Source: Woeseiaceae bacterium
GTDB taxonomy: Bacteria; Pseudomonadota; Gammaproteobacteria; Steroidobacterales; Woeseiaceae
Assembly: GCA_028227395.1 (NCBI GenBank)
Contig: JAOIZZ010000004.1
Coordinates: forward strand, 62,001-126,000
Reading direction: 5' to 3'
Length of the DNA: 64,000 nt
Shown: positions 1 to 64,000 of the stretch, one piece after another
Numbering within the stretch: the stretch's first letter is position 1
Layout of the letters: each line of letters begins with the position of its first letter
The notes under the pieces: generated by a model
Seen by the model: only the letters and a program-made list of their open reading frames with translations
What the model was told of the DNA's origin: nothing
Databases searched by the model: none
Translations under genes and position numbers: made by a program

Positions 1-1
1 T

Positions 2-1111
2 ATTGATGGCCATATTGATGTTCCGTATCGTGTCCTCCGTGAGTGGGAAGATGTTACTGGTGCAACTGATGGTGGGGATTTTGACTATCCAAGAGCCATA
101 CAGGGCGGTTTAAATGCGCCTTTTATGTCGATATACACACCAGCCTCATTAGCGTCTGAGGGTAAATCAAAAGAGCGTGCTGAAGAATTAATTACCTTGG
201 TAGAAAACATTGTAGCAACTGCACCAGATAAATATGCAATTGCTACTTCACCATTACAAATTAGAGAGCAATTCGATCAAGGCTTGATCTCTCTCCCACT
301 AGGCATGGAAAATGGATCACCGATCGAAGGTCAAATTGAAAATATTGAGTATTTTTTCGAAAAAGGAATTCGCTATATTACCCTCGCTCATTCTCTGTCA
401 AATTTAATCTCTGACTCATCTTATGATTCAAATAAAGCCCATGGTGGTCTAAGTGCTTTTGGCGAAGATGTAGTTAAAGAAATGAACCGTCTTGGCATGA
501 TAATAGATATTAGTCATGTCTCTGATGGCGCATTTTGGGATGTAATGGCTATAACAAGTGTTCCAGTTATAGCTTCTCACTCTTCTGCGCGTCATTTCAC
601 TCCGGGATTCGAAAGAAATATGAGCGATGAAATGATCATTCGTTTGGCTGAAAATGACGGCGTTATTATGATTAATTATGGCTCTGCATTCGTTACAGAA
701 GAAGCTAATCAATATAATTCAAAAAGAACTGTAGCCTGGGAAAAATATTTATCATCTGACGATGACGCACCATTAGATCTGTATGGAAGTGAAGATGGTA
801 ATGATCGTGATGCCTTCAACGATGAATATGCCAAATTAAATCCTTATCCATTTGCCACATTAGAGCAGACCTTAGATCATTTTGATCACGTGGTTGAGTT
901 AACTGGCAGCGTCAATCATGTAGGTATTGGCTCCGACTATGATGGGGTTGGAGATACCCTTCCCATTGGTCTTAAGGATGCTTCTAGCTACCCCAATCTT
1001 ATTCAAGGCCTAATGGACCGAGGTTACAGCAATGATGATATTAAAAAAATTCTTGGTGAGAATCTATTACGTGCATGGAGTGAAATAGAAAATGGTGCCC
1101 TATCCAACTAA
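2..1111 (+). CDS. Membrane dipeptidase, peptidase family M19 (5'-truncated by window edge)
   Basis: Zinc dipeptidase of the renal-dipeptidase/M19 family, which cleaves dipeptides including those with a D-residue at the C-terminal side. The frame is open from base 2, before the first ATG at 125, and the upstream codons already encode the first metal motif DGHID (residues 2-6), so the start lies outside the window. Other family ligands are visible: Glu in SPIEG (about residue 109), His in IDISHVSD (about 172) and His in IASHSSAR (about 193), followed by the conserved GIGSDYDG. A 45-residue acidic insert precedes the last motif. It is followed after 19 nt by the deacylase gene, so the two are probably co-transcribed. 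The family call is firm; exact substrate is unknown. Confidence 0.9.
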   Translation: MDGHIDVPYRVLREWEDVTGATDGGDFDYPRAIQGGLNAPFMSIYTPASLASEGKSKERAEELITLVENIVATAPDKYAIATSPLQIREQFDQGLISLPLGMENGSPIEGQIENIEYFFEKGIRYITLAHSLSNLISDSSYDSNKAHGGLSAFGEDVVKEMNRLGMIIDISHVSDGAFWDVMAITSVPVIASHSSARHFTPGFERNMSDEMIIRLAENDGVIMINYGSAFVTEEANQYNSKRTVAWEKYLSSDDDAPLDLYGSEDGNDRDAFNDEYAKLNPYPFATLEQTLDHFDHVVELTGSVNHVGIGSDYDGVGDTLPIGLKDASSYPNLIQGLMDRGYSNDDIKKILGENLLRAWSEIENGALSN

Positions 1112-1130
1112 CTAATCAGTAACAGGACTC

Positions 1131-2837
1131 ATGAAGATAAAATACTTACTCAAATATATATTCAGCGTTTTATTGCTAATATTTCTAGCTGCATGTGATG
1201 GAGGCTCAAATAGCTCCAAGGATTTTGATGTAATTATCAGCAATGGAACTCTTTATGATGGGCTAGGCAATGATCCTGTTAATACTGATATAGGCATAAT
1301 TGGTGATTCAATTTCTCAAATAGGAAATCTTAAGGATTTCTCATCAAGTAAATTTATAGATGCTACAGATATGGCGGTTGCTCCAGGATTTATTAATATG
1401 CTCTCTTGGGCTACTCAACCGCTACTTATAGATGGTCGAGCTCTCAGCGATATAAAGCAAGGTGTAACACTTGAAATAATGGGCGAAGGATCCTCAATGG
1501 GTCCATTGAATGACTCAATGAAGGTCAGAATGAAGGAACAGCAGAGTAATATTAAATATGATATTACATGGACTACGCTTAATGAATATCTTGAACGTAT
1601 TGTCAGTCAGGGTGTTTCTGTAAATGTTGCTTCGTATATTGGCGCCAGTACAGTTCGTGTACATGAAATAGGCTATGAGAATCGCAAACCTACAGCCGCC
1701 GAGCTCATCAGAATGCAAAATCTAGTTGAAGTGGCAATGCTTGATGGGGCGATGGGTGTTGGCTCATCTTTAATCTATACGCCAGGAACCTTCGCTGATA
1801 CCGATGAATTAATAGCACTAGTAAAAATTGCAGCTAAGCATAATGGAGCATATATATCTCATCTAAGATCTGAGGCAAATCATCTAGAAGAGTCGGTACT
1901 CGAATTAATAAAGATTGCGAGTATAACTGGTGTACCTGCCGAGATATATCATTTGAAGGCAGCTGGTAAAAAAAATTGGCATAAACTGGAAAATGTATTT
2001 AATTTAATCGAATCAGCAAGAAACTCAGGGCTAAGAATAAGTGCTGATATGTATACTTATCCAGCTGCAGCAACGGGACTGGATGCCACAATGCCATCAT
2101 GGGTTCAAGAAGGTGGTCATGACGAATGGGTTAAGCAATTACAAATACCGTCGGTTAGAGAAAGAGTCTCACAAGAAATGCTTGATGAAAATTCGGTCTG
2201 GGAGAATTTTTTCATGCAGGCGGGTCCAGAAGGGATATTATTAACTGGTTTTCGAAACTCTAAATTAAAGAAATACACAGGAATGACATTGCAAGAAGTT
2301 AGTGAGCTTAGAGGTACATCTCCACAGATTACTGCTATGGATCTAGTCATTGAGGATAATAGCCGCATTGACGCCGTATTTTTTCTGATGTCAGAAGAAA
2401 ATGTAACAAAGCAGATAAAAAAACCATGGATGAGCTTTGGTTCTGATGCTGGAGCCATTGCAAATGAGGGGGTGTTTCTCGAAAAAAGTCTTCATCCTAG
2501 GGCTTATGGTAATTTTGCAAGGGTAATAGGTAAATATGTCAGAGATGAGCAAGCTATAACGATGAAAGAGGCCATCAGAAGATTAACTTCATTGCCAGCG
2601 AAAAATACTGGTATACAAGATCGAGGCTCGATCAAAATAGATAATTATGCAGATGTTATTATCTTTGATCCCAAAAAAGTTGCTGACAAAGCAACATTTG
2701 AAAAGCCACACCAATATGCAGTAGGAATGAAGCATGTTTTTGTTAATGGCATCCAGGTACTCAATAATGGTGATCATACTGGTGCTATGCCGGGAAGAAT
2801 TGTTCATGGACCAGGTTGGCGTGGCTGGAATAACTAA
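1131..2837 (+). CDS. N-acyl-D-amino-acid deacylase-family amidohydrolase lipoprotein, HxH motif absent
   Basis: Amidohydrolase of the D-aminoacylase (Amidohydro_3) family. The known reaction of relatives is hydrolysis of N-acyl-D-amino acids. A lipoprotein signal ends in LAAC (Cys22), so the protein is predicted to be membrane anchored. An AGGA ribosome site precedes the ATG. The core matches the family: VAPGF at 83-87, His in YISHLRSEA, His in IYHLKAAG and Asp in SFGSDAG. However, the strand-1 HxH zinc motif (GFIDxHxH in relatives) reads GFINMLSW, with Leu91 and Trp93 in the histidine positions. The second copy in this window, at 46.1-47.8 kb, keeps HSH. It may therefore use a one-metal site, as known D-aminoacylases largely do, or have a changed reaction. 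It sits between dipeptidase and M20 peptidase genes in one operon. Confidence 0.85.
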   Translation: MKIKYLLKYIFSVLLLIFLAACDGGSNSSKDFDVIISNGTLYDGLGNDPVNTDIGIIGDSISQIGNLKDFSSSKFIDATDMAVAPGFINMLSWATQPLLIDGRALSDIKQGVTLEIMGEGSSMGPLNDSMKVRMKEQQSNIKYDITWTTLNEYLERIVSQGVSVNVASYIGASTVRVHEIGYENRKPTAAELIRMQNLVEVAMLDGAMGVGSSLIYTPGTFADTDELIALVKIAAKHNGAYISHLRSEANHLEESVLELIKIASITGVPAEIYHLKAAGKKNWHKLENVFNLIESARNSGLRISADMYTYPAAATGLDATMPSWVQEGGHDEWVKQLQIPSVRERVSQEMLDENSVWENFFMQAGPEGILLTGFRNSKLKKYTGMTLQEVSELRGTSPQITAMDLVIEDNSRIDAVFFLMSEENVTKQIKKPWMSFGSDAGAIANEGVFLEKSLHPRAYGNFARVIGKYVRDEQAITMKEAIRRLTSLPAKNTGIQDRGSIKIDNYADVIIFDPKKVADKATFEKPHQYAVGMKHVFVNGIQVLNNGDHTGAMPGRIVHGPGWRGWNN

Positions 2838-2850
2838 ATCTATAAAACTT

Positions 2851-2875
2851 AAATCATAAATCATAAATCATAAAT
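2851..2875 (+). repeat. Tandem 7-mer AAATCAT, three copies plus partial
   Basis: Three perfect head-to-tail copies of AAATCAT are followed by a partial AAAT directly before the GGAAA ribosome site of the M20 peptidase. It fills the gap between the deacylase stop and the next start. It could be slippage-prone DNA that shifts spacing, or simply AT-rich filler; no binding protein is implied. Confidence 0.8.
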
Positions 2876-2884
2876 GGAAATATA

Positions 2885-4300
2885 ATGCAAAAAATTACTC
2901 TTCTAGCGCTTTTATTTATATCTTCAATAGTTAATGCTCAATTAGTAAGCAGTCAAAATTACAATGCTGATCATCAGTTATTAGCGTTGGAAATCTACGA
3001 AAAAACCATAGCAATGAGAACTGCCGCTGGTCACAATCAAGTTAAAGTAATGGCTCACTATCTTGCTGATCGTTTTCGTGATGGCGGTTTTGACGAAAGT
3101 GACATAAATTTAATTCCTTTTATCTCACCAAACGGTGAAGAAATCGCTTCATTAATAGTTCGATATAGAGGTGATAACAGTTCAAATAGAAAGCCTATTC
3201 TTTTTGTGGCACATATGGATGTTGTTGATGCATTGCGAAAAGACTGGGTAAAAGATCCATTTAAGCTAATAGAGGAAGATGGGTATTTTTTTGGAAGAGG
3301 AACTGCTGATGATAAATCTGGAACTACCCTACTCACATCAGCTTTTATAAGATTAAAAGAAGAGGGTTTCTTGCCTAATAGAGACTTAATCATTGCATTT
3401 ACTGGTGATGAGGAAACAGAAATGCTCACTATTGAGGATATGGTTGAGAACCATAGAAATCTTATAGATGCAGAATACGCAATAAATGCAGACTCAGGGG
3501 GCGGAAGATTGGATACAAATTACAAGCCAATCGCCTATCAACTTCAAGCTGCTGAGAAGACATATGCTGATTTCACAATCTCTATTACAAATCCAGGTGG
3601 ACACAGCTCTCGACCAACAAGAGTGAATGCAATTTATGATCTTGCCCAAGCATTAAAAGAAATTGAATCTTATGAATTTCCCATTGAATCAAATGATATA
3701 ACTGTTGAATATTTTAAAATGAGAGCAGCTGCCGAAAAAAATGAACTAGGCAAAGCAATGATGGATTTTTCTATAAACCCTAATGACTCAAGAGCAGCTG
3801 AAATAATATCTAAGGATCCCAATCAGATAGGAATAATAAAGACCACATGCGTCGCAACTATGCTTGATGCCGGTCATGCAGAAAATGCACTTCCACAGAG
3901 CGCCAGTGCCAACATAAATTGTCGTTTGTTTCCTGGCACAACAGTTAATGAAATTAATTCAAGACTTCGTCAAATTATTTCAAACCCAAACATAAAGATT
4001 AATGTCTCTGGAACACCCAAATCTGCTCCAGCTTCTCCACTCAAAGAGGAGGTAATGGACGCATTAAGAAAAGCCGTTCATGCTCAATATCCTGATCTTC
4101 CTGTTATTCCTTATATGACAACAGGTGCAACTGATGGAAGAGCCTTAAGAGCTGGAGGTATTCCTACATACGGCTCAATTGCTCTATTTAGTCGTGGAGA
4201 AGATAATTTTGCTCATGGTTTAAATGAACGAGTGTTAGTTAAATCATTCTTTGATGCATTAGAGCATTGGCAGATTCTCATTCATGAACTGAGTCAATAA
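2885..4300 (+). CDS. Secreted M20/M25/M40-family zinc metallopeptidase
   Basis: Di-zinc aminoacylase/carboxypeptidase-type enzyme of family M20. A cleavable signal peptide is visible (hydrophobic residues 5-17, cleavage near VNAQ), so it acts in the periplasm or outside. Metal and catalytic residues fit the family: VAHMD (His110, Asp112), GTADDKSG (bridging Asp142), GDEETE (Glu176/177), NADSGG, and a final His in NFAHGLNE. The dimerisation domain occupies roughly residues 220-330. Third gene of the run with the dipeptidase and the deacylase, 47 nt downstream across a tandem repeat. Together they suggest peptide or N-acyl-amino-acid scavenging. Specificity cannot be read from the sequence. Confidence 0.9.
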   Translation: MQKITLLALLFISSIVNAQLVSSQNYNADHQLLALEIYEKTIAMRTAAGHNQVKVMAHYLADRFRDGGFDESDINLIPFISPNGEEIASLIVRYRGDNSSNRKPILFVAHMDVVDALRKDWVKDPFKLIEEDGYFFGRGTADDKSGTTLLTSAFIRLKEEGFLPNRDLIIAFTGDEETEMLTIEDMVENHRNLIDAEYAINADSGGGRLDTNYKPIAYQLQAAEKTYADFTISITNPGGHSSRPTRVNAIYDLAQALKEIESYEFPIESNDITVEYFKMRAAAEKNELGKAMMDFSINPNDSRAAEIISKDPNQIGIIKTTCVATMLDAGHAENALPQSASANINCRLFPGTTVNEINSRLRQIISNPNIKINVSGTPKSAPASPLKEEVMDALRKAVHAQYPDLPVIPYMTTGATDGRALRAGGIPTYGSIALFSRGEDNFAHGLNERVLVKSFFDALEHWQILIHELSQ

Positions 4301-4401
4301 AAAATACTATTGAGATAGGTATGGATATCGATAACGTTATAGAAGATTGACCATACTCTTTTAAGAAATTTTTATTGATAGTCCGCGGTTGTAAACTATT
4401 T

Positions 4402-4731
4402 TTAAACAGTAGGCCAATCCCTATCAAATGGAAATGGCTTTTCTTCTGAAAAATAAGTCAAAAAATCTGCAATCTCACTACAATAAAGCCCTATTGAGTG
4501 GCCAAAATTTTGTAGTTTTTTATTAGCATTAGATGTAAATAGCACCGAAAAAAATTGTAATACTGCAATTACAAATACGAGTGCTCGACATATGCTGAGT
4601 GCTATGGAGAAAATAATCATATACATCAATCTTTTCCAGATAGGGATAGATTTTATATTTGCCTCATAATCATAACCTTCTTTAACATCGTGATCTTCTG
4701 GCTTATTTTCAATATTGTCATTTTGCTGCAT
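4402..4731 (-). CDS. DUF4389 domain membrane protein
   Basis: A 109-residue protein with the DUF4389 pattern: WKRLMYM at the start of the membrane region, two adjacent transmembrane stretches (about residues 33-65), then an LFTSNANKKLQNFG segment and a terminal FLTYFSEEKPFPFD-W motif. Function of the family is unknown. Many gammaproteobacteria carry one copy. It is the last gene of the soxC-soxD-DUF4442 operon, 29 nt after the previous stop, which hints at co-expression but not at a role in sulfur oxidation. Confidence 0.85.
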   Translation of the reverse strand: MQQNDNIENKPEDHDVKEGYDYEANIKSIPIWKRLMYMIIFSIALSICRALVFVIAVLQFFSVLFTSNANKKLQNFGHSIGLYCSEIADFLTYFSEEKPFPFDRDWPTV

Positions 4732-4760
4732 ATAATGTTTCCAATTTTTTTCCGATTAAT

Positions 4761-5231
4761 TCATCGCTTAGGAGTAAGATACATAATTATATCAGCTTGA
4801 ACAACCTCTACTCCATTAGAATCTAACACTGATACTGGAACTATAATGTCAGCTATCTGCCCTTCCACAACTTCAGGCATCATAGCTGTTGCTATTAACG
4901 TTGTATTCGCTTTTTTGATATAATTTATGTTCATGCCTTTGGGTATCCAACGCATTGAAGCCATCAATCCAGCTTCCATTAAAGTCCCGGCAGCCAGTTC
5001 ACAGAGATTCGCTATAGCAATAACATGTATGGTGCCAAGATGATTTGTAACGCCCCTCTTTTTACGCATACTCACCTTTACTGAAGCCTCAGAGTAAGTC
5101 AAGAATGATGGTGAAATAGATGAAAAATAAGGTACCCGCCAACATATAAGTTTGGCAAAACACCATCGCCCTAACCTGTAATGACCAATTTTATTCCAAT
5201 ACTTCAAAGGGAGCGATTTAGCTTCCATCAT
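4761..5231 (-). CDS. DUF4442-type hotdog-fold protein (putative thioesterase)
   Basis: A 156-residue protein resembling DUF4442 hotdog-fold proteins, which are related to acyl-CoA thioesterases. Visible features are a basic N-terminal part with a short hydrophobic patch, a central NHLGTIHVIAIANLCELAAG stretch that fits the hotdog helix, and a C-terminal strand-rich half. No experimentally known substrate. The start overlaps the soxD stop by one base (TAATG), indicating translational coupling. The family assignment is by pattern only. Confidence 0.7.
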   Translation of the reverse strand: MMEAKSLPLKYWNKIGHYRLGRWCFAKLICWRVPYFSSISPSFLTYSEASVKVSMRKKRGVTNHLGTIHVIAIANLCELAAGTLMEAGLMASMRWIPKGMNINYIKKANTTLIATAMMPEVVEGQIADIIVPVSVLDSNGVEVVQADIIMYLTPKR

Positions 5232-5782
5232 TATTCTGAAGGGGAGTATGCCCAGATAAATCCTTCACTATTAGTCATTTTAGCTTTGGGTAATGTCTGT
5301 GCAGTCATCAATTCGTCTTCACCAATGACGCCATTTAAATTAAGTATATAAGCGGTCAATGCATAGACTTCATTGTTACTAAGTGTGCCTGGTGATTGGT
5401 AAGGCATTGCCCTTCTAATATAATCAAAAATAATTGTGGCATAGGGCCAATAACTTCCTACTGTTTTTTTCGGGATTGGACCACTTATGGTGCCATGACC
5501 ACCAGCCAAATCTCCATTAATGCCACCTTTTGCATCAGGGCCATGACAAGCCATGCAATGGATATTATATAAGACTTTACCAGTGAGAGCATTGCCTGAG
5601 CCTTTTGGCAAACCTTCACCGCTCGGCATGACCACAAAGTCAACCTGCTCTATATAATCATCTGAAATTATAACTCCAAGCTGGGGGCTAACCCCATCAA
5701 ACACATCATCAGCGAAAATATTCTCGACAAATAGGATAATTAAAATATTAACTACAATTTTTGTTATTTTAGAGGTAAACAT
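5231..5782 (-). CDS. soxD: SoxD-like monohaem cytochrome c subunit of sulfur/sulfite dehydrogenase
   Basis: Periplasmic c-type cytochrome with a signal peptide (hydrophobic residues 8-20, cleavage near IFADD) and one CMACH haem site (Cys76, Cys79, His80). The probable axial methionine is Met126 in RRAMPYQS. The block from LPKGSG through TVGSYWPYATIIFDYIRRAMP to VYALTAYIL closely follows the first haem domain of SoxD. SoxD of Paracoccus-type systems is dihaem and about twice as long, so this is a short form. Its job would be to take electrons from the molybdenum subunit encoded immediately upstream, whose stop codon it overlaps by 14 nt. SorB is the alternative name for a one-haem partner. Confidence 0.85.
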   Translation of the reverse strand: MFTSKITKIVVNILIILFVENIFADDVFDGVSPQLGVIISDDYIEQVDFVVMPSGEGLPKGSGNALTGKVLYNIHCMACHGPDAKGGINGDLAGGHGTISGPIPKKTVGSYWPYATIIFDYIRRAMPYQSPGTLSNNEVYALTAYILNLNGVIGEDELMTAQTLPKAKMTNSEGFIWAYSPSE

Positions 5783-7034
5783 TATTTACTTCTCCCGCAG
5801 TATTAACGCCCCATGTTTGTATAGCATTGAAATGATAAAAGGTATTCTTCGCGCGACCAACAAACCATTGTTCTCTTGTGGGTTGAATATTACCTTTCTC
5901 ATCTATCGCCCGACTCATTATGGTCGCGGGCGCCCCATCCCATTTCCACGCGGATCGAAAACGTGTTAAAGCTTTGGGCAATATATGCTCATCAAGTAAA
6001 GCTTCTGCCCATGTTTTTCCTCCATCAGCAGATAACTCAACATTTTTAATTCTTCCAGAACCCGACCAAGCAATACCTTTTATTTGATATATTCCTGGAC
6101 CAGCAAGATTCAATGAAAATGATGGGCTAGTGATAACAGATTTAACACCCATTGGGAATGTAAATAATTCAGCAATTCCATCATCTCTTAAATCTGAATA
6201 TTTAGACGTCTCATCTTTTGTCATAGAGGGCCCTGAGGTTACTTTGATGGTTCTCAACCATTTCACACAAGCATTGCCTTCCCATCCTGGTAAGAATAAC
6301 CTCATCGGATAGCCGTTAGAAGGTCTTAATGGTTCTCCGTTTTGATGTGTTGCTATAATGGCATCATCCATAATTTTTTCTAACGGAACACTTCTGCTCA
6401 TCATAGCTGCATCAGAACCTGATGCTACGATCCACTTACCTTTGGGCTTAATACCCGCCTCATCAAGTAGAATTTTCAGTGGAACACCACCCCACTCACT
6501 GCAAGAAACCAAACCATGAAGATTGCTAGCTTTTCTTTGTAATGGTTTTGGGGATATCATTGCACCACTATTCCCTGAACACTCTATAAATTGGATATTT
6601 GAAACATGCTCATAACGGGCTAAGCTCTCCATTGAGAAAGACAAAGGACGATCAACAAGACCATGAATAAGAAGACTATGCTGAGCTGGATCAATATCTG
6701 GTATACCTGAATGATGTCGCTCAAAATGGAGCCTACTTGGCGTGATAATCCCATCAAGATGCTCTATTGGTGTTCTTGAAGCGCCCGACCCTGTCGTGCC
6801 AGGCTGAGATCCTACGCCCTCTCTTTTGATATGCTCCTCATACCGAGATGGTCCTGACTGACCCATAGGCATTCCAGGTTGCTTCATCCACGGAAGTCTA
6901 TCCTTACCTTCCGAGCTTAAGGCAGATGCAGACATCAGCCCACCTCCAATACCAAGCCCAGCTTTTAAAATAAATCTTCTATCTAAAAGGCCATTATTTG
7001 CTGCAAAATTAATATTATCTGATATTTTTTTCAT
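5769..7034 (-). CDS. soxC: SoxC-like molybdopterin sulfite/sulfane dehydrogenase subunit
   Basis: Sulfite-oxidase-fold molybdoenzyme of the SoxC group. A twin-arginine signal is present (RRFILKAG, Arg19-Arg20), as expected for a periplasmic enzyme loaded with cofactor in the cytoplasm. The molybdenum-ligand cysteine is Cys153 in FIECSGN. SoxC-specific stretches are LDGIITPSRLHFERHHSG and IDPAQHSLLIHGL. The dimerisation domain fills the C-terminal third (GSGRIKNVELSADGGKTW). In the operon soxC-soxD-DUF4442-DUF4389 it likely oxidises sulfite or carrier-bound sulfane sulfur and passes electrons to the adjacent cytochrome. No soxXYZAB lies in the window, so an independent sulfite-dehydrogenase role is likely. 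Confidence 0.9.
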   Translation of the reverse strand: MKKISDNINFAANNGLLDRRFILKAGLGIGGGLMSASALSSEGKDRLPWMKQPGMPMGQSGPSRYEEHIKREGVGSQPGTTGSGASRTPIEHLDGIITPSRLHFERHHSGIPDIDPAQHSLLIHGLVDRPLSFSMESLARYEHVSNIQFIECSGNSGAMISPKPLQRKASNLHGLVSCSEWGGVPLKILLDEAGIKPKGKWIVASGSDAAMMSRSVPLEKIMDDAIIATHQNGEPLRPSNGYPMRLFLPGWEGNACVKWLRTIKVTSGPSMTKDETSKYSDLRDDGIAELFTFPMGVKSVITSPSFSLNLAGPGIYQIKGIAWSGSGRIKNVELSADGGKTWAEALLDEHILPKALTRFRSAWKWDGAPATIMSRAIDEKGNIQPTREQWFVGRAKNTFYHFNAIQTWGVNTAGEVNNVYL

Positions 7035-7095
7035 AGTGGTTTAACCTTAAATAATTAAAACTAATTACATTAAAAATTGAAAATAAATATATGAT

Positions 7096-8244
7096 TTATA
7101 TTGATTTATAAAATGAATTTTCTAAATCTTGTACCAAATCATCTGCGGATTCTATTCCGACTGATATTCTTATTAAGTCCTTAGGGATTGGGCTTCCCTC
7201 CCCCTCTATTGAGAAGCGATGCTCAATCAAGCTTTCAACACCGCCAAGTGAGGTGGCACGAATAAAAATTTCGCATGCTTTTACAACTCTCAAAGCAACT
7301 TGCTCACCACCTTTAATTCGCATAGATAGCATCCCACCAAAACCTAATCTCATCTGCTTCTTAGCAATACTATGACCCGGGTGCTCAGGCAACCCGGGGT
7401 ACAACACTTGATAAACATCTTTATGACCATCAAAATGATGAGCGATTTTTAATGCTGTCTCACTAGCTCGAATCACACGAAGGTGCAACGTTCGCATTCC
7501 CCGCTGCAACAGCCACGCCTCAAATGATCCTATTATAGCTCCATATTGAATACGATTTTGCCTAATTTTATTCCAAAATTCGTCTTTTTTCTTACAAACC
7601 AAGGCACCGGCAACAACATCACCATGACCATTTAAATATTTTGTTGCAGAGTGCATGATAATATCTGCGCCATATTCAAATGGTCTAGTTAGTATTGGAG
7701 TTGATACAGTTGAATCAACTATCAATTTAGCTCCACATGATCTTGCAATACTAGCTGCTGACTCTATATCAATTACATCCCATGTCGGATTACAAGGTGT
7801 CTCTATCCATATAATTTTTGTTTGCCCATCAATAACGCAATCTTTCAAAGCATCAGGATCAGCGGCATCATAAAGATTTAATATTAATCCCCATTTTTTA
7901 GAAAAATCAACTAACCAGCCTCTTAAGCCCCAATACATAATTGTTGGTGCAATGACATGATCACCGGGGCTTAATGCTTGAAAAACACTTACAGCAGCTG
8001 CCATACCAGAGCTAAATAACAGAGCTTCCTCACCACCCTCAAGCTTCGCTAGCATATTCTCAGGTACTACATTACTTGGATTCTCATCCCGGGCATAACT
8101 ATAATGTTCAGAAATTAACTTATATTGATCATCGCGTGCAAAAGTTGTTGAGGGCTCAATAGATGGCATAATCGCCCCAGTCTCTGCATTGTGATAACGA
8201 TATGCTTGTGCAATATCTGTTTCAGGGCTTCTTTTTGATGTCAT
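7096..8244 (-). CDS. Cys/Met-metabolism PLP-dependent enzyme (cystathionine gamma-synthase/lyase family)
   Basis: PLP-dependent trans-sulfuration enzyme. PLP-phosphate loop SSGMAAA is at 78-84, ring-binding Asp177 in IVDST, and Schiff-base Lys202 in HSATKYLNGHGD. Length of 382 residues is normal. A longer frame begins with TTG at 8262, but the ATG at 8244 with GGA upstream gives the usual family N-terminus, so I chose it. Candidates are cystathionine gamma-synthase, gamma- or beta-lyase, or methionine gamma-lyase; the sequence does not settle this. Proximity to the soxCD-like operon (61 nt from the soxC start, same strand) could make it the upstream gene of that transcript, coupling thiol metabolism and sulfite disposal; this is inference. 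Confidence 0.85.
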   Translation of the reverse strand: MTSKRSPETDIAQAYRYHNAETGAIMPSIEPSTTFARDDQYKLISEHYSYARDENPSNVVPENMLAKLEGGEEALLFSSGMAAAVSVFQALSPGDHVIAPTIMYWGLRGWLVDFSKKWGLILNLYDAADPDALKDCVIDGQTKIIWIETPCNPTWDVIDIESAASIARSCGAKLIVDSTVSTPILTRPFEYGADIIMHSATKYLNGHGDVVAGALVCKKKDEFWNKIRQNRIQYGAIIGSFEAWLLQRGMRTLHLRVIRASETALKIAHHFDGHKDVYQVLYPGLPEHPGHSIAKKQMRLGFGGMLSMRIKGGEQVALRVVKACEIFIRATSLGGVESLIEHRFSIEGEGSPIPKDLIRISVGIESADDLVQDLENSFYKSI

Positions 8245-8333
8245 GATTGTTCCATTTACCAAAGATTGTTAAAAAAAACCTATAATTAGCAGACTAAATA
8301 CTTAATAACTCATAAATATATTATACTAAAATT

Positions 8334-9017
8334 ATGGCATTTATCTTACTTGGTAGCATTATTATAGCACTAGTTTTTCTTCCGGGCGTCTGGGTGAAGC
8401 GAGTATTAGAAAAATATTCACTGCCAGAAGATCGTTACTCTGGAACGGGTTCAGAATTAGCACGTTTTTTGCTTGATAAAAAATCATTACAACATGTGAC
8501 GGTAGAAGAAACTGAAGATGGTGATCACTATGATCCCACGCAAAAAGTAGTGAGATTAACCAAGGAGAAATACAATGGTCATTCACTAACAGCAATTACT
8601 GTTGCTGCACACGAAGTGGGTCATGCCATTCAAGATGGCGAGAATTATGGGCCACTTAGACTTAGAACTAAATTAGTAAAAATGTCCAGAGGCATCGAAA
8701 AGATTGGTGCTGGTGTATTAATGATTTCACCATTCATAGGTATCATAACGAAAGTGCCAGGATTAAGTGTTATCGTATTTCTCTCGGGGTTTGTAACTCT
8801 ACTATCTTCTACATTGATTCATTTTGTAACCTTACCAACTGAATTAGACGCAAGTTTCAAAAGAGCATTACCACTCTTGAATGATAGTAATATCCTTAAA
8901 GAGGGTGACCAAAAATATGCCTATAAAATCCTTACCGCTGCAGCTTTAACATATGTATCAGCCTCACTTATGAGCTTATTAAATATTGCTAGGTGGTGGG
9001 CGATGTTAAGACGCTGA
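8334..9017 (+). CDS. Neutral zinc metallopeptidase, membrane-bound (Zn_peptidase_2/YugP type)
   Basis: Membrane peptidase with HEVGH (residues 93-97) as zinc/catalytic motif, an N-terminal membrane helix (residues 3-20), two further helices around 128-165 and one near the C-terminus. This layout matches the Zn_peptidase_2 family (B. subtilis YugP). Physiological substrate is unknown. A TATACT -10-like box at 8322-8327 sits only seven bases before the ATG, so the mRNA may be leaderless. The 3' end overlaps the convergent aminotransferase gene by 12 nt. Confidence 0.85.
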   Translation: MAFILLGSIIIALVFLPGVWVKRVLEKYSLPEDRYSGTGSELARFLLDKKSLQHVTVEETEDGDHYDPTQKVVRLTKEKYNGHSLTAITVAAHEVGHAIQDGENYGPLRLRTKLVKMSRGIEKIGAGVLMISPFIGIITKVPGLSVIVFLSGFVTLLSSTLIHFVTLPTELDASFKRALPLLNDSNILKEGDQKYAYKILTAAALTYVSASLMSLLNIARWWAMLRR

Positions 9018-10151
9018 ATCCATAATACGATCACCAAATAATTGCTTAAAGGTCTGAACGTAATAGCGCATATGCTCTGGCTTATCCATACTGACCCTAG
9101 ACCAATTAGTAAACGGTGGAAAAGGTCTTCCTGAGGCAATACCATGCTCTAACAAAGCAGTATTTATCTCCCGAACTGGTATCCCTGTTTCAAAGAAAGT
9201 AAAGTTAGCGTTCGACTTAATATAACGAACGCTCAGTTCATTAAGCATCTCTTCAACTATCTTTAATGATTCTTTATTTTGTCTTCGCGTATAATCTTGA
9301 AATTCCTGATCTTGGTAACTTGCATATGCCGCTTCAATACCAAGAGTATTATTTTTTCCTGTCCTTAGTTCTCTAATTTGCTTTATTTGATCAGGATGAG
9401 CGAACCCAAAACCGACGGCCAAGCCAGCCAAGCCATGAATTTTTGATGCGGTTCTCGCCACAATAATATTTCGATGACCTTTAGCTATTAGGTCAATCAT
9501 TGAGCCATATTCAGGGTTTTCTACGAATTCATAGTATGCCTCATCGACAAAAACTAACCTATCTTTCGAAACCTCTAATACAAAATCTCTTAATGCATCT
9601 TTATTAATTATATTTGGGATCGGGTTATTTGGATTAACAAGATAGACCATCTTGGTGTCGGGCCTTATAGCACCTGCAACTGCCTCTAGGTCACAAGCTA
9701 GGTTCTCATCCACAGGTACTCTTATAATTTCAGTGCCTGCTCTAGAAGCATAACGGACCAAATCTTGATAAGTTGGGTCAACACAAACTACAGACCCTTT
9801 TTCCCAGCTTGCAATTAAGCCACCGGTTTTAAGTATCTCTCCTGAGCCTGTCCCCATAGCAACATGATCAGAAGTTACTCCATTTTGTTTGGCTATTAAT
9901 TCAACTAATTTGCGACGACTTCCACCACCATATTTATTCGTTAAATCCATGCCTTCATTAATTGCTTGTAATGCAACTCTTGAAGGACCATATGGGTTTT
10001 CATTTTTATCAGCACGTACAAGCTCAAACGGTCTTGGTATAACCGCTGCAGCGAATAAAGGGTTAGATAACGGATTAAGCATTGAAAGTGCATTCGCCCC
10101 TAATAACGCGCCACCTGAGAGTAAAATCCTACGCCTACTAATATTTTCCAT
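9006..10151 (-). CDS. HisC-like class I/II aminotransferase with twin-arginine signal
   Basis: Fold-type-I PLP aminotransferase similar to histidinol-phosphate aminotransferase: NENPYGPS near 49-56, Asn-Pro-Asn-Asn-Pro at about 173-177, Asp203 in FVDEAY and Schiff-base Lys237 in TASKIHGL. It begins with SRRRILLSGGALLG, a twin-arginine signal, and a hydrophobic stretch to about residue 36. This predicts export of a folded PLP enzyme, whereas biosynthetic HisC is cytoplasmic. No his genes are nearby. An AAGGGA ribosome site supports the start. A periplasmic amino-acid transaminase is the simplest reading; the substrate is unknown. Confidence 0.85.
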   Translation of the reverse strand: MENISRRRILLSGGALLGANALSMLNPLSNPLFAAAVIPRPFELVRADKNENPYGPSRVALQAINEGMDLTNKYGGGSRRKLVELIAKQNGVTSDHVAMGTGSGEILKTGGLIASWEKGSVVCVDPTYQDLVRYASRAGTEIIRVPVDENLACDLEAVAGAIRPDTKMVYLVNPNNPIPNIINKDALRDFVLEVSKDRLVFVDEAYYEFVENPEYGSMIDLIAKGHRNIIVARTASKIHGLAGLAVGFGFAHPDQIKQIRELRTGKNNTLGIEAAYASYQDQEFQDYTRRQNKESLKIVEEMLNELSVRYIKSNANFTFFETGIPVREINTALLEHGIASGRPFPPFTNWSRVSMDKPEHMRYYVQTFKQLFGDRIMDSAS

Positions 10152-10429
10152 AATCCCTTACCTTTATTACAATAAAATTAATAATTATTTTTGAGCTTCA
10201 TTATATTTCAAAAGTCCGTTGATTGGTTGAATTTACTACATTAATTCTAATTATTTAAGTGTAATTATAAAAAACGCCAAGAAAAAATTAGTTCATGAGA
10301 TAAATCTTTTCTTATTTTTAGTATATTTCAGTGGTTTAGGTCTCTTAACGCTGATAATATGCGCGCGCAATAACGTTTTTAAATAATCAATAACAACTCG
10401 ATAAATCATATAAAAAGCGAACATAAATC

Positions 10430-12514
10430 ATGAAAGATCTAAATACATATAGAAATATTGGTATTTTCGCCCATGTAGATGCTGGCAAAACAACCACCAC
10501 TGAACGTATCCTAAAATTAACCGGAAAAATTCATAAAATAGGTGAAGTGCATGATGGGGCCGCAACTACAGATTTCATGGATCAAGAACAAGAGCGCGGT
10601 ATAACAATTCAGTCGGCCGCTACTAGTTGCGAATGGGACAATCATCGCTTAAATATTATTGATACACCGGGGCACGTTGATTTCACAATAGAAGTCTACA
10701 GATCTCTAAAAGTTCTGGATGGTGGTGTTGGAGTTTTTTGTGGCTCAGGTGGTGTAGAGCCTCAATCTGAAACTAATTGGCGTTACGCCAATGAATCTGA
10801 AGTTGCGCGTATTATTCTAGTTAATAAACTAGACCGTATAGGTGCTGACTTCCTTAGAGTGGTTAAACAAGTCAAAGATATCTTGGGTGCCAACGCGTTG
10901 GTTATGGTTTTACCAATAGGGATTGAAGATGATTTTAAAGGTGTTGTGGATTTACTGACAAGAAAAGCATGGGTATGGGGCGGTGATGATGATCCGACAA
11001 ACTTTGAAATAATAGATCCGCCAGAGGAAATGCATGCATCAATTGAGGAATGGCGAGAAAAACTGATTGAAACTGCTGTTGAACAAGATGATGACTTACT
11101 AGAAAAATATCTTGACGGCGAAGAGCCTAGTATCGAAGATTTAAAAAAATGCATTCGAAAAGGAACCATTAATTTAGAGTTCTTCCCTACTTATTGTGGC
11201 TCAGCATTTAAAAATAAAGGCGTACAAAATGTACTTAATGCTGTTGTAGATTATTTACCGAGTCCTACCGAAGTAAAACCTCAACCTGAAGTTGATCTTG
11301 AGGGCAATGAGACAGGTGAGTTCGCTATAGTTGATCCTACTAAGCCCCTACGTGCTTTAGCTTTCAAAATAATGGACGATCGCTATGGCGCACTAACATT
11401 TACTCGCATCTATTCTGGAATGCTGAAAAAAGGCGATAACGTCCTCAATACTTTTACCGGAAAAACTGAAAGAATTGGACGAATCGTCGAAATGCATGCC
11501 GAAGATCGCAAAGAACTCGACTTTGCTCAAGCGGGTGATATTGTGGCGTTATTAGGTATGAAAAATACTAGAACAGGCCACACACTTGCTGATGAGAACA
11601 AGCCAGCAACACTCGAGCCTATGGTTTTCCCTGATCCTGTTATATCTATTGCAATTTCACCTCTAGATAAGGCGGGTACTGAAAAATTAGGTATCGCTTT
11701 AAACAAAATGATACAAGAAGATCCATCTTTCCAGGTTTCTACTGATGAAGATTCAGGAGAGACTATTATCAAAGGGATGGGTGAGCTTCATCTGGATATT
11801 AAAGTCGATATCCTTAGACGTACCCATAATGTTGATGTGGAGATGGGTAAACCACAAGTCGCTTACCGTGAAACAATCACAGAGACTGTAGAAGATACTT
11901 ATATCCATAAGAAACAAACTGGTGGTTCAGGTCAATTTGCAAAAATTGATTACGAAATTGTGCCAGGTGAGCAAAATAGTGGTTATATCTTTGAATCGCA
12001 TGTAACGGGAGGAAATGTTCCCAGAGAATATTGGTCTGCTGTTGAAAAAGCTTTTAAAGTAAGCATGGATGAAGGAATGCTTGCTGGGTTTCCATTGCTT
12101 GATGTTACTTTCAAATTAATGGATGGTGGGTTCCATGCCGTCGACTCTTCTGCAATGGCATTCGAATTAGCCACCAAAGCTGCATATAGACAATCTATAC
12201 CAAAAGCTGGCCCTCAACTTCTAGAACCTATTATGAAGGTTGATGTGTATACGCCAGATGATCATGTGGGTGATGTTATTGGTGACCTCAATCGACGTCG
12301 AGGTATGATCAAATCTCAAGATACTGGACCTACAGGGACAAGAGTAAGTGCTAGTGCCCCTCTAGCTGATATGTTTGGTTATATTGGTGATTTAAGAACT
12401 ATGACTTCAGGTCGTGGGCAGTTTGGAATGGAATTCTCACACTATGCAGCAACGCCAAAGAATGTTGCTGATGAAATCATCAAAGAGACTTTAGCAAGAA
12501 AAGCCGCGAAATAA
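10430..12514 (+). CDS. fusA2: Translation elongation factor G, second type (EF-G2)
   Basis: Ribosomal translocase GTPase of 694 residues. GTPase motifs AHVDAGKTT (G1), DTPGHVDF (G3) and NKLDRIGAD (G4) are intact, and domains II-V follow with [12 protein letters not shown] in domain IV. Several stretches ([33 protein letters not shown]) are typical of the extra EF-G of Vibrio and Pseudomonas rather than of the str-operon copy. It stands alone, without rpsL, rpsG or tuf. In relatives the second EF-G can be specialised in translocation or recycling; the division of labour is unknown here. About 280 nt of upstream leader contain no ORF that I can support, and a hairpin lies just after the stop. 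Confidence 0.95.
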
Positions 12515-12530
12515 GATAATTATTTATACT

Positions 12531-12560
12531 AAAGTCGAGTCATGTCCATGGCTCGACTTT
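12531..12560. terminator. Probable bidirectional hairpin between convergent fusA2 and RND genes
   Basis: A 9-bp perfect stem, AAAGTCGAG paired with CTCGACTTT, encloses a 12-nt loop that itself contains CATG..CATG. It sits 16 nt after the fusA2 stop and 18 nt beyond the RND gene's stop. The run of T after the stem is short (TTT then GTCTC), so efficiency is uncertain. Confidence 0.6.
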
Positions 12561-12578
12561 GTCTCATCTCTGTAAAAG

Positions 12579-15500
12579 CTAACTATAGGTAACCGAAGCC
12601 TCGGGCAATGTTTCTGTTCGTTTAAATTTACTTACTAGATCATCCTGAATAACGTATAGACACGGAATCAAGAACAATGTGATGACAGTCGCGAAGACTA
12701 TTCCAAATGAAATAGATATTGCCATCGGTATAACAAATTGCGCTTGCGTGCTTGTTTCTAGCATTATTGGCATCAAGCCAATCGCCGTAGTTAATGATGT
12801 TAGTGTGATCGCCCTAAACCTTTGAGTACCTGACCTAACAACTGCCTCAATAAGTTCTATTCCCTCTTCGCGTTCTTTATTTATGAAGTCAACCATGATA
12901 ATACTATCATTGACCACCACCCCGGCTAATGCGACTAAACCGAATAAAGAAAACATACTAATTGCTTCATCAAATACAATATGCCCAATTACAGCCCCAA
13001 TCAATCCAAACGGGATTACAGCCATGATTATAATTGGTTGAATATAAGAGCGTAATGGGATTGCGATGAGCACATAAATTAAAAACAATGCCGCTATTGA
13101 AGCGGTAGTTAGCTCGCGTAATAATTTTACTGTCTCACTACTGGTGCCCTCTAGATTAAACTCAAGATCAGGAAACTCCTCTTTTAGCTCAGGGAGAAAA
13201 TTATCTATAATATCAGCCGTTACGGCGGAAGGTTGAACGCTTGCAGCATCAACGTCTGCCGATACAGTAACAACACGTTCACCATCTTCACGCTGAATTT
13301 GAGAATAGGCTTTACCAAAACTGGCAGTTGCAACTGATGAAAATGGAACTTCATCGCCAAGATCATTCCTTATCCTCATTGATTCGAGATTATCAATTGA
13401 TTTCCTATCTCCTTCTGGATAGCGCACCATTACTTTTATCTCATTCCTTCCTCTTTGGATGCGTTGTGCTTCTTCACCATAAAAAGCCTGCCTAACCTGC
13501 CTACCAACAGATGCCATAGAAAATCCCAGTGTTTCCGCATTAGATTTAACATCGAGCTTGATTTCCTCACCACCAACACTCAGCGAACTTCTTATGTCGA
13601 ATACACCCTTGTACTCTTTTAATTTTCTTTGTAGTGCCTTGGAAGATTTTTCTAGTTGATTGATATCTTGCCCGATAATGTTAAAGCCCAAGTCCGAACC
13701 TCCACCGATACTCCTACCCGAGTCGAACGTTAATTTTTTTACGCCTGGCATTTCCTCTACTCGATCACGCCACATATTTTCTACTTCAAGTACAGTGACT
13801 TCTCTATTATTAAATGGTAATTCAGCAACAAGTAATCCAATTCCATCACCACTAGTTGGTGTACCCAAATCGGTCATACCGCCCGTGTATGCGCCCAATT
13901 TATTTATCGGTGGTAATTCTCCTGGGTGAGTAATCAACCATTCTTCATTTAACTCAAGGGCGTGTGCTTCAATTCTATTTATTACATTGTCACGAAGTTC
14001 AGCCGGTGACCCATCAATCATGGTCAGCTCGACTACAACATAATCACCTGGTACTTGGGGGAAAATCATAAATCTTGTAAGACCGCTATTGAGCACGCCC
14101 ATTATTACAATTAACGCAGCCAAGAAAGAAACTGCGGTAAGACCACGATTCTCAACTGCTTTTTTGATTAAAGGTGCGTATTTATATTCAATCACATAAT
14201 TTAGAGAATTTTGAACATTGCGATTGGCTCTTTGAAATAGTCTTGCTGGTCTCTTATACCAGGGGATACTTGCATACGGAGAAAAAATAACATCTTCATC
14301 AATTTCATCTATTCTTGCATGGGCGAGATGAGCAGGCAGTATCAGCTTAGATTCGATGATTGAGAAAAACAGACATAGAATAACCACTACAGACATAGCC
14401 TTAAAGAAAGGTCCACCAAAACCTGTTACAAACAACATTGGTGCAAAGGCAGCGATGGTAGTTAAAACACCAAAAGTTGCAGGTACTGCTACTTTCTGTG
14501 CACCTTTAATTACATTTTCAATATTATGACCATCTGCTCGTATTTTTGTATAAATACTCTCACCAATGATAATGGCATCATCAACGACAATTCCAAGTAC
14601 CATAATAAAGCCAAACAAACTTATTAAATTTATTGTTACTGGAAATGGACCCAATGGCATCAGCCATAAGGCACCAAAAAAAGATATGGGAATACCTATT
14701 ACAGCCCAAAACGCGACTTTCATACGTAGAAATAATGACAGCACAATGAAAACCAATAATGCACCTTGAGCCATATTTTTTGTCATCATATCAAGGCGAT
14801 CTTGAAGGTAAATAGATCTATCGCCCCAAACCTCTAACTCAACCCCATCTGGTAATGTTGCTGAACGTTCTTTTATATATTTTTTTACTCGATTGGCTGT
14901 TTCAATTTCATTTTCTGCGGCTGCTGCAAGAATCTCCATATCCAATGAGGGTTTACCATTAAACCGTCCCCAAGAATTTGATTCTACAAAACCATCATCT
15001 ATGACAGCGATATCAGAAAGTAGCAGTCTAGAGCCATCCGGATATGTCCTAAGGACAAGCTCGCCAAATTCCTCACCGGTATAGACTTGCCCTTTAGTCC
15101 TAAGCAGGATATCTCCTCCCTCTGATCTTATTCTTCCACCCGGTAAATCGATGGATGAGGCTCTAATCGCTTGGGAAACCTCACTCATTGTTAAATCATA
15201 TTCCCGTAATGTATTTTCTGTAACCTCAACACTGATTTCAAAATCACGATCACCCATCATATTTATACTTTTTATTTCAGGGTAATTTAATAATTCATCT
15301 TTGATGTCTTGAGCAATATTTTTTCGTTGATATTCATCAATGTCACCATATATAGAAACAAATAAAATACCCTGCGGCGCCTCAACTTTATATACAACTG
15401 GCTTTTCTGTTAGCTCTGGAAAAGTAGATATTGCGTCTACCTTTGCCTTGATTTCATTAAGTACTTCATTAATATCAACTCCGATCTCAACTTCAGCTCT

Positions 15501-15794
15501 TACACTACCCACACCCTCTGACGCTGTAGATTTGAGCTTTATGATACCTTTTGTATCTCTTATAGCTTCCTCTATCTTTATAACAACACCCTCTTCCACC
15601 TCTTCGGGTGCTGCACCAAGATAAGGCACTCTTACTGAAACATAATTGAGATCAAAATCTGGAGTAGTTTGTTTTCTCAAGTCAAAAGCTGAATACCAAC
15701 CAAGGCCAATGATGGCAACCATTAGCAAATTCGCAGCGACAGGATTCCTGACGAACCATCCTATTATTCCTTCTTTTTTATTCTCTTTTTTCAT
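12579..15794 (-). CDS. RND-family efflux transporter permease (inner-membrane pump)
   Basis: Proton-driven RND permease of 1071 residues, the AcrB/MdtB superfamily type. TM1 lies at 13-32. Two repeated halves each contain a periplasmic loop of about 300 residues. The proton-relay aspartate pair is visible in GIVVDDAIII within TM4. The C-terminal half repeats the pattern (GVVVNDSIIMVDF). The gene follows its membrane-fusion partner by 17 nt, so pump and adaptor form an operon; no outer-membrane TolC-like gene is in the window. The drug or lipid substrate cannot be inferred. It is distinct from heavy-metal CusA types, lacking obvious methionine clusters. Confidence 0.92.
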   Translation of the reverse strand: MKKENKKEGIIGWFVRNPVAANLLMVAIIGLGWYSAFDLRKQTTPDFDLNYVSVRVPYLGAAPEEVEEGVVIKIEEAIRDTKGIIKLKSTASEGVGSVRAEVEIGVDINEVLNEIKAKVDAISTFPELTEKPVVYKVEAPQGILFVSIYGDIDEYQRKNIAQDIKDELLNYPEIKSINMMGDRDFEISVEVTENTLREYDLTMSEVSQAIRASSIDLPGGRIRSEGGDILLRTKGQVYTGEEFGELVLRTYPDGSRLLLSDIAVIDDGFVESNSWGRFNGKPSLDMEILAAAAENEIETANRVKKYIKERSATLPDGVELEVWGDRSIYLQDRLDMMTKNMAQGALLVFIVLSLFLRMKVAFWAVIGIPISFFGALWLMPLGPFPVTINLISLFGFIMVLGIVVDDAIIIGESIYTKIRADGHNIENVIKGAQKVAVPATFGVLTTIAAFAPMLFVTGFGGPFFKAMSVVVILCLFFSIIESKLILPAHLAHARIDEIDEDVIFSPYASIPWYKRPARLFQRANRNVQNSLNYVIEYKYAPLIKKAVENRGLTAVSFLAALIVIMGVLNSGLTRFMIFPQVPGDYVVVELTMIDGSPAELRDNVINRIEAHALELNEEWLITHPGELPPINKLGAYTGGMTDLGTPTSGDGIGLLVAELPFNNREVTVLEVENMWRDRVEEMPGVKKLTFDSGRSIGGGSDLGFNIIGQDINQLEKSSKALQRKLKEYKGVFDIRSSLSVGGEEIKLDVKSNAETLGFSMASVGRQVRQAFYGEEAQRIQRGRNEIKVMVRYPEGDRKSIDNLESMRIRNDLGDEVPFSSVATASFGKAYSQIQREDGERVVTVSADVDAASVQPSAVTADIIDNFLPELKEEFPDLEFNLEGTSSETVKLLRELTTASIAALFLIYVLIAIPLRSYIQPIIIMAVIPFGLIGAVIGHIVFDEAISMFSLFGLVALAGVVVNDSIIMVDFINKEREEGIELIEAVVRSGTQRFRAITLTSLTTAIGLMPIMLETSTQAQFVIPMAISISFGIVFATVITLFLIPCLYVIQDDLVSKFKRTETLPEASVTYS

Positions 15795-15811
15795 GATTGA
15801 GTTTTATTGAT

Positions 15812-16936
15812 TTATTGTTGATCTATTCTGACGCTCATTCCATTTATCCCATCTTTTAAATTGGTGGTGCTGATTCTTTGTCCATCTTCGATTCCATCGA
15901 TAATATAACCAAAATCTCTATCAGCCCTAATTAGCTCTATATCTTGGTAATAAATTTTATTTTCTCCATCAATTAAGACGATTTGCCTATTATTGATAAT
16001 TGCTGAACGAGGGATTTTAATAAATTCATAGTTTTTGTTTGGATGAATTCTTGCAGAAACGAATGTTCCTATTGGTAAAATAGGCATATTAATTTGATTC
16101 TTGAGATTATATGGATCTTCTAATCTTGCTACCGCGTATGTCATTCTTGTTTTTTCATCAACAACGCCCTCACTTCTAACTATGAAACCTGATCTAATTT
16201 TTTCTGGAATAAACTGACCAATAATGAGATCAACTTTTGGACCAATGAATTGTTCTTTTCCTGATACCTCACTCGAAGTTGGAAGATCGGCGAAAACTAA
16301 ATCTCTGTCAGATAAAGGCAATCTTATTTCTGCAAAATTAGTAGCAAATGTAACACCAAGTTGCTTACCTATATTTACATATTGACCCAGATCAGCTGAT
16401 TTCACTTTCACCATTCCGTCATAGGGTAATTTTATCTCAGTTTTATCGAGGTTACGTTGTGCTACCACGAGACCTGACTCGGCAACCGCCAAAGCCGTAA
16501 TGGCTGACAAATAGTCAGATTCTGATAAATAGCCTTGTTTTCTTATCTTTGTAGCATCTTCATATTCGTTCTGCCTTTGATCTTTAAGAGCAATGGCTTG
16601 ATCAAGGGCGACCTGATAGGTGGTCGCATCTATACGCATAAGTATTTCGTTCTTTCTAAAAACACCACCAACTAAAAACTTTGGAGATATATCTATTATA
16701 GTTCCAGAGATTTCTGCACTTAAAATGGTTTCTATTAGAGGGGCCACCATACCTTGACTATCGACTGAGATTTTAACTTCTTCTTTTTTTAATATTAACG
16801 ATGATACTATCGGTGGCTTTGATTCTTGATCGTTTTTTTCTGGTTCGAGTTTTAATTTACCAAGAAAAAAATAAAGCACAAGCGACAGAATTAAAATTAG
16901 AATCGCAATTTTAGTATTTTTTTTCTTAATAGCCAT
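15812..16936 (-). CDS. RND efflux periplasmic adaptor (membrane fusion protein)
   Basis: Adaptor of the HlyD/AcrA type: N-terminal membrane anchor (about residues 10-26), lipoyl half-motif (AEISGTIIDISPKF), a short alpha-hairpin around DQRQNEYEDA and SESDYLSA, second lipoyl half (LPYDGMVKVKSADLGQYV), then beta-barrel and membrane-proximal domains. The frame extends to a GTG at 16960, but the ATG at 16936 has a GGGAG ribosome site and gives a normal start. It should bridge the permease encoded next to an outer-membrane channel supplied elsewhere. About 170 nt upstream, to rarD, hold no recognised gene. Confidence 0.9.
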   Translation of the reverse strand: MAIKKKNTKIAILILILSLVLYFFLGKLKLEPEKNDQESKPPIVSSLILKKEEVKISVDSQGMVAPLIETILSAEISGTIIDISPKFLVGGVFRKNEILMRIDATTYQVALDQAIALKDQRQNEYEDATKIRKQGYLSESDYLSAITALAVAESGLVVAQRNLDKTEIKLPYDGMVKVKSADLGQYVNIGKQLGVTFATNFAEIRLPLSDRDLVFADLPTSSEVSGKEQFIGPKVDLIIGQFIPEKIRSGFIVRSEGVVDEKTRMTYAVARLEDPYNLKNQINMPILPIGTFVSARIHPNKNYEFIKIPRSAIINNRQIVLIDGENKIYYQDIELIRADRDFGYIIDGIEDGQRISTTNLKDGINGMSVRIDQQ

Positions 16937-17110
16937 GAAGATTAACTCCCTAATTATCACTCCATTATCTCTTAAAAGACATTTAATTACAGTATGTGCT
17001 TATTAAATATTTGTAAGTATTTGTAAAGATCACTGAAGTATTTTCATGGAGATAGAAAAAATTATTAGGCATAATAATCAAAGATTATGAGTTAACGGCT
17101 CGTTCTAATA

Positions 17111-18016
17111 TCAATAAGAATTGATATCTTTTTTTGTCACTGCATCATAGATAAAAATTGATATCGCTAGCCAAATACAAGAAAAACAGATCATGCTCGG
17201 CACTGATAAAATTTCTCCATAAAAAAGAGCGATAATAAATTGCATAGTTGGCGATAAAAATTGCATCATTCCGATCGTCGTAAGTCGAAGTTTTCTTGCA
17301 GCAACAGCGAATAAAAGTAGAGGGATTACAGTAATCGGACCCGCCAAAAGGAGCAATCCAATCATTGATGAATCATTGTTGGCGAAGATAGCAAAGCCAC
17401 CTTGAGTAATATGGTAAAAATAAGCCAACGCTAAAGGGCATATAATTAGCGTTTCAATAAATAGACCGGGCATGGCACCTACAGCAACATTTTTTCTAAT
17501 CACGCCATATACAGTAAACGAAGCTGCCAAGGTTATGGCGATCCATGGAAACTGCCCAGTACTCATTGTTAAAATCAAAACCCCTATTGCAGCAATAGAG
17601 ATTGCAACAGCTTGAAGTACTCTGAGCTTCTCTTTCAGAAAGATTACTCCCACTAAAACATAAAATAAAGGGTTGATGTAATAACCTAAGCTTGCTTGCA
17701 ATACTTGATTAGTCTGCACTGAATATATGTAAATATACCAATTCATCCCAATCAACAAAGCAGTAATAAAAAGAAGACCCATGATACGGATATCGGTAAA
17801 TGCTGCCTTGATTTCTGGAATTTGTTTTCGCCCGAGTACAATGAGTAAGCCGAATGGAACCGACCAGATAATACGATGCGCAAGGACTTCTATGGATGGA
17901 ACAGCATCGACGGATTTAATATAAATAGGCAAAAGCCCATAACAAACATAAGCAATTAATGCCGCAATTAAGCCTTGTTTGGTTTTTTTTATTTTTGTAA
18001 TTTCTTCAGCGTTCAT
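17111..18016 (-). CDS. rarD: RarD-like EamA-family transporter
   Basis: Ten-helix drug/metabolite transporter of the RarD branch. The N-terminal KQGLIAALIAYVCYGLLPIYIK and AHRIIWSVPFG motifs are characteristic of RarD, and the two five-helix EamA repeats are discernible. Length of 301 residues is normal. The transported compound is unknown for most members. It is monocistronic, divergent from the small RHH gene. Its final codons overlap an AT-rich inverted repeat that is followed by a T-run only on the opposite strand, so I do not call a terminator there. Confidence 0.88.
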   Translation of the reverse strand: MNAEEITKIKKTKQGLIAALIAYVCYGLLPIYIKSVDAVPSIEVLAHRIIWSVPFGLLIVLGRKQIPEIKAAFTDIRIMGLLFITALLIGMNWYIYIYSVQTNQVLQASLGYYINPLFYVLVGVIFLKEKLRVLQAVAISIAAIGVLILTMSTGQFPWIAITLAASFTVYGVIRKNVAVGAMPGLFIETLIICPLALAYFYHITQGGFAIFANNDSSMIGLLLLAGPITVIPLLLFAVAARKLRLTTIGMMQFLSPTMQFIIALFYGEILSVPSMICFSCIWLAISIFIYDAVTKKDINSY

Positions 18017-18153
18017 TGTTTTTATTTTTTGTGAACATTAACCTCAATCGAATAATTCTTCATCCTGATCTAATTCAAAACAAAGTCAAACTAAATCTAT
18101 TTAATTTGTAACCATGATTTCTTATAACGTTCAATGAAGTCGCAATATGATAT

Positions 18154-18200
18154 TTGACACTTATAGCTAATTGCGTTACATTTAATATTATTTGTATAAT
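18154..18200 (+). promoter_or_regulatory. Candidate sigma-70 promoter(s) for the RHH small-gene pair
   Basis: A perfect -35 TTGACA (18154-18159) is 17 nt from TACATT (18177-18182). A second, consensus -10 TATAAT at 18195-18200 has TTGCGT 18 nt upstream. Use of the second would place the transcript start about nine bases before the ATG at 18216, leaving almost no leader. Both are by eye; which is used is unknown. Confidence 0.5.
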
Positions 18201-18215
18201 ATATGTATAGCATTT

Positions 18216-18401
18216 ATGAAAACAGCCACACTAAATCTTCGTATCTCACCGCCGCTAAAAGAAGGAATAAAAATAGCGGCCAACAAAGAACATCGAAGTA
18301 TTGCCAATATGATCGAAATGTTAATAAGAAAACATTGCAATGACAGTGGTATAGAAATTACAGAAATATATGGAATAAAAAAAGAGAGCTCAAATGGATG
18401 A
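18216..18401 (+). CDS. Small ribbon-helix-helix (CopG/Arc-like) protein
   Basis: A 61-residue protein with a ribbon-helix-helix layout: N-terminal strand ATLNLRIS, helix PPLKEGIKIAANKE, turn at HRSI and second helix ANMIEMLIRKHC, then a polar tail. Such proteins bind operators as dimers and often autoregulate a following gene. The frame can be extended upstream to an ATG at 18192, but that lies before the consensus -10, so 18216 is preferred. It overlaps the next gene by 8 nt, as in toxin-antitoxin or plasmid-control pairs. Confidence 0.75.
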   Translation: MKTATLNLRISPPLKEGIKIAANKEHRSIANMIEMLIRKHCNDSGIEITEIYGIKKESSNG

Positions 18402-18648
18402 AAAGATGCTAAGAGCGATGGTATCGGCCGGCGCTATAAAAAAAATTAAAATAATTGGTAATGGCTCTCGTTTTCACATTGAAGCTAATACACCAAATGG
18501 GCACATCACCGCAGAAACTTACAAAGGTAAAGTAAAATCTTGGGTTACGCTTGATGCTGCTGCAAAATGGGTCAGATCAATTGGTGTTGGATCGGCTCAT
18601 ATAAGCCTAACCCACTGGCAACCAGAACAAAGAGATCTTCTGAATTAA
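18394..18648 (+). CDS. Small protein paired with RHH regulator, function unknown
   Basis: An 84-residue soluble protein with no signal or membrane segment. Predicted order is a short helix (MLRAMVSAGAIKKI), a beta-rich centre (FHIEANTPNGHITAETYKGKVKSWVTL) and a helix LDAAAKWVRSIG, ending in HWQPEQRDLLN. It vaguely resembles small partition-associated proteins of mobile elements, but I cannot name a family with confidence. Translational overlap with the RHH gene suggests that they work as a pair; a toxin role is conceivable, though no toxin-family motif is seen. Confidence 0.6.
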   Translation: MDEKMLRAMVSAGAIKKIKIIGNGSRFHIEANTPNGHITAETYKGKVKSWVTLDAAAKWVRSIGVGSAHISLTHWQPEQRDLLN

Positions 18649-18696
18649 TTAACGTTAGTTTCTTTACTTAATACCGTGAATTGCTAGTATTGATTA

Positions 18697-19491
18697 ATGA
18701 CCACCATCTCTCAAGAAACCATCAAAGAATATCAAAATAATGGGGCTGTACTTATTCGCGGATTATTCTCTGATTGGATTCCAGCAATTACCAAAGGAAT
18801 AGAATTCAATTTAAATAACCCCAGTCAATATGCTGCTGAAAATTCAAAAAAAAATCAACAAGGCAGATTTTTTGACGACTATTGTAATTGGACAAGAATT
18901 TCAGAATTTGAAGAGTTGGTAAAAAAATCTCAAGCAGCCAAAGTCGCTGCTATGCTGATGAGCTCAAATAAAGTTCAATTTTTTCATGATCATGTTTTGT
19001 ATAAATCAGCTGGATCAAATACCGATACACCATGGCATCAAGATGATCCTTATTATTTTACCCAAGGGGATATGAGTGTGAGCTTTTGGATTCCTGTCGA
19101 TCCAATTATCAATACTTCTCTCAGGGTAATTGCTGGTTCACATAAATGGGACAAACCTGTATTGCCAACAAAATGGCTTTCTGGGGAGAATTTCTATACA
19201 TCAAACAAGGATTTTATTCCTGCACCTAATCCTGATAAAAATCCTGAAAAATTTCAAACCCTAGAGTGGGATATGAACCCAGGTGATGCAGTTGCCTTTC
19301 ACTTTAAAGCTGTTCATGGTGCAAAAGGAAATAATACAAAGACCAAGCGAAGAGTTCTCTCACTTAGATTCATCGGTGATGATATTAGATACGCCGAAAG
19401 ACTAGGTAAAACTTCACCGCCATTTCCTGGGCATAATATGATTCATGGTCAAAAATTAAGGAACGATTGGTTCCCTTTTATAAAATTCTAA
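18697..19491 (+). CDS. Phytanoyl-CoA dioxygenase (PhyH) family Fe(II)/2-oxoglutarate oxygenase
   Basis: Non-haem iron oxygenase. The facial triad is visible as His114 and Asp116 in TPWHQDD and His207 in AVHGAKGN; the 2-oxoglutarate-binding Arg is in KTKRRVLSLRF (about 218-219). Length of 264 residues is normal. PhyH-family enzymes hydroxylate diverse small substrates, from phytanoyl-CoA to ectoine and secondary metabolites, and this copy has no targeting signal. Neighbouring genes do not define the substrate. The 3' end overlaps the convergent glycosyltransferase gene by four bases. Confidence 0.88.
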   Translation: MTTISQETIKEYQNNGAVLIRGLFSDWIPAITKGIEFNLNNPSQYAAENSKKNQQGRFFDDYCNWTRISEFEELVKKSQAAKVAAMLMSSNKVQFFHDHVLYKSAGSNTDTPWHQDDPYYFTQGDMSVSFWIPVDPIINTSLRVIAGSHKWDKPVLPTKWLSGENFYTSNKDFIPAPNPDKNPEKFQTLEWDMNPGDAVAFHFKAVHGAKGNNTKTKRRVLSLRFIGDDIRYAERLGKTSPPFPGHNMIHGQKLRNDWFPFIKF

Positions 19492-20567
19492 GACAAGAGT
19501 TGCTTGTAAATTGCCAATGTTTTATCGGTCGTAGTCTTACTAGAAAAGTCATTTTTTATTCTTTCTTTAGCGTTCTTGCCATATAACTCTCTTAACTCAT
19601 TATCATAATACAATCTTACAATTGCCTTAGCGATAGATTTTGCATCCTTAATCGGTACCACCAGTCCACTTTTTTCATGCTCAACTAGCTCTGGACTTCC
19701 ACCTGAATTTGTCACTATTGGAGGCGTGCCATAAGCCATTGCTTCAATAATTGATCTTGGTAATCCTTCACGCTTAACAGATGGCAGGCAAACAACATCG
19801 CATGCAGCGCTTATTGCTGGAGCATTATCACAAAAACCTGGCGTAAAAATATGTTGTTTTTTTTGACTTCTAGAGATTGCTTTATCTATATTCTTACCTT
19901 GCATTCTACCTACCAACAAAAGACAAATAGGAATCTCTGATGGGATAAAATCAAGGGCCTCAATTAAGTATTCAACGCCCTTTCTTGGTCTTGAGTTCGC
20001 TATACAACCAATAACAAAAGCACCCTCTGAGACACCAAAATTTTCAAGGTTAGCTGGATTCTCCTTGTACCACTCCAGCTTATGCCCTTTATAAACCGTT
20101 ACTGGCCGATCCTTCGGCATTGCTAAGAAACGAGGACGCATTTCCAAAAAATGATCTTTAATGGCATCACAAACACAAATGATTCGATCTATTTTAGGGT
20201 TTAAAAATCGAAGCCATGATATAGGGTCAAGAAAGCTAACATTACCCACAATACCTCGATAAGCAATTAACTTTGTCTTACGACCTAATAGCGAGAAAAT
20301 AGCATTACTGAGGGCTTTACTTGTATAGGTATGAACAAGATCAATGTTGTCATTTATCACTATATCTCTAAGTTTTTTTATTACTGAAAATTCAATATTT
20401 TTCTTAACAACCATATTACGAATTTTAATACCTTGCTCTATCAATAAATATTCAAATTCAGAGTCTTTTTTACAGATTACAGTAAGCTGGATACCCTTTT
20501 TATGTAAATCAATAAAGGTTTCAATAGTTGGTCGATCTGGTGTTTCTGTAATAAATAAAATATGCAT
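19488..20567 (-). CDS. Glycosyltransferase family 4 protein
   Basis: GT-B fold glycosyltransferase. The C-terminal Rossmann domain carries the GT4 signature EGLPRSIIEAMAYGTPPIVTNSGGSPELV, with the E-x7-E pattern that binds the nucleotide sugar. The N-terminal domain begins with MHILFITE. It resembles lipopolysaccharide or exopolysaccharide transferases. No other polysaccharide genes are adjacent; the phosphatase gene upstream is 32 nt away on the same strand, so they may be co-transcribed. Donor and acceptor unknown. Confidence 0.85.
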   Translation of the reverse strand: MHILFITETPDRPTIETFIDLHKKGIQLTVICKKDSEFEYLLIEQGIKIRNMVVKKNIEFSVIKKLRDIVINDNIDLVHTYTSKALSNAIFSLLGRKTKLIAYRGIVGNVSFLDPISWLRFLNPKIDRIICVCDAIKDHFLEMRPRFLAMPKDRPVTVYKGHKLEWYKENPANLENFGVSEGAFVIGCIANSRPRKGVEYLIEALDFIPSEIPICLLLVGRMQGKNIDKAISRSQKKQHIFTPGFCDNAPAISAACDVVCLPSVKREGLPRSIIEAMAYGTPPIVTNSGGSPELVEHEKSGLVVPIKDAKSIAKAIVRLYYDNELRELYGKNAKERIKNDFSSKTTTDKTLAIYKQLLS

Positions 20568-20599
20568 ATCAATAGTACCTTTGAATCATCGCTTTTTTA

Positions 20600-21457
20600 C
20601 TAACGTCTAGTCCATGCGCGTCTGGTGGCTGCAGCCTTTAATATATTTCGATTACTTTCTGTTGGCAATGGTTCAGAATCACCAAATATAGCTCTGACCC
20701 AATGACCGTCTGTCGGATTAGGCAATAGAATAAACTTATCACCAAATTCTTTTTTATCTCTTTCCATCAATTGATAACGAAGATCAATACCATCAACGTA
20801 ATAATCTCGTTTGTAATCATTCAGATTGTCGCCTAGCATCACTACCAGATCATGAGTGCTATCGATTGCTTCTTTTATTGGCGTTTTGTTAGAAGAGTCC
20901 CTATAAACAGTCAAATGATCCGTGTCAGCATATGGGAATTCCAAATAATGCAATTGATCAAGAGCATATTGATAAGTTTCTTCTCCTTGATTTCGGTTTG
21001 TGACATAAAATACCTCCACATTATTCGCATGACAGTAGTTCAAAAAATCCTTTGATCCGGGTATAGCAGTAATATTGTTCTCTGGTAGCCATTGATCCCA
21101 GATAGCGTCATCAAAAAAATCCATACCATTATTTATTAAGTAACCCCAATAACTCGATGCACCAATTAGTGTGTTATCCATATCAGTAATTACAGCGAGT
21201 GGTTTTGATTGCGGCGCTTTATTGCTAAGTGCTTGATCAACCCTTAAACGAGCTAAATTGAAAGCTTGATGGCATAATGCGCCATACTCAGCAGCTGTCT
21301 CCTGCCAAGCAACTGCCCACAATAAGGAATTTTTATTACTATCATCTAACGCTTGTGATTCATCTGAACTGGAGATCACAGGTAAGGTCAATCCACCTAT
21401 AAGCATCGAGGATAATAATTTTCTTCTGTCTAATTTTTCGGTATTATTTTTTGACAT
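20600..21457 (-). CDS. HAD-superfamily acid phosphatase, 5'-nucleotidase lipoprotein e(P4) family
   Basis: Class C acid phosphatase/5'-nucleotidase relative. HAD motif I DMDNT lies at 92-96, motif with FYVTNR about 60 residues later, and GDNLNDYK as the terminal acidic motif. QETAAEYGALCHQAF near 52-66 is typical of the e(P4) group. The N-terminus DRRKLLSSMLIGGLTLPVIS resembles a twin-arginine signal rather than a lipobox, so a soluble periplasmic enzyme is likely. In relatives this enzyme dephosphorylates nucleotides for uptake. Confidence 0.87.
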   Translation of the reverse strand: MSKNNTEKLDRRKLLSSMLIGGLTLPVISSSDESQALDDSNKNSLLWAVAWQETAAEYGALCHQAFNLARLRVDQALSNKAPQSKPLAVITDMDNTLIGASSYWGYLINNGMDFFDDAIWDQWLPENNITAIPGSKDFLNYCHANNVEVFYVTNRNQGEETYQYALDQLHYLEFPYADTDHLTVYRDSSNKTPIKEAIDSTHDLVVMLGDNLNDYKRDYYVDGIDLRYQLMERDKKEFGDKFILLPNPTDGHWVRAIFGDSEPLPTESNRNILKAAATRRAWTRR

Positions 21458-21546
21458 ATTAAAACTCTCTTATTTTATTGGAATAGCACATAATCATATT
21501 ATAATTTCTTATTCATTTCGGTAACAAGAAGATATCACAATCAATA

Positions 21547-23100
21547 ATGACCGCCTTAAATAAAACTTTCAAAGTAATGTGCCTAGCACTAATTTTATCA
21601 AATTGTGGTGGTGGGAGCGATTCAAGCGATGCAGAAACCGTCATTCCATTCAATCAGTGGCAACAGAATATCTTCTTACCATCAAACACCTTCAAAGATA
21701 AATGCGTAGCTCCTAGAAATGGAATAAACCCAGCAACCAATTTCACTTTTCTTGATACAGAAGGCACAAAGTTAGATGAAAATAATTTTCTTAGATCCTT
21801 CAGTAATGACACCTATCTATGGTACGACGAAATCGTTGACCAGGATCCTGCACCATTCGATACTCGAGATTATTTTATGCAGCTCAAAACCGCTAATGAC
21901 AAATTTCACTTCACTATAGATTCTAGTGAATGGTATCAACTCTCTCAATCAGGAGTGGCAGCTGGTTATGGCGCGGAGTGGTTAATAAGAAATACAAGAG
22001 TATTTGTTGCCTATACAGAACCCAACTCTCCAGCCACCTCTTCTACGGTCAATCTTCAAAGAGGTGACGAGGTTATCAGAATAGATGGCACGAATATCAA
22101 CAACCTAACTAGCAGTCAATTAAATAGCTTGTTATTTCCAGATTCCGATCAAACGCATATTTTTTCCTTGAAAAAGAACTCTTCAGGAGATATCAAGAGC
22201 GTCACAATGACTTCAACAAATATAACGAAAACACCTGTTCAAAAAACTGGCGTAATCAACACGGACACGGGTAAAGTTGGTTACGTACTTTTTAATGATC
22301 ATATTGCAACCGCCGAAAAGGGTCTTTTTGACGCCATAACACTGCTTCAATCAAAAGAAATAAATGATCTTATCCTTGATTTGAGATACAACGGTGGTGG
22401 ATTTCTAGCAATAGCTAATCAGCTATCGTATATGATCGCAGGACCATCTGCTTCTGCTGGAAAGATATTTGAAAAAATGGTCTTCAATGACAAGCATCCA
22501 ACTACCAACCCGATCACAGGTGCAGCAATTAATGGAATACCATTTTACTCTTCAACAATTGGACTGTCATCAATGAACAGCAATACACCTTTGCCCTCAT
22601 TAAATTTAAATAATGGAAGCCTTGGTAATAATCGAGTATTTATCATTTCTGGTAACGATAGCTGTTCTGCAAGTGAGTCAATTATTAATAGTCTTATTGG
22701 TTTAGATGTAGAGGTAATTCTTATAGGGGCAAAAACATGCGGAAAACCCTATGGCTTTTATCCAGCTGATAACTGCGGTACAACCTACTTTACGGTACAA
22801 TTTAAAGGTATTAATAATAAAGGATTCGGTGATTACGCAGACGGATTTTCACCAAGAACTAATAGTAGTAATGTGAATATGCCAAGAGGCTGCTTGATCG
22901 ATGATGATTTACAACATGAATTAGGGGATATCAATGAAAGCAGACTTGCAGCCGCACTCCATTTTCGAAATACAAATAACTGCCCTTCTAGTGCTACTTC
23001 TCTGTCAGAGCAGAGTATAGAGCGTTACAGGATTAATTCGATGAAGATAATGAAACCACAATGGCTCAGTAATAAAATTGCATTGGAGAAATACCAATGA
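21547..23100 (+). CDS. S41-family (C-terminal-processing) serine protease, exported
   Basis: Protease with a central PDZ-like segment (about 140-215; VFVAYTEPNSPATSSTVNLQ, GDEVIRIDG) and the S41 catalytic core: LILDLRYNGGG and NDSCSASESI with the nucleophile in the SASE motif (about residue 374-376). The N-terminus is a signal sequence ending ILSNC (Cys20) followed by GGGSDSS, most likely a lipoprotein signal despite Asn at -1. Its stop overlaps the next start (ATGA), and that gene overlaps a third, so it heads a three-gene cell-envelope operon. Confidence 0.85.
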   Translation: MTALNKTFKVMCLALILSNCGGGSDSSDAETVIPFNQWQQNIFLPSNTFKDKCVAPRNGINPATNFTFLDTEGTKLDENNFLRSFSNDTYLWYDEIVDQDPAPFDTRDYFMQLKTANDKFHFTIDSSEWYQLSQSGVAAGYGAEWLIRNTRVFVAYTEPNSPATSSTVNLQRGDEVIRIDGTNINNLTSSQLNSLLFPDSDQTHIFSLKKNSSGDIKSVTMTSTNITKTPVQKTGVINTDTGKVGYVLFNDHIATAEKGLFDAITLLQSKEINDLILDLRYNGGGFLAIANQLSYMIAGPSASAGKIFEKMVFNDKHPTTNPITGAAINGIPFYSSTIGLSSMNSNTPLPSLNLNNGSLGNNRVFIISGNDSCSASESIINSLIGLDVEVILIGAKTCGKPYGFYPADNCGTTYFTVQFKGINNKGFGDYADGFSPRTNSSNVNMPRGCLIDDDLQHELGDINESRLAAALHFRNTNNCPSSATSLSEQSIERYRINSMKIMKPQWLSNKIALEKYQ

Positions 23101-23471
23101 AATCTCCTTTAATAATTTTATTTACCTTAACAATTTTATCAAGTTGCTCTTTACTTGTAGCCAAGCAGGATGTAAATGCTTTATTAACTAATATGGATCC
23201 TGAAGTTAAGTTGGAAATTGAACAGATTATTAGTGCATCATCCAACGGATCAAAAGTCAATATTTCAGAAACAGCTTTTCTGACAAATAGCCTTTTAATT
23301 ATAGAACAAAATCCAGCAATGAAAGAGAAATACAAAAATGATCGAACCCTAACCAAACCAATACATTATCGACTGACAATCAGTGACAATGGCCAATGCT
23401 TTATCCAAGATAATAATACTAAACTTCAATGGTTTTTATTCAAAGGTCAGTGTATGGCTGAATCTAAATGA
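23097..23471 (+). CDS. Hypothetical small lipoprotein coupled to S41 protease
   Basis: A 124-residue unknown protein. The N-terminus has a clear lipoprotein signal ending LSSC (Cys17). The rest is polar with a C-terminal strand-like block (YRLTISDNGQCFIQDNN, LQWFLFKGQC) containing two cysteines that could form a disulfide. No family recognised. It overlaps both the protease gene and the next gene by 4 nt each (ATGA), so synthesis is probably coupled; it may be a substrate, inhibitor or adaptor of the protease, which is inference. Confidence 0.7.
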   Translation: MKSPLIILFTLTILSSCSLLVAKQDVNALLTNMDPEVKLEIEQIISASSNGSKVNISETAFLTNSLLIIEQNPAMKEKYKNDRTLTKPIHYRLTISDNGQCFIQDNNTKLQWFLFKGQCMAESK

Positions 23472-24145
23472 CATCTTATTTTTATCTATTCGTTTTATCA
23501 ATCATGCTTATGAACACAGTTATTGCTGATAGTCGATCGGCAAATTTTGAAGTAAAAGAAAACTCCCTACTCTCTAAATTAAATTTTCCAGAAATAAAAG
23601 GTAATACATCAGTTCTAATTAGCTGTTCAGGTATTATCAAGAAAAACAAAAAACTAGATCAAGCTCTCTGCTATAAAAATCAAGCTGGTGACGAGGTTTA
23701 TATACAAGAAATTTATAAAGCGATAAAAAAATCCAGATTCAATCCAGCAATAATCAATAAAAAAGTAGTTGAAGTATTTCTCCAATTTAGAATTTTCTTC
23801 AAACAAGATGAAAATGATAAGGTCATACAATTAATCTCAAATGCTGGCTATGAAGAGAATATTGAAGCCTATGGAATGAATTATACAGCTGCACAGAGAG
23901 TCTTAGGTGAAGAGGAATGGCAAAAACATTGTCCTAAATACAACCGCTATAGACTCCTTAGTAAAGCTCATTTAAGCCAGAATGGAATTGCAAGTAATGC
24001 CAATGTTACTCCGTTAAATGGAATTAATATTAATCAAAAGTGTAATCTTTTAATAAACTTCACCATTAATAATAGTCAATATATTCCTGCTCATGTAAAT
24101 AATGAACCTATACCGTCCACTTATATTGAGTTATTCGGGAATTAA
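23468..24145 (+). CDS. Exported protein with TonB-C-like motif, function unknown
   Basis: A 225-residue protein with a cleavable signal peptide (hydrophobic residues 4-18, cleavage near VIADS). The middle contains KKSRFNPAIINKKVVEVFLQF, which follows the TonB C-terminal-domain pattern seen in small periplasmic TonB-C proteins, without any N-terminal TonB transmembrane anchor or proline-rich linker. Cysteines occur in four places. It is the last member of the S41 protease operon (4-nt overlap). A role as a periplasmic partner of the protease is inferred only. Confidence 0.65.
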   Translation: MTSYFYLFVLSIMLMNTVIADSRSANFEVKENSLLSKLNFPEIKGNTSVLISCSGIIKKNKKLDQALCYKNQAGDEVYIQEIYKAIKKSRFNPAIINKKVVEVFLQFRIFFKQDENDKVIQLISNAGYEENIEAYGMNYTAAQRVLGEEEWQKHCPKYNRYRLLSKAHLSQNGIASNANVTPLNGININQKCNLLINFTINNSQYIPAHVNNEPIPSTYIELFGN

Positions 24146-24183
24146 AAAAATCTTCTTTGGGTGTAATAAAATTCCAAAAATGA

Positions 24184-24777
24184 CTACCAAGTACATTCGT
24201 CGCAAGAAGGATTTATGTTATTCATCTCAAGTATTTGAAAAATAAACTTCGTCCATGTCTCATTTGGCCTCCAGATAATGTCCATATCTGACTTAGCTTC
24301 TTTTATATCAACTTCCAAATAAATTACACGATACAAAAAACTAAAGACACTAGCACGAAAATTTACTTGGCAATGCAACAAAGTAGGCATTGAAGGATTT
24401 TGCTGCATTACAGCTGCAAATAAGAGAAAATCATCAGTCTCCGGATTACTCCATTCGACCGGTATATGGATATATTGCATACCAAGATTTTTAACCAGTC
24501 GATCTTCATTAAGCAAGGATTTATCTTGATCGCTATAAGCAAGATAAATTATCCGCTTAACACCTGATTTCATAACATTATTCAGATCTCCTGAAGAGAC
24601 TTGCCCAGAACTCGAAAATATAGATGAGTATTCTATATAATTATTTATTCTGGTCAGTGGGTTGTCGTCAAAACTCTCGCCATTTGTAATCGAGAAACCA
24701 AAAAGTGCCCACAAAATAAATAACCAATAAAAGCTTTTCTTCGGTATAGTCAAATTTAAACACATAGTATTTACCAT
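24184..24777 (-). CDS. PTP/DUF442-like phosphatase-fold protein, exported or membrane-anchored
   Basis: A 197-residue protein with an N-terminal hydrophobic segment (about 15-30) and a dual-specificity-phosphatase-like domain. The nucleophile loop reads LLHCQVNFRAS, a Cys-x4-Arg arrangement as in DUF442/rhodanese-like phosphatases rather than the classical Cys-x5-Arg. GQVSSGDLNNVMKSGVKRIIYLA matches the family N-terminal pattern. The C-terminus ends with a CDEC cysteine pair. Cleavable signal versus anchor is unclear. Substrate unknown; monocistronic. Confidence 0.7.
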   Translation of the reverse strand: MVNTMCLNLTIPKKSFYWLFILWALFGFSITNGESFDDNPLTRINNYIEYSSIFSSSGQVSSGDLNNVMKSGVKRIIYLAYSDQDKSLLNEDRLVKNLGMQYIHIPVEWSNPETDDFLLFAAVMQQNPSMPTLLHCQVNFRASVFSFLYRVIYLEVDIKEAKSDMDIIWRPNETWTKFIFQILEMNNINPSCDECTW

Positions 24778-24862
24778 ATTTTAAGCCATATAAATATTAA
24801 AATTTTCAACATTTATGTGCTTAAACCGAATGTTATTTTAATATGAATAAGGAAATTTAGCT

Positions 24863-26185
24863 TTGAATAATATCATCAATGAGACTAAGAAAAAAAGTTA
24901 CTTACTAAGAGCAGTTGGTGCGGTTGGTATAGCTCTAATTGCTCTTAACTCAACAATTGGTTCTGGTATATTCACATTACCTTCTATCGTCATAGAGCAA
25001 GCCGGTGCCGCAAGTCCCTGGTTGTTTCTAATTGTCGGTATTTCTATTATAACGATCGTACTCACATTTGGACAGTTAGCTAGCTACTTTAAAGATTCAG
25101 GTGGCCCGGTACTCTATACCACGACAGCTTTTGGCCCTGCTGTTGGTTTTAGTACCGGCTGGATACTATACATAAGTCGTGCAACCGCGTTTGCGGCAAA
25201 CTCAAATGCTCTTGCCCTCTATCTTGGTACTATATGGCCTTGGTTTGGAAGTGGCCCTGGACGAGTCATTCTGATAACCAGTGTTTGTAGTTTACTCACG
25301 TGGATCAACTATACGGGTATCAAAGATGGCATAAAAATGCTCGTATTTTTTACTTTTGTAAAATTAACACCAATCCTCATAGTGATTCTTCTTGGGTTTC
25401 AATATATTCCCATTGATTTCGTTGGTAATGCGACACTCCCACCAATGGAGGGGCTTGGCCCAACCGTCCTAATAATCATTTATGCTTTTGTAGGATTTGA
25501 AGGTGCAACGTTTATTTCGGGTGAAACTAAAAATCCTCGTTCCTCACTGCCAAAAGCTATGGCAAAGACGAGTTTATTTGTATGTTTATTCTACTTTATG
25601 ATTATGGTCGTTTATGTTTCGGTCGTTCCAGAGAACTCAAGCAATGTGGGCGCTCTTGTGGCTCTAGGTGACACCCTTTTGGGGCAAACGGGAATAATCA
25701 TGATGACCTTGGCTGCGGTATTTTCAATCGGTGGGAATCTTGGTGCTATAATGCTTGCTGTTCCAAGATTGACCCTCGCTCTAGCTGAACAGAATTTATT
25801 GCCCAAGTGGTTTGGAATTATCCATAAAGATTACGCCACGCCAGGTAACTCAATTTTATTCTTGGGGGCATTGAGTCTGGTATTTGCGCTGTCTGGATCG
25901 TTCGTTTATTTAGTAATTGCAAGTTCTCTTACACGATTATTAGCATACATAGTCAGTATTTCGGCTCTTCCTATAATAAAAAATAAAGCCGATAAAGAAA
26001 CTGAGGCTGGAGCCTATAAGCTAATTGGAGGTTATACCATACCAACAATGGCGCTAATTATATGCTTGTGGATAACAGCGCAATCTAATTTAGATGCTTG
26101 GATACTGACTATTAGCTTATTGGCTTTTGGATTAATTCTATATGGGATAGCTAGAAAAGCTTTAAGAAAAAACAATCAAACTTAA
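24863..26185 (+). CDS. APC-superfamily amino-acid permease
   Basis: Twelve-helix amino acid/polyamine/organocation transporter. The first helix carries the unwound-helix motif NSTIGSGIFTLP, and ISGETKNPRSSLPKA is the family loop after TM6. The start codon is TTG at 24863: an AAGGAA ribosome site lies nine bases upstream, and no ATG in frame gives a complete first helix. Length of 440 residues is normal. The amino acid transported is not evident. It stops four bases before the convergent hydrolase stop. Confidence 0.88.
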   Translation: MNNIINETKKKSYLLRAVGAVGIALIALNSTIGSGIFTLPSIVIEQAGAASPWLFLIVGISIITIVLTFGQLASYFKDSGGPVLYTTTAFGPAVGFSTGWILYISRATAFAANSNALALYLGTIWPWFGSGPGRVILITSVCSLLTWINYTGIKDGIKMLVFFTFVKLTPILIVILLGFQYIPIDFVGNATLPPMEGLGPTVLIIIYAFVGFEGATFISGETKNPRSSLPKAMAKTSLFVCLFYFMIMVVYVSVVPENSSNVGALVALGDTLLGQTGIIMMTLAAVFSIGGNLGAIMLAVPRLTLALAEQNLLPKWFGIIHKDYATPGNSILFLGALSLVFALSGSFVYLVIASSLTRLLAYIVSISALPIIKNKADKETEAGAYKLIGGYTIPTMALIICLWITAQSNLDAWILTISLLAFGLILYGIARKALRKNNQT

Positions 26186-26189
26186 TTAC

Positions 26190-26918
26190 TTAAGAAAAAA
26201 TCTCTGTTAAGAACAAACGCATTGAATTCCAGGATCGTTGATCGGATGTCTCGTCATAGAGCATCCCATTATCTGGATCATTGGTGCCAGTTTTCGCAAA
26301 CCCATGCACAGCATCTCCAAAAGTATGCAATTGCCAGTCCGCCGACATTGCCGACATCTCTTTTGCAAAACTTACCACATCCTCTGGCAGCACCGTCGGA
26401 TCCTTCCAGCCATGCAGTACCAAAATTTTTGCATTAATTTTGTTTCCATTAGTATTACTTGGTGAAGATAAATTACCATGTAAGCTCACAGCTCCAAGAA
26501 TATCAGCCCCACATCTTGCCATATCAAGTGACGCTAATCCGCCAAAACAATACCCAATCGTCGCCATTTTGTTGCTATCAACCTGAGCTTGTGCACTCAA
26601 GACATCTAGAGCCAGCAATACTCTCCTTTGTAATAATTCACGATTAATAAGAAAAGGTTTCATTAAAGCTGCATTTTCGGTTCTATTCTTACCTCTAGTG
26701 CCCTTACCATAGATATCGAAAGCAAAACCTACATAGCCTATAGCTGCTAATTCTATGGCTTTTTTACATTCAAACTCTGAACGACCTGCCCATGCATGGC
26801 CAACCAGTATTCCTGGTTTTTTTATTTTCACGGTATCATCCCATGCCATAAAGCCTTCTAAGAGATGATTTCCATCCATATATTCAATATATTTTGTCAG
26901 TATAGTCAATTTATTCAC
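26190..26918 (-). CDS. Dienelactone hydrolase family protein (cytoplasmic)
   Basis: Alpha/beta hydrolase of the dienelactone-hydrolase family. The nucleophile elbow GYCFGG has Cys in place of Ser, with Asp in LHGWKDPT and His in AVHGFAK, the typical Cys-Asp-His triad. No signal peptide. The apparent start is GTG at 26918, with a poor ribosome site, so the start is uncertain. Another family member with a signal peptide lies at 37.7-38.5 kb. The substrate is unknown; many members act on esters or lactones outside chlorocatechol pathways. Confidence 0.85.
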   Translation of the reverse strand: MNKLTILTKYIEYMDGNHLLEGFMAWDDTVKIKKPGILVGHAWAGRSEFECKKAIELAAIGYVGFAFDIYGKGTRGKNRTENAALMKPFLINRELLQRRVLLALDVLSAQAQVDSNKMATIGYCFGGLASLDMARCGADILGAVSLHGNLSSPSNTNGNKINAKILVLHGWKDPTVLPEDVVSFAKEMSAMSADWQLHTFGDAVHGFAKTGTNDPDNGMLYDETSDQRSWNSMRLFLTEIFS

Positions 26919-26941
26919 TCACAATGAGAAGCATTCAATAG

Positions 26942-28192
26942 TTAAAATTTTAAATAAATATTATCTCTATTTTTTGGCTTTATTGCAGTAATCTGAACAT
27001 CGCCAATCACACGCTCAATAAATGCCCCTTCGCAGTAACATAAATAATAGTGCCACATTCTAATGAATTGATCTGTGTAGCCCATGGTATTTATACTCTC
27101 TATATTTTCATACATACGATCACGCCAACACTTCAATGTTGTAGCATAATGAGGACCAATATCCTCAATATTAATCATTCTTAAATTAGTATTTTCAGTA
27201 ATAACATCTGCCATATTGGTAACTGATGGCAAGCATCCGCCAGGAAATATATATTTTTGTATGAAATCAACAGATTTAATTGTTCTTTTGTAATGTTGAT
27301 CAGCAATTGTAATTGCCTGTAGTACCATCAAACCATCTTCTTTAAGCAGAGCCGAACACTTCTTAAAAAAGTCTCTGTAATACTTGTGACCAACTGCCTC
27401 AATCATTTCTATCGATACTAATTTATCATATTGACCTTCAAGATCGCGGTAATCATCCAAGCATAAAGTAATTTTTTCAGAGAGCCCTGCTTGTGCTATT
27501 CTCTTTTTCGCCATCTCAAACTGTTCTTTAGATATTGTCGTTGTTGTTATCTTACAACCATAATTTTGAGCTGCGTAGATTGCAAAACCACCCCACCCAG
27601 AACCAATTTCAACAACATGATCACTTTCTTTTAGTTGTAATTTTTCACAAATACGCTTTAACTTCATGGTTGAGGCTTCCTCTAAAGTACTTTCAGAGTC
27701 CTCGAATAGAGCACATGAATACATCATTTTCTTATCAAGCCAGATTTGAAAAAAATCATTACCAAGATCATAGTGAGCCGCAATATTCTTTCGGCTGCCA
27801 GAATGCGAATTTCTATTAAACCAATGAAGTAACTTCTGAACAGGCTTAACCAGTTTAGCTATGCCGCTCTCAAACCCGTCAAGAACAGAACGATTTTTCA
27901 ATAGTATTCTTATAATCATAGTGAGATCATTAGTTGACCAATAATTCAATATATAAGCCTCAGCTGCTCCAATAGAACCACCAAAAGCAACTTCGGAAAA
28001 AAACTTACCATCTTGTAGATAAATTTCAGCGGTCAACGAAGAGTCATCAGGGCCAAACTGATGTTTTTGTTGATTTTCATAGACCACTAGCTGACCAACA
28101 GTAATATTAGCTAATTTGGTATAAATTAAACGCTTTGCTAATTTATCTAATTTGGATAAATGGAAATTTTTTTTAATAATTTTAGTTTTCAT
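26942..28192 (-). CDS. cfa: Cyclopropane-fatty-acyl-phospholipid synthase family methyltransferase
   Basis: SAM-dependent lipid methyltransferase acting on unsaturated acyl chains in phospholipid. The SAM motif is VEIGSGWGGFA. CFA hallmarks are AAHYDLGNDFF, MMYSCALF (equivalent to the bicarbonate-site Cys of E. coli CFA), and EMIEAVGHKYY. The frame continues upstream to 28270, overlapping the DUF1365 gene, but the ATG at 28192 gives a normal N-terminus and a spaced junction, so I use it. In this locus type the product may be a methylated or cyclopropanated acyl chain. It is the last gene of the lipid operon. Confidence 0.88.
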   Translation of the reverse strand: MKTKIIKKNFHLSKLDKLAKRLIYTKLANITVGQLVVYENQQKHQFGPDDSSLTAEIYLQDGKFFSEVAFGGSIGAAEAYILNYWSTNDLTMIIRILLKNRSVLDGFESGIAKLVKPVQKLLHWFNRNSHSGSRKNIAAHYDLGNDFFQIWLDKKMMYSCALFEDSESTLEEASTMKLKRICEKLQLKESDHVVEIGSGWGGFAIYAAQNYGCKITTTTISKEQFEMAKKRIAQAGLSEKITLCLDDYRDLEGQYDKLVSIEMIEAVGHKYYRDFFKKCSALLKEDGLMVLQAITIADQHYKRTIKSVDFIQKYIFPGGCLPSVTNMADVITENTNLRMINIEDIGPHYATTLKCWRDRMYENIESINTMGYTDQFIRMWHYYLCYCEGAFIERVIGDVQITAIKPKNRDNIYLKF

Positions 28193-28224
28193 TTTATAAG
28201 TCTTTTTTAGGGTTACTCTAGTAT

Positions 28225-28974
28225 TTATGTCTTTGATGGATGGATGTATACAGGGCATTTTTTTAGCCATAATCTAAGTGCTTGCCAGTGAATGCCAAAT
28301 ATTATTTTCAGTGTAATTATTGGATAAACCAAAAGGATGCGAGCTAGGGAAGACGAAGAAATACAATTTTTTTTCATACTTAGGCCAACATTAAAAAATT
28401 TGTCTCCCTCTTTACTGTTACCCATACTGACATTTATTTTTTGTTCTGGCTTTGTAAACGTCCACTCATAATCTACCTCCATAGGCATAAAAGGTGAAAC
28501 ATGCATTTTTTTTATAGGGCGATATTTTTTTATCGAGCTCCCGGTATTATTCAGATTATCATTCAATACATAGCAACACCGCTCACCCCAAGGGGTATTG
28601 GTGACTTCAGCAATAATATATTGCAATTCCTCAAATTCATCGAAGCAATAATAAAAACTAACAGGGTTAAAACAATACCCAAAATAACTCAGGTTAGTCA
28701 GCAAGCGAATTGGTCCTGTAATCGTTGTACCAGTTTCTTTTTTAATGAGTTTACGTATAACAAGATCCAATGATGTTTGACTATCCCCATAATGATCCGC
28801 CCTTCTGTAACGAGCCAAGGAAAATCGAGAGACACCCCAAAACATATAATCATTAAATAAAGTTGGTAATTCTGCTAGATCAAGATAGAGCATAAAGACA
28901 CGATACGAGAAAATATGCCGAATTGGGCTGACTCTTGAATGAATTACAGAGCCTTCATAAATAGCACTCTTCAT
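28225..28974 (-). CDS. DUF1365 family protein
   Basis: A 249-residue DUF1365 protein: the N-terminal MKSAIYEGSVIHSRVSPIRHIFSYRVFMLYLDL and central SYFGYCFNPVSFYYCF blocks are diagnostic. No catalytic function is established. Members almost always lie beside an FAD amine-oxidase-like protein and a CFA-type methyltransferase, as here, which implies a shared acyl-chain modification. The start overlaps the stop of the FAD gene by four bases. Confidence 0.92.
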   Translation of the reverse strand: MKSAIYEGSVIHSRVSPIRHIFSYRVFMLYLDLAELPTLFNDYMFWGVSRFSLARYRRADHYGDSQTSLDLVIRKLIKKETGTTITGPIRLLTNLSYFGYCFNPVSFYYCFDEFEELQYIIAEVTNTPWGERCCYVLNDNLNNTGSSIKKYRPIKKMHVSPFMPMEVDYEWTFTKPEQKINVSMGNSKEGDKFFNVGLSMKKNCISSSSLARILLVYPIITLKIIFGIHWQALRLWLKKCPVYIHPSKT

Positions 28975-30233
28975 CGTAATAACTGCTCTTTGAAATGTGT
29001 TAAGGCATTTTTAGCGCTAACAACCCCATCTTCATGAAAACCATTACGCCAATAAGCTCCACAATAAAAAGTTCGAGGACTAAAGTTTATTTCTTTATGC
29101 CTTGCTTGAGCCTTAATGGTCTCATTATTAAATATTGGATGAGAATAGTTAAACTTACTTATAATGCTCCTAGGCTCAATATTTTCGTTATTATTTAATG
29201 TTACAAAATATTGTGTTTTACTATTAAGATTTTGCAATATATTCATACTATAAGTTACATTGACGCGCTTATTATCTGTATCATTAATTCTGTAATTCCA
29301 TGCAGCCCAAGCTCTTTTGTTAGATGGCATCTGAGATACATCAGTATGCAATATTGCTTCGTTATCCTGATATTTTATCGCTGATAATACATCATGCTCA
29401 CAATCTGAGGGTGCGTTAATCATACTCAATGCTTGATCGCTATGAGTAGCGATGAAAACATAATCAAAATCTTCTGATGCTTTATTTTTTTCCTTAACTG
29501 TAACAAAATCTTTATGCCTTGTAACAGAGTCAATTTTTGCATTTAAGATAATTTTATCTTTGTACCCTGAAGATAATTTTTTAATATATTCTCGAGAGCC
29601 ACCAGGAATAACCATCCATTGTGGACGATTTTTTATCTGCAACAAGCCATGGTTATTAAAAAAATTAAGCAAAAAATTGATTGGCATATCTAATATTTCT
29701 TTTTGCTCAGCAGACCAGATAGAAGCTGCCATTGGAAGCAAATAATTTTCTGAAAATTGAACCGAATATACATTCTCTTTTAAGAAATCTCCTACAGACA
29801 ATGTTTGATCTAATTGTGCTTGGTTATGTTTATTTTTATTAAACCTGAGTATATCTTTTATCATCTTGAGAAAAGAAAAAGAAAATATATTAGACCGTTG
29901 TGTAAAAAGACCATTAAGTGATGATCCATTATATTCAATTTTTTTAAGTTTGTTTGTAACACTAAAACTCATCACACTATCCTGATGAGGCTGATCAATG
30001 TCATTCATTAAAGATATAAAATTTGGATAAGTCTTATCATTGAAAACAATAAACCCTGTATCGATCGCCAAGTCACCATCTTCATCTGAGACATCAATGG
30101 TATTTACATGACCACCAATATAATTATTCGCTTCAAATATTTTTATATCATTTTCTTTATTAAGGTAATAAGCAGCTACATTTCCAGCTACACCAGCACC
30201 AATGATTGCAATCTTATGTTTTTTGCCACTCAT
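28971..30233 (-). CDS. FAD-dependent oxidoreductase, amine-oxidase-like (NAD(P)-binding Rossmann), CFA-locus type
   Basis: Flavoprotein with the dinucleotide motif IAIIGAGVAGNVAAYYL at the N-terminus, an FAD ribose-binding Glu in FEANN, and the second FAD motif near the C-terminus. GGHVNTI and DTGFIVFND are typical of the protein that accompanies CFA and DUF1365. In Rhodobacter-type bacteria such a flavoprotein (UfaD) is reported to desaturate methylated acyl chains on the way to furan fatty acids; equivalence here is inference. It overlaps the DUF1365 gene by 4 nt. Confidence 0.88.
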   Translation of the reverse strand: MSGKKHKIAIIGAGVAGNVAAYYLNKENDIKIFEANNYIGGHVNTIDVSDEDGDLAIDTGFIVFNDKTYPNFISLMNDIDQPHQDSVMSFSVTNKLKKIEYNGSSLNGLFTQRSNIFSFSFLKMIKDILRFNKNKHNQAQLDQTLSVGDFLKENVYSVQFSENYLLPMAASIWSAEQKEILDMPINFLLNFFNNHGLLQIKNRPQWMVIPGGSREYIKKLSSGYKDKIILNAKIDSVTRHKDFVTVKEKNKASEDFDYVFIATHSDQALSMINAPSDCEHDVLSAIKYQDNEAILHTDVSQMPSNKRAWAAWNYRINDTDNKRVNVTYSMNILQNLNSKTQYFVTLNNNENIEPRSIISKFNYSHPIFNNETIKAQARHKEINFSPRTFYCGAYWRNGFHEDGVVSAKNALTHFKEQLLR

Positions 30234-30287
30234 TCTGTTAAACCCAAATCAATCAAGATAATCAAATATTTCAGAAGAAAGCTTTAG

Positions 30288-30827
30288 TTATTCAGAAGAC
30301 CAATCCTGAGGAACAGGCACTAGTTTTGTTGAATCATAACCAACACTTTCGATAAAATTAAATGCGAGCCTTAAGCTATCATCACTCATAAATGGTTTGC
30401 GGGCCATAATCCATACGTAATCACGCTTATTTCTGCCAATAATGGTGTATGAGTAATCTGATGCTACATAAATCACCCTATAATCGGCTTTTATGGGCCA
30501 TATAAACTGCATTCCCCAGATTGCATTAGAGCCATCCTCAGTTATGAAGCCCTTGGGTGAAAATTTTTTTCGCTTACCATCAAATCCACCGGCATTATAT
30601 GTGAATGTAGTTTGTATGGTTCCATCTGGGTTAAGCTTATAATTCTCAATCGCGTTGAATATATTTTTCTCTAGTAGAGTTGGAATGCTTTGTATGACAT
30701 ACCAATCTCCCATGAATTTTTCAACATCGATGTATTTGACAGTCTTTAAGTCATTATTCTGCATACTGCATCCTCCTATTAGAATTAACAGGGCTGATAG
30801 GGCTACTCGTCTTATGGACTCATTCAA
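30288..30827 (-). CDS. blc: Bacterial lipocalin (Blc-like) outer-membrane lipoprotein
   Basis: Lipocalin-fold lipoprotein. The signal ends IGGC (Cys20); GDWYVIQSIP is the lipocalin GxW motif, and IIGRNKRDYVWIMARKP is the strand preceding the last helix. Blc-type lipocalins bind lysophospholipid or fatty acid. The start is TTG at 30827, because the lipobox requires the region before any ATG. It lies between DUF2878 and the FAD protein, consistent with lipid handling during membrane modification. Confidence 0.87.
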   Translation of the reverse strand: MNESIRRVALSALLILIGGCSMQNNDLKTVKYIDVEKFMGDWYVIQSIPTLLEKNIFNAIENYKLNPDGTIQTTFTYNAGGFDGKRKKFSPKGFITEDGSNAIWGMQFIWPIKADYRVIYVASDYSYTIIGRNKRDYVWIMARKPFMSDDSLRLAFNFIESVGYDSTKLVPVPQDWSSE

Positions 30828-30845
30828 TGCTTGATACTCTCTATG

Positions 30846-31373
30846 TTAAAGGGTTTTTATAGTTGATGAATTATTAAACTTATCTGCTAAATATAATAAA
30901 GGTGGAATAATAGCACCCCACCCAAAAGCTAAAGCAATCATTGCTGAATTAAAATCGAGAAAATATATGCCGCCGAGATTATAACCGGCATAGTATGTTA
31001 ATGGTCCACCTATAAAGCCAAATAGTATGGATAAAAATTTATATTTCTTAAGCCACGCCATGGAGACATTCAATGTTGTAGCAAAAGACATCCACATTGC
31101 AATAATCCAATAAGCTGTGAGATTTTCATCTATGTGTCCAGATGGGTAAGATATCCATTCAAAAAAAACAAAAAAACTGTCCAGCATTCCACCTAATAAC
31201 CCTACGAAAAAAATTAAAAATAATTCATTTATAGGGTTCAATGATCTAAATAAATGCAAGGCAATAATCAAAGCGATAATTAAAACGCCAGTCCATGGTG
31301 TATTATTTGCAGCGCTTAGCACAGCTGCAAACCAACCTATCTGAAAACAAACAAAGTTTATAATATTATTCAA
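30846..31373 (-). CDS. DUF2878 membrane protein
   Basis: A 175-residue protein with about five transmembrane helices and the DUF2878 N-terminus NFVCFQIGWFAAVLSAA, with FFEWISYPSG and MWMSFATTLNVSMAWL later. Function unknown; strongly associated with lipocalin/CFA loci. The start is TTG at 31373, separated from the upstream methyltransferase stop by one base; no usable ATG exists for the first 60 residues. Confidence 0.85.
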   Translation of the reverse strand: MNNIINFVCFQIGWFAAVLSAANNTPWTGVLIIALIIALHLFRSLNPINELFLIFFVGLLGGMLDSFFVFFEWISYPSGHIDENLTAYWIIAMWMSFATTLNVSMAWLKKYKFLSILFGFIGGPLTYYAGYNLGGIYFLDFNSAMIALAFGWGAIIPPLLYLADKFNNSSTIKTL

Positions 31374-31374
31374 A

Positions 31375-32433
31375 CTATTCTCTTTTCGCTGATTTACTGA
31401 ATAAATAATGGGCTACATACCACTCTTGGCCATTATTAAAAGCAAATAATTCAGCACAAGACATGAAAAAGATTCGCCATCTTTGCCACCATTTTTGTGA
31501 AAAATCATGACCGTAAACATCAGCAATTATTGGCATTAACTCATTTTTCTTTTGATCCATATTTTTCAACCACGCATTACTCGTATTGGCATAATGTGAT
31601 CCATTCCAACGCCACCTTTTCAGGATAGTTAATGAATCTTGAAAAAACAAAGGCAGATCATCGCTTGGCATAATTCCGCCAGTAAAAAAATAACGAGTCA
31701 TCCAATCATTCACGCCTTTGTCCAAGAATTCATATGGAGATGATTTATGACAAAATATGTGCATAAAAAATAACCCATCTTCTACTAGCCACCCGGATAG
31801 CTTTTTATATAATTTTTGATAATTTTTCATGTGCTCAAACATTTCCAAAGACACAATTCGGTCAAATTTATCTTCGATATCAAAATCATTCATATCAGCT
31901 ACAATGACTCTGACATTAGAAAGATTATTTGTAATAGCCTGATTCACAATAAAATCACGCTGAGTTGATGAATTAGAGACAGATGTAACTGAGCAATTAG
32001 GGTAGTTTTCTGCTATCCATAGTGACAATGAGCCCCAACCGCAGCCAAGATCGAGTATTTTCAATCCATCTCTTATTTCAGCACGTTCACATGATTTTTT
32101 AAGTGCCGCTATTTCAGCAGAATCAAGATTGTTAGTATCGTCATCCCAAAGACAGCAGCTGTATTTATATCTTTCACCAAGAATACGACTGTAAAAATTG
32201 ACAGGAACCTCATAATGTTGATCATTCGCAGAATCAGTATTAACAGCAATTGGAGATCCCAGCATCATTGATACCATTGATGACTGAAGCTCATCTGCCT
32301 TTTCACAGTTTGAGCTACTAATTTCTTTTAATCTCTTTTTTAGTAATAGACGAATCCCAGATCTTACTAAAAAATCTGGAATATAGCCTAGTTCTATAAA
32401 CTTAATGAGAATGTTATTTAGTTTTTTATACAT
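31375..32433 (-). CDS. Second CFA-type SAM methyltransferase (coclaurine N-methyltransferase-like branch)
   Basis: SAM methyltransferase of 352 residues. SAM motif ILDLGCGWGSLSLW, followed by YKYSCCLW (the CFA active-site Cys region) and SLEMFEHMKNYQKLY, where plant coclaurine-type and bacterial relatives have Met-Phe-Glu-His rather than EAVGH. It is therefore paralogous to the CFA at the other end of the operon but from a different branch. GGAAG before the ATG supports the start. It heads the operon, which continues through DUF2878, lipocalin, FAD protein, DUF1365 and CFA. Confidence 0.87.
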   Translation of the reverse strand: MYKKLNNILIKFIELGYIPDFLVRSGIRLLLKKRLKEISSSNCEKADELQSSMVSMMLGSPIAVNTDSANDQHYEVPVNFYSRILGERYKYSCCLWDDDTNNLDSAEIAALKKSCERAEIRDGLKILDLGCGWGSLSLWIAENYPNCSVTSVSNSSTQRDFIVNQAITNNLSNVRVIVADMNDFDIEDKFDRIVSLEMFEHMKNYQKLYKKLSGWLVEDGLFFMHIFCHKSSPYEFLDKGVNDWMTRYFFTGGIMPSDDLPLFFQDSLTILKRWRWNGSHYANTSNAWLKNMDQKKNELMPIIADVYGHDFSQKWWQRWRIFFMSCAELFAFNNGQEWYVAHYLFSKSAKRE

Positions 32434-32548
32434 ATTTATCTTCCATAAGAATAACTATAAAGCAGAAACAATTTTAGCAGGAATGGGCGAGTATGTTTGT
32501 TACAACATCATACACTTTCAACACTGTTTTTATTTAATACAAAAATTT

Positions 32549-32574
32549 ATGATAATACTAATTTGAATTATCAT
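32549..32574. repeat. Inverted repeat upstream of the lipid operon (8-bp arms, 10-bp spacer)
   Basis: ATGATAAT and ATTATCAT are perfect reverse complements separated by ten bases, in the 184-nt gap between the TPR gene stop and the start of the methyltransferase-headed operon, about 115 nt upstream of that ATG. It could be an operator of the lipid operon. It is very AT-rich, so chance is possible. Confidence 0.4.
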
Positions 32575-32617
32575 TTAAGTAGTATAAATATTTAATATAT
32601 ATGAATTTTTTTATTTT

Positions 32618-33820
32618 TTATACTCTTTGCATGTGAGCTATTTTATTTGTCTCATCGATGATATACCTTTGTACATTGCTACCGCCATAAATCGCATTAT
32701 AAGGCTCAATTTTTTCTAAATAACGAATTGAATCAGAGTAATTGCCATCAAAAAAAGCCATAAAACCTCGGGTCAACTCTGTAAGTGTTGATCTAGCATT
32801 ATTATTTTCTGTTTCAATCCACTTTAAATAAGCTTCTCTTTCCTCGGATGAGCCTGTTGCTGCCAACATTGAACGATGCAAATCTACAAATTTAAAGCCA
32901 ATATCGGGGAAGTATTTATCGATGTATTTGTGCATTTCGTTATTCCAAGTATGAGGAATAATTATATCCTCAATAATGCAATACCACAGTAATGAAACGT
33001 TATCAGCTAAGTATTCTAGAGGAGCCACACCGTCTTTATTCGAAATTAATTTTTCAAAGATAGGAAATATCTCATCTTTTTTGTTTAACTTCAAAGATAA
33101 CAAGGCATTATGCCATTCGATATGATGCAACATGTTAGAGCTATCCCTGGAAGACAGCCTCCATTCTTTTATAAATTGACGCCCCTCTTTGTATTTTGAT
33201 GACTCATAATGGATATGAGTCAGAGTATGTGCACAATTACCCGTATTTTTTATATCCCAAGCTATTTGGCCATACGTTGAAGCTTTTTTGATTTCACCAT
33301 TTTCGACAAACATAAAAGCTTGTGTTGTTTTGAACCACCAATCATCGCTAAAAAAAGATGACTCTACTCCCTTAAGAATTTTTAAATTTCTCTCACGCCA
33401 ATACAAAGAACCTGAAAATGCCAGCAGCCCAAATGGACCAACTATTAAAGGAAGTATGATAGTGTCATTTGGATAATCCTGAATATGCTCAAGCGCTGCA
33501 TCCAAGCAAGATGTCTTAGCCTCTATGAGCATAGAGATAATATCGATAGCACTTTGCTCTCGCAAAGAGGACTTATGTTTATGATGCAGTGCTAAATCTA
33601 AATACTGCTTAGCTTTAATTGGAGACCCATATATTGCTAATTGTTTAGCTAATAAGGCATAGGCAAGTGCAAAATCGGGTTCAAAACTTAGGCTTTTGAT
33701 AAAACTCTCTATACCTGAACTATCTAGACCTAGAGATTCATCGAGACCAATTATAAAATAACGATACGCATCTGCATTATCTACCGTAATTCCCAGATCA
33801 TAATTATCTTTTTGCAACAT
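32618..33820 (-). CDS. TTC38-like tetratricopeptide-repeat protein
   Basis: A 400-residue helical repeat protein. Pattern resembling the TTC38 family: FIKSLSFEPDFALAYALLAKQLAIYGS in the N-terminal TPRs, AHTLTHIHYESSKYKEGRQFIKEW and HHIEWHNALLSLKLNKKDEIF in the middle, with His-rich positions typical of that family. No signal or membrane segment. The ATG at 33820 follows GGGAA; a TTG at 33829 is possible. It ends the run of six minus-strand genes; its biochemical role is unknown. Confidence 0.75.
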   Translation of the reverse strand: MLQKDNYDLGITVDNADAYRYFIIGLDESLGLDSSGIESFIKSLSFEPDFALAYALLAKQLAIYGSPIKAKQYLDLALHHKHKSSLREQSAIDIISMLIEAKTSCLDAALEHIQDYPNDTIILPLIVGPFGLLAFSGSLYWRERNLKILKGVESSFFSDDWWFKTTQAFMFVENGEIKKASTYGQIAWDIKNTGNCAHTLTHIHYESSKYKEGRQFIKEWRLSSRDSSNMLHHIEWHNALLSLKLNKKDEIFPIFEKLISNKDGVAPLEYLADNVSLLWYCIIEDIIIPHTWNNEMHKYIDKYFPDIGFKFVDLHRSMLAATGSSEEREAYLKWIETENNNARSTLTELTRGFMAFFDGNYSDSIRYLEKIEPYNAIYGGSNVQRYIIDETNKIAHMQRV

Positions 33821-33865
33821 TTTTCCCAATCGATTTGATAGCTAATCCTAAAATTAATATTATGA

Positions 33866-34519
33866 TTATTTCTTTTTGTTTTGCCTTAAGGTTAGATATT
33901 TTTGTTTTTGCTGGACTACATTCTGTAATTTTCTATTATCAATAAATGTTGGTTGTCCAGATTGCAGTGAAATTAAATATAATGACGCTATCCATTCGAG
34001 TAAAATTGATCTCTGTAATGCTACTTCGAGACTACCCCCAATAGTAACAGCACCATGATTTTGCATTAAAACTGCATTCATGCCTGCTATTTTATCGACT
34101 ACTACAGCTGCTAATTCAGGAGAGCCAAAAGTTTCATAAGGTGCTACTGGTACTGGTCCACCTAAATCAGTTATTTGATAATGAATCGCGGGAAGCTCAT
34201 CAGTTATAGTTGAGACTGCTGTGGCATACAGTGAGTGCGTGTGCACAATTGCTTTGATATCACTTCGATTCTCGTATAGAGAGTAATGAAGGTCTGTTTC
34301 AGATGAGGGCAATAACTCTCCTTCAATAATTTGCTTATTATGATCCATTACTAATATATCAGCTGGCAATAGAGCATTATAACTTGCCCCACTTGGAGTG
34401 ATTAAAAAATGATTATTGATCTTGATACTAACGTTTCCTGAAGTATTGATCACCAAACCTACTTCCACCATTTTTTTCAATACAGTGATGATAAGTTTTC
34501 GTTCAGACCGGTATAGCAT
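33866..34519 (-). CDS. Class II aldolase/adducin-family protein (Ald2/DrdA-like candidate)
   Basis: Zinc aldolase of the fuculose-phosphate type, 217 residues. Catalytic Glu is in LPSSETDLH; zinc ligands are the two His in VHTHSLYA and the His in LMQNHGAVTIG. The fold family covers L-fuculose-1-P aldolase, MtnB dehydratase and the DHAP-shunt aldolase Ald2. Because it lies 14 nt downstream of a nucleoside phosphorylase, itself after an MtnA-type isomerase, the best inference is cleavage of 5-deoxyribulose-1-P (or the methylthio analogue) to DHAP plus an aldehyde. The alternative is an MtnB-like dehydratase. Confidence 0.82.
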   Translation of the reverse strand: MLYRSERKLIITVLKKMVEVGLVINTSGNVSIKINNHFLITPSGASYNALLPADILVMDHNKQIIEGELLPSSETDLHYSLYENRSDIKAIVHTHSLYATAVSTITDELPAIHYQITDLGGPVPVAPYETFGSPELAAVVVDKIAGMNAVLMQNHGAVTIGGSLEVALQRSILLEWIASLYLISLQSGQPTFIDNRKLQNVVQQKQKYLTLRQNKKK

Positions 34520-34533
34520 AATAAATAATCTCT

Positions 34534-35313
34534 TTAGGAAAGCATCAACATGGCTTCTAGCGAGCTTTCTATAGCACTTTCAATTCCTCGATTGCATGCA
34601 CTAGAGTCGGGTTTAACATCACCATCGGAGATATTTTTTACAAAACCATCGATACTAAATATACAGCCCGCTCTAATCTTGTAGAGAGCACCCAACATCA
34701 GAATTGCCGCCGCCTCCATCTCAAAAGCTAATATTCCCGCCGTTTGTGCCAACTGGATATCATTCTCAAGCTTCGGACTGCTGAAAGCATCAGATGTATG
34801 CACCACACCGGTATGCGTTTTAATGTTTTGTTTCTTGGTCGATAGTTTCAGTGCATTGATGACCTTTAGATCTGCAACTGCTGGATAAATTGCTGGTAGA
34901 AACTTCTCCGTAAGACCCTCATCTCTGACTGCGGCGATACCAATAACATTATCTCCTGGTTTAACATCTATATGACAAGAGCCTGCTGTGCCTACCCGAA
35001 TTACATTTCTACATTCATGCTTAGCAAGGTCCTGCATCACCATTGCAGCACTAGGACAACCAATACCGGTAGAAATCACTGAAACTGGAATACCCTTATA
35101 CTCACCTGTGTAAGAGTGGAACTCTCTTTGTACCATCATTAATTTTGCCCCAGTAAGCCACTCGGAAGCGATTTTAGCTGCTCTTCCTGGGTCACCAGGA
35201 ACTAATACGTTAGGTGCTATTTCACCAGGAACACATCGGAGAGCACGATACTGTGAACGCGCCAGATCATTTGCGTCTGGTAAATCTTTAGTTTCTGGCC
35301 ATACTTTTGTCAT
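34534..35313 (-). CDS. Nucleoside phosphorylase, PNP/UDP (NP-I) family
   Basis: NP-I family phosphorylase of 259 residues, closest in pattern to uridine phosphorylase: VLVPGDPGRAAKIA phosphate-binding start, ISTGIGCPSAAM, VGTAGSC, and FEMEAAAILMLG, which carries the ribose-binding Met-Glu pair. It would phosphorolyse a nucleoside to free base and (deoxy)ribose-1-phosphate. Next to an MtnA-like isomerase and a class II aldolase, 5'-deoxyadenosine or methylthioadenosine is a plausible substrate, but Udp-type specificity is also possible. Confidence 0.88.
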   Translation of the reverse strand: MTKVWPETKDLPDANDLARSQYRALRCVPGEIAPNVLVPGDPGRAAKIASEWLTGAKLMMVQREFHSYTGEYKGIPVSVISTGIGCPSAAMVMQDLAKHECRNVIRVGTAGSCHIDVKPGDNVIGIAAVRDEGLTEKFLPAIYPAVADLKVINALKLSTKKQNIKTHTGVVHTSDAFSSPKLENDIQLAQTAGILAFEMEAAAILMLGALYKIRAGCIFSIDGFVKNISDGDVKPDSSACNRGIESAIESSLEAMLMLS

Positions 35314-35338
35314 AAAATTTTACCCAATTGAGATAACC

Positions 35339-36427
35339 TTATATCTGGCTATCTAAAAATACCTTGCTTGTTTTATATGTGCTAATTTTATCAGGCTCGA
35401 ATATACCTCTGTCTGTAATTATAGCGCTAACCAACTCAGGGGGGGTAATGTCAAAGCACGGATATAAGCCTTGGACACCTTCAGGTGCTATTCTATCACC
35501 TTTCATAAATAGCAAATCATCCCCAGATCGTTCTTCAATAACGACACTATCGCCATTGTTATATTCCATATCCGGGCCAGATTGGCGCAATACATAATAT
35601 GGCACATTATTTGAATTTGCTGCTAATGCATATTGGTATGTCCCTACTTTATTCGCAATAGATCCATCCATACAGACAGTATCTGCAGCCGTAATAAAAG
35701 CATTAATTTTTTTTTGCTTCATTAGTGCACCTCCCATTCCATCCGAAATAACGTAGGTATTGAAACCCAATTCAGAAGCGCACCAAGAAGATAACTTTGT
35801 ACCTTGTAAATAAGGTCTTGTCTCACTACAAATAACATTCAACATAATATTATTGTATTTGGCTTCCATCAGAAGATACACATATGATCGATCAGGAAAG
35901 CAATGAGTTAGCAATGTATCACCACTATTGAGTTTTGTAAGAGCAAATTGGGCAGTCTTTCGTGCCTGCACAGCCAAATTAGATGCCACTGTATCCGTGG
36001 TTTTGATTATCTCATCTACCACAGATAAATTATTTTTAATGGCATTTTCTGCTTTAATAATACATAAATCAAGAATTCTAGATAGGGCCAACCCTGTCGG
36101 CCTTGTTTTTTTTAACCTGAGCGCAGCATTGCAAATTTCATCCATGGATGTGATAGAATTTTGAGCTGATAATGCCAAACCATAACCAGCAGCAATAGAA
36201 ATAGAAAAAGCCCCCTGAATAACCATCTCCTCTATTGCTGATGCTACCTCTTCAGTATTATGACAATCAATGTATTCTTGCGAATGGGGTAATTTCCTTC
36301 GATCAAGTATCTCTACAACACCGTCATTCCATATCGCCATGCCTTTACGTTTGATGAGTAATGGGAGTTCAGATTCCTTATAAAAACCATCTAGCCCAAG
36401 AGACTCATCTTTAGATGTCACAATCAT
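35339..36427 (-). CDS. MtnA/eIF2B-alpha-like sugar-1-phosphate isomerase
   Basis: Isomerase of the methylthioribose-1-phosphate isomerase/eIF2B-like family, converting an aldose-1-phosphate to the ketose-1-phosphate. The family Cys is in LLTHCFPD, the Asp in VISDGMGG, and the signature SETRPYLQGTKL is present. The usual GADRI is AADTV here, and the tail is divergent, so a substrate other than methylthioribose-1-P (for example 5-deoxyribose-1-P, as in DrdI) fits. Intergenic gaps to neighbours are 25 and 27 nt. Confidence 0.82.
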   Translation of the reverse strand: MIVTSKDESLGLDGFYKESELPLLIKRKGMAIWNDGVVEILDRRKLPHSQEYIDCHNTEEVASAIEEMVIQGAFSISIAAGYGLALSAQNSITSMDEICNAALRLKKTRPTGLALSRILDLCIIKAENAIKNNLSVVDEIIKTTDTVASNLAVQARKTAQFALTKLNSGDTLLTHCFPDRSYVYLLMEAKYNNIMLNVICSETRPYLQGTKLSSWCASELGFNTYVISDGMGGALMKQKKINAFITAADTVCMDGSIANKVGTYQYALAANSNNVPYYVLRQSGPDMEYNNGDSVVIEERSGDDLLFMKGDRIAPEGVQGLYPCFDITPPELVSAIITDRGIFEPDKISTYKTSKVFLDSQI

Positions 36428-36454
36428 GCTAGATAGTTTTTATGTAAATTTAAT

Positions 36455-37705
36455 TCATCTCTCATGAAGCACTTGCTTTAATGGGTTATCTTTTTTCAAC
36501 AAGACAAGGCCAGTGAAAAGAATATTTAACCCTACATACAGTATAAAAAACTGAGTAGCCAGAAGATTAAGATTCATGAATGGTGAAAGCGTTATCAAAC
36601 ACAAAAGTGTAATCGAGAACACAAAAAAAGATTTAAACGTAAACCATCCATTTTGGATCAAAATTCCAGTAAAGGTCGAGCAAATAACAGTGATAATGGC
36701 ATAAAAAAGAGTATCTATTCTTTGCTGTTGAGCTAGAGTTAACAGAACAACTGCAGAAGCCCCGATTAACATAATCAATTGGAATATTGTAAAATACCTC
36801 ATTGATAGCGTCATGGCTGGATTGTATTTTTTAGGAGTCATAATAGTCGAATCACCAAGAGCTTTAGCTGCAAGATCATCTGGTTTCCAATTAGTTTTTG
36901 CGTACCAGATTTTAAATTTATCAGATGTTTTCTTGGTCTCAAATGTATCTTTTATCATTTGATAAAAAACTTGCACATTTGCCCAGATAGGATTCCAACT
37001 TTTTAGCTCTGACACAGTTCCATAGACTGGCTTGATCGAATCAACTTCTGCAATATAGGTGCCAAAGAACCTATCCCATAGAATAAATACACCGCCATAA
37101 TTTGCATCAATATATTCTTTATTTTTTGCATGATGTACGCCATGATTCATTGGAGTGACAAATATTTTTTCCATCCAACCAAGGTGACCAATATGCCTAG
37201 TATGGACCCAAAATTGATAAACTAAATTAACTCCAGCCACGGAAACAAAAACCTCACCAGGTATACCTATCATGATCATTGGAAGGAAGAAAATCCATTT
37301 CCAGATAAAACCAGTGCTCGTTTGTCTTAATGCTGTTGCCAAATTAAAATCTTCGCCATGATGATGGACAACATGAGTCGCCCAAAGAATCCTTATTTCG
37401 TGATGTAATCGATGCATCCAGTAGTAACAAAGATCATATAAAACAAAAGCTATTAGCCAGGTAATTACTTCATTTTTTGGCATTAAATCAATATTGAATT
37501 GTTCTGCAAAATAAATAAATATGGCGCCTTGAAAGCCCAGATTAAGTATGACTGGAAAACGGCTAATTAAACCGATTGAAATGCTGGTAAATGCATCATT
37601 AATTCGATACGTATTTTTCTTTTTCACTATTCCATAGACAAGCTCAATCAATATCAGTATAAAAAATACTGGAATTGCTAAAAATATTATTATTGATTTA
37701 TCCAT
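36455..37705 (-). CDS. Fatty-acid hydroxylase/sterol desaturase superfamily protein, AGMO-like
   Basis: Integral membrane di-iron oxygenase. Histidine boxes HRLHH, THVVHHHGEDF and NHGVHHAKN match the FA_hydroxylase domain, and RQTSTG and the TPMNHGVHHAKN context resemble alkylglycerol monooxygenase (AGMO/TMEM195), which cleaves ether lipids. About four N-terminal helices precede the boxes; the C-terminal part adds two to three helices after residue 310. It sits between a secreted dienelactone hydrolase (17 nt) and the isomerase gene (27 nt). Substrate uncertain. Confidence 0.87.
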   Translation of the reverse strand: MDKSIIIFLAIPVFFILILIELVYGIVKKKNTYRINDAFTSISIGLISRFPVILNLGFQGAIFIYFAEQFNIDLMPKNEVITWLIAFVLYDLCYYWMHRLHHEIRILWATHVVHHHGEDFNLATALRQTSTGFIWKWIFFLPMIMIGIPGEVFVSVAGVNLVYQFWVHTRHIGHLGWMEKIFVTPMNHGVHHAKNKEYIDANYGGVFILWDRFFGTYIAEVDSIKPVYGTVSELKSWNPIWANVQVFYQMIKDTFETKKTSDKFKIWYAKTNWKPDDLAAKALGDSTIMTPKKYNPAMTLSMRYFTIFQLIMLIGASAVVLLTLAQQQRIDTLFYAIITVICSTFTGILIQNGWFTFKSFFVFSITLLCLITLSPFMNLNLLATQFFILYVGLNILFTGLVLLKKDNPLKQVLHER

Positions 37706-37722
37706 TTAATTATTCACAAAGA

Positions 37723-38526
37723 TTAAGTCGAAAGATTATTATGCAAAAACGTCTTTAGGCGCTTCCATGCATCAATAGCAGGCAAAGTATTTGTTTCTGG
37801 ATCTCGGTCAACATGCAGCCAGAAACCATGATTCACTTCATCATAAATATGAACATCGTTATTAATACCAATGGCATCGAGAGTTTCGACAAATTGTTCT
37901 ACTTCTGCGACTGGTATACCACGATCATTGCGAGCAAATGTTCCATAGAAATCATGCTCAACATGCCTTAGACGTTCAGGGTCATTCACCAATCTTCCAT
38001 AGAAAATTGCAGTTCCCTCATGATCATCACCGCCCATTGCAAAAGATAAAGCGACCCCTCCACCATAGCACCATCCTATAGTTGCCACTTTACCATTACT
38101 ATCATCTCTAGATTTCAGCATTTGAACTGCTGCATTCAAATTATCTATAATAATGCTCGGTTGTGCCAGTGTCTCTTGAACTAAGCGCATATTTTCATTG
38201 CGATTCTGCCCAATTCTTCCACTATACAAATCCACTGCCATCGCCATGTAACCTTCTTTTGCAAACGAATCCGCAGTCTCTTTAACCCTTTTCGACAAAC
38301 CATTCCATTCATGGATTAGTATTACTGAAGGATGGGGCCCTAGACCTTGTGGCATGGAAAGATAACCCTTAGTCAAGGCATCTGATTGATAGTAATTAAT
38401 CATCCTGCCCTGAAGTGGTTCTCCTGCCCCAATGATTGAGGACGGTAAAACATCATTCTTACTTTCATCAGAAAAAGTAGTTTCAACGAAAGTGAACAAA
38501 AATAAAGCTAGGTAAAATATCTTCAT
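37723..38526 (-). CDS. Dienelactone hydrolase family protein with signal peptide
   Basis: Alpha/beta hydrolase with a cleavable signal (MKIFYLALFLFTFVETTFSDE), so periplasmic. Nucleophile elbow GWCYGGG with Cys, and His in EVNHGFWLH; LIHEWNGL follows the family oxyanion pattern. It is the first gene of the six-gene minus-strand run. A Fur-like palindrome lies about 95-120 nt upstream. Substrate unknown. Confidence 0.86.
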   Translation of the reverse strand: MKIFYLALFLFTFVETTFSDESKNDVLPSSIIGAGEPLQGRMINYYQSDALTKGYLSMPQGLGPHPSVILIHEWNGLSKRVKETADSFAKEGYMAMAVDLYSGRIGQNRNENMRLVQETLAQPSIIIDNLNAAVQMLKSRDDSNGKVATIGWCYGGGVALSFAMGGDDHEGTAIFYGRLVNDPERLRHVEHDFYGTFARNDRGIPVAEVEQFVETLDAIGINNDVHIYDEVNHGFWLHVDRDPETNTLPAIDAWKRLKTFLHNNLST

Positions 38527-38620
38527 TGTCTAATTTGACCATGAATATAAATAAATATCATTATATTATCCTCTCACGTCTTTTTACTTTAGATCATCTT
38601 AAGTATTAAAAATATTACCT

Positions 38621-38645
38621 GTTAATGAGAATAATTATCATTAAC
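38621..38645. promoter_or_regulatory. Probable Fur box (25-bp near-perfect palindrome)
   Basis: The palindrome has outer arms GTTAATGA and TCATTAAC; 11 of 12 base pairs are complementary. The core AATGAGAATAATTATCATT is a textbook Fur-box form for gammaproteobacteria. It lies in the divergent gap, 47 nt before the ATG at 38692 and 95 nt before the hydrolase start at 38526, so it could iron-regulate either or both. It rests on pattern match only. Confidence 0.75.
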
Positions 38646-38691
38646 ATTGTCAGTAGTAATATTTTTATCGAAAAAAGGCTAATTTAAAATA

Positions 38692-39042
38692 ATGTTTAAT
38701 CGTTCCAGATGCACTAAATTAGCCCCTGATGAGATAACGTTAATGTCGGATTATCGGGCCGATAAAAAAGTGGCCGATCATAATGTTAAGCACATTGAAA
38801 GCCTAATTGAGAATAGTAGTAGAAAACCGAATAATTTTTTATTTTCAAGCACAAATCTTTATGATTTTTTTAATAAGATATTTTTAACCTATTATCAATG
38901 GTGCAGTAAAAATGGAGTTTGTTTTACCTGCTCATTAAACCAAATGATTGATTTAGTAATTAAAAGAAAATCATCTAGTAAATACACCAATCAATTAGAT
39001 GACTCAGGCCAAACACATCAAAGTTCGCGTAGCTTGCACTAA
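38692..39042 (+). CDS. Hypothetical 116-residue protein downstream of Fur-like box
   Basis: Soluble polypeptide with no recognised family. It contains four cysteines, three of them in YYQWCSKNGVCFTCSL (a C-x5-C-x2-C cluster), and a charged N-terminal half (DYRADKKVADHNVKHIESL). The ATG follows AAGG. No shadow gene exists on the other strand in this stretch, and the upstream Fur-like site supports a real, iron-regulated gene. The cysteine cluster could hold a metal, but that is speculation. Confidence 0.5.
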   Translation: MFNRSRCTKLAPDEITLMSDYRADKKVADHNVKHIESLIENSSRKPNNFLFSSTNLYDFFNKIFLTYYQWCSKNGVCFTCSLNQMIDLVIKRKSSSKYTNQLDDSGQTHQSSRSLH

Positions 39043-39060
39043 CTGAGCTGATCTAATAAT

Positions 39061-39137
39061 TGGTGTCCCGAAGAGGATTCGAACCTCTGACCCCAAGGTT
39101 AGGAACCTTGTGCTCTATCCAACTGAGCTACCGGGAC
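39061..39137 (-). tRNA. tRNA-Arg (anticodon CCU)
   Basis: A 77-nt cloverleaf with encoded CCA. Acceptor GTCCCGG pairs with TCGGGAC, D-arm AGCTCAGTTGGATAGAGC, anticodon arm CAAGG-TTCCTAA-CCTTG giving anticodon CCU for the AGG codon, and T-arm AGAGGTTCGAATCCTCT. All stems are complete. Confidence 0.96.
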
Positions 39138-39228
39138 ATAATATTATTTCAATATGGCTGAATTATACTGTTTATTAGATTAATTTCGCTTATTATATTA
39201 ATTCGAATCTAATAATGAATATGAATCT

Positions 39229-39684
39229 ATGTCTCACATCATAAGAATGGGCGAACCAAAAGACATTGCAACTCTTGCTGAGAATAATATTTCTATGGCA
39301 ATGGAAACTGAAAATAAAATACTCGACAAAAACACCATATCAAAAGGCGTCTCGTCAATAATCAATGATCGCACAAAAGGCATCTACTGGGTCATGGAAA
39401 TTGGTGGTAATTTAGTAGGGCAACTCATGATTACTTATGAATGGAGTGACTGGCGAAATGGGACTATGTGGTGGATACAAAGCGTATATGTTCCTAAAAT
39501 GTACCGCAGGCAGGGTATTTATTCCTCACTTTATGAAAATCTAGTTAATTTGGCCAATTCTGATCCTGATTGTTGCGGCATAAGGCTTTATGTAGAAAAA
39601 AACAATACACGCGCTGCAGAAACATATTCGAAATTAGGGATGGTAAATGCGGGTTATGAAATCATGGAATTTAGTAAAAATTAA
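39229..39684 (+). CDS. GNAT-family N-acetyltransferase
   Basis: GNAT acyltransferase of 151 residues. Acetyl-CoA-binding motif A reads VYVPKMYRRQGIYSSLYENL, with the RxxG segment RRQGIY. Strand and helix motifs ENNTRAAETYSKLGM follow. Substrate unknown. Monocistronic; starts 91 nt after the tRNA-Arg 5' end on the opposite strand. Confidence 0.87.
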   Translation: MSHIIRMGEPKDIATLAENNISMAMETENKILDKNTISKGVSSIINDRTKGIYWVMEIGGNLVGQLMITYEWSDWRNGTMWWIQSVYVPKMYRRQGIYSSLYENLVNLANSDPDCCGIRLYVEKNNTRAAETYSKLGMVNAGYEIMEFSKN

Positions 39685-39709
39685 AATATCACTTTACCTG
39701 CCCTTCTCT

Positions 39710-40315
39710 TTATTTGACTGATCTTACTGATTCGTCTGGGTCATATGGTGTCCCATAGCGCAGTCTAATTGTTTTTGTTTTTCCAAACCAAGGAATCGAA
39801 ACGATATACAAATTATCGTACTCAGTATCCTCAATTTTTGGCACCGATTTACTTGCACCAAGCTCAGCCATTAAATCTGCAAGGGTGTCGCTATGCCCTA
39901 CCACTAGAATAATCTTACCTTTATGATTGCTTAAGATTCTTTCTAATACTTGCTCGTGTTCATTTTTATTATATTCGAATATAGGCAACCCAAGGACTTC
40001 AGCCAAGGGCTTTACAGTGTCCATGTTTCTTTTATAAGAAGTTGAATATATCGCATCGATACCAGCCACAACATCTGCATCTCGCATTTGCCTTGTTAAT
40101 TCAAAGACACGGCGTTCTCCAGCTTTAGTGAGACCAGGATCTTCAGTGACTGTAAGATCTTTCTCAGCATGACGTACAAAAATAATGGTTGTGGTGGCTT
40201 GTGATTCAAAAAACCAAGCTAATCCAATAGCTGCTGCGACATACAAGATAGCAATCTGAAGCCGTCTTTGCCGACGTTTCTTTCTTTTCAAGTCTTGCAA
40301 TTGGCTATTCACCAT
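39710..40315 (-). CDS. Histidine-phosphatase (phosphoglycerate-mutase-like) superfamily protein, membrane anchored
   Basis: Branch with catalytic FVRHAEK, an N-terminal transmembrane helix (about 19-38) after a very basic stretch, and ILVVGHSDT carrying the second active-site His. Predicted type II membrane protein with the catalytic domain in the periplasm. Substrate not evident. It follows the small membrane-protein gene by 36 nt on the same strand. Confidence 0.85.
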   Translation of the reverse strand: MVNSQLQDLKRKKRRQRRLQIAILYVAAAIGLAWFFESQATTTIIFVRHAEKDLTVTEDPGLTKAGERRVFELTRQMRDADVVAGIDAIYSTSYKRNMDTVKPLAEVLGLPIFEYNKNEHEQVLERILSNHKGKIILVVGHSDTLADLMAELGASKSVPKIEDTEYDNLYIVSIPWFGKTKTIRLRYGTPYDPDESVRSVK

Positions 40316-40351
40316 GACAGATAACTTTTCCTCAACATATAAATCTAATTA

Positions 40352-40642
40352 TTAAGATTTTTTATTTTTAACTTCACTATATTCGCCCTCAAGAATATCA
40401 GGCTCATTTTCTCTTTGATTTTTATTTCTTGGAGAATGTTCATTGAATTTCCCAATTTTTCTTTTTAACCACCAAAAGCGAATGGCTATAACTGATGAGG
40501 CAAGTAAAACAAAACCACCCAAAATAACGAATGCGACGACACCGACAAAAGCTAAAATACTAAGAGTAATAATACCAACAACCGCCATCGCAACTTTTGC
40601 AAATGGACTCTGATTGTAAGTTTTTCCGTTTATTTTAATCAT
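40352..40642 (-). CDS. Hypothetical small membrane protein
   Basis: A 96-residue protein: short polar N-terminus, a long hydrophobic region (about 16-55) that could form two helices, then a basic turn (WWLKRKIGK) and an acidic hydrophilic C-terminus. No family recognised. Probably co-transcribed with the membrane-anchored phosphatase downstream. Confidence 0.65.
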   Translation of the reverse strand: MIKINGKTYNQSPFAKVAMAVVGIITLSILAFVGVVAFVILGGFVLLASSVIAIRFWWLKRKIGKFNEHSPRNKNQRENEPDILEGEYSEVKNKKS

Positions 40643-40735
40643 TATTTATTTTAGTTTAATCTGGCCTAAGACACTAGAGATATAATGCATAACCTTTGTC
40701 GTATATTTTATCGTAATGTATATTTAAAAGTTTGT

Positions 40736-40764
40736 TTGACACGGTTTAGTATTTATTTTTCAAT
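40736..40764 (+). promoter_or_regulatory. Candidate promoter of the S9 peptidase gene
   Basis: Perfect -35 TTGACA at 40736-40741, 17 nt from TTCAAT at 40759-40764 (four of six -10 matches). It lies in the divergent gap, about 82 nt before the peptidase ATG. Proposed by eye. Confidence 0.35.
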
Positions 40765-40845
40765 GAAAGAATAAATTTTATAATAATTACCTTATAATCC
40801 CGAGCACTCATTTCTTTTGGTCACTAAAACAAGATAGATATTGAT

Positions 40846-42927
40846 ATGAAAAAATTAACAGAGCTATCATTAATAATTTTAATTTTACTATACAGTAATC
40901 ATAATTACGCAAATAATACTGAAAAGTTAGGCTTTAATTCAAGCGATATATATAGAATAAAAGATACTCATTCTCTTGATCTATCTTCATCTGCGAAATT
41001 ATTACTCTATGTGACCACTGCGGCTAACGAGGACAAGGATAATTACAGCTCTTCATTGTGGTTGCATAATACTGTAAAAAAACAATTAAAAGCGGTCATA
41101 AAAAACTCTGTTTCTCTGGAGCAACCTAGATTTTCACCAAATGAAAAATATATTGCTTATTTAGCTGCTGGGAAAGGCCGAACTTCTGATTTTCAGCAAT
41201 TGTGGCTATTAAATACAAAAAGCAAAGCTAAGCGACAACTCACGAAAATAGAGAATAATATTACTGATTTTCAGTGGTCCCCAGATAGTCAGAAAATTGC
41301 ATTGGTTATAAGTACAAAAGCGAAAATGAAAGTAAAAGAAGGGACGCCATTACCTTATGTAATTGATCGCTTTCAATTTAAAAAAGATGGTTATGAATAT
41401 CTCGGTAATGAACAACATCATATCCATGTAATATCTGTTAAAACAAAAAAAATCAACCAAATAACGGATGGTTTATTCAATGAAAAGCTTCCAGCCTGGT
41501 CTCCAGATGGTACTAAAATAGCTTACACGTCAAAAAAAGGAGATTTTGATAGGCATAATAATTGGGATATCTATATTACTGATTTGGAATCAAACTCATC
41601 TCAACTGACGACACATTCTGGCGCTGACGCAGATCCAGATTGGGGCTCAAGGCCGCAATGGAGTCCAGATGGTACTAAAATTGCTTACATGAGAAACGGG
41701 GATCCCAATTTACTTTGGTATTCAATAATTCAAGTAGCTATTATTGATGTCGATACCAGAAAAACAGAATTAATAACTCAAAGTCTAGATAGAAATACTA
41801 CTTTTCCAGCATGGGGTAAGAACGATAATGAGCTATTTTTTGTTTTAGAGGATGATACTAATAGTCAGCTTGTCCGTTACACAAATAACATTTCTGACTT
41901 TTGCAAACACACCTCATCTATGGATATCGACAGTTATTCAACCGAGCAATTATGCGATTATTGGCAGCCATCAATCGAACTAATCACTACCAAAGAGTAC
42001 TTTATTTCGAATTATTCAAAGGATTTTGTTGTTAAAAATGGAACCATAGCACTAAATATAGCAACATCTAAAGCGCCAAAAGAAATATTCTTAATCACTG
42101 ATAATGGTCTAGAGCAAATTTCCAGTCATAACAATAAATTCTTGGATACTAGAATTTTTAACCCGATAGAATATATCTCCTATAAAAGCTTTGATGGAAC
42201 CAAGATCAATGGAATGATGGTTAAACCAATTGATTTCAATCCAGATAAAAAATATCCACTAATAATCCGGATTCATGGAGGTCCAGTCTCACAATATGAT
42301 TTACAGTTTTACCTTCAATGGCAAATATTTGCTAGTAATGACTATATTGTATTAGCGGTAAACCCAAGAGGTAGCTCGGGTCGAGGTGAAAATTTCCAGA
42401 AAGCCATCTATGGAGATTGGGGTAATATCGATGGTCAAGATATTATGGCAGCTGCTGATTATGCAATCTCATCTGGATTTATTGACGAAGAAAAGCTTGG
42501 AATTGGTGGTTGGAGTTACGGATCGATGCTAACCAATTATGTGATCGCAAAGGACAATCGTTTTAAAGCTGCTACATCTGGAGCTGGCATCAGTAATATA
42601 TTGAGTGGATTTGGTGATGACCAATATATTAGAGAATATATAATAGAGCTCGGACTCCCATGGGAGGATACCGAAAAATGGTTAAATGCTTCCACTCCTT
42701 TCTTTAATGCCAATAAAATAACTACACCAACACTATTTTTGGTAGGAGAAAAAGATTATAACGTCCCATTAATTGGCTCAGAACAAATGTATCAGGCATT
42801 GAAATACCTATCAATACCTACTCAACTTATTATTTATCCGGATGAGCATCACTCATTCAGCACGCCTAGTTACGAGCAAGATGTGCTGGATAGATATCTA
42901 GATTGGTATAAAAAATACCTTTATTAA
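40846..42927 (+). CDS. S9-family (prolyl oligopeptidase-type) serine peptidase with beta-propeller
   Basis: Secreted peptidase: signal peptide (residues 1-22, NHNYANN), N-terminal TolB-like beta-propeller repeats (RFSPNEKYIAYLA, WSPDSQKIALV, WSPDGTKIAYTS, WSPDGTKIAYMR), and a C-terminal alpha/beta-hydrolase. Catalytic residues are Ser in GGWSYGS, Asp in GEKDYNVP and His in DEHHSF. Relatives are dipeptidyl- or acylaminoacyl-peptidases. Exact specificity unknown. Confidence 0.92.
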   Translation: MKKLTELSLIILILLYSNHNYANNTEKLGFNSSDIYRIKDTHSLDLSSSAKLLLYVTTAANEDKDNYSSSLWLHNTVKKQLKAVIKNSVSLEQPRFSPNEKYIAYLAAGKGRTSDFQQLWLLNTKSKAKRQLTKIENNITDFQWSPDSQKIALVISTKAKMKVKEGTPLPYVIDRFQFKKDGYEYLGNEQHHIHVISVKTKKINQITDGLFNEKLPAWSPDGTKIAYTSKKGDFDRHNNWDIYITDLESNSSQLTTHSGADADPDWGSRPQWSPDGTKIAYMRNGDPNLLWYSIIQVAIIDVDTRKTELITQSLDRNTTFPAWGKNDNELFFVLEDDTNSQLVRYTNNISDFCKHTSSMDIDSYSTEQLCDYWQPSIELITTKEYFISNYSKDFVVKNGTIALNIATSKAPKEIFLITDNGLEQISSHNNKFLDTRIFNPIEYISYKSFDGTKINGMMVKPIDFNPDKKYPLIIRIHGGPVSQYDLQFYLQWQIFASNDYIVLAVNPRGSSGRGENFQKAIYGDWGNIDGQDIMAAADYAISSGFIDEEKLGIGGWSYGSMLTNYVIAKDNRFKAATSGAGISNILSGFGDDQYIREYIIELGLPWEDTEKWLNASTPFFNANKITTPTLFLVGEKDYNVPLIGSEQMYQALKYLSIPTQLIIYPDEHHSFSTPSYEQDVLDRYLDWYKKYLY

Positions 42928-42947
42928 CATTTAATTATAATTAATTT

Positions 42948-43367
42948 CTAAGGTAAAGGTTTATATGCAATCACCTTAATTTCAATTAAAATTAACGGAT
43001 GAGGTAACTGATGAACAGCAACCGTTGTTCTTGTTGGGCCATTCTGATCAAAGTAATTTCCATAGGCCTCGTTATAGCCTTTAAAGTCATTCATATTTAC
43101 CAGGAAACTCGTTAAATCTACAACGTCCTTCAAGCTTGCAGCTTCAGAAGACAGTATATCGTCAATATTTTCAAGGACAGCTTTTGTTTGCTCGCTGATA
43201 TCAAGCTCTGTATTCCCCATTTCATCTACTGTTGCACCCCGAAAACTACCATCCACTCTTCTAGAGGAAACGCCAGAAACAAATAATAAGTCTCCCACCC
43301 TTTTGATGTGCGGATATTTTCCCCTGGGTTTTGCTTTATCACTTAAAGTTGTTGCTGTTGTTGTCAT
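42948..43367 (-). CDS. RidA/YjgF family protein, 2-aminomuconate-deaminase-like
   Basis: A 139-residue RidA-fold deaminase. PRGKYPHIKRVGDLLFVSGVSSRR and YFDQNGPTRTTVAVHQLPHP resemble 2-aminomuconate deaminase more than generic RidA. The conserved Arg of the active site is in GPTRTTV. The ATG at 43367 has a GAGAG ribosome site; the frame also extends to a TTG at 43379. It follows the HpaB-type monooxygenase by 28 nt. A role in ring-cleavage product deamination is inferred. Confidence 0.85.
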   Translation of the reverse strand: MTTTATTLSDKAKPRGKYPHIKRVGDLLFVSGVSSRRVDGSFRGATVDEMGNTELDISEQTKAVLENIDDILSSEAASLKDVVDLTSFLVNMNDFKGYNEAYGNYFDQNGPTRTTVAVHQLPHPLILIEIKVIAYKPLP

Positions 43368-43395
43368 ATTTACTCTCAATGAATATAAAAATGAA

Positions 43396-44958
43396 TTATA
43401 ACTTGCCTATTATCGAAATATCACTTCCGTCATGATAACTATCACCAACCCAACCATTTTCATCGTAATCGCTCATACAAGCCTCTGCTAATGCCTCCAT
43501 TTCAGTTAAAGCGCCTGTTCCTTTTGCACTCATGAGAGCTGAGATTCTAATTAACTCATGGTTACCGGCGTAATTCCTTTCATAAAGTTCATGGCGACCA
43601 CCAAATTCGGTTCCAATTGCATCCCATAACAACTTCATGATTTTTATTCGTTCAACGTGCCCCATGCCCTTGGATCCACGAACGTATTTTTCTAAATATT
43701 TATTAATTTCTGGGTTTTTAAAATCTTGGCTACTCGATGGCAGATAGATAAGACCAGAGGCAACAATTTTCTCAATGATGGCTTTTATTTGTGGGTAAGC
43801 TTCAGTTGAAAAAATTCGGTAGGCAGCTGCTGCTTTGGCGCTTGGGAGAACAGCATCACCCACCCAAGGCTCGGGTGCCCCTGCCATTGCATCAGTCAAT
43901 GACCAAAATAGATTACGCCAACCCACAACCTCACCTAACAAAACTTGCACGCCTCGAAAAGATTCTGTTCCGGTGGCTTTCAAAGCTTTACTTAAAAGAC
44001 CTGTGATAAAATCAAGTTTTACGGACATTCTAGTAGCACTCTGAAAAGTGTACCCATTAACAAAACCAGAGCGAGGGTAAAATGCCTTTAACATTTCTAT
44101 ATCGCGATGAACGAAAACATTTTCCCAAGGTATAAAAGCATTATCAAAAATAAAAATAGCATCATTTTCATCAAAACGACTGGATAATGGGTAATCAAAA
44201 GGTGAGCCAGTTGCGGCTGCATTTAACTCATAAGATGGTCGGCAAATTAATTTAATTCCTGGTGTTCGCATATCAGCAATAAACATAATCGCCATTGAGT
44301 CGTCATTAATCTCAGCAGCCATATTTTGACCAAGGAAATTATAATGTGTCAACGCTGATGATGTTGCCACTACTTTTGCACCAGACACATAAATCCCAGC
44401 ATCGGTTTCTTTATCGATAGATATATAAACATCCTTAACATCATCTGCAATTTTATCTCTATCAATTGGAGGATTTACTAATGCATGATTAATAAATGGG
44501 ACAGCTTCCTGGGAGCGTTTGTACCAGCCCTTGGCATTGCCTGAAAATTTTCCATAAAAATCTGAATTTGCACCAAGTGTATTAGTGAAGCTAGCTTTAT
44601 AATCTGGCGTTCTTCCCATCCATCCATAAGTCATCTTTGCCCATTCCGCCATTGCATCGCGTTGCAAAAATAACTCCTTACTATTTTGAGCATATTTAAA
44701 AAATCGGTGCGTATAACCCCCTGAACCGGTATCAGTTTCACACGTCAATATTTCTTTGGTACTGTCTACATGCAATGCATCATACAATTTAGCTATGGAT
44801 TGCACTGAATTTCTAAACGCAGGGTGCGTTGTCACATCTTTGACACGCTCACCGTATATGTATACCTCACGATCATCTTTTAGAGACTCAATATATTCTT
44901 TTCCATTAAACGGACGATTTTTACCTTCTAATATTTTTTCAGGTGCGTCAAAGCTCAA
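43396..44958 (-). CDS. 4-hydroxyphenylacetate 3-monooxygenase (HpaB/PvcC) family oxygenase component
   Basis: Flavin-dependent (FADH2) monooxygenase of 520 residues. HpaB-type features: PFNGKEYIESLKDDREVYIYGE, CETDTGSGG, RDAMAEWAKMTYGWMGRTPDYKA and IPWENVFVHRD. Aromatic hydroxylation of phenols is the family reaction. It requires reduced FAD from a reductase (HpaC), which is not in the window. With the aminomuconate-deaminase-like gene it suggests breakdown of a hydroxylated or amino-aromatic compound. Confidence 0.9.
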   Translation of the reverse strand: MSFDAPEKILEGKNRPFNGKEYIESLKDDREVYIYGERVKDVTTHPAFRNSVQSIAKLYDALHVDSTKEILTCETDTGSGGYTHRFFKYAQNSKELFLQRDAMAEWAKMTYGWMGRTPDYKASFTNTLGANSDFYGKFSGNAKGWYKRSQEAVPFINHALVNPPIDRDKIADDVKDVYISIDKETDAGIYVSGAKVVATSSALTHYNFLGQNMAAEINDDSMAIMFIADMRTPGIKLICRPSYELNAAATGSPFDYPLSSRFDENDAIFIFDNAFIPWENVFVHRDIEMLKAFYPRSGFVNGYTFQSATRMSVKLDFITGLLSKALKATGTESFRGVQVLLGEVVGWRNLFWSLTDAMAGAPEPWVGDAVLPSAKAAAAYRIFSTEAYPQIKAIIEKIVASGLIYLPSSSQDFKNPEINKYLEKYVRGSKGMGHVERIKIMKLLWDAIGTEFGGRHELYERNYAGNHELIRISALMSAKGTGALTEMEALAEACMSDYDENGWVGDSYHDGSDISIIGKL

Positions 44959-45025
44959 GATGCAATCTCCTAAATTACCTAACTGAGTGTATTTCTTTCT
45001 ATATGCTAGAATTTACGTTACTGAT

Positions 45026-45046
45026 ATTTGTAATGGTCTTACAAAT
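45026..45046. promoter_or_regulatory. Perfect inverted repeat in divergent promoter region, probable regulator operator
   Basis: ATTTGTAA and TTACAAAT, perfect 8-bp arms around TGGTC, lie between the divergent monooxygenase and beta-keto-acid cleavage genes, 67 nt from the + gene and 68 nt from the - gene. The TTGT...ACAA shape is common for GntR/FadR-type dimers. No such regulator gene is present in the window. Confidence 0.6.
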
Positions 45047-45112
45047 AGCTTACTAATACAATTATAAACTAGAATACTTGCTGATTATGTCAATATAAAT
45101 ATAAGGTTAATT

Positions 45113-46009
45113 ATGTCACTAAATCCATCAAAAGACGTGTTTATTACCTGTGCTGTAACTGGATCAGGTGCATCACATAATAAATCTTCATTAGTTCCTA
45201 GAAGCCCTAAACAGATCGCCGAAAGTGCAATAGCTGCAGCGAAAGCAGGGGCTGCAATTGTTCATTGTCATGTTAGAGACCCAAAGACAGGTGAACCAGC
45301 GAGAGAACCCGCGTTATACAAAGAACTAACCGATAGGATCCGTGATTCAGAAACCGATGTAATTATAAATCTTACTGCCGGAATGGGTGGTGATATTGTA
45401 TTTGGACCATCAGAATCTCCACTTCCTCTAGCCCAAGATACAGATATGGTGGGTGCAACAGAACGTATGCAACATGTTATAGAGTGCCGACCAGAAATTT
45501 GTACTTTAGATTGCGGTACCATGAATTTCGCTAATGATGTCATGGCGAATACACCTGACATACTCCGCAGTATGGCAAAAATTGCGACTGATCATGACGT
45601 AAGAATTGAAATTGAAGCCTTTGATACGGGCCACCTATGGTTTGCAAAACAATTGGTTGCAGAAAAACTCATTCATCACCCTGTTTTACTGCAGCTTTGT
45701 ATGGGCATCCCTTGGGGCGCGCCTAATGATCTAAATACATTAATGGCTATGGTTAATAATATTCCAGAAGAATGGATATTTTCAGCATTTTCAATTGGTC
45801 AACAACAAATGCCATATGTAGCAGCAGCATTGATTGTAGGCGGGAATATTAGAGTTGGTCTAGAAGACAATATTTATCTAAAAAAAGGAGTACTTGCCAC
45901 AAATGTCCAGCTTGTAGAGAGAGCAGTATCAATAATTAATAATCTTGGCTCAAATACATTAAAACCAAAAGAAGTTCGTGAAAAATTACAATTAAAAAAA
46001 CATGGTTAA
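45113..46009 (+). CDS. Beta-keto acid cleavage enzyme (BKACE, DUF849 family)
   Basis: TIM-barrel, zinc-dependent enzyme that condenses a beta-keto acid with acetyl-CoA to give acetoacetate plus a CoA ester. Zinc ligands are in VHCHVRDPKTG; CTLDCGTMNF and EAFDTGHLWFAK are conserved. NLTAGMGGD resembles the subgroup that cleaves 3-dehydrocarnitine, so carnitine-type catabolism is one possibility. No carnitine dehydrogenase or thioesterase is nearby. AAGG precedes the ATG. Divergent from the monooxygenase across a shared palindrome. Confidence 0.87.
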   Translation: MSLNPSKDVFITCAVTGSGASHNKSSLVPRSPKQIAESAIAAAKAGAAIVHCHVRDPKTGEPAREPALYKELTDRIRDSETDVIINLTAGMGGDIVFGPSESPLPLAQDTDMVGATERMQHVIECRPEICTLDCGTMNFANDVMANTPDILRSMAKIATDHDVRIEIEAFDTGHLWFAKQLVAEKLIHHPVLLQLCMGIPWGAPNDLNTLMAMVNNIPEEWIFSAFSIGQQQMPYVAAALIVGGNIRVGLEDNIYLKKGVLATNVQLVERAVSIINNLGSNTLKPKEVREKLQLKKHG

Positions 46010-46123
46010 AAACAAAAAATTTTCCATCTTTATAGCACAGTCAAATAAGCCATTTAAGAAAATACTTTTTTTGATGTTATATCCGGGTGCGTGCCCAAGT
46101 CCCTTGAACTATCATAGTCAATA

Positions 46124-47770
46124 TTACTGTATGACGTACGCAGGTCCGCGTAATGCACGACCTGGCAACGCACGCGTGTACTCACCTTCATCGACTACGG
46201 CAGTGCCGTTCACAATTACGTAGTGCATCCCGATTGGGTAGTGAAATGGATCTTCAAATGTAGCCATATCCTGGATTGAATTAGGGTCAAAAATGACGAT
46301 ATCAGCTAAGTATCCTTCCACCAATGCTCCACGATCCTTGAGTCCAAGAATATCGGCGGGCAGTGTCGTCAACTTTCGAATTGCCTCCTCCCAGGACAAC
46401 AGTCCTTGTTCTCGAACATAGGTGCCCAGCAACCGAGGGATCGTTCCAATGTGCCGCGGATGCACCAGCGGTGGTAAATTCTCGGAATCAAGATCAAGTG
46501 CACTGCCATCGGTCCCCCCGGCGACATAGGTTCGAACTAGGACCTTCTTTAATGTGTCCTCCTCATTATTCCAGTCGATAACGATGCCCCGGCCCTCTTG
46601 GTCAAGCACCACGTCCATGAAAACTTCTTCCGGTGATCGCTCAGTGAGGCTTGCAACTTCGGACACCAACTTGCCATTGATATCGGGGTTATCGACGCCC
46701 AATCGGACACGATGCCAGCCGATGTTCGCAAGGTAAGGCGGCTCGGTGACAAATGAAGCAGCGATGCGTTCACGCTGTAACGGATCACTAAGGCGCTCGA
46801 GCATCGCTTCCAAGCCTCCGTCTTGTGCCCAGGCTGGAATATATGCCCTCAGCCCAGTGATTCCCCAGGTATAGGTATAACTGTCACCTGTGACTTTTAA
46901 GCCCCGCTCTCGTGCTTCGTCGATTATCGTGAGGAATGTGTCGGCCTCTGTTGATGATGTCGAATTGAGATGAAAGAAGTGTATTGCGGCACCTGCGTTT
47001 TCGCCGATGGCAATGGCCTCGTAGATCGCGCCGGGATCAGTACCGTTCATAGTACGAGCATGATTCGCAAAGATTCCCCCCATATCAGCCGCTTCTTTTA
47101 CGATTAAAGTTAGTTCATCGCTGGTCATATAGATGTTCGGCACGTAGCTCATGCCAGCGGAAACGCCAAACGCACCCTCGCGCATGGACTTTCGGACTAT
47201 CTCTAGCATTTGCGCGAGTTCATTGTCTGTCGGTGGACGATCATCGTAGCCCATGACGTTAGCCCTAATTCCCCCAGAACCTACGTAAGAAGCAACATTG
47301 ATCGAGATTCCTACTTCCTCCATATAGTCAAGAAACTCCCCGAATGATTCCCACTTGCCCAATAACTCGTCAGGTAGTTCGTTCCTTCGTTGACCGCCAA
47401 GGGGACCCATTGATACGGTCTCACCGTAGATTTCAGTCGTGAAGCCCTGAAAAGCGAAGGAAGGTCCATGCCCACCATTGAGGAGACGAAAGCTTTCTGA
47501 GTGACTATGCATATCGATAAAGCCAGGTGTCACATACAAGCCGCTTGCCTCAATAGTACGTGCGCTTCTTCCATTAATATCGCCAATTGCCACGATGCGA
47601 TCACCACGGACACCTACATCGCCGATAACGCCAGGATTACCGCTTCCGTCAAACACCGTGCCACCGCGTATCAGGAGATCATAATCAAATGGTTGCGATT
47701 TACTACAACTGCTAATTAGGGTGACGATGATCAGACCAAGCATCAGGTACTTCGAATGCATTTTGCCCAT
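46124..47770 (-). CDS. N-acyl-D-amino-acid deacylase family lipoprotein (complete HxH), GC-rich
   Basis: Amidohydrolase_3 family lipoprotein. The signal ends ISSC (Cys22 from the chosen start), the metal motif is GFIDMHSH with His88 and His90, and GGTDGS is present near the end. The open frame extends upstream to 47998 but the ATG at 47770 gives a correct lipoprotein signal; residues upstream are unlike a signal sequence and lie in degraded DNA. The gene is visibly richer in G and C (near half by eye) than its AT-rich neighbours, indicating recent acquisition. It is a diverged paralogue of the gene at 1.1-2.8 kb. Confidence 0.87.
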   Translation of the reverse strand: MGKMHSKYLMLGLIIVTLISSCSKSQPFDYDLLIRGGTVFDGSGNPGVIGDVGVRGDRIVAIGDINGRSARTIEASGLYVTPGFIDMHSHSESFRLLNGGHGPSFAFQGFTTEIYGETVSMGPLGGQRRNELPDELLGKWESFGEFLDYMEEVGISINVASYVGSGGIRANVMGYDDRPPTDNELAQMLEIVRKSMREGAFGVSAGMSYVPNIYMTSDELTLIVKEAADMGGIFANHARTMNGTDPGAIYEAIAIGENAGAAIHFFHLNSTSSTEADTFLTIIDEARERGLKVTGDSYTYTWGITGLRAYIPAWAQDGGLEAMLERLSDPLQRERIAASFVTEPPYLANIGWHRVRLGVDNPDINGKLVSEVASLTERSPEEVFMDVVLDQEGRGIVIDWNNEEDTLKKVLVRTYVAGGTDGSALDLDSENLPPLVHPRHIGTIPRLLGTYVREQGLLSWEEAIRKLTTLPADILGLKDRGALVEGYLADIVIFDPNSIQDMATFEDPFHYPIGMHYVIVNGTAVVDEGEYTRALPGRALRGPAYVIQ

Positions 47771-47864
47771 CCGGCCTAAGAATTGACGCAGGCTTATTTC
47801 CAACTCTATTCCCCTTATTTTTTCTAGACAATAACTATACCTTAGGCCCACCAAAAACATAAGG

Positions 47865-48075
47865 CTACGGTGGTCGTATGCATTCTTTACGAACCAAGAA
47901 GTCTTCGAAATCATCCCCCATTGGAGAATAAATAAAGTACATTGGCTTTCGCTTAGTTTCATGAGGCTCTTCAACCACAATAAACTCATCGCATACAAGT
48001 CAAGTAAAGTATATTCCAGTCTGCAGCATACTTGGCAACCGCAAACACCAGATCTGATTCAAGCTCTAAAATTAC
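47865..48075 (-). pseudogene. Probable degraded coding remnant (two frames, frameshift) upstream of the GC-rich deacylase
   Basis: On the minus strand an open piece from 48075 reads VILELESDLVFAVAKYAADW and meets a TGA at 47986-47988. A second frame from about 47999 to a stop at 47865 reads on plausibly (CDEFIVVEEPHETKRKP, then SPMGDDFEDFLVRKE). Together they look like one protein broken by a frameshift. No start codon or ribosome site is convincing. Sequence family not recognised. Overlap with the extended deacylase frame is coincidental. Confidence 0.4.
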
Positions 48076-48254
48076 TCACCACAAAATTTTATTAATAAAA
48101 ATTGTATTCAGTTGATACAATAGATGAGATTAATAATCTTTATGCTACAATTCACCGCTGAATTATCTTGGGCTTGAAATTAGGTTATTTTAACTATTAA
48201 TTTAGAATAACTTTCTATAAGAAAAGCTCACGCATAGCCGATAGATATTGACTT

Positions 48255-48345
48255 GGAGAGGTGGCAGAGTGGTCGAATGCACTGGTCTTGAAAACCAGCA
48301 AGGGTTTGTAGCCCTTCGAGGGTTCGAATCCCTCCCTCTCCGCCA
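48255..48345 (+). tRNA. tRNA-Ser (anticodon UGA)
   Basis: A 91-nt class II tRNA with encoded CCA. Acceptor GGAGAGG pairs with CCTCTCC, anticodon arm CTGGT-CTTGAAA-ACCAG giving UGA, a long variable arm, and T-arm GAGGGTTCGAATCCCTC. All stems are intact. Confidence 0.97.
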
Positions 48346-48445
48346 TAATTAAAATATAACTCTTTAGAGAAAGATAGGACTAGACTTCAGCTTAGTCATG
48401 TTGCTCAAACTCACGTGCCAAAACAATAATCTATAGCTTATTTTT

Positions 48446-48559
48446 TTATCCTGTTGTTTTTTCATTTGTTTTTTCTTTAGCCAATTCTTTTTCTTTTAGT
48501 TTTTGCTTAAGCCTTTCTTCTTTCTTGCGCAACCTCTTCTGAAGATATTTCTTGCCCAT
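48446..48559 (-). CDS. Tiny lysine/glutamate-rich protein (37 aa)
   Basis: An ORF of 37 residues beginning MGKKYLQKRLRKKEE and ending EKTTG, with AGGA six bases before the ATG. It is extremely basic and helix-forming, resembling small ribosome- or nucleoid-associated peptides. Its C-terminal KEKELAKEKTNE parallels EELAKRKTDE at the end of the next upstream ORF. The gap between the two is 16 nt. Function unknown. Confidence 0.5.
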   Translation of the reverse strand: MGKKYLQKRLRKKEERLKQKLKEKELAKEKTNEKTTG

Positions 48560-48575
48560 TTTTTTGTCCTATTAT

Positions 48576-48707
48576 TTATTCATCCGTTTTTCTTTTAGCC
48601 AACTCTTCGTCCTTATATTCCTTTAGTTTTTCCTGATACTCTTTTTCAGAGAGTGCGTGCCAACCAATACATTTACCTGTTGGGCTTCTTCCACAACCAC
48701 ATGCCAT
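48576..48707 (-). CDS. Small Cys-rich protein (43 aa), MACGCGRSPTG type
   Basis: A 43-residue protein with a good ribosome site (GAGGGGAAAT before ATG). It starts MACGCGRSPTGKCIGWH, with three cysteines and a histidine in the first 17 residues, a candidate metal-binding head, then a charged helical tail EKEYQEKLKEYKDEELAKRK. I have a general impression that similar short proteins occur in other marine gammaproteobacteria, which I could not check; function unknown. It is the upstream member of a two-gene unit with the Lys-rich ORF. Confidence 0.6.
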   Translation of the reverse strand: MACGCGRSPTGKCIGWHALSEKEYQEKLKEYKDEELAKRKTDE

Positions 48708-48841
48708 TTTATTTCCCCTCTTAATAAAAAAAATTATTGATGATACCGATCTTTATTACAAGCCTTAATTATCTTTGAATTTACTCATTAATCCTAAATA
48801 AAAATAAAAAAATATTTAAATAAAATAATTAATAACTTAGA

Positions 48842-49123
48842 ATGAGTCTTATTATCATTCTTAAAGACAATATTACTATGCTGGGAAATAATCTCTTAGA
48901 AAATATACGAAATAATAAAGGTACGCTCCTCAGGACAGTCATTTATACCATAGGTCACTTTTTCATTGCAGCTGCCTGTGTCATGTATTTCACTGGAGCT
49001 TCATTTGATGCAGCAATTACCGATGCTATTGTGGAGCCGCTAATTAATGGAGTTTGGTATTTTTTACTTGATAAATTCTGGGCAAGTAAAATAGCCAATA
49101 AAACAGAAAACGTAACAATTTAA
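48842..49123 (+). CDS. DUF2061 family membrane protein
   Basis: A 93-residue protein with two transmembrane helices (about 36-55 and 60-80). LLRTVIYTIGHFFIAAACVMYFTG is the DUF2061 hallmark, with WYFLLDKFW at the C-terminal end. Function unknown. A second in-frame ATG at 48878 would omit 12 residues. An AT-rich gap of about 130 nt without genes lies upstream. Confidence 0.8.
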   Translation: MSLIIILKDNITMLGNNLLENIRNNKGTLLRTVIYTIGHFFIAAACVMYFTGASFDAAITDAIVEPLINGVWYFLLDKFWASKIANKTENVTI

Positions 49124-49134
49124 ACCGACAAGCC

Positions 49135-49707
49135 TTACAATATTTTTGTACATGCTTCGCTATTGTTACTTGGTTTATTAACAGATGATCGTACTGGGTG
49201 ATATTTAATTTTATCCGACAAGTTAGAATCAAATACATCTTCGCCCTTTAACCAATCACGAGCTTGGCTGTATTCGAGTAATATCGGCATTCTATGATGT
49301 ACATTTGCTAAATGATCATTGGCTTTTTTAGTGATAAGAGCACAACCATTCTCATCATTATATTCCTTGTATATTCCAGCAAAAAGAAATAACTCGCCAT
49401 CATTATGAAAATAAAACGACTGTTTTTTATTGTCTTTTCGATGCCACTCATACCATCCATCTGCTGGAATAACACAACGCTTCACGCCCTTGAAACTTGG
49501 TTTTTCATGAAGGGTTTCTGATCTTGCGTTAATTAAATTCATTGATTTACTAGCCCAAGAAGGACTAAAAGACCACTTCATCATTTCAATTTTTCGACTG
49601 ACAACGAGAATTTTTTGTCCAGGTGCTAGGTTATAATTTGGTTCAAGCTTCACACCATATTCATCTTGCACTCTTTTGGTATCTCTGAGCGAGAATCTAC
49701 CGCACAT
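49135..49707 (-). CDS. yedK: SOS-response-associated peptidase (SRAP), YedK/HMCES family
   Basis: Abasic-site DNA-protein crosslinking enzyme. Mature N-terminus MCGRFSLRD supplies the catalytic Cys2; ARSETLHEKPSFK, CVIPADGWYEWHRKD and HHRMPILLE are the family's Asn/Glu/His sites. A 190-residue length is normal. It protects single-stranded DNA abasic sites, in the cytoplasm. No obvious LexA box was noted upstream. Confidence 0.93.
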   Translation of the reverse strand: MCGRFSLRDTKRVQDEYGVKLEPNYNLAPGQKILVVSRKIEMMKWSFSPSWASKSMNLINARSETLHEKPSFKGVKRCVIPADGWYEWHRKDNKKQSFYFHNDGELFLFAGIYKEYNDENGCALITKKANDHLANVHHRMPILLEYSQARDWLKGEDVFDSNLSDKIKYHPVRSSVNKPSNNSEACTKIL

Positions 49708-49751
49708 AATATAATTTAATATTCACCAAAGATTAAGTTGCTCATCAAGAG

Positions 49752-50444
49752 TTATCCAATTTCTGCCAACGATAATAATAAAATAGCTTCATGCGATTTC
49801 TTTATATCATTGAGTAGTCGACTGTAAAGGAAGCCAAATATTTTAAGCGTCGAATTGAATCCATAAAACTCATTAGACAAATAATATTCTGAGTCAAATA
49901 CGTAATCTTCCATTATTAATGTTCCGTATATCTCTCCATCGAAAGGACTATAGTTAATACCAATCCTAAAATTCGTCATAATTGCCTGTGTATAATCCTT
50001 CATTAGTACATCAATATCGTCAGAAATAGAATAATTTCTTTCTTTTTGATGGTTGTATATCTCTAAGAGTTTACTTTTTAGTTCTTTGTTTTTAATTAAC
50101 TCGAAAGATCCAGAAGAAACTAGCTCAGTGAATACCCCTTCTTGAGGAAAAAAAGAAATTGAAACATTAATGGCTAACAATTTTTTTATAGCTTCTAAGT
50201 CAGAAATTTGCTGATGATTTGTCTTTATGTCACTTTGTATCTCAGATATCTCTGCTTGAGATTTATTAAGCAGCTCCCTCACATTATTAATTTGGATAAT
50301 ATCACTTTCGATTGCTCTATTTAAATCCAATAATAATTCATTTTTTATTTCAACATTCTTGTTTTGGATTCTCATCTCTTCAATATAAAAAGAAAATAAG
50401 ATGCCAATTATGATGACAGATCCTTCTAAAGCATATCTTTTCAT
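49752..50444 (-). CDS. DUF6090-like membrane-anchored coiled-coil protein
   Basis: A 230-residue protein with an N-terminal membrane helix (residues 8-22) followed by a charged coiled-coil region (about 35-95), then helical ELIKNKELKSKLLEIYN segments. The layout (GSVIIIGILFSFYIEEM, then long helices) resembles DUF6090 proteins. Function unknown. Its start overlaps the flavoprotein stop by 4 nt, so it is translationally coupled to it. Confidence 0.6.
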   Translation of the reverse strand: MKRYALEGSVIIIGILFSFYIEEMRIQNKNVEIKNELLLDLNRAIESDIIQINNVRELLNKSQAEISEIQSDIKTNHQQISDLEAIKKLLAINVSISFFPQEGVFTELVSSGSFELIKNKELKSKLLEIYNHQKERNYSISDDIDVLMKDYTQAIMTNFRIGINYSPFDGEIYGTLIMEDYVFDSEYYLSNEFYGFNSTLKIFGFLYSRLLNDIKKSHEAILLLSLAEIG

Positions 50445-51985
50445 GCATTAATCTTTTTGTTATCAATTACTTTTAATAATTGATGGCTGCACATATATCC
50501 GGGTGTTCCAGCAACGGAACCACAAGGATAGGTTCCAGCCCCACAAAGATAAACATTTTCTTTATCACCAAAACGATAAAAATGATTTTCTGGATCACTC
50601 GAAAAGTTACGATCGAAGTAAGTTTGCCCACCCGTAAGCATGGTGTGATCAAGATTACCCCCAGGAAAGTAAAATAAACTCTGTAAGTCTCTTGGGGTTA
50701 AAAGCTTAGTCCAAATGCAATCTTCTGGATTATTCACATATTCTAATACTTTTTGCTTAGCCTCTTCTTCAATATGGGGCAATTCATCACCCTTTTCACT
50801 TAATGCAAAATTCTTAAAAAATACAGCTAGACGATCGAATGTTTCTTGATTTTGCATTTGTCGTTGTGCTCCACCTTCGCAATAAATTTGCATATAGCCA
50901 GGCACATAATGAAAGTTAGGATCGGTTACTTTAAGCGTGGCATTTTCAAATTCTTCTAAAGTTTCAACACCAAATATAAATCTAAAGGCTGCATTAGTAT
51001 CCGATAGATTTGTGGCATCTTTCCATTGAATGGAATTTTTAAACATCATATTCAATTTTCCGCTACTACCAAGATATTTTTTTTCCTTAGCGCTTTTTAT
51101 ATCAGCTTCATTGCCGACTAATTTGTGGGCAGTCAGGGGGTCTGTTCCCATGATAAGATAATCAAAATTTACATGATTTTCTTTTCCATTACTCGTAAAT
51201 AAAGCTCTTCCTTTTTTTGAGTCCACTTCGATAACCTGACTTGAGAGATGCGTCTTTACTCCTAGCTCATGATTAATATGACCTAACGTCTCCGTAACTT
51301 TCCATATACCTCCTTTTACGTGCCCGTAGTAACCATCAAAAATAGAGCCTGAGTCCATTACCGGGAGTGTGAATGCAGAATAAGGATCTTCCAGTGATAC
51401 TGGACCACTCTCAGATACGGTCATCGCCATATACATCTTGGATCGTTCACTAGTGAAATAATGATCCAACAAAGTCTTAGCATCTCCTTTGATCCATAAA
51501 TCTGTTAATACTTCACCTAACTCACTTCTAGCTGCTTCTAATGTTGGTGGACAAGCTTCACGATAACCTCGTTGAAGAAATTTAATTATCCTTCCTTCGT
51601 CGTGCCTAAATCCCTCTACATCTCCTTTTTCACCCCATTTCTTTGCTAATTCTATATCCAGATCTTTTGGATCTCTGTGAATTCTCGTCACAATAGGATC
51701 ATTAGGAAAATGAATTAATTTAGGATGCGACGGGACAAAAGTTTCTAGCTTATGAGCTAATCCCGTTTCCTCAAAAACAAAGTCTTGCATTAACCCCAAA
51801 ACAGATGCGCCTAATGCATAAGATTGTGAGATATTACCGTAACTCATGCCCTCTGAAACACAAGCCCCGCCGACGCGATGAGAACGATCCATCATCGTTA
51901 CATTACATCCATTTTTTTGCAGGTAGTTAGCCGCTACCAAACCATTGATACCAGCACCGACAATCAAAATATCGGGTTTTTGCAT
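50441..51985 (-). CDS. FAD-dependent oxidoreductase, PYROXD2/phytoene-desaturase-like
   Basis: Flavoprotein of the phytoene-dehydrogenase-like group. N-terminal ILIVGAGINGLVAANYL, MDRSHRVGGACVSE for the FAD pyrophosphate, and a C-terminal GAGTYPCGSVAGTPGYM second FAD motif are as in PYROXD2. It oxidises or desaturates an undetermined substrate. A TTG at 51991 also opens the frame, but the ATG at 51985 with AAAGGGA upstream is better. It lies 29 nt downstream of the sugar-isomerase-like gene and could belong to that operon. Confidence 0.85.
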   Translation of the reverse strand: MQKPDILIVGAGINGLVAANYLQKNGCNVTMMDRSHRVGGACVSEGMSYGNISQSYALGASVLGLMQDFVFEETGLAHKLETFVPSHPKLIHFPNDPIVTRIHRDPKDLDIELAKKWGEKGDVEGFRHDEGRIIKFLQRGYREACPPTLEAARSELGEVLTDLWIKGDAKTLLDHYFTSERSKMYMAMTVSESGPVSLEDPYSAFTLPVMDSGSIFDGYYGHVKGGIWKVTETLGHINHELGVKTHLSSQVIEVDSKKGRALFTSNGKENHVNFDYLIMGTDPLTAHKLVGNEADIKSAKEKKYLGSSGKLNMMFKNSIQWKDATNLSDTNAAFRFIFGVETLEEFENATLKVTDPNFHYVPGYMQIYCEGGAQRQMQNQETFDRLAVFFKNFALSEKGDELPHIEEEAKQKVLEYVNNPEDCIWTKLLTPRDLQSLFYFPGGNLDHTMLTGGQTYFDRNFSSDPENHFYRFGDKENVYLCGAGTYPCGSVAGTPGYMCSHQLLKVIDNKKINA

Positions 51986-52014
51986 AGTCAATCCCTTTAA
52001 TTCTTCTTATTTAA

Positions 52015-52881
52015 TCAATACTCGAACTTTAACATTGCATTAAAGCTATTTGAAGCAGTAACCAAAGAATTAGGTGGGTCATCACGTTCTGCAAAAAAGT
52101 GCTCAAGACCTGCTTTTTTATTATGAGCAAATATAGCTGAAAAGTCGATTGTGCCTGCCCCAACATCACTCATTTTTGTGGAGGGGGCCATGTCTTTTAT
52201 GTGCCACAACGGAAAGCGACCAGGATGATTATTGATATAACTAATTGGATCTGCCTTGGCTTTTGTAATCCAATACATATCAAGCTCATAAGCAACAGCG
52301 TCCGAATCTGTCCTTTCTAAAAGTAGATCCATAGGAATCACGCCTTCGAGTTCTTGAAAATCAAAATCATGATTATGAAAGGCAAATTTTAAACCGGCTG
52401 TCTTGCATTTTTCTCCAAATAAATTGAACAGGTCAGCATGGGCACGATATTGATCTAAAGTCACTCGCTCACTTGGATCCAACCATGCCATTACGATATA
52501 TTTGTGCCCGACTTCTAAGGCTGAATCAATAACTTGTTCCGCATAGTCACGTATTAGTTGAATTTCTATATGAGTTGAAGGTGAAGTGAGAGAATTTTCG
52601 GCTAAAATATTCTTTATATCTTTAGGACTACGTCCAAAATATCCAGCAAATTCAACCTCTTTATATCCTATCTCAGCTATACCTTGCAGCGTTCTATTAA
52701 CATCCAGTTTCATTTGGTCTCTAACTGTATATAACTGGATTCCGAAATCACCTAATCCATGCTCACTTAAGCTGGCTGCATTCAATTTACCGGCATGAAG
52801 ATAAGATACTGCTGGCAACATTATCATTGAGTTTTTTATAAAGTCCCTGCGCCGCATAGGATAAATATTACTCATACTCAT
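52015..52881 (-). CDS. Sugar-phosphate isomerase/epimerase-like (xylose-isomerase-like TIM barrel), Tat-targeted
   Basis: AP_endonuc_2/xylose-isomerase-like TIM barrel of about 250 residues after a twin-arginine signal (MRRRDFIKNSMIMLPAVSYLHAG). Metal-site stretches YKEVEFAGYF, HNHDFDF, YELDMYW and WHIKDM are typical. The start overlaps the GMC oxidoreductase stop (ATGA). A periplasmic metal-dependent isomerase or lyase on an oxidised sugar fits the operon; such proteins include glycoside-cleaving members in 3-keto-sugar pathways. Confidence 0.85.
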   Translation of the reverse strand: MSMSNIYPMRRRDFIKNSMIMLPAVSYLHAGKLNAASLSEHGLGDFGIQLYTVRDQMKLDVNRTLQGIAEIGYKEVEFAGYFGRSPKDIKNILAENSLTSPSTHIEIQLIRDYAEQVIDSALEVGHKYIVMAWLDPSERVTLDQYRAHADLFNLFGEKCKTAGLKFAFHNHDFDFQELEGVIPMDLLLERTDSDAVAYELDMYWITKAKADPISYINNHPGRFPLWHIKDMAPSTKMSDVGAGTIDFSAIFAHNKKAGLEHFFAERDDPPNSLVTASNSFNAMLKFEY

Positions 52882-54575
52882 AGTATTCCCTCTTGAAGCA
52901 TTTCTACCGCCTTAGCAGATGCTCTAGCGGTTAATGCCATGTATGTTAAAGAAGGATTCTGGCAGGCACTAGAGGCCATACAAGAACCATCTGTTACGAA
53001 TAAGTTTGGCACATCATGTGCTTGGTTGTATTTATTTAATACAGAAGTTTTAGGATCATGCCCCATTCTAGCTGTGCCCATTTCATGAATAGCAAGCCCA
53101 GGTGGCGCAGAGTTGTTATAAGGCTTTACGTTAATCATTCCAGACGCCTCAAGCATCTCTTTTGCATCTTCAGACATCACTTTGAGCATTCTTTTTTCGT
53201 TATCACGAAGAGTACATTCAATATTTAAGACTGGTATACCCCATTTGTCTTTTAAATTCTCATCAAGCCATACACGGTTTCTCTTATCTGGTAACATTTC
53301 TCCAAATCCGCCTAAACTAAATGTCCATGAACCCGGCTTTCTGAGCTGCTCTTTTAAGTTCACCCCAATCCCTGGCATTGATTTGGCACGTTGCCAGCTT
53401 GGCCGTTTTCCTCCGCCTTGAAAACCAAAGCCACGTAAAAATCTCTCGTCTCTGCTACTTATATTATGATATCTGGGTATATAGATCCCATTTGGACGAC
53501 GGCCTTTAAAGTACTTATCTTTAAATCCTGGATATTCTGCACTCGCACCACTCTCAAAAATATGATCCATCAAATTTAAGCCTAAGCAGCCACTTGAATT
53601 TGCTATACCATTTGGAAATGAAGCAGACCGAGAATTCAGCATTATTTGTGTTGAGCCAAGCGTCGAGGCACATAAAAAAATTATCCTTGCGCTTAACTCC
53701 CTTCGCTCATTAGTTATTGCATCAATTACTCTTACACCAGTTGCTCGTTTCTTTGTATCATCATAGACGACACTCTGAACAATGGAGTCAGTCAATATCG
53801 TTAAATTATTGGTCCTCTTAGCAGCAGGAAGCGTTGCTGATAAGGTGCTAAAATAAGCGCCAAACGAACAACCTCGCTCACATTGATCTCTGCTTTGACA
53901 CTGGCCTCTTCCTAATTCGAGATGTTCTTTTGTTGGCTCGGTAAGATGAGCGCAGCGTCCAATTATCATTGATCTATCTGGGAATTGATGCTCGATTTGT
54001 TTTTTTACCTCAAGCTCAACACAGTTCATTTCCATCGGCGGAAGAAATTGGCCATCGGGAAGTTGCTCCAAACCCTCTTTAGATCCACTAATACCAGCAA
54101 ATGTTTCAACATGATCATACCATGGAGCAATATCACGATAACGTATTGGCCAATCAATACCATATCCATCTAGCTTATTTGCAGCGAAATCCATTTCACT
54201 CCAGCGGTAACTTTGTCGATACCATAATAATGATCTTCCGCCTAATTGATAACCTCGTATCCAAGAAAATGGTTTATCTTTTTTTGTGATGTAAGGATGC
54301 TGATGATCGTTAACAAAAAATTGTTTGGTGGCATCATTAAGCGCATAACATTGTTGCTGTATGACATACTCTTTGCTCAATGTATCCTCAGGAATTGCCC
54401 CATGATAAGGCAGCTCCCAAGGTGCTTTTCCTTCACCAATATAATCCTCACCATGGATTGTTTCAGGGCCTCGTTCAATCAAGAGAACCTTTAGCCCCCT
54501 TTCAGTTAATTCTTTGATGGCCCAACCACCCGAAATACCCGAACCAACGACAATTGCATCAAAATCACTATTCAT
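52878..54575 (-). CDS. GMC-family FAD oxidoreductase (sugar/alcohol dehydrogenase large subunit)
   Basis: Glucose-methanol-choline oxidoreductase: FAD motif DAIVVGSGISGGWAIKEL, GGRSLLWY with the GMC signature, HEMGTARMG and C-terminal VTDGSCMASSACQNPSLTYMAL. The cluster CQSRDQCERGCSFGAYFS may hold an Fe-S centre or bind haem-linked partners, as in periplasmic fructose/gluconate dehydrogenases. No own signal; a partner subunit with a Tat signal (the next gene upstream) could carry it across. The ATG at 54575 is preferred over the TTG at 54587. Confidence 0.88.
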   Translation of the reverse strand: MNSDFDAIVVGSGISGGWAIKELTERGLKVLLIERGPETIHGEDYIGEGKAPWELPYHGAIPEDTLSKEYVIQQQCYALNDATKQFFVNDHQHPYITKKDKPFSWIRGYQLGGRSLLWYRQSYRWSEMDFAANKLDGYGIDWPIRYRDIAPWYDHVETFAGISGSKEGLEQLPDGQFLPPMEMNCVELEVKKQIEHQFPDRSMIIGRCAHLTEPTKEHLELGRGQCQSRDQCERGCSFGAYFSTLSATLPAAKRTNNLTILTDSIVQSVVYDDTKKRATGVRVIDAITNERRELSARIIFLCASTLGSTQIMLNSRSASFPNGIANSSGCLGLNLMDHIFESGASAEYPGFKDKYFKGRRPNGIYIPRYHNISSRDERFLRGFGFQGGGKRPSWQRAKSMPGIGVNLKEQLRKPGSWTFSLGGFGEMLPDKRNRVWLDENLKDKWGIPVLNIECTLRDNEKRMLKVMSEDAKEMLEASGMINVKPYNNSAPPGLAIHEMGTARMGHDPKTSVLNKYNQAHDVPNLFVTDGSCMASSACQNPSLTYMALTARASAKAVEMLQEGIL

Positions 54576-54597
54576 TATATTACCCAATTCATTTGTA

Positions 54598-55185
54598 TCA
54601 AGAGGACCATGCCTTATCTTTCTCGGAAAATGGTAAGCATCCTTGATATTTGCCCGGCATCCGATCGTAATTTAATTCGACTGATGCACCCTCTTCTGAT
54701 GAGTAGTAACCTGAGATAATAAACCATTTTAAGTCTCTAAAAAAAATCTGTGAGTCGTTATCAAATTTAGCATTTGCCGCATCCAATCTTTCAATCAAGC
54801 TGATCTTTTGAGTTTTTGTACAATCGATAAAACTGGCATCAAAAGATATTTTTGCCATATTGTTGATATCCTTAAATCCAGCAAGGTACTTTACTTTCGT
54901 TTCTTCTGACGCCCATTCATTGAGCATCAGATCAATAAAAATATGGACTCCAGCATCAATTGCACCCGGCGTATCTGTTCTTGGGATCACTAAATCTGAG
55001 ATTTGCTGTAATAGAATGAAATTCTTTCTACCTAAAAACTGAGGATCATCGTCCTTACTAGCAGCAAAAGAACTGGCCAAAATATCCAATTGTGAGAGAG
55101 GAATACTAACGCCCAACAAAAGTCCTGCAGACTTAATCGCTTCTCTTCTGGAAAATTTTTGATCTGTTTTGATTAAGGAACCCAC
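54598..55185 (-). CDS. Gluconate 2-dehydrogenase subunit 3-like, Tat-targeted small subunit
   Basis: A 195-residue protein of the Gluconate_2-dh3 family: twin-arginine signal FSRREAIKSAGLLLGVSIPLSQ followed by LQQISDLVIPRTDTPGAIDAGVHIFID, the family hallmark. It starts with GTG at 55185, directly after the upstream stop. It is expected to form a complex with the adjacent GMC subunit and escort it through the Tat pathway. Confidence 0.9.
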   Translation of the reverse strand: MGSLIKTDQKFSRREAIKSAGLLLGVSIPLSQLDILASSFAASKDDDPQFLGRKNFILLQQISDLVIPRTDTPGAIDAGVHIFIDLMLNEWASEETKVKYLAGFKDINNMAKISFDASFIDCTKTQKISLIERLDAANAKFDNDSQIFFRDLKWFIISGYYSSEEGASVELNYDRMPGKYQGCLPFSEKDKAWSS

Positions 55186-56052
55186 TCAAATCACCTTCAA
55201 AAGATCTGTAACAGCTTTGATATTTTCTTTATTTTTTGGCCAACACTCTAGCCCAATGTAGCCCATATAATGCATTCTTTTTAGCTCATCAAACACAAAC
55301 TTATAATTAATCTCACCGGTTCCAGGTTGATTTCGCCCAGGCACATCAGCAACCTGAATATAACCTACTTGATCCATTCCTAATTCAAGGTTTTCAATTA
55401 AATTACCTTCACTTAACTGCATATGATAAAGGTCCCAATTAATCTTGATATTAGGTGACGCAATTGATCTACAAATTGCTATTGCATCAGCAGAACCATT
55501 CAAAAAATGGCCTGCGTGATCAACTGGATTGAATGGCTCTAAGATTATTTTTTTTCCAGAGGCCTCAAGCATTGGAATAACACTATTTAAAGCTAGAGCC
55601 ATATTTTTAAGGCTTGTTTCATGTTCAATACCATTAATAGATTGATGGCCAACAACTGTAAACATTGGAGAGTTAAGTTGATGAGCGATATCGATGGCTT
55701 TTTCTATTGCCTCAACAAACTCTTTATGATTTTCAATTAACGCTAAACTTGGTCCCTGCCAACCTGTGAATTGAATTACATTTAGATTGAGTGATTTACA
55801 TAAATTTGAAACTTGAGTCATATCCCTAGATGGATCTGAGTGACTCCAGAACTCTACCGCTTGAAAACCATTCTCAGAAGCTCTTTTAAAGCGCTCTAAA
55901 AATGGTAATTCAGTCCACCAAGACTCCATATTACAGGCTAAATAGCCTGGTAACATTTTGTCTGTGTTTTGATTTAGTGCATTGACCTCAATGAAAGGTA
56001 TAGTTAAGGCGGCACCTAAAGATAGTCCTAAAATTTCTCTTCTATTCGTCAT
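55186..56052 (-). CDS. Hydroxypyruvate-isomerase-like sugar isomerase/epimerase (TIM barrel), exported
   Basis: Second xylose-isomerase-like TIM barrel, 288 residues. NRREILGLSLGAALTIPFIEVNA is a Tat-like signal. ENGFQAVEFWSHSD, FNPVDHAGHF and INWDLYHMQLSEGN supply metal-site residues, resembling hydroxypyruvate isomerase (Hyi). It heads the isomerase-subunit 3-GMC-isomerase operon, with start codons abutting. The substrate would be periplasmic. Confidence 0.83.
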   Translation of the reverse strand: MTNRREILGLSLGAALTIPFIEVNALNQNTDKMLPGYLACNMESWWTELPFLERFKRASENGFQAVEFWSHSDPSRDMTQVSNLCKSLNLNVIQFTGWQGPSLALIENHKEFVEAIEKAIDIAHQLNSPMFTVVGHQSINGIEHETSLKNMALALNSVIPMLEASGKKIILEPFNPVDHAGHFLNGSADAIAICRSIASPNIKINWDLYHMQLSEGNLIENLELGMDQVGYIQVADVPGRNQPGTGEINYKFVFDELKRMHYMGYIGLECWPKNKENIKAVTDLLKVI

Positions 56053-56190
56053 AATATAGTGGCAACAACTATTTTTTATTTTTTAATACTTACTCATGAC
56101 TCTATACTAATGGAATCCACACTGGCAAATATTTGTTAATTTTAGTATCAGCAGACATAATAAAATAACTTAATACAAACGGATTATTTT

Positions 56191-57339
56191 ATGCATCAAT
56201 ATAATCAAAACAGACTGTTTGCGGCAAGTTGCATTTCGTTATTACTTACAGCCATGACATTCGCGATAAGAGTCAGACTAGAAACTGTCTTTGGGCCAGA
56301 TGGAATGGGCCTATCCTTAGAGCAAATTGGCTATGCCTTTATGCCTGCGTTTTGGGGTTTTACCCTAGCCATAATTCTGGGCGGTCAACTAGTCGATAAT
56401 ATCGGTATGAAAAAAGGGATGTGGCTGGCTTTTTTCTGTCACGCCATCGGTATTACATTAACATTAACCGCTTATGATTTTTCTTCGCTTTTCATAGCTA
56501 CCATTGTCATGGGTCTAGGCAACGGAATGGTTGAAGCGGTTTGCAACCCTTTGGTTGCTAGTATGTACCCTCTTGATAAAACCAAAATGTTAAATCGATT
56601 TCATTTATGGTGGCCCGCAGGAATCGTTATTGGTTCTATTATAAGCTTAATTCTAATGGATATTCTGGGTCTTGGTTGGCAGATGATGGTTGGCAGTCTT
56701 TTTATACCACTAGTGATTTATGGCTACCTTTTAATTGGCCAGAACTTCCCTTTAACAGAGAGGGTAACTTTAGGTATCAATCAAGTTGATGCCTACAAGA
56801 GCTTAGCTAGACCGCTTTTTTTGTTTATTGCATTTTGCATGCTTCTTTCAGCCACTACCGAACTTGGTACGATGCAGCGTATTGAATCCTTACTCAAAGA
56901 GACAGGTGTGAATGCACTTTTAGTTTTAGCTTTTATCAATGGCATTATGATCATTGGTCGAGCTTTTGCTGGTTCAATTGTCATTAAAATCAAAACCACA
57001 GGAATGCTCTTCCTCTCCTCGGTATTCGCATTTGCGGGCTTACAGTTATTAGCAAATTCTTCAGGGTCATTCGTGTTTATCTCTGCCGCTTTTTTTGCGA
57101 TAGGTGTCACTTTTTTTTGGCCAACCACACTTGCTTTTATCTCTGAAAATATTCCCGAAAGTGGTGCATTTGGTATGTCATTGATTGGTGGATTGGGGAT
57201 GCTTTCTGTGTCTCTAGTATTGCCACTTATGGGTCGCTTTCTAGATAACTCAATCGGCGCAGAAGTTATTCAAAAAATGAGTATCCTGCCTTTTGTTTTG
57301 ATCTTTCTTTATGGTGGGCTGTATTTAAGGAAGCGCTAG
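56191..57339 (+). CDS. Major facilitator superfamily transporter
   Basis: Twelve-helix MFS permease of 382 residues with the typical cytoplasmic loop motif VDNIGMKKGMWLAFF between TM2 and TM3. It is divergent from the GMC operon and convergent with the Gfo/Idh gene (stops 10 nt apart). It probably imports the sugar or oxidised sugar that the surrounding enzymes process; the substrate is inferred from neighbours. Confidence 0.85.
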   Translation: MHQYNQNRLFAASCISLLLTAMTFAIRVRLETVFGPDGMGLSLEQIGYAFMPAFWGFTLAIILGGQLVDNIGMKKGMWLAFFCHAIGITLTLTAYDFSSLFIATIVMGLGNGMVEAVCNPLVASMYPLDKTKMLNRFHLWWPAGIVIGSIISLILMDILGLGWQMMVGSLFIPLVIYGYLLIGQNFPLTERVTLGINQVDAYKSLARPLFLFIAFCMLLSATTELGTMQRIESLLKETGVNALLVLAFINGIMIIGRAFAGSIVIKIKTTGMLFLSSVFAFAGLQLLANSSGSFVFISAAFFAIGVTFFWPTTLAFISENIPESGAFGMSLIGGLGMLSVSLVLPLMGRFLDNSIGAEVIQKMSILPFVLIFLYGGLYLRKR

Positions 57340-57349
57340 CTAGGGCTAG

Positions 57350-58492
57350 CTATAAACTCACCCAAACCGAACCTTTGTTGTTTGATTTTACAGCAGCCTC
57401 AATAAAAGAGACACCATCATAGCCGTCTTCGCCTGTTGGAAACAAGATATCCTCAGCACTTGGCTTTTTACCGCTACGATAGATCATCAAGGCATCCGCA
57501 ATTTCACGATAAAGATTAGCGAAACCTTCAATATATCCCTCCGGATGACCGACAGGAACACGTGATAACGCATTCGCATTTTCGCTTAAACCAGCACTTC
57601 CCCTTAGTAGTGTTTGACTGGATTTATTTATAGGTGTGAATATCAGTTCATTGGGCTGCTCTTGACGCCATACCAATCCTCCTTTGTCACCATATATTTG
57701 AATTTCTAAATTATTTCCATTTCCAGGTGCTACTTGACTGGACCAAATCATCCCTTTGGTATTTCCTTCATAACGAATCATAATGTGCGCATTATCATCT
57801 AATCTTCGCCCATCGACAAAAGAAGATAAATCTGCACATAAAGAAGTTGCTTTTAGCTGTGTAACGAAACAAGACAAATGATAGGCATGCGTTCCAATAT
57901 CACCTACACAACCTCCAACACCTGATTTTTTTGGATCTACTCGCCAATGAGCTTGCTTATGATTTGTGTTTTCAAGTGGCTCGGTCAGCCAATCTTGGGT
58001 GTATTTAGTATGCACTACTCTTAATTCACCCAATTCATCTGATTGAACCATCGCCCTAGCATGACGAATCATCGGGTAAGCGCTGTAATTATAGGTCACG
58101 GCCAGCATCAAGTTAGATGTTTTGGCTAAATCAATTAATTCGCGGGCTTCTTGAGCACCGATGGTCATTGGTTTATCACATATCACATGAATACCAGCAA
58201 GCATAAATTCTTTAGCGATTGGATAATGAAGGTGATTTGGTGTAACGATTGCAACCACTTCTATCCCATCAATAAGATCAGATTCTGTTGACGCCATTTC
58301 TTGGTAAGTCGAGTAGCTGCGCTCTTGAGAGATTCCAATACTTAAGGCTGACCTCGCTGCTTTTTTTGCATCAGAACAAAGAGCTCCAGCGCAAAGGGTA
58401 TAGCGATCATCAAGGCGCGAAGCCATTCGATGCACTTCACCGATAAAAGCGCCTTCGCCTCCGCCAACCATGCCCAATCTTATTCGTTTCAT
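57350..58492 (-). CDS. Gfo/Idh/MocA-family oxidoreductase
   Basis: NAD(P)-dependent sugar dehydrogenase of 380 residues. Rossmann start RIRLGMVGGGEGAFIGEVH, catalytic lysine in ICDKPMTIG (EKP-type motif with Asp), and HYP and HAYHLSC as substrate-domain motifs. Cytoplasmic. In 3-keto-glycoside and inositol pathways these enzymes interconvert hydroxyl and keto groups on the sugar ring. 22 nt from the next isomerase gene. Confidence 0.9.
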   Translation of the reverse strand: MKRIRLGMVGGGEGAFIGEVHRMASRLDDRYTLCAGALCSDAKKAARSALSIGISQERSYSTYQEMASTESDLIDGIEVVAIVTPNHLHYPIAKEFMLAGIHVICDKPMTIGAQEARELIDLAKTSNLMLAVTYNYSAYPMIRHARAMVQSDELGELRVVHTKYTQDWLTEPLENTNHKQAHWRVDPKKSGVGGCVGDIGTHAYHLSCFVTQLKATSLCADLSSFVDGRRLDDNAHIMIRYEGNTKGMIWSSQVAPGNGNNLEIQIYGDKGGLVWRQEQPNELIFTPINKSSQTLLRGSAGLSENANALSRVPVGHPEGYIEGFANLYREIADALMIYRSGKKPSAEDILFPTGEDGYDGVSFIEAAVKSNNKGSVWVSL

Positions 58493-58514
58493 ATAACTAT
58501 CACCTTTAAAAAAA

Positions 58515-59561
58515 TCAATCGATGCCCAATATCGTTTTATTTATAGTTAAATCAGTCTCGCTGCCAGCAAAATCATCGAACGCATGTTCGGTCACTCGAA
58601 TTATATGATCATTGATAAAAATTGAGCCTTCTTTTGCGCCATCCTCCGGATGCTTAAGGCAACATTCCCATTCTAAGACTGCCCACCCATTAAAATCATA
58701 TTGAGCGAATTTAGAGAATATATTTTTAAAATCAACCTGACCGTCCCCTAAAGATCTAAATCTCCCAGCACGATCGATCCACGGCTGATAACCACCATAA
58801 ACACCTTGCCTACCAGTTGGGTTAAATTCTGCATCTTTAACATGAAACATTTTGATTCGCTCATGATATATATCAATGTGCTCAAGGTAATTTAATCCCT
58901 GCAAGACATAATGACTTGGGTCATAAAGCATTTGACAACGAGGATGGTTGTTAACTTGCTCCAAAAACATTTCAAAAGTTATGCCATCATGTAAATCTTC
59001 ACCAGGATGAATTTCGTAACAAAGGTTAATCCCCGCCTCATCAAAAGCATTCAAAATAGGTAGCCATCGTTTACCTAATTCCTTAAAAGCGGTTTCGATA
59101 AGGCCCTCGGTTCGTTGCGGCCAAGGATAAAAATAAGGCCAAGCTAAGGCCCCTGAAAAAGTGACATGTTCAGTCAAACCGAGATTATGCGAAGCCTTGG
59201 CAGCCATTAATAATTGATCAACTGCCCATTTCTGTCTTTTTTGTGGATTCTTATGCACTTCTGGAGCAGAAAAAGGATCAAAAAGAAGATCATATGCAGG
59301 ATGAACTGCTACTAATTGTCCTTGCAAATGTGTCGATAATTCAGTTATTTGTATATTATACTTCAATAACATTCCTAATAAATTATCGCAATAGGTTTTG
59401 CTCTCAGAAGCAAGTTTCAAATCAAATAATCTAGCGTCCCATGATGGAATTTGAATGCCTTTAAAACCTAATTCAGACGCCCATTTAGCAATACTCTCAA
59501 TATCATTAAATGGAGCAGTATCACTAGCAAATTGAGCTAAAAATATAGCTGGACCTTTCAT
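58515..59561 (-). CDS. Sugar-phosphate isomerase/epimerase, cytoplasmic TIM barrel
   Basis: Third xylose-isomerase-like protein, 348 residues, no signal peptide. Metal-site stretches CYEIHPGEDLHDG, MLYDPSHYVL, MFHVKDAEF and AVLEWECC are clear. It probably works with the adjacent Gfo/Idh dehydrogenase on a keto-sugar. The pairing of these two families is characteristic of ThuAB-like and inositol-type catabolism. Confidence 0.88.
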   Translation of the reverse strand: MKGPAIFLAQFASDTAPFNDIESIAKWASELGFKGIQIPSWDARLFDLKLASESKTYCDNLLGMLLKYNIQITELSTHLQGQLVAVHPAYDLLFDPFSAPEVHKNPQKRQKWAVDQLLMAAKASHNLGLTEHVTFSGALAWPYFYPWPQRTEGLIETAFKELGKRWLPILNAFDEAGINLCYEIHPGEDLHDGITFEMFLEQVNNHPRCQMLYDPSHYVLQGLNYLEHIDIYHERIKMFHVKDAEFNPTGRQGVYGGYQPWIDRAGRFRSLGDGQVDFKNIFSKFAQYDFNGWAVLEWECCLKHPEDGAKEGSIFINDHIIRVTEHAFDDFAGSETDLTINKTILGID

Positions 59562-59623
59562 TTTTTTTTACCGTCCTTTTCTAATGTAAAAAGCAACAAA
59601 TCATGAGTATATTATTTATATAA

Positions 59624-60706
59624 TCAATATCTGCGGTGTGCACGCTCTATATATTCCTCAAAGTTACCTTCGTCATGCAATTGACGATAGAACGAATCTG
59701 GATCACATAATAATGGAAAAACTACCGCAGTATCTTTAACTCTTTTCCAAATGGCTGATGATACTGGTGGTTTTTTGTAATTTTTAGGGTCATTCAAGGT
59801 CATATGGGCATGTAACATGCCTTCCTCATCTAACTCATATCGCTCTGTAATTCTCGCATCACCAGAAACAGGACTGCCCATAAATCCTCGAACAGATGGC
59901 ATTAGATTAGATGTTTCAACAATCAAAACGCCATCTTCCCAATGGCCTGAAGAAAATCCCAATGGGTACCAATCGGAAAATTTCGGAGGCACCCTATCAT
60001 CAAGGTAAATTCTCCGCACCTCAGAACTAAATATCATTGTTATCTTATTTTTATCTTGAAATATCTCTGGCGCACTTCCAAAATTATTCACTAAACCAGA
60101 CGAAACACATCGTTGTCTTGGTAAATCAAGCTCGACATCAAAATCCTCATTCCATTTTTTTGCAACTTCCGTCATGTCCATCGTCCAGCGCCTCATCCCT
60201 CTTCCAACAAGGCCCCATCGTCCCGTCAAATCAATTGCCTTGGATGCATTAGAAAGTGATGTCAGGTTACTATGACGTTCAGCTTTCCAAGTGCCTTCAG
60301 GATGAGGGCACCCTAAAGGGATTTTTTTACATAATTCTTTTTGTTTATTGGTGATCGGTATTTCGGGGCCAAACTTACCTTCTAATATCCCATTATTAAA
60401 GGTTCCTTTGTAATACCTTTCAAATGGCATACTTGCAGCAGTCCAATCATCAATTGCCATTTCAATATCTTGACCATTAATTATTATCCTTATCGGTCCA
60501 CCTTGAACATGAGCAATATATTCATTATTTTTATAATCGATCAAGAGCAATCCATTTTGAATGCGCTTCCCGCCAGTAACTTGATTTATCTCTATATTCC
60601 ACTCACCAATAAAATCATGATTTACCGCGAATGATTGGTTAAGAGCACAAACTAATCCTATCAATAAGAGTGCCCTATTATGAAGTAATGATATGCCTTT
60701 CATCAA
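59624..60706 (-). CDS. Exported protein of unknown function, DUF6152-associated
   Basis: A 360-residue protein with a signal peptide (LLLIGLVCALNQSFA-VNHD). Beta-rich: GEWNIEINQVTGG, GTFNNGILEGKFG, then a second half with RRIYLDDRVPPKFSDW, SGHWEDGVLIVETSN and YELDEEGMLHAHMTLND, a pattern I associate with small secreted proteins next to DUF6152. It is coupled to that gene by a 4-nt overlap. Function unknown. Confidence 0.7.
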   Translation of the reverse strand: MMKGISLLHNRALLLIGLVCALNQSFAVNHDFIGEWNIEINQVTGGKRIQNGLLLIDYKNNEYIAHVQGGPIRIIINGQDIEMAIDDWTAASMPFERYYKGTFNNGILEGKFGPEIPITNKQKELCKKIPLGCPHPEGTWKAERHSNLTSLSNASKAIDLTGRWGLVGRGMRRWTMDMTEVAKKWNEDFDVELDLPRQRCVSSGLVNNFGSAPEIFQDKNKITMIFSSEVRRIYLDDRVPPKFSDWYPLGFSSGHWEDGVLIVETSNLMPSVRGFMGSPVSGDARITERYELDEEGMLHAHMTLNDPKNYKKPPVSSAIWKRVKDTAVVFPLLCDPDSFYRQLHDEGNFEEYIERAHRRY

Positions 60707-61092
60707 TTAACGCCCCCTACTTTATTTTGCAAGATACTCCCGTCACTTAACGTTATTTTACGAATAAACATTTTTGGTGAGCCATCATAAGTTGGATCTC
60801 CACTCATGATAATCTCCTCCCCCACTTTTAAAGTATCCCTTACCCAGCCCGTCCTTCTCAACATAGAGGGGTTATGACCATGGGTATTCCATGTAACTTT
60901 TTGACCATTTTTGCTTGTAACTTCAACAAAAAATCTCACGTGCGGATTCTTAAACCACACCTCTGTAACAACACCCTCGATCGTGATTGATCCGTTAATA
61001 TCGTATTCAGCGAATACCGAATGATGTGCTTTGCTCGAATGGAACCAGAGCATGCCCATTAAAATCATGAAAAATAAATTTTTTCTCTCCAT
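60703..61092 (-). CDS. DUF6152 family exported protein
   Basis: A 129-residue protein with a signal peptide and the DUF6152 pattern: KAHHSVFAEYDINGSITIEGVVTEVWFKNPH and GWVRDTLKVGEEIIMSGDP. These are small OB-like beta proteins that begin with HHS after cleavage; the paired histidines could bind metal. Function unknown. It starts the two-gene unit with the preceding exported protein. Confidence 0.88.
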   Translation of the reverse strand: MERKNLFFMILMGMLWFHSSKAHHSVFAEYDINGSITIEGVVTEVWFKNPHVRFFVEVTSKNGQKVTWNTHGHNPSMLRRTGWVRDTLKVGEEIIMSGDPTYDGSPKMFIRKITLSDGSILQNKVGGVN

Positions 61093-61267
61093 ATGTTCCT
61101 CATCATCGCCCTTAAGGCTTATTTCTTTGATTCTAAATATATAAACTAAAATTTTTTTAATTAGCTAATAATTAAGATACACCACCTAAAACGATATTAA
61201 TAATCTGATGACTCTTGAATCAGAAAATTTTTTAACCTAGAGGTCGATCTCTATTAAAAATAAGAAA

Positions 61268-62671
61268 CTAAATTAATGCATAGAAAACTATTGAAATAGC
61301 GCCTATTAACAAAGCATATGGAAGTTGTGTTATTACGTGATCAATATGGTCACTGCCCGCACCTACCGAAGAGAGCACCGTTGTATCTGAGACGGGTGAG
61401 GCATTATCACCAAAAATACCCCCACCAGCTATCGCTGCAACGGTCTGATATATCAACGGTGTAATTTGACCACCGGTTAATTCATAAGCCAAAGGTAATA
61501 CTACTGGAATAGTCATTGCATAGGCACCCCAAGAAGTTCCAGTAGAAAAAGAAATAATAGCGGTAACTAGAAACGTCATAATCAATAAAGTTGAGCTAGT
61601 TAGGTCTTCTGCGAATAAATCAATAATTAAATCGGCGGCACCTAATTCCGAAGTAACGGTATTCAATGAATAAGCTAAAGCGATAATCAAGAGAGCTCCA
61701 GAAACACTCTTCATTCCAGAAACGATCAATTCTCCGATTTCAACAGCATTTTTAAATCGTTTTTTATAAGTAGCAACGATTATTAAATAAGTTACAGCTA
61801 ATAAAAACGCCTCAACAATTTTGACACTTCCTAAAATCACTATTGAGATCACACCTACACCAATAACTAATATAATTGGCATTAATAATTCAAAAACTAA
61901 AGAAGGCTGTCTTCCGATCCTTGCATTTACATCTATATGATCATCCTCAGATACTAAAGGAACAGCTCCCGGACGAATTAAAGCTCCTGTATTTTTAACG
62001 CGCTCCTCAGCTGTTTTCATCGGGCCAAAATCTGAAATTAGCCCAGCGCAAATTAATAAAGTAAAAATAATTAATAATATTGGGTAAATATTATAAGGAA
62101 TAGCCAAAATATAAATTGATAATGCCTGCTCTACAGAGTCTACTGGCCCACCCTGAGCAGCTATCAGGCTAGACACATAAGCACCCCAAGCGGTAAAAGG
62201 GAAAAGTATACATACTGAAGCGGTAGTAGCATCGAGTATAAAAGCTAATTTTTCTCTTGGTATCGAGACTCGATCAGAAATTGGCCTGATAATTGCGCCG
62301 GTCAATAATGGACTAAAGTAGTCATCAACAATCATAAAACCCATTGCCCAGGCTGATAATTCGACATTGCGTCTTTTTTTCTGCCGATTCATTACGCGCT
62401 CAGCAAGCAAATTAAGTGCTCCAGAACTTTTGAATAATTCAAATAAAATTCCTATAAGAATGACAATTTCACAAATCCATATAAAATCATCATTCCCTAA
62501 GGATGCTTGGAAAATCTGGTTAAGTCCGACTCCAGGGGTCAATCCGATCAATAAAGTTCCTATAAATGTCCCAATCAGCATTGCGATAAGTGCAGATCGC
62601 ATTATAAAGGCCAGCAATAATGTAATTACCAGTGGCAACAAAGAAATATATTCCCATTCACCAAGAATCAT
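61268..62671 (-). CDS. NhaC-family Na+/H+ antiporter-like transporter
   Basis: Integral membrane protein of 467 residues with about eleven helices. GIFGDNASPVSDTTVLSS and FSTGTSWGAYAMTIPV are signature motifs of the NhaC/YfkE-type Na+/H+ or dicarboxylate/organic-anion exchangers. Whether it moves sodium or an organic anion is not evident. Monocistronic; about 175 nt with no gene separate it from DUF6152. Confidence 0.88.
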   Translation of the reverse strand: MILGEWEYISLLPLVITLLLAFIMRSALIAMLIGTFIGTLLIGLTPGVGLNQIFQASLGNDDFIWICEIVILIGILFELFKSSGALNLLAERVMNRQKKRRNVELSAWAMGFMIVDDYFSPLLTGAIIRPISDRVSIPREKLAFILDATTASVCILFPFTAWGAYVSSLIAAQGGPVDSVEQALSIYILAIPYNIYPILLIIFTLLICAGLISDFGPMKTAEERVKNTGALIRPGAVPLVSEDDHIDVNARIGRQPSLVFELLMPIILVIGVGVISIVILGSVKIVEAFLLAVTYLIIVATYKKRFKNAVEIGELIVSGMKSVSGALLIIALAYSLNTVTSELGAADLIIDLFAEDLTSSTLLIMTFLVTAIISFSTGTSWGAYAMTIPVVLPLAYELTGGQITPLIYQTVAAIAGGGIFGDNASPVSDTTVLSSVGAGSDHIDHVITQLPYALLIGAISIVFYALI

Positions 62672-62803
62672 TGTAAATAGTACTCCAAAGGATTAGATTT
62701 AAGCATAGGATATCATTAATGATAGCGTCGATGAAAATAGTCATAAATTTCAATATATTCATTAGATAAACTAAATACTTCTAGACTGCTAAGGAATCTT
62801 AAA

Positions 62804-63634
62804 ATGACAACCAAAACTATAACTCAACAGACTTTTACTCTAATGATCTTATTGAGCATCTCATTAAGCTCCTTTGGAGAAATTAATAGATATATTAGGT
62901 ATATGCAAGATGATCAATCAAGTTATGGTGTTATTATTGACAGTATGGTTCATGAGCTAACAAAGGCTCCTTATCTAGGTGGTAAACAAACAGGAAAAAA
63001 AGTTAATCTCGATGAAATTAAATTACTGGCCCCAGCCGAACCAAGCAAAGTTATCGCGGTTGGATATAACTATCATAGTCACAGAGGTGATATGGAGCTG
63101 CCTGCTCATCCGCCTATTTTTTTGAAACTCCCAACCTCAATCATTGCCACTAATGATGAGATTATTTACCCAAATGGTGCAACTGACGTTCACTACGAAG
63201 CAGAATTAGTCGTAGTAATTGGAAAAACAGCCAGCAAAGTCTCAAAAAAAGATGCAGGAAACTATATTTTCGGTGTCACGGCTGGTAACGATGTGAGTGA
63301 GAGGATTTGGCAAGCTAACGACCTACAGTGGTTTAGAGGTAAGGCAGCAGATACTTTTGCCCCACTTGGCCCTGAAATCGTTACAGGTCTTAATTACAAA
63401 GATTTATTGGTGCAATCAAGGTTAAATGGAAAAGTAATGCAATCACAAAGAACTCGAGATCATATTCATGATGTTGACGCTATTGTTAGTCATATAAGTC
63501 AAACTGTTACCTTATTTCCAGGTGATGTAATCTATACGGGCACGCCAGGTAGCACTACTGCAATGCTCCCAGGTGATACTATCGAGATAGAAGTTGAGGG
63601 CGTAGGTGTCCTTATAAATACAATTCGCAAATAA
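62804..63634 (+). CDS. Fumarylacetoacetate hydrolase (FAH) family protein with signal peptide
   Basis: FAH-fold enzyme: VAVGYNYHSHRGDM entry, DVHYEAELVVVIG with the metal-binding Glu-x-Glu, FGVTAGNDVSERIW with the metal Asp, and GDVIYTGTPGSTTAMLPGDTIEIEVEG. Length of 276 residues is normal. The N-terminus (FTLMILLSISLSSFGEI) looks like a cleavable signal peptide, unusual because FAH hydrolases are cytoplasmic. If real, a ketoacid or lactone hydrolase or decarboxylase works in the periplasm. Confidence 0.85.
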   Translation: MTTKTITQQTFTLMILLSISLSSFGEINRYIRYMQDDQSSYGVIIDSMVHELTKAPYLGGKQTGKKVNLDEIKLLAPAEPSKVIAVGYNYHSHRGDMELPAHPPIFLKLPTSIIATNDEIIYPNGATDVHYEAELVVVIGKTASKVSKKDAGNYIFGVTAGNDVSERIWQANDLQWFRGKAADTFAPLGPEIVTGLNYKDLLVQSRLNGKVMQSQRTRDHIHDVDAIVSHISQTVTLFPGDVIYTGTPGSTTAMLPGDTIEIEVEGVGVLINTIRK

Positions 63635-63704
63635 ATGATTTTTTGCTGTTGAAGCTTATATACTATCAGCTAAATAATAAACGAAAAAAGCAATAACAAG
63701 AAAA

Positions 63705-64000
63705 ATGACAGTCATCCAATCAATTTATCGTTTTAACAAAAGTGTAAGTTTAATTCTGACTTTTCTGCTGTTTTTTTCTATGGGAGCCACCGCTCAAGAA
63801 ATAAACCTATTTAATCCAATTGCTGCTAATGCTGAATTGGACCTCTTAAAGAAACAAATAAATACTAATAATGTCAAAGCATCATTTCTTAATATCGCAA
63901 GAACTCAAGCTCTAGATATTCTTAGTAATGCAAGCATATGCAACGAAAGATCGTCAATTGAACGAAATCGTCTAGAAGTCAGATTCGCACCCTTAAAGGA
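63705..64000 (+). CDS. Exported protein, truncated by window end
   Basis: The frame from ATG at 63705 is open to the last base. Signal peptide: hydrophobic residues 15-27, cleavage near ATAQE. The visible 98 residues include ASICNERSSIERNRLEVRF with a Cys, and are otherwise helical. I cannot assign a family. It begins 70 nt after the FAH-like stop. Confidence 0.6.
   Translation, partial: MTVIQSIYRFNKSVSLILTFLLFFSMGATAQEINLFNPIAANAELDLLKKQINTNNVKASFLNIARTQALDILSNASICNERSSIERNRLEVRFAPLK

Follow-up and report, generated by a model that had tools for sequence, protein, structure and literature searches.

A six-gene operon in a Woeseiaceae bacterium that probably directs dimethyl furan fatty acid synthesis on membrane phospholipids

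What would a bacterium make with a gene cluster in which two different methyltransferases of the CFA superfamily flank a flavoprotein? The question is raised by a locus in the window, a 64,000-nucleotide stretch of a Woeseiaceae bacterium genome (contig JAOIZZ010000004.1, positions 62,001 to 126,000), for which a preliminary description had proposed a six-gene lipid operon at 26942–32433. All six ORFs, their Pfam domains and their order proved correct, as did the span, with transcription running from 32433 to 26942 and every gene on the minus strand. The operon starts with MT1, a fufM-like SAM methyltransferase of the CNMT branch (31375–32433, 352 aa; CMAS (Pfam), 144.6 bits), and continues with a DUF2878 protein (30846–31373, 175 aa; PF11086, 135.7 bits), a Blc-type lipocalin lipoprotein (30288–30827, 179 aa; PF08212 (Lipocalin_2), 124.7 bits), a ufaD-like FAD flavoprotein (28971–30233, 420 aa; Amino_oxidase, 51.6 bits, and NAD_binding_8, 47.6 bits), a ufaO-like DUF1365 protein (28225–28974, 249 aa; PF07103, 259 bits) and a ufaM-like CFA-family methyltransferase (26942–28192, 416 aa; CMAS (Pfam), 304.7 bits). 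The first ATG of this last gene would extend it to 26942–28270; its start is most likely at 28192, since the orthologue in a same-genus genome has 416 aa, and the intergenic gaps are then 1, 18, 54, −4 and 32 bp in transcription order.

Compared with the orthologous operon of the same-genus genome, all six genes have dN/dS values of 0.07–0.12, indicative of purifying selection. Moreover, among 20 relatives' loci, hand-picked (hence non-random) from MT1 matches and mostly with a second CMAS match nearby, the order MT1, DUF2878, lipocalin, UfaD, UfaO, UfaM is kept in 16, with MT1, UfaD, UfaO and UfaM present in all 20 and DUF2878 and the lipocalin in 17 each. Given this conserved order and purifying selection, the six-gene block is real and not a chance assembly. 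A DUF1295 gene elsewhere in the same genome (G000:C1) was considered as a missing operon member and rejected, because its identity to the DUF1295 genes in relatives' operons is only ~30%, against 37–59% among those genes themselves once the Rhodopseudomonas-type ones are excluded.

The distal gene had been described simply as a CFA, a label that its residues do not bear out. Its product is 39.6% identical over 379 aa to UfaM of R. palustris XCP and groups in one clade with UfaO-adjacent enzymes, with support of 100/100 (7 rows) and an SH-aLRT of 99 (33 rows) in a larger tree from which rows below 150 bits and duplicates over the last 150 residues had been removed. Ala240 and Gln266 occur in all 33 UfaO-adjacent CFA-like enzymes of the main set, the window enzyme included, and in 4/4 of a follow-up set (a further 20 loci covered part of the non-MT1 CMAS matches among relatives); His266 is kept in 16/16 non-adjacent CFA-like relatives and in all four Cfa references, every one of which also differs from the window enzyme at position 240. 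The full bicarbonate site (C139/E239/H266/I268/Y317) is absent from the window enzyme, which has Gln at 266, and the CFA equivalog and exception models match it only with scores under their cut-offs. We thus rejected a cyclopropane synthase for the distal gene on clade and residues, with the caveat that cotton GhCPS enzymes also have Q266: because GhCPS1 and 2 make cyclopropanes (PMC3132707), Gln266 is insufficient for UfaM activity. The distal gene is predicted to encode a UfaM-like cis-vaccenoyl 11-methyltransferase, and FabA, required for cis-vaccenate, is found in the same genome (277 bits, above cut-off).

These data also bear on whether the locus could instead yield methyl-branched or cyclopropane fatty acids without a furan, through a distal CFA synthase or 10-methyl enzyme and a flavoprotein reductase (BfaAB/TmsAB-like). 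The distal enzyme does belong to the same superfamily as CFA synthases and 10-methyl enzymes, in actinobacteria 10-methylstearate is the product of a flavoprotein working with a methyltransferase (PMC5660069, PMC7791843), and the cotton enzymes join Q266 to cyclopropane synthesis; yet its clade, its residues at 240 and 266 and its low CFA model scores, together with a DUF1365/UfaO gene that overlaps ufaD, make such a locus the least probable of the readings considered, with only a very small chance of being correct.

The flavoprotein shares 37.7% identity with UfaD of R. palustris XCP over 419 aa, and its nearest solved structure by sequence is the amine oxidase LkcE; the COG2907 label for flavoproteins of this type comes from a table entry for a relative (PMC10012899). 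We predict from homology that it is a desaturase of the methylated acyl chain. UfaO is more diverged (only 30.5% identity to the XCP protein, over 239 aa), but its gene is adjacent to ufaD and overlaps it by 4 bp, the linkage of DUF1365 protein and flavoprotein thus being present, and it is predicted to be the furan-forming oxygenase. Its structural model (pLDDT 92.9) gave no Foldseek match at E ≤ 0.001, and a sequence-profile search of solved structures with 40 UfaO rows returned nothing at E ≤ 1. The best VIA-align Z scores were 7.3 for 3bdr (FABP-like, 4.0 Å over 133 residues), 7.3 for the OlmO spirocyclase (3.9 Å over 126) and 7.1 for nitrobindin, values around 7 that, according to the tool, may reflect only a common arrangement, so that a lipocalin/FABP-like β-barrel is offered as a lead only. 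As for the two accessory proteins, the lipocalin has a lipobox-like LIGGC and scores 71.4 bits against PRK10477 Blc, below the cut-off of 267, and the hydrophobic sequence of the DUF2878 protein suggests a membrane location.

The proximal methyltransferase would decide whether the pathway ends with one ring methyl or two. MT1 is 43% identical over 335 aa to the FufM candidate of R. palustris XCP and lies in one tree group with it. That strain has three strong CMAS genes, one DUF1365-adjacent (UfaM), one canonical and one MT1-like, and exactly two such genes besides UfaM are named for R. palustris in the published account, RPA3082 and RPA0924, the latter being FufM (PMC7380195). By elimination, the XCP MT1-like gene would be FufM/RPA0924, and the window MT1 is predicted to be a FufM orthologue, an assignment made through elimination in XCP and clade membership rather than from the CGA009 sequence itself. 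As the preliminary description had surmised, MT1 is of the CNMT branch: its closest solved structures, by sequence and by structure, are plant coclaurine/pavine N-methyltransferases (37.8% identity to CNMT), its AlphaFold model (pLDDT 91.3) aligns with CNMT 6gkv at Z 46.6 (1.8 Å over 341 residues) versus 30.5 with Cfa 7qos, and it has the CNMT fold and E-x-x-E-H motif, with E197, E200 and H201 invariant in 23 rows. Since a plant paper reports FufM to be 37.87% identical to AT4G33110, and the window MT1 is likewise nearest to the plant CNMT family, we count this kinship in favour of FufM.

The same kinship can, nevertheless, be turned the other way, with UfaM, UfaD and UfaO making a mono-methyl furan fatty acid (FuFA) as in R. 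sphaeroides and MT1 acting on another lipid, a quinone or an amine, given that its nearest solved structures are N-methyltransferases whose plant CNMT relatives act on amines. Against this, MT1 falls in one group with the FufM candidate of R. palustris, and MT1-type enzymes retain the Cfa-type His266 (80/80 rows) and Tyr317 (80/80), both absent from the plant enzymes, which have E and F/P instead (two rows aligned). MT1-like genes and DUF1365 also strongly co-occur: an MT1-like gene was found in 33 of 398 Pseudomonadota genomes, and DUF1365 in 30 of these 33 compared to 123 of the 365 genomes without an MT1-like match (Fisher 8.6e-11, not corrected for relatedness). In the remaining three (G094, G424, G443) no DUF1365 match was found, and the MT1-like enzymes of these genomes may use a different substrate. 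Among 18 wide loci, covering 18 of the 33 MT1-like matches (two further stretches being from R. palustris XCP), UfaO lies within ~9 kb of the MT1-like gene in 12 and elsewhere in the genome in the other six; these six loci and the three genomes without DUF1365 speak for a different MT1 substrate. The listing of upstream genes omits locus L208, which the overlap filter removed, and gives none for L028, where the contig piece carries no gene upstream. On balance, we regard a different MT1 substrate as improbable, though less so than a furan-free product, and predict that MT1 would methylate the mono-methyl furan acyl chain.

We therefore favour, with good though not full confidence, an operon for the synthesis of a 9D5-type dimethyl furan fatty acid directly on membrane phospholipids. 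UfaM (26942–28192) would methylate cis-vaccenoyl chains at C11 with a shift of the double bond, UfaD (28971–30233) would turn this product into a conjugated methyl-diene by desaturation, UfaO (28225–28974) would insert one oxygen atom from O2 and close the furan ring, and FufM (31375–32433) would place the second methyl on the ring; the expected series is 11Me-12t-18:1, 11Me-10t,12t-18:2, 9M5 and 9D5, the last with a methyl ester of mass 336.5 (PMC7380195). In R. sphaeroides and R. palustris, the reactions of all four enzymes are established (PMC7380195); those in the small-genome Woeseiaceae host, as well as the exact acyl chain and physiological role, we infer from gene order, homology, clade, active-site residues, conservation and co-occurrence. 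Since a single operon holds orthologues of UfaM, UfaD, UfaO and FufM, the suggested candidate furan/methyl fatty-acid locus is upheld, and so is the idea of successive chemistry on one acyl chain, as two methylations are predicted around desaturation and oxygenation. The predicted order of chemistry differs from that of the genes, the last gene acting first and the first gene last. The lipocalin and DUF2878 protein might serve in the binding, transport or disposal of furan lipids or of what their oxidation leaves; three co-operonic genes in R. sphaeroides are dispensable (PMC7380195), which means that a neighbouring gene does not have to take part in synthesis. In line with a proposal for R. 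sphaeroides, the product would be sacrificed in scavenging singlet oxygen and radicals.

How might such an operon be controlled? FuFA genes belong to the core sigma-E/ChrR regulon (PMC6852236), and in G246, from another class, ECF sigma and ChrR-cupin genes lie between ufaDOM and DUF1295-fufM. A PF04542 search of the window's own genome, on the other hand, gave three sigma-type matches, none ECF-like, whose open frames measure 565, 307 and 266 aa (the 266-aa one below cut-off), and there was no ChrR match in this genome, which is 84.6% complete, so that loss of an ECF/ChrR pair to assembly gaps is possible. Among 60 relatives, none exceeded the ChrR cut-off, with weak sub-threshold matches in 26. 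The earlier suggestion that control may differ thus gains support; sigma-E/ChrR control of the operon is unlikely, and very much so in its classical singlet-oxygen form. LitR control was rejected for this genome, the sole MerR-family match in the genome being a 120-aa frame and therefore no LitR-sized candidate. An imperfect palindrome, GTATGATGTTGTAACAAACATAC, at 32491–32513 (minus strand), ~57 bp upstream of MT1, occurs once in the window, is also found upstream of the operon in G003 and partly in G008, and is a speculative candidate operator. Elsewhere, the cluster adjoins a photolyase, a MerR/B12 regulator or an ECF/ChrR pair, neighbours that point to a role in light or singlet-oxygen defence.

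The residue differences between MT1 and the plant enzymes suggest a further, tentative reading, to which we give slightly less than even chances as a whole: that the N-methyltransferases of benzylisoquinoline-alkaloid synthesis in plants (CNMT, PavNMT, TNMT) arose by repurposing of furan-lipid C-methylases, with the bacterial FufM family as ancestor or sister, that the Cfa-type His266/Tyr317 base site of FufM suits proton removal after C-methylation, and that the change of His266 to Glu, with loss of this site, went with the switch to N-methylation. If so, a bacterial photo-protection lipid pathway would be linked to plant alkaloid methyltransferases, the window operon would present FufM within the lipid pathway native to it, and bacteria with small genomes that carry the operon would be an unreported source of dimethyl furan acids. 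Furan fatty acids, membrane lipids thought to absorb light-made reactive oxygen, occur in plants, fish and microbes (PMC7380195), and R. palustris is the only bacterium with a proven second-ring-methyl enzyme in the FuFA literature examined. The conservation of the whole set as one operon in a further proteobacterial class would provide a testable genetic marker for dimethyl furan acid makers, and the residue signature helps annotators to tell UfaM-type enzymes from those that make cyclopropanes.

Among known systems, R. palustris has the same four enzymes, encoded by ufaDOM (RPA2571-2569) and fufM (RPA0924), with 9D5-FuFA as predicted product, but its fufM is separate, with RPA0923 as its neighbour (the FufM candidate of strain XCP follows a DUF1295 gene), whereas the window fufM heads an operon with ufaDOM, the lipocalin and DUF2878 (PMC7380195). 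R. sphaeroides RSP1091-1087 and ufaM (RSP2144) share the UfaD, UfaO and UfaM chemistry in an aerobic, singlet-oxygen context, and differ from the window in the location of ufaM elsewhere, a described product of 9M5, which a delta-chrR strain accumulates, and sigma-E/ChrR control (PMC7380195). The Aeromonas salmonicida cfa/DUF1365/FAD/SDR/NTF2/DUF2878 cluster resembles the window in its UfaD, UfaO and UfaM-type genes and DUF2878, but the passages describing it name no FufM-type gene or lipocalin and call its function unknown (PMC10012899). In the light-inducible LitR/PplR regions of Pseudomonas, a FAD oxidoreductase and ufaM stand beside a photolyase under class II LitR control, and no FufM is named in the part of that account bearing on them (PMC9758184). 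Plant coclaurine/pavine N-methyltransferases share their full-length fold with the window FufM-like enzyme, but N-methylate alkaloids and carry Glu in place of the His266 of FufM-type enzymes. Thus, while the FuFA pathway itself is already known, its layout as one operon with fufM, a lipocalin and DUF2878 seems to be new.

The lipid gene cluster running from 32433 to 26942 on the minus strand comprises six genes encoding, in order, a FufM-like methyltransferase (MT1; 31375–32433), a DUF2878 protein, a Blc-type lipocalin, an amine-oxidase-type flavoprotein (UfaD-like), a DUF1365 protein (UfaO-like) and a second CMAS methyltransferase (UfaM-like). With intergenic gaps of 1, 18, 54, −4 and 32 bp (the start of the last gene being set by its same-genus orthologue) and dN/dS of 0.07–0.12 in each gene relative to the orthologous same-genus operon, it is a real operon, as the preliminary description had it, and a conserved one, in a host genome of 1.62 Mb (50 contigs, 84.6% complete; window GC 37%). 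Members of the Rhodopseudomonas palustris family share no more than the phylum with this host, which is therefore not an alphaproteobacterium and is probably a gammaproteobacterium. The same gene order was found in 16 of 20 relatives' loci, which were chosen rather than randomly sampled. Relatives with larger genomes carry DUF1295 and DUF6134 genes between those for DUF2878 and the lipocalin, for which space is absent in the window and in four same-genus loci (L026–L029).

Furan fatty acids are made on phospholipids by Rhodobacter sphaeroides and Rhodopseudomonas palustris. PMC7380195 assigns methylation of cis-vaccenate to UfaM, desaturation to UfaD (RSP1091) and addition of the second methyl to FufM (RPA0924), with UfaO (RSP1090, DUF1365) required for the furan, whose oxygen is O2-derived. 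As reference for identities we used the R. palustris XCP genome, which has a single DUF1365 gene, adjoining one of its three strong CMAS genes. Since PMC7380195 names only RPA3082 and RPA0924 as CMAS-type genes besides UfaM, elimination leaves the third, MT1-like XCP gene as FufM; immediately upstream of it, at the position expected for RPA0923, is a DUF1295 gene. Identity to the XCP set was 43.0% over 335 aa for FufM, 39.6% for UfaM, 37.7% for UfaD and 30.5% for UfaO, so that counterparts of all four occur in one operon and the proposed furan fatty-acid locus gains support; the predicted products are very probably dimethyl furan fatty acids.

At E ≤ 1e-10, 50 of 60 relatives gave matches to MT1, other CMAS paralogues being counted among them; at the stricter E ≤ 1e-40, 33 of 398 Pseudomonadota genomes did so. 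DUF1365 was present in 30 of these 33 versus 123 of the remaining 365, the three exceptions (G094, G424 and G443) belonging to one genus. Two MT1-like copies (G033:C68:8058-9065 and G039:C48:18594-19610) each contain one in-frame stop and are probably decayed or misassembled.

In a 119-row tree, which carried a long-branch warning, the 80 MT1-type rows formed a single group (SH-aLRT 81) adjoined by the plant CNMT pair, and the 33 UfaO-adjacent UfaM rows lay apart from it (support 99). In a 40-row tree, FufM plus plant N-methyltransferases split from Cfa plus UfaM (100/100), with UfaM as one clade (100/100). FufM without the plant enzymes grouped in 52% of 200 bootstrap trees, in a bootstrap that had not converged, and the plant enzymes may therefore be sister to FufM or nested inside it. 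The predicted MT1 structure (pLDDT 91.3) superposed on CNMT 6gkv with Z 46.6 (1.8 Å over 341 residues) and on Aquifex aeolicus Cfa 7qos with Z 30.5 (3.1 Å over 295), in keeping with the "CNMT branch" label originally given to MT1.

The distal enzyme, by contrast, had been described as CFA but falls among the UfaM-type enzymes. In E. coli Cfa numbering, with the bicarbonate residues as listed in PMC3132707, Ala240 and Gln266 occur in 33/33 UfaO-adjacent enzymes, including that of the window, compared with His at both positions in 4/4 Cfa references. Among 20 further CMAS loci, Ala240/Gln266 recurred in 4/4 UfaO-adjacent enzymes and His266 in 16/16 of the others (residue 240: 14 His, 1 Gln, 1 Ala). 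Ser139 is present in 22 of the 33 UfaM-like enzymes, the window's having Cys139. MT1-type rows have His266 and Tyr317 (both 80/80) and Phe268 (78/80); in CNMT and PavNMT, residue 266 is Glu and residue 317 is Phe or Pro. We infer from these residues that the base site would be kept in FufM, for ring-proton removal after C-methylation, altered in UfaM and lost in the plant N-methyltransferases. Counting against a simple residue rule, Gln266 also occurs in cotton GhCPS enzymes, two of which produce cyclopropanes (PMC3132707).

As to regulation, the early suggestion that control may differ is supported: the 84.6%-complete host genome yielded three PF04542 sigma-type matches, none ECF-like in appearance, no ChrR match, and a single MerR-family protein (120-aa frame). 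ChrR was above cut-off in none of the 60 relatives, with weak matches in 26. A light or singlet-oxygen role is likely by association, because the cluster adjoins light-linked genes elsewhere. A divergent photolyase adjoins fufM in 4 of 20 relatives' loci; in G246, an ECF sigma and ChrR-cupin pair sits between ufaDOM and DUF1295-fufM; and in G072, a MerR protein with B12-binding domains (L201:8949-10894) overlaps the fufM start, which suggests a B12-based light switch for the operon there. In the window's genus, a regulator other than an ECF/ChrR pair probably acts. The near-palindrome GTATGATGTTGTAACAAACATAC (32491–32513), upstream of the operon and also present in G003, is a possible operator.

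Next upstream lies a 403-aa protein gene (32618–33829, minus strand), TPR-like by visual inspection, with no Pfam or NCBIfam match, kept at the same position in L026, L027 and L029. Beyond it, a PNP_UDP_1 phosphorylase, an MtnA-like isomerase and a class II aldolase (33866–36427, minus strand) likely serve nucleoside-ribose salvage through ribose-1-P and ribulose-1-P, the isomerase scoring above the PRK05720 subfamily cut-off and the aldolase below that for ribulose-1-P aldolase. A fatty acid hydroxylase family protein (36455–37705, minus strand; PF04116, 97 bits), ~4 kb upstream of the operon, has weak OlsE similarity (59 bits versus a cut-off of 475). Two dienelactone-hydrolase-like genes (26190–26918 and 37723–38526, both minus strand) are also present, and such genes follow the operon in several relatives (e.g. 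L027, L028, L029). An HpaB-type hydroxylase and a beta-keto acid cleavage enzyme lie close together at 43396–46009.

The furan chemistry is already known, and it is the arrangement of the pathway genes that is new: fufM in one operon with ufaDOM was not found described in the available portions of the furan-fatty-acid literature (PMC7380195, PMC10940516, PMC12089945, PMC9758184, PMC10876521, PMC6852236). Nor did our literature search find FufM connected with coclaurine N-methyltransferase. In Arabidopsis, the FufM homologue AT4G33110/LIME1 has already been published, and the names AtUFAMD1, AtUFAO1 and AtFUFM1 were coined in the same work (PMC10940516). More striking than the operon arrangement itself would be the possible evolutionary corollary for plant alkaloid enzymes.

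Follow-up and report, generated by a model that had tools for sequence, protein, structure and literature searches.

A candidate DHAP-shunt/Drd-type operon with a nucleoside phosphorylase entry in a Woeseiaceae bacterium

Gene content and organization

The window (the whole stretch of 64,000 nucleotides that was analysed: contig JAOIZZ010000004.1, positions 62,001 to 126,000) belongs to the 1.62 Mb, 84.6%-complete genome of a marine bacterium, whose named near relatives are Woeseiaceae MAGs. The genes considered here are sorted according to their position in the window. Pfam families are followed by E-values.

32618..33829 (-): TPR-fold protein, 403 aa, with invariant His/Asp/Trp; 36 nt 3′ of the aldolase gene
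33866..34519 (-): class II aldolase (FucA/DrdA fold), 217 aa; PF00596, 1.6e-49
34534..35313 (-): hexameric-type (NP-I) nucleoside phosphorylase, 259 aa; PF01048, 3.5e-38
35339..36427 (-): MtnA/DrdI-like aldose-1-phosphate isomerase, 362 aa; PF01008, 8.2e-50
36455..37705 (-): fatty-acid-hydroxylase family membrane protein; 27 nt upstream of the isomerase gene
37723..38526 (-): dienelactone-hydrolase family protein; 17 nt upstream of the hydroxylase gene

All are encoded by the minus strand, so that the order of transcription is isomerase, phosphorylase, aldolase, with gaps of 25 nt and then 14 nt. The three open reading frames and both gaps are exactly those given in the original prediction. 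The synteny of the neighbourhood carrying the hydroxylase and dienelactone-hydrolase genes is restricted to the genus; the hydroxylase-family gene is therefore probably a co-transcribed passenger. Promoter and terminator scans gave results no better than chance level. Downstream of the operon (window 28971-32433), a cluster conserved in the genus includes genes for an FAD amine oxidase, a lipocalin, a DUF2878 protein and a cyclopropane-fatty-acid-synthase-like protein.

Distribution of the loci

The phosphorylase alignment, run as query against 84,980 species genomes, found only 18 loci, carried by Woeseiaceae, other Gammaproteobacteria, Kordiimonadaceae, Rhizobiaceae and Celeribacter. The set compared below includes 20 loci: these 18, the window and one further genome (L076), i.e. 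the window and 19 relatives. The loci were chosen by their phosphorylase, whose presence in all 20 is thus true by construction. The isomerase gene is found in all 20 loci, the aldolase gene in 18 (none within L030; the L038 sequence ends before an aldolase gene could show), the TPR gene in 18 (missing from L033 and L035) and a gene for a gamma-lyase-like PLP enzyme in seven. This arrangement is not due to chance, since it is found repeatedly in Gamma- and Alphaproteobacteria. The 369 class-level genomes searched contained no additional isomerase of the clade, which indicates a rare family.

In the Rhizobiaceae variant (L035:5360-13775), the phosphorylase gene is surrounded by genes for an ABC transporter, an adenosine deaminase, an SDR and a cupin-like protein; its isomerase and aldolase derive from other branches, the isomerase falling in the tree in a sister branch outside the main clade. 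L030 encodes a second, divergent Drd-branch isomerase (L030:10849-11907), adjoining a protein that has no Pfam hit but on visual inspection resembles a 2-oxo acid hydratase.

Isomerase

Alignment with canonical MtnA indicates that the catalytic Cys176 and Asp249, the ETRP..QG block and NK.GT are all kept (residue roles after B. subtilis MtnA). Other motifs are changed. A Gln of the clade replaces Arg51 of MtnA (VRGAP becoming VIQGAF), CFPDR replaces the canonical CNAG, the loop is seven residues shorter and TAAD is found where canonical MtnA has GADR or GTDR; CF[PA]DR and LRQSGPD are specific to the clade. With its RGAP, CNAG and GADR motifs changed, the protein scores 236.3 bits with the MtnA model TIGR00512, below the cut-off of 279.

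The same changes are found in isomerases of Enterococcus raffinosus, Acetoanaerobium, Fusobacterium and Lactobacillus intestinalis, whose genes adjoin those of an MtnK-like kinase and a FucA/DrdA-like aldolase. The signature of the DrdI-type branch (VxQ, CF.. with a short loop, (S/T)AAD, catalytic Cys and Asp) is thus present in full. In the tree, a 100/100 split places the isomerase with those of the MtnK-isomerase-aldolase clusters, apart from canonical MtnA, to which the enzyme of the E. coli DHAP shunt (L090) belongs; this placement was obtained through the cluster isomerases. By these sequence features, the isomerase is assigned to the Drd branch, not to the methionine-salvage side.

The original prediction had noticed AADTV at the GADRI position of MtnA and had read it as a sign of a new substrate. 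The observation is correct, with the Asp kept. The reading does not stand: TAAD or SAAD is found in all Drd-branch isomerases, and a trait of the whole branch does not by itself indicate a new substrate.

Phosphorylase

Among the models, uridine phosphorylase and DeoD come nearest; all are sub-threshold, and none is of the MtnP type. The best of them, TIGR01718 (uridine phosphorylase), gives 166.7 bits for a cut-off of 280.3. The best solved relative is the Thermus purine nucleoside phosphorylase (PNP). The alignment of the clade included E. coli DeoD and Udp, Sulfolobus MTAP, Thermus PNP and two plasmid-encoded phosphorylases. Phosphate and ribose residues (Arg44, Arg63, Arg106, Thr109, Met199, Glu200) are kept in 15/15 clade members.

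The 5′-OH-binding His is replaced by Ala (Ala24) in all 15 members, whereas it is kept in the six reference enzymes that cover the position (6/6), the DeoD, Udp, MTAP and Thermus PNP reference sequences being approximate. The N-termini of E. coli DeoD and of the Sulfolobus enzyme could be placed elsewhere in the gapped alignment; the same Ala is given by the ungapped match with Thermus PNP and by the match with Udp. Two invariant residues, Arg23 and Arg26, flank Ala24. With the rest of the site intact, the missing His is consistent with a substrate that lacks the 5′-OH, as far as sequence can indicate. The AlphaFold model (pLDDT 52) is too poor for a three-dimensional view of the 5′-site.

The Tyr that follows the base-stacking Phe is replaced by Ser, Asn, Arg, Lys or Gln across the clade. 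The uracil-binding Gln/Arg motif (Gln166/Arg168) is missing, and uridine is rejected as a substrate on this ground; together with the sub-cut-off TIGR01718 score, this overturns the uridine-phosphorylase-like character attributed to the enzyme in the original prediction. Asp222 is invariant, yet lies one position before the base-binding Asp204 of PNP; neither the His4 (Ala24 here) nor the Asp204 of DeoD-type enzymes is found at its place. Because of the offset of Asp222, a purine base is suggested mainly by context: L035 encodes an adenosine deaminase that scores above the curated cut-off, and L037 an MTA/SAH-deaminase-like amidohydrolase.

The phosphorylases of L088:6022-6765 and L089:5965-6693 are among the closest plasmid matches to the clade. 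Both are plasmid-borne, adjoin pnuC and a Crp-type regulator, and keep the 5′-OH His.

Aldolase

The metal ligands Glu74, His93, His95 and His155 are invariant. The best solved relative is 6btd: DrdA of B. thuringiensis, an experimentally characterised 5-deoxyribulose-1-P aldolase (Beaudoin et al. 2018, PMC6079011). In the tree, the aldolases of the reference MtnK-isomerase-aldolase clusters group with this DrdA. The aldolases of the operon belong to the same superfamily and form a clade separate from DrdA and from FucA/Ald2 (100/99); their aldehyde preference can thus not be deduced from these relatives. An action on fuculose only appears unlikely given the phosphorylase and isomerase partners.

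Proposed pathway and substrate

Gene order, families, catalytic residues, clustering, the altered 5′-site and the Drd placement of the isomerase can be read from the sequence. The original prediction is partly supported: the enzyme set is DHAP-shunt-like, the isomerase is of the Drd side, the phosphorylase is devoid of the 5′-OH His, adenosine-type deaminases are encoded beside two relatives and related genomes have a canonical MtnA elsewhere. The operon would probably encode a DHAP-shunt/Drd-type pathway with a phosphorylase entry, 5′-deoxyadenosine being the likeliest natural substrate in the genus. All reactions, as well as the purine base, the exact substrate and any part played by the TPR protein, are predicted. 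The phosphorylase would convert a 5′-deoxy (or otherwise 5′-substituted) purine nucleoside and phosphate to the base and 5-deoxy-(5-X)-ribose-1-phosphate; the DrdI-like isomerase would give the corresponding ribulose-1-phosphate; the class II aldolase would cleave the latter to DHAP and an aldehyde. The aldehyde would be acetaldehyde from 5′-deoxyadenosine and methylthioacetaldehyde from MTA.

SAM chemistry universally yields 5′-deoxyadenosine and MTA as by-products. To our knowledge, little is known of the fate of 5′-deoxyadenosine in streamlined marine bacteria. In the genus, it would come from radical SAM enzymes. Genomes of the genus have about five radical SAM genes and an SAH hydrolase gene; no spermidine synthase gene was found in them. 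In the 99%-complete G003, the operon gene is the only one of the NP-I family. The presence of radical SAM enzymes, the absence of spermidine synthase and the operon phosphorylase being the sole NP-I enzyme found make 5′-deoxyadenosine the likeliest internal substrate. External MTA is a possible substrate in the genus. Two members of the genus lack the operon and carry radical SAM genes in comparable number; the operon is thus accessory, not essential for the disposal of 5′-deoxyadenosine, although these two genomes are 81-86% complete.

Alternative substrates and routes

That the operon acts on 5′-OH nucleosides, by a nucleoside-to-DHAP route of haloarchaeal type, is unlikely. Halophilic archaea do have such a route (PMC9700705), the model of their ribulose-1-phosphate aldolase matches the aldolase at 159.5 bits, and general salvage in the genus would depend on the operon phosphorylase as sole NP-I enzyme. 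However, the cut-off of that model is 300 bits, the isomerase falls among the Drd-type enzymes, away from R15P isomerase, and the 5′-OH His is gone from every member of the phosphorylase clade. The haloarchaeal non-carboxylating pentose bisphosphate pathway resembles the operon by its nucleoside phosphorylase, its eIF2B-fold isomerase and its FucA-like aldolase leading to DHAP, but it requires a ribose-1-phosphate kinase and a RuBP phosphatase and acts on 5′-OH nucleosides.

A second alternative is that S-adenosyl amino acids (SAM or SAH) are degraded: a gamma-lyase-like PLP step would free a 5′-thionucleoside, which the trio would convert to DHAP and a thio-aldehyde. In seven of the 20 loci, the TPR gene adjoins a gene for a methionine-gamma-lyase-like PLP enzyme (L034:5001-6251, L037:6088-7335, L076:9630-10892 and four others). 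Neighbours of these loci encode an APC amino-acid permease (four loci), an amino-acid ABC binding protein (two), an Lrp-type regulator (one) and an MTA/SAH-deaminase-like protein (one). These neighbours, and the invariant Arg23 and Arg26 around the lost His of the phosphorylase, are in favour of this alternative. Against it, the PLP enzyme was not found in the genus of the window at E<=1e-100, an SAH hydrolase is present there, and the PLP enzyme may have methionine or a different amino acid as its substrate; this route is quite improbable for the operon. The PLP loci hint at an S-adenosyl amino acid substrate in the relatives that carry them, without proving it. It is rather doubtful that the larger set of genes (for the gamma-lyase-like PLP enzyme, the TPR protein, the trio and the amino-acid transporter) would form a dedicated route for the breakdown of S-adenosyl amino acids such as SAM or SAH, ending in DHAP for the nucleoside half and in a 2-oxo acid for the amino-acid half; the TPR protein, given its invariant His/Asp, would then be an unrecognised enzyme of this route.

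An alignment read by eye indicates that the active-site Cys of MGL is missing from the PLP enzyme. The clade of the latter carries about 15 extra residues ahead of SGMGAI; one stray copy is found in L077. A literature search for PLP enzymes that release MTA from SAM returned nothing usable.

It is very improbable that the trio provides a different entry into classical methionine salvage (from MTA to methionine), in which the aldolase would serve as an MtnB-like dehydratase. Matches of MtnB models to the aldolase are weak (TIGR03328, 80 bits) and both families share a fold, but the best models and structures for the protein are aldolases, relatives bearing the trio also have a separate canonical MtnA, and little internal MTA is expected in a genus devoid of spermidine synthase. 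Three genomes of the same family (G010, G012, G024) each encode a trio-type isomerase (56-59% identity) and a canonical MtnA (32-33%), which are thus paralogues with separate roles; the trio is therefore not classical methionine salvage. This answers, for these relatives, the objection raised with the original prediction that classical salvage might use these genes; for the genus itself, the answer extends only to the finding of no second full-length MtnA-like gene in its genomes.

Comparison with known systems

Sequence comparison suggests that the operon works like the DHAP shunt and the Drd pathway, with an isomerase of the Drd branch. A clustered sugar-1-phosphate-forming enzyme, an MtnA/DrdI-type isomerase and a class II aldolase are all present, and the isomerase is distinct from salvage MtnA, a feature that the E. 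coli shunt itself does not have. An MtnK or MtnP entry is absent, and the aldolase groups neither with DrdA nor with Ald2.

Drd pathway (DrdK-DrdI-DrdA, Bacillus thuringiensis): the operon shares with it the isomerase branch and signatures, the class II aldolase fold, the adjacency of the genes and the expected products, DHAP and an aldehyde. It differs by a phosphorylase in place of the kinase, an aldolase of a separate clade and an extra conserved TPR gene.

DHAP shunt (MtnK-MtnA-Ald2 in E. coli, MtnP-MtnA-Ald2 in Rhodospirillum rubrum): the expected chemistry is the same, from a 5′-modified nucleoside through a sugar-1-phosphate and a ribulose-1-phosphate to DHAP and an aldehyde. The isomerase of the E. 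coli shunt is a canonical MtnA, whereas that of the operon belongs to the Drd branch, and the aldolase clade differs from Ald2. The described entries are MtnK (with a nucleosidase) or MtnP; the UP/DeoD-like NP-I phosphorylase would be a replacement.

Phosphorylase-isomerase-aldolase clusters were predicted in 2018 to act on 5′-deoxyadenosine (Beaudoin et al., PMC6079011), which limits the novelty. The route itself has precedents in other bacteria, but its first enzyme here and two partner genes represent types not described before. If confirmed, the operon would provide a new aldolase clade and a new entry phosphorylase of the DHAP shunt, independent of MtnP, MtnN and MtnK; it would also link the TPR protein and, in relatives, the gamma-lyase-like PLP enzyme to 5′-deoxynucleoside metabolism.

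TPR protein

The TPR gene is associated with the operon in 18/20 loci; its product, with invariant His, Asp and Trp, may be an unrecognised metalloenzyme. The structural model is all-helical and confident (pLDDT 94); its PDB matches are generic TPR solenoids only, with TMq about 0.5 at most. Plasmid homologues adjoin regulators and MFS transporters, a context that indicates no clear function. The protein presumably resembles TTC38. The hydroxamate panobinostat is a ligand of human TTC38 (PMC6885700, PMC7666118), and rare TTC38 variants raise an unidentified urine metabolite (PMC7878905). By analogy, both observations would fit a metalloenzyme.
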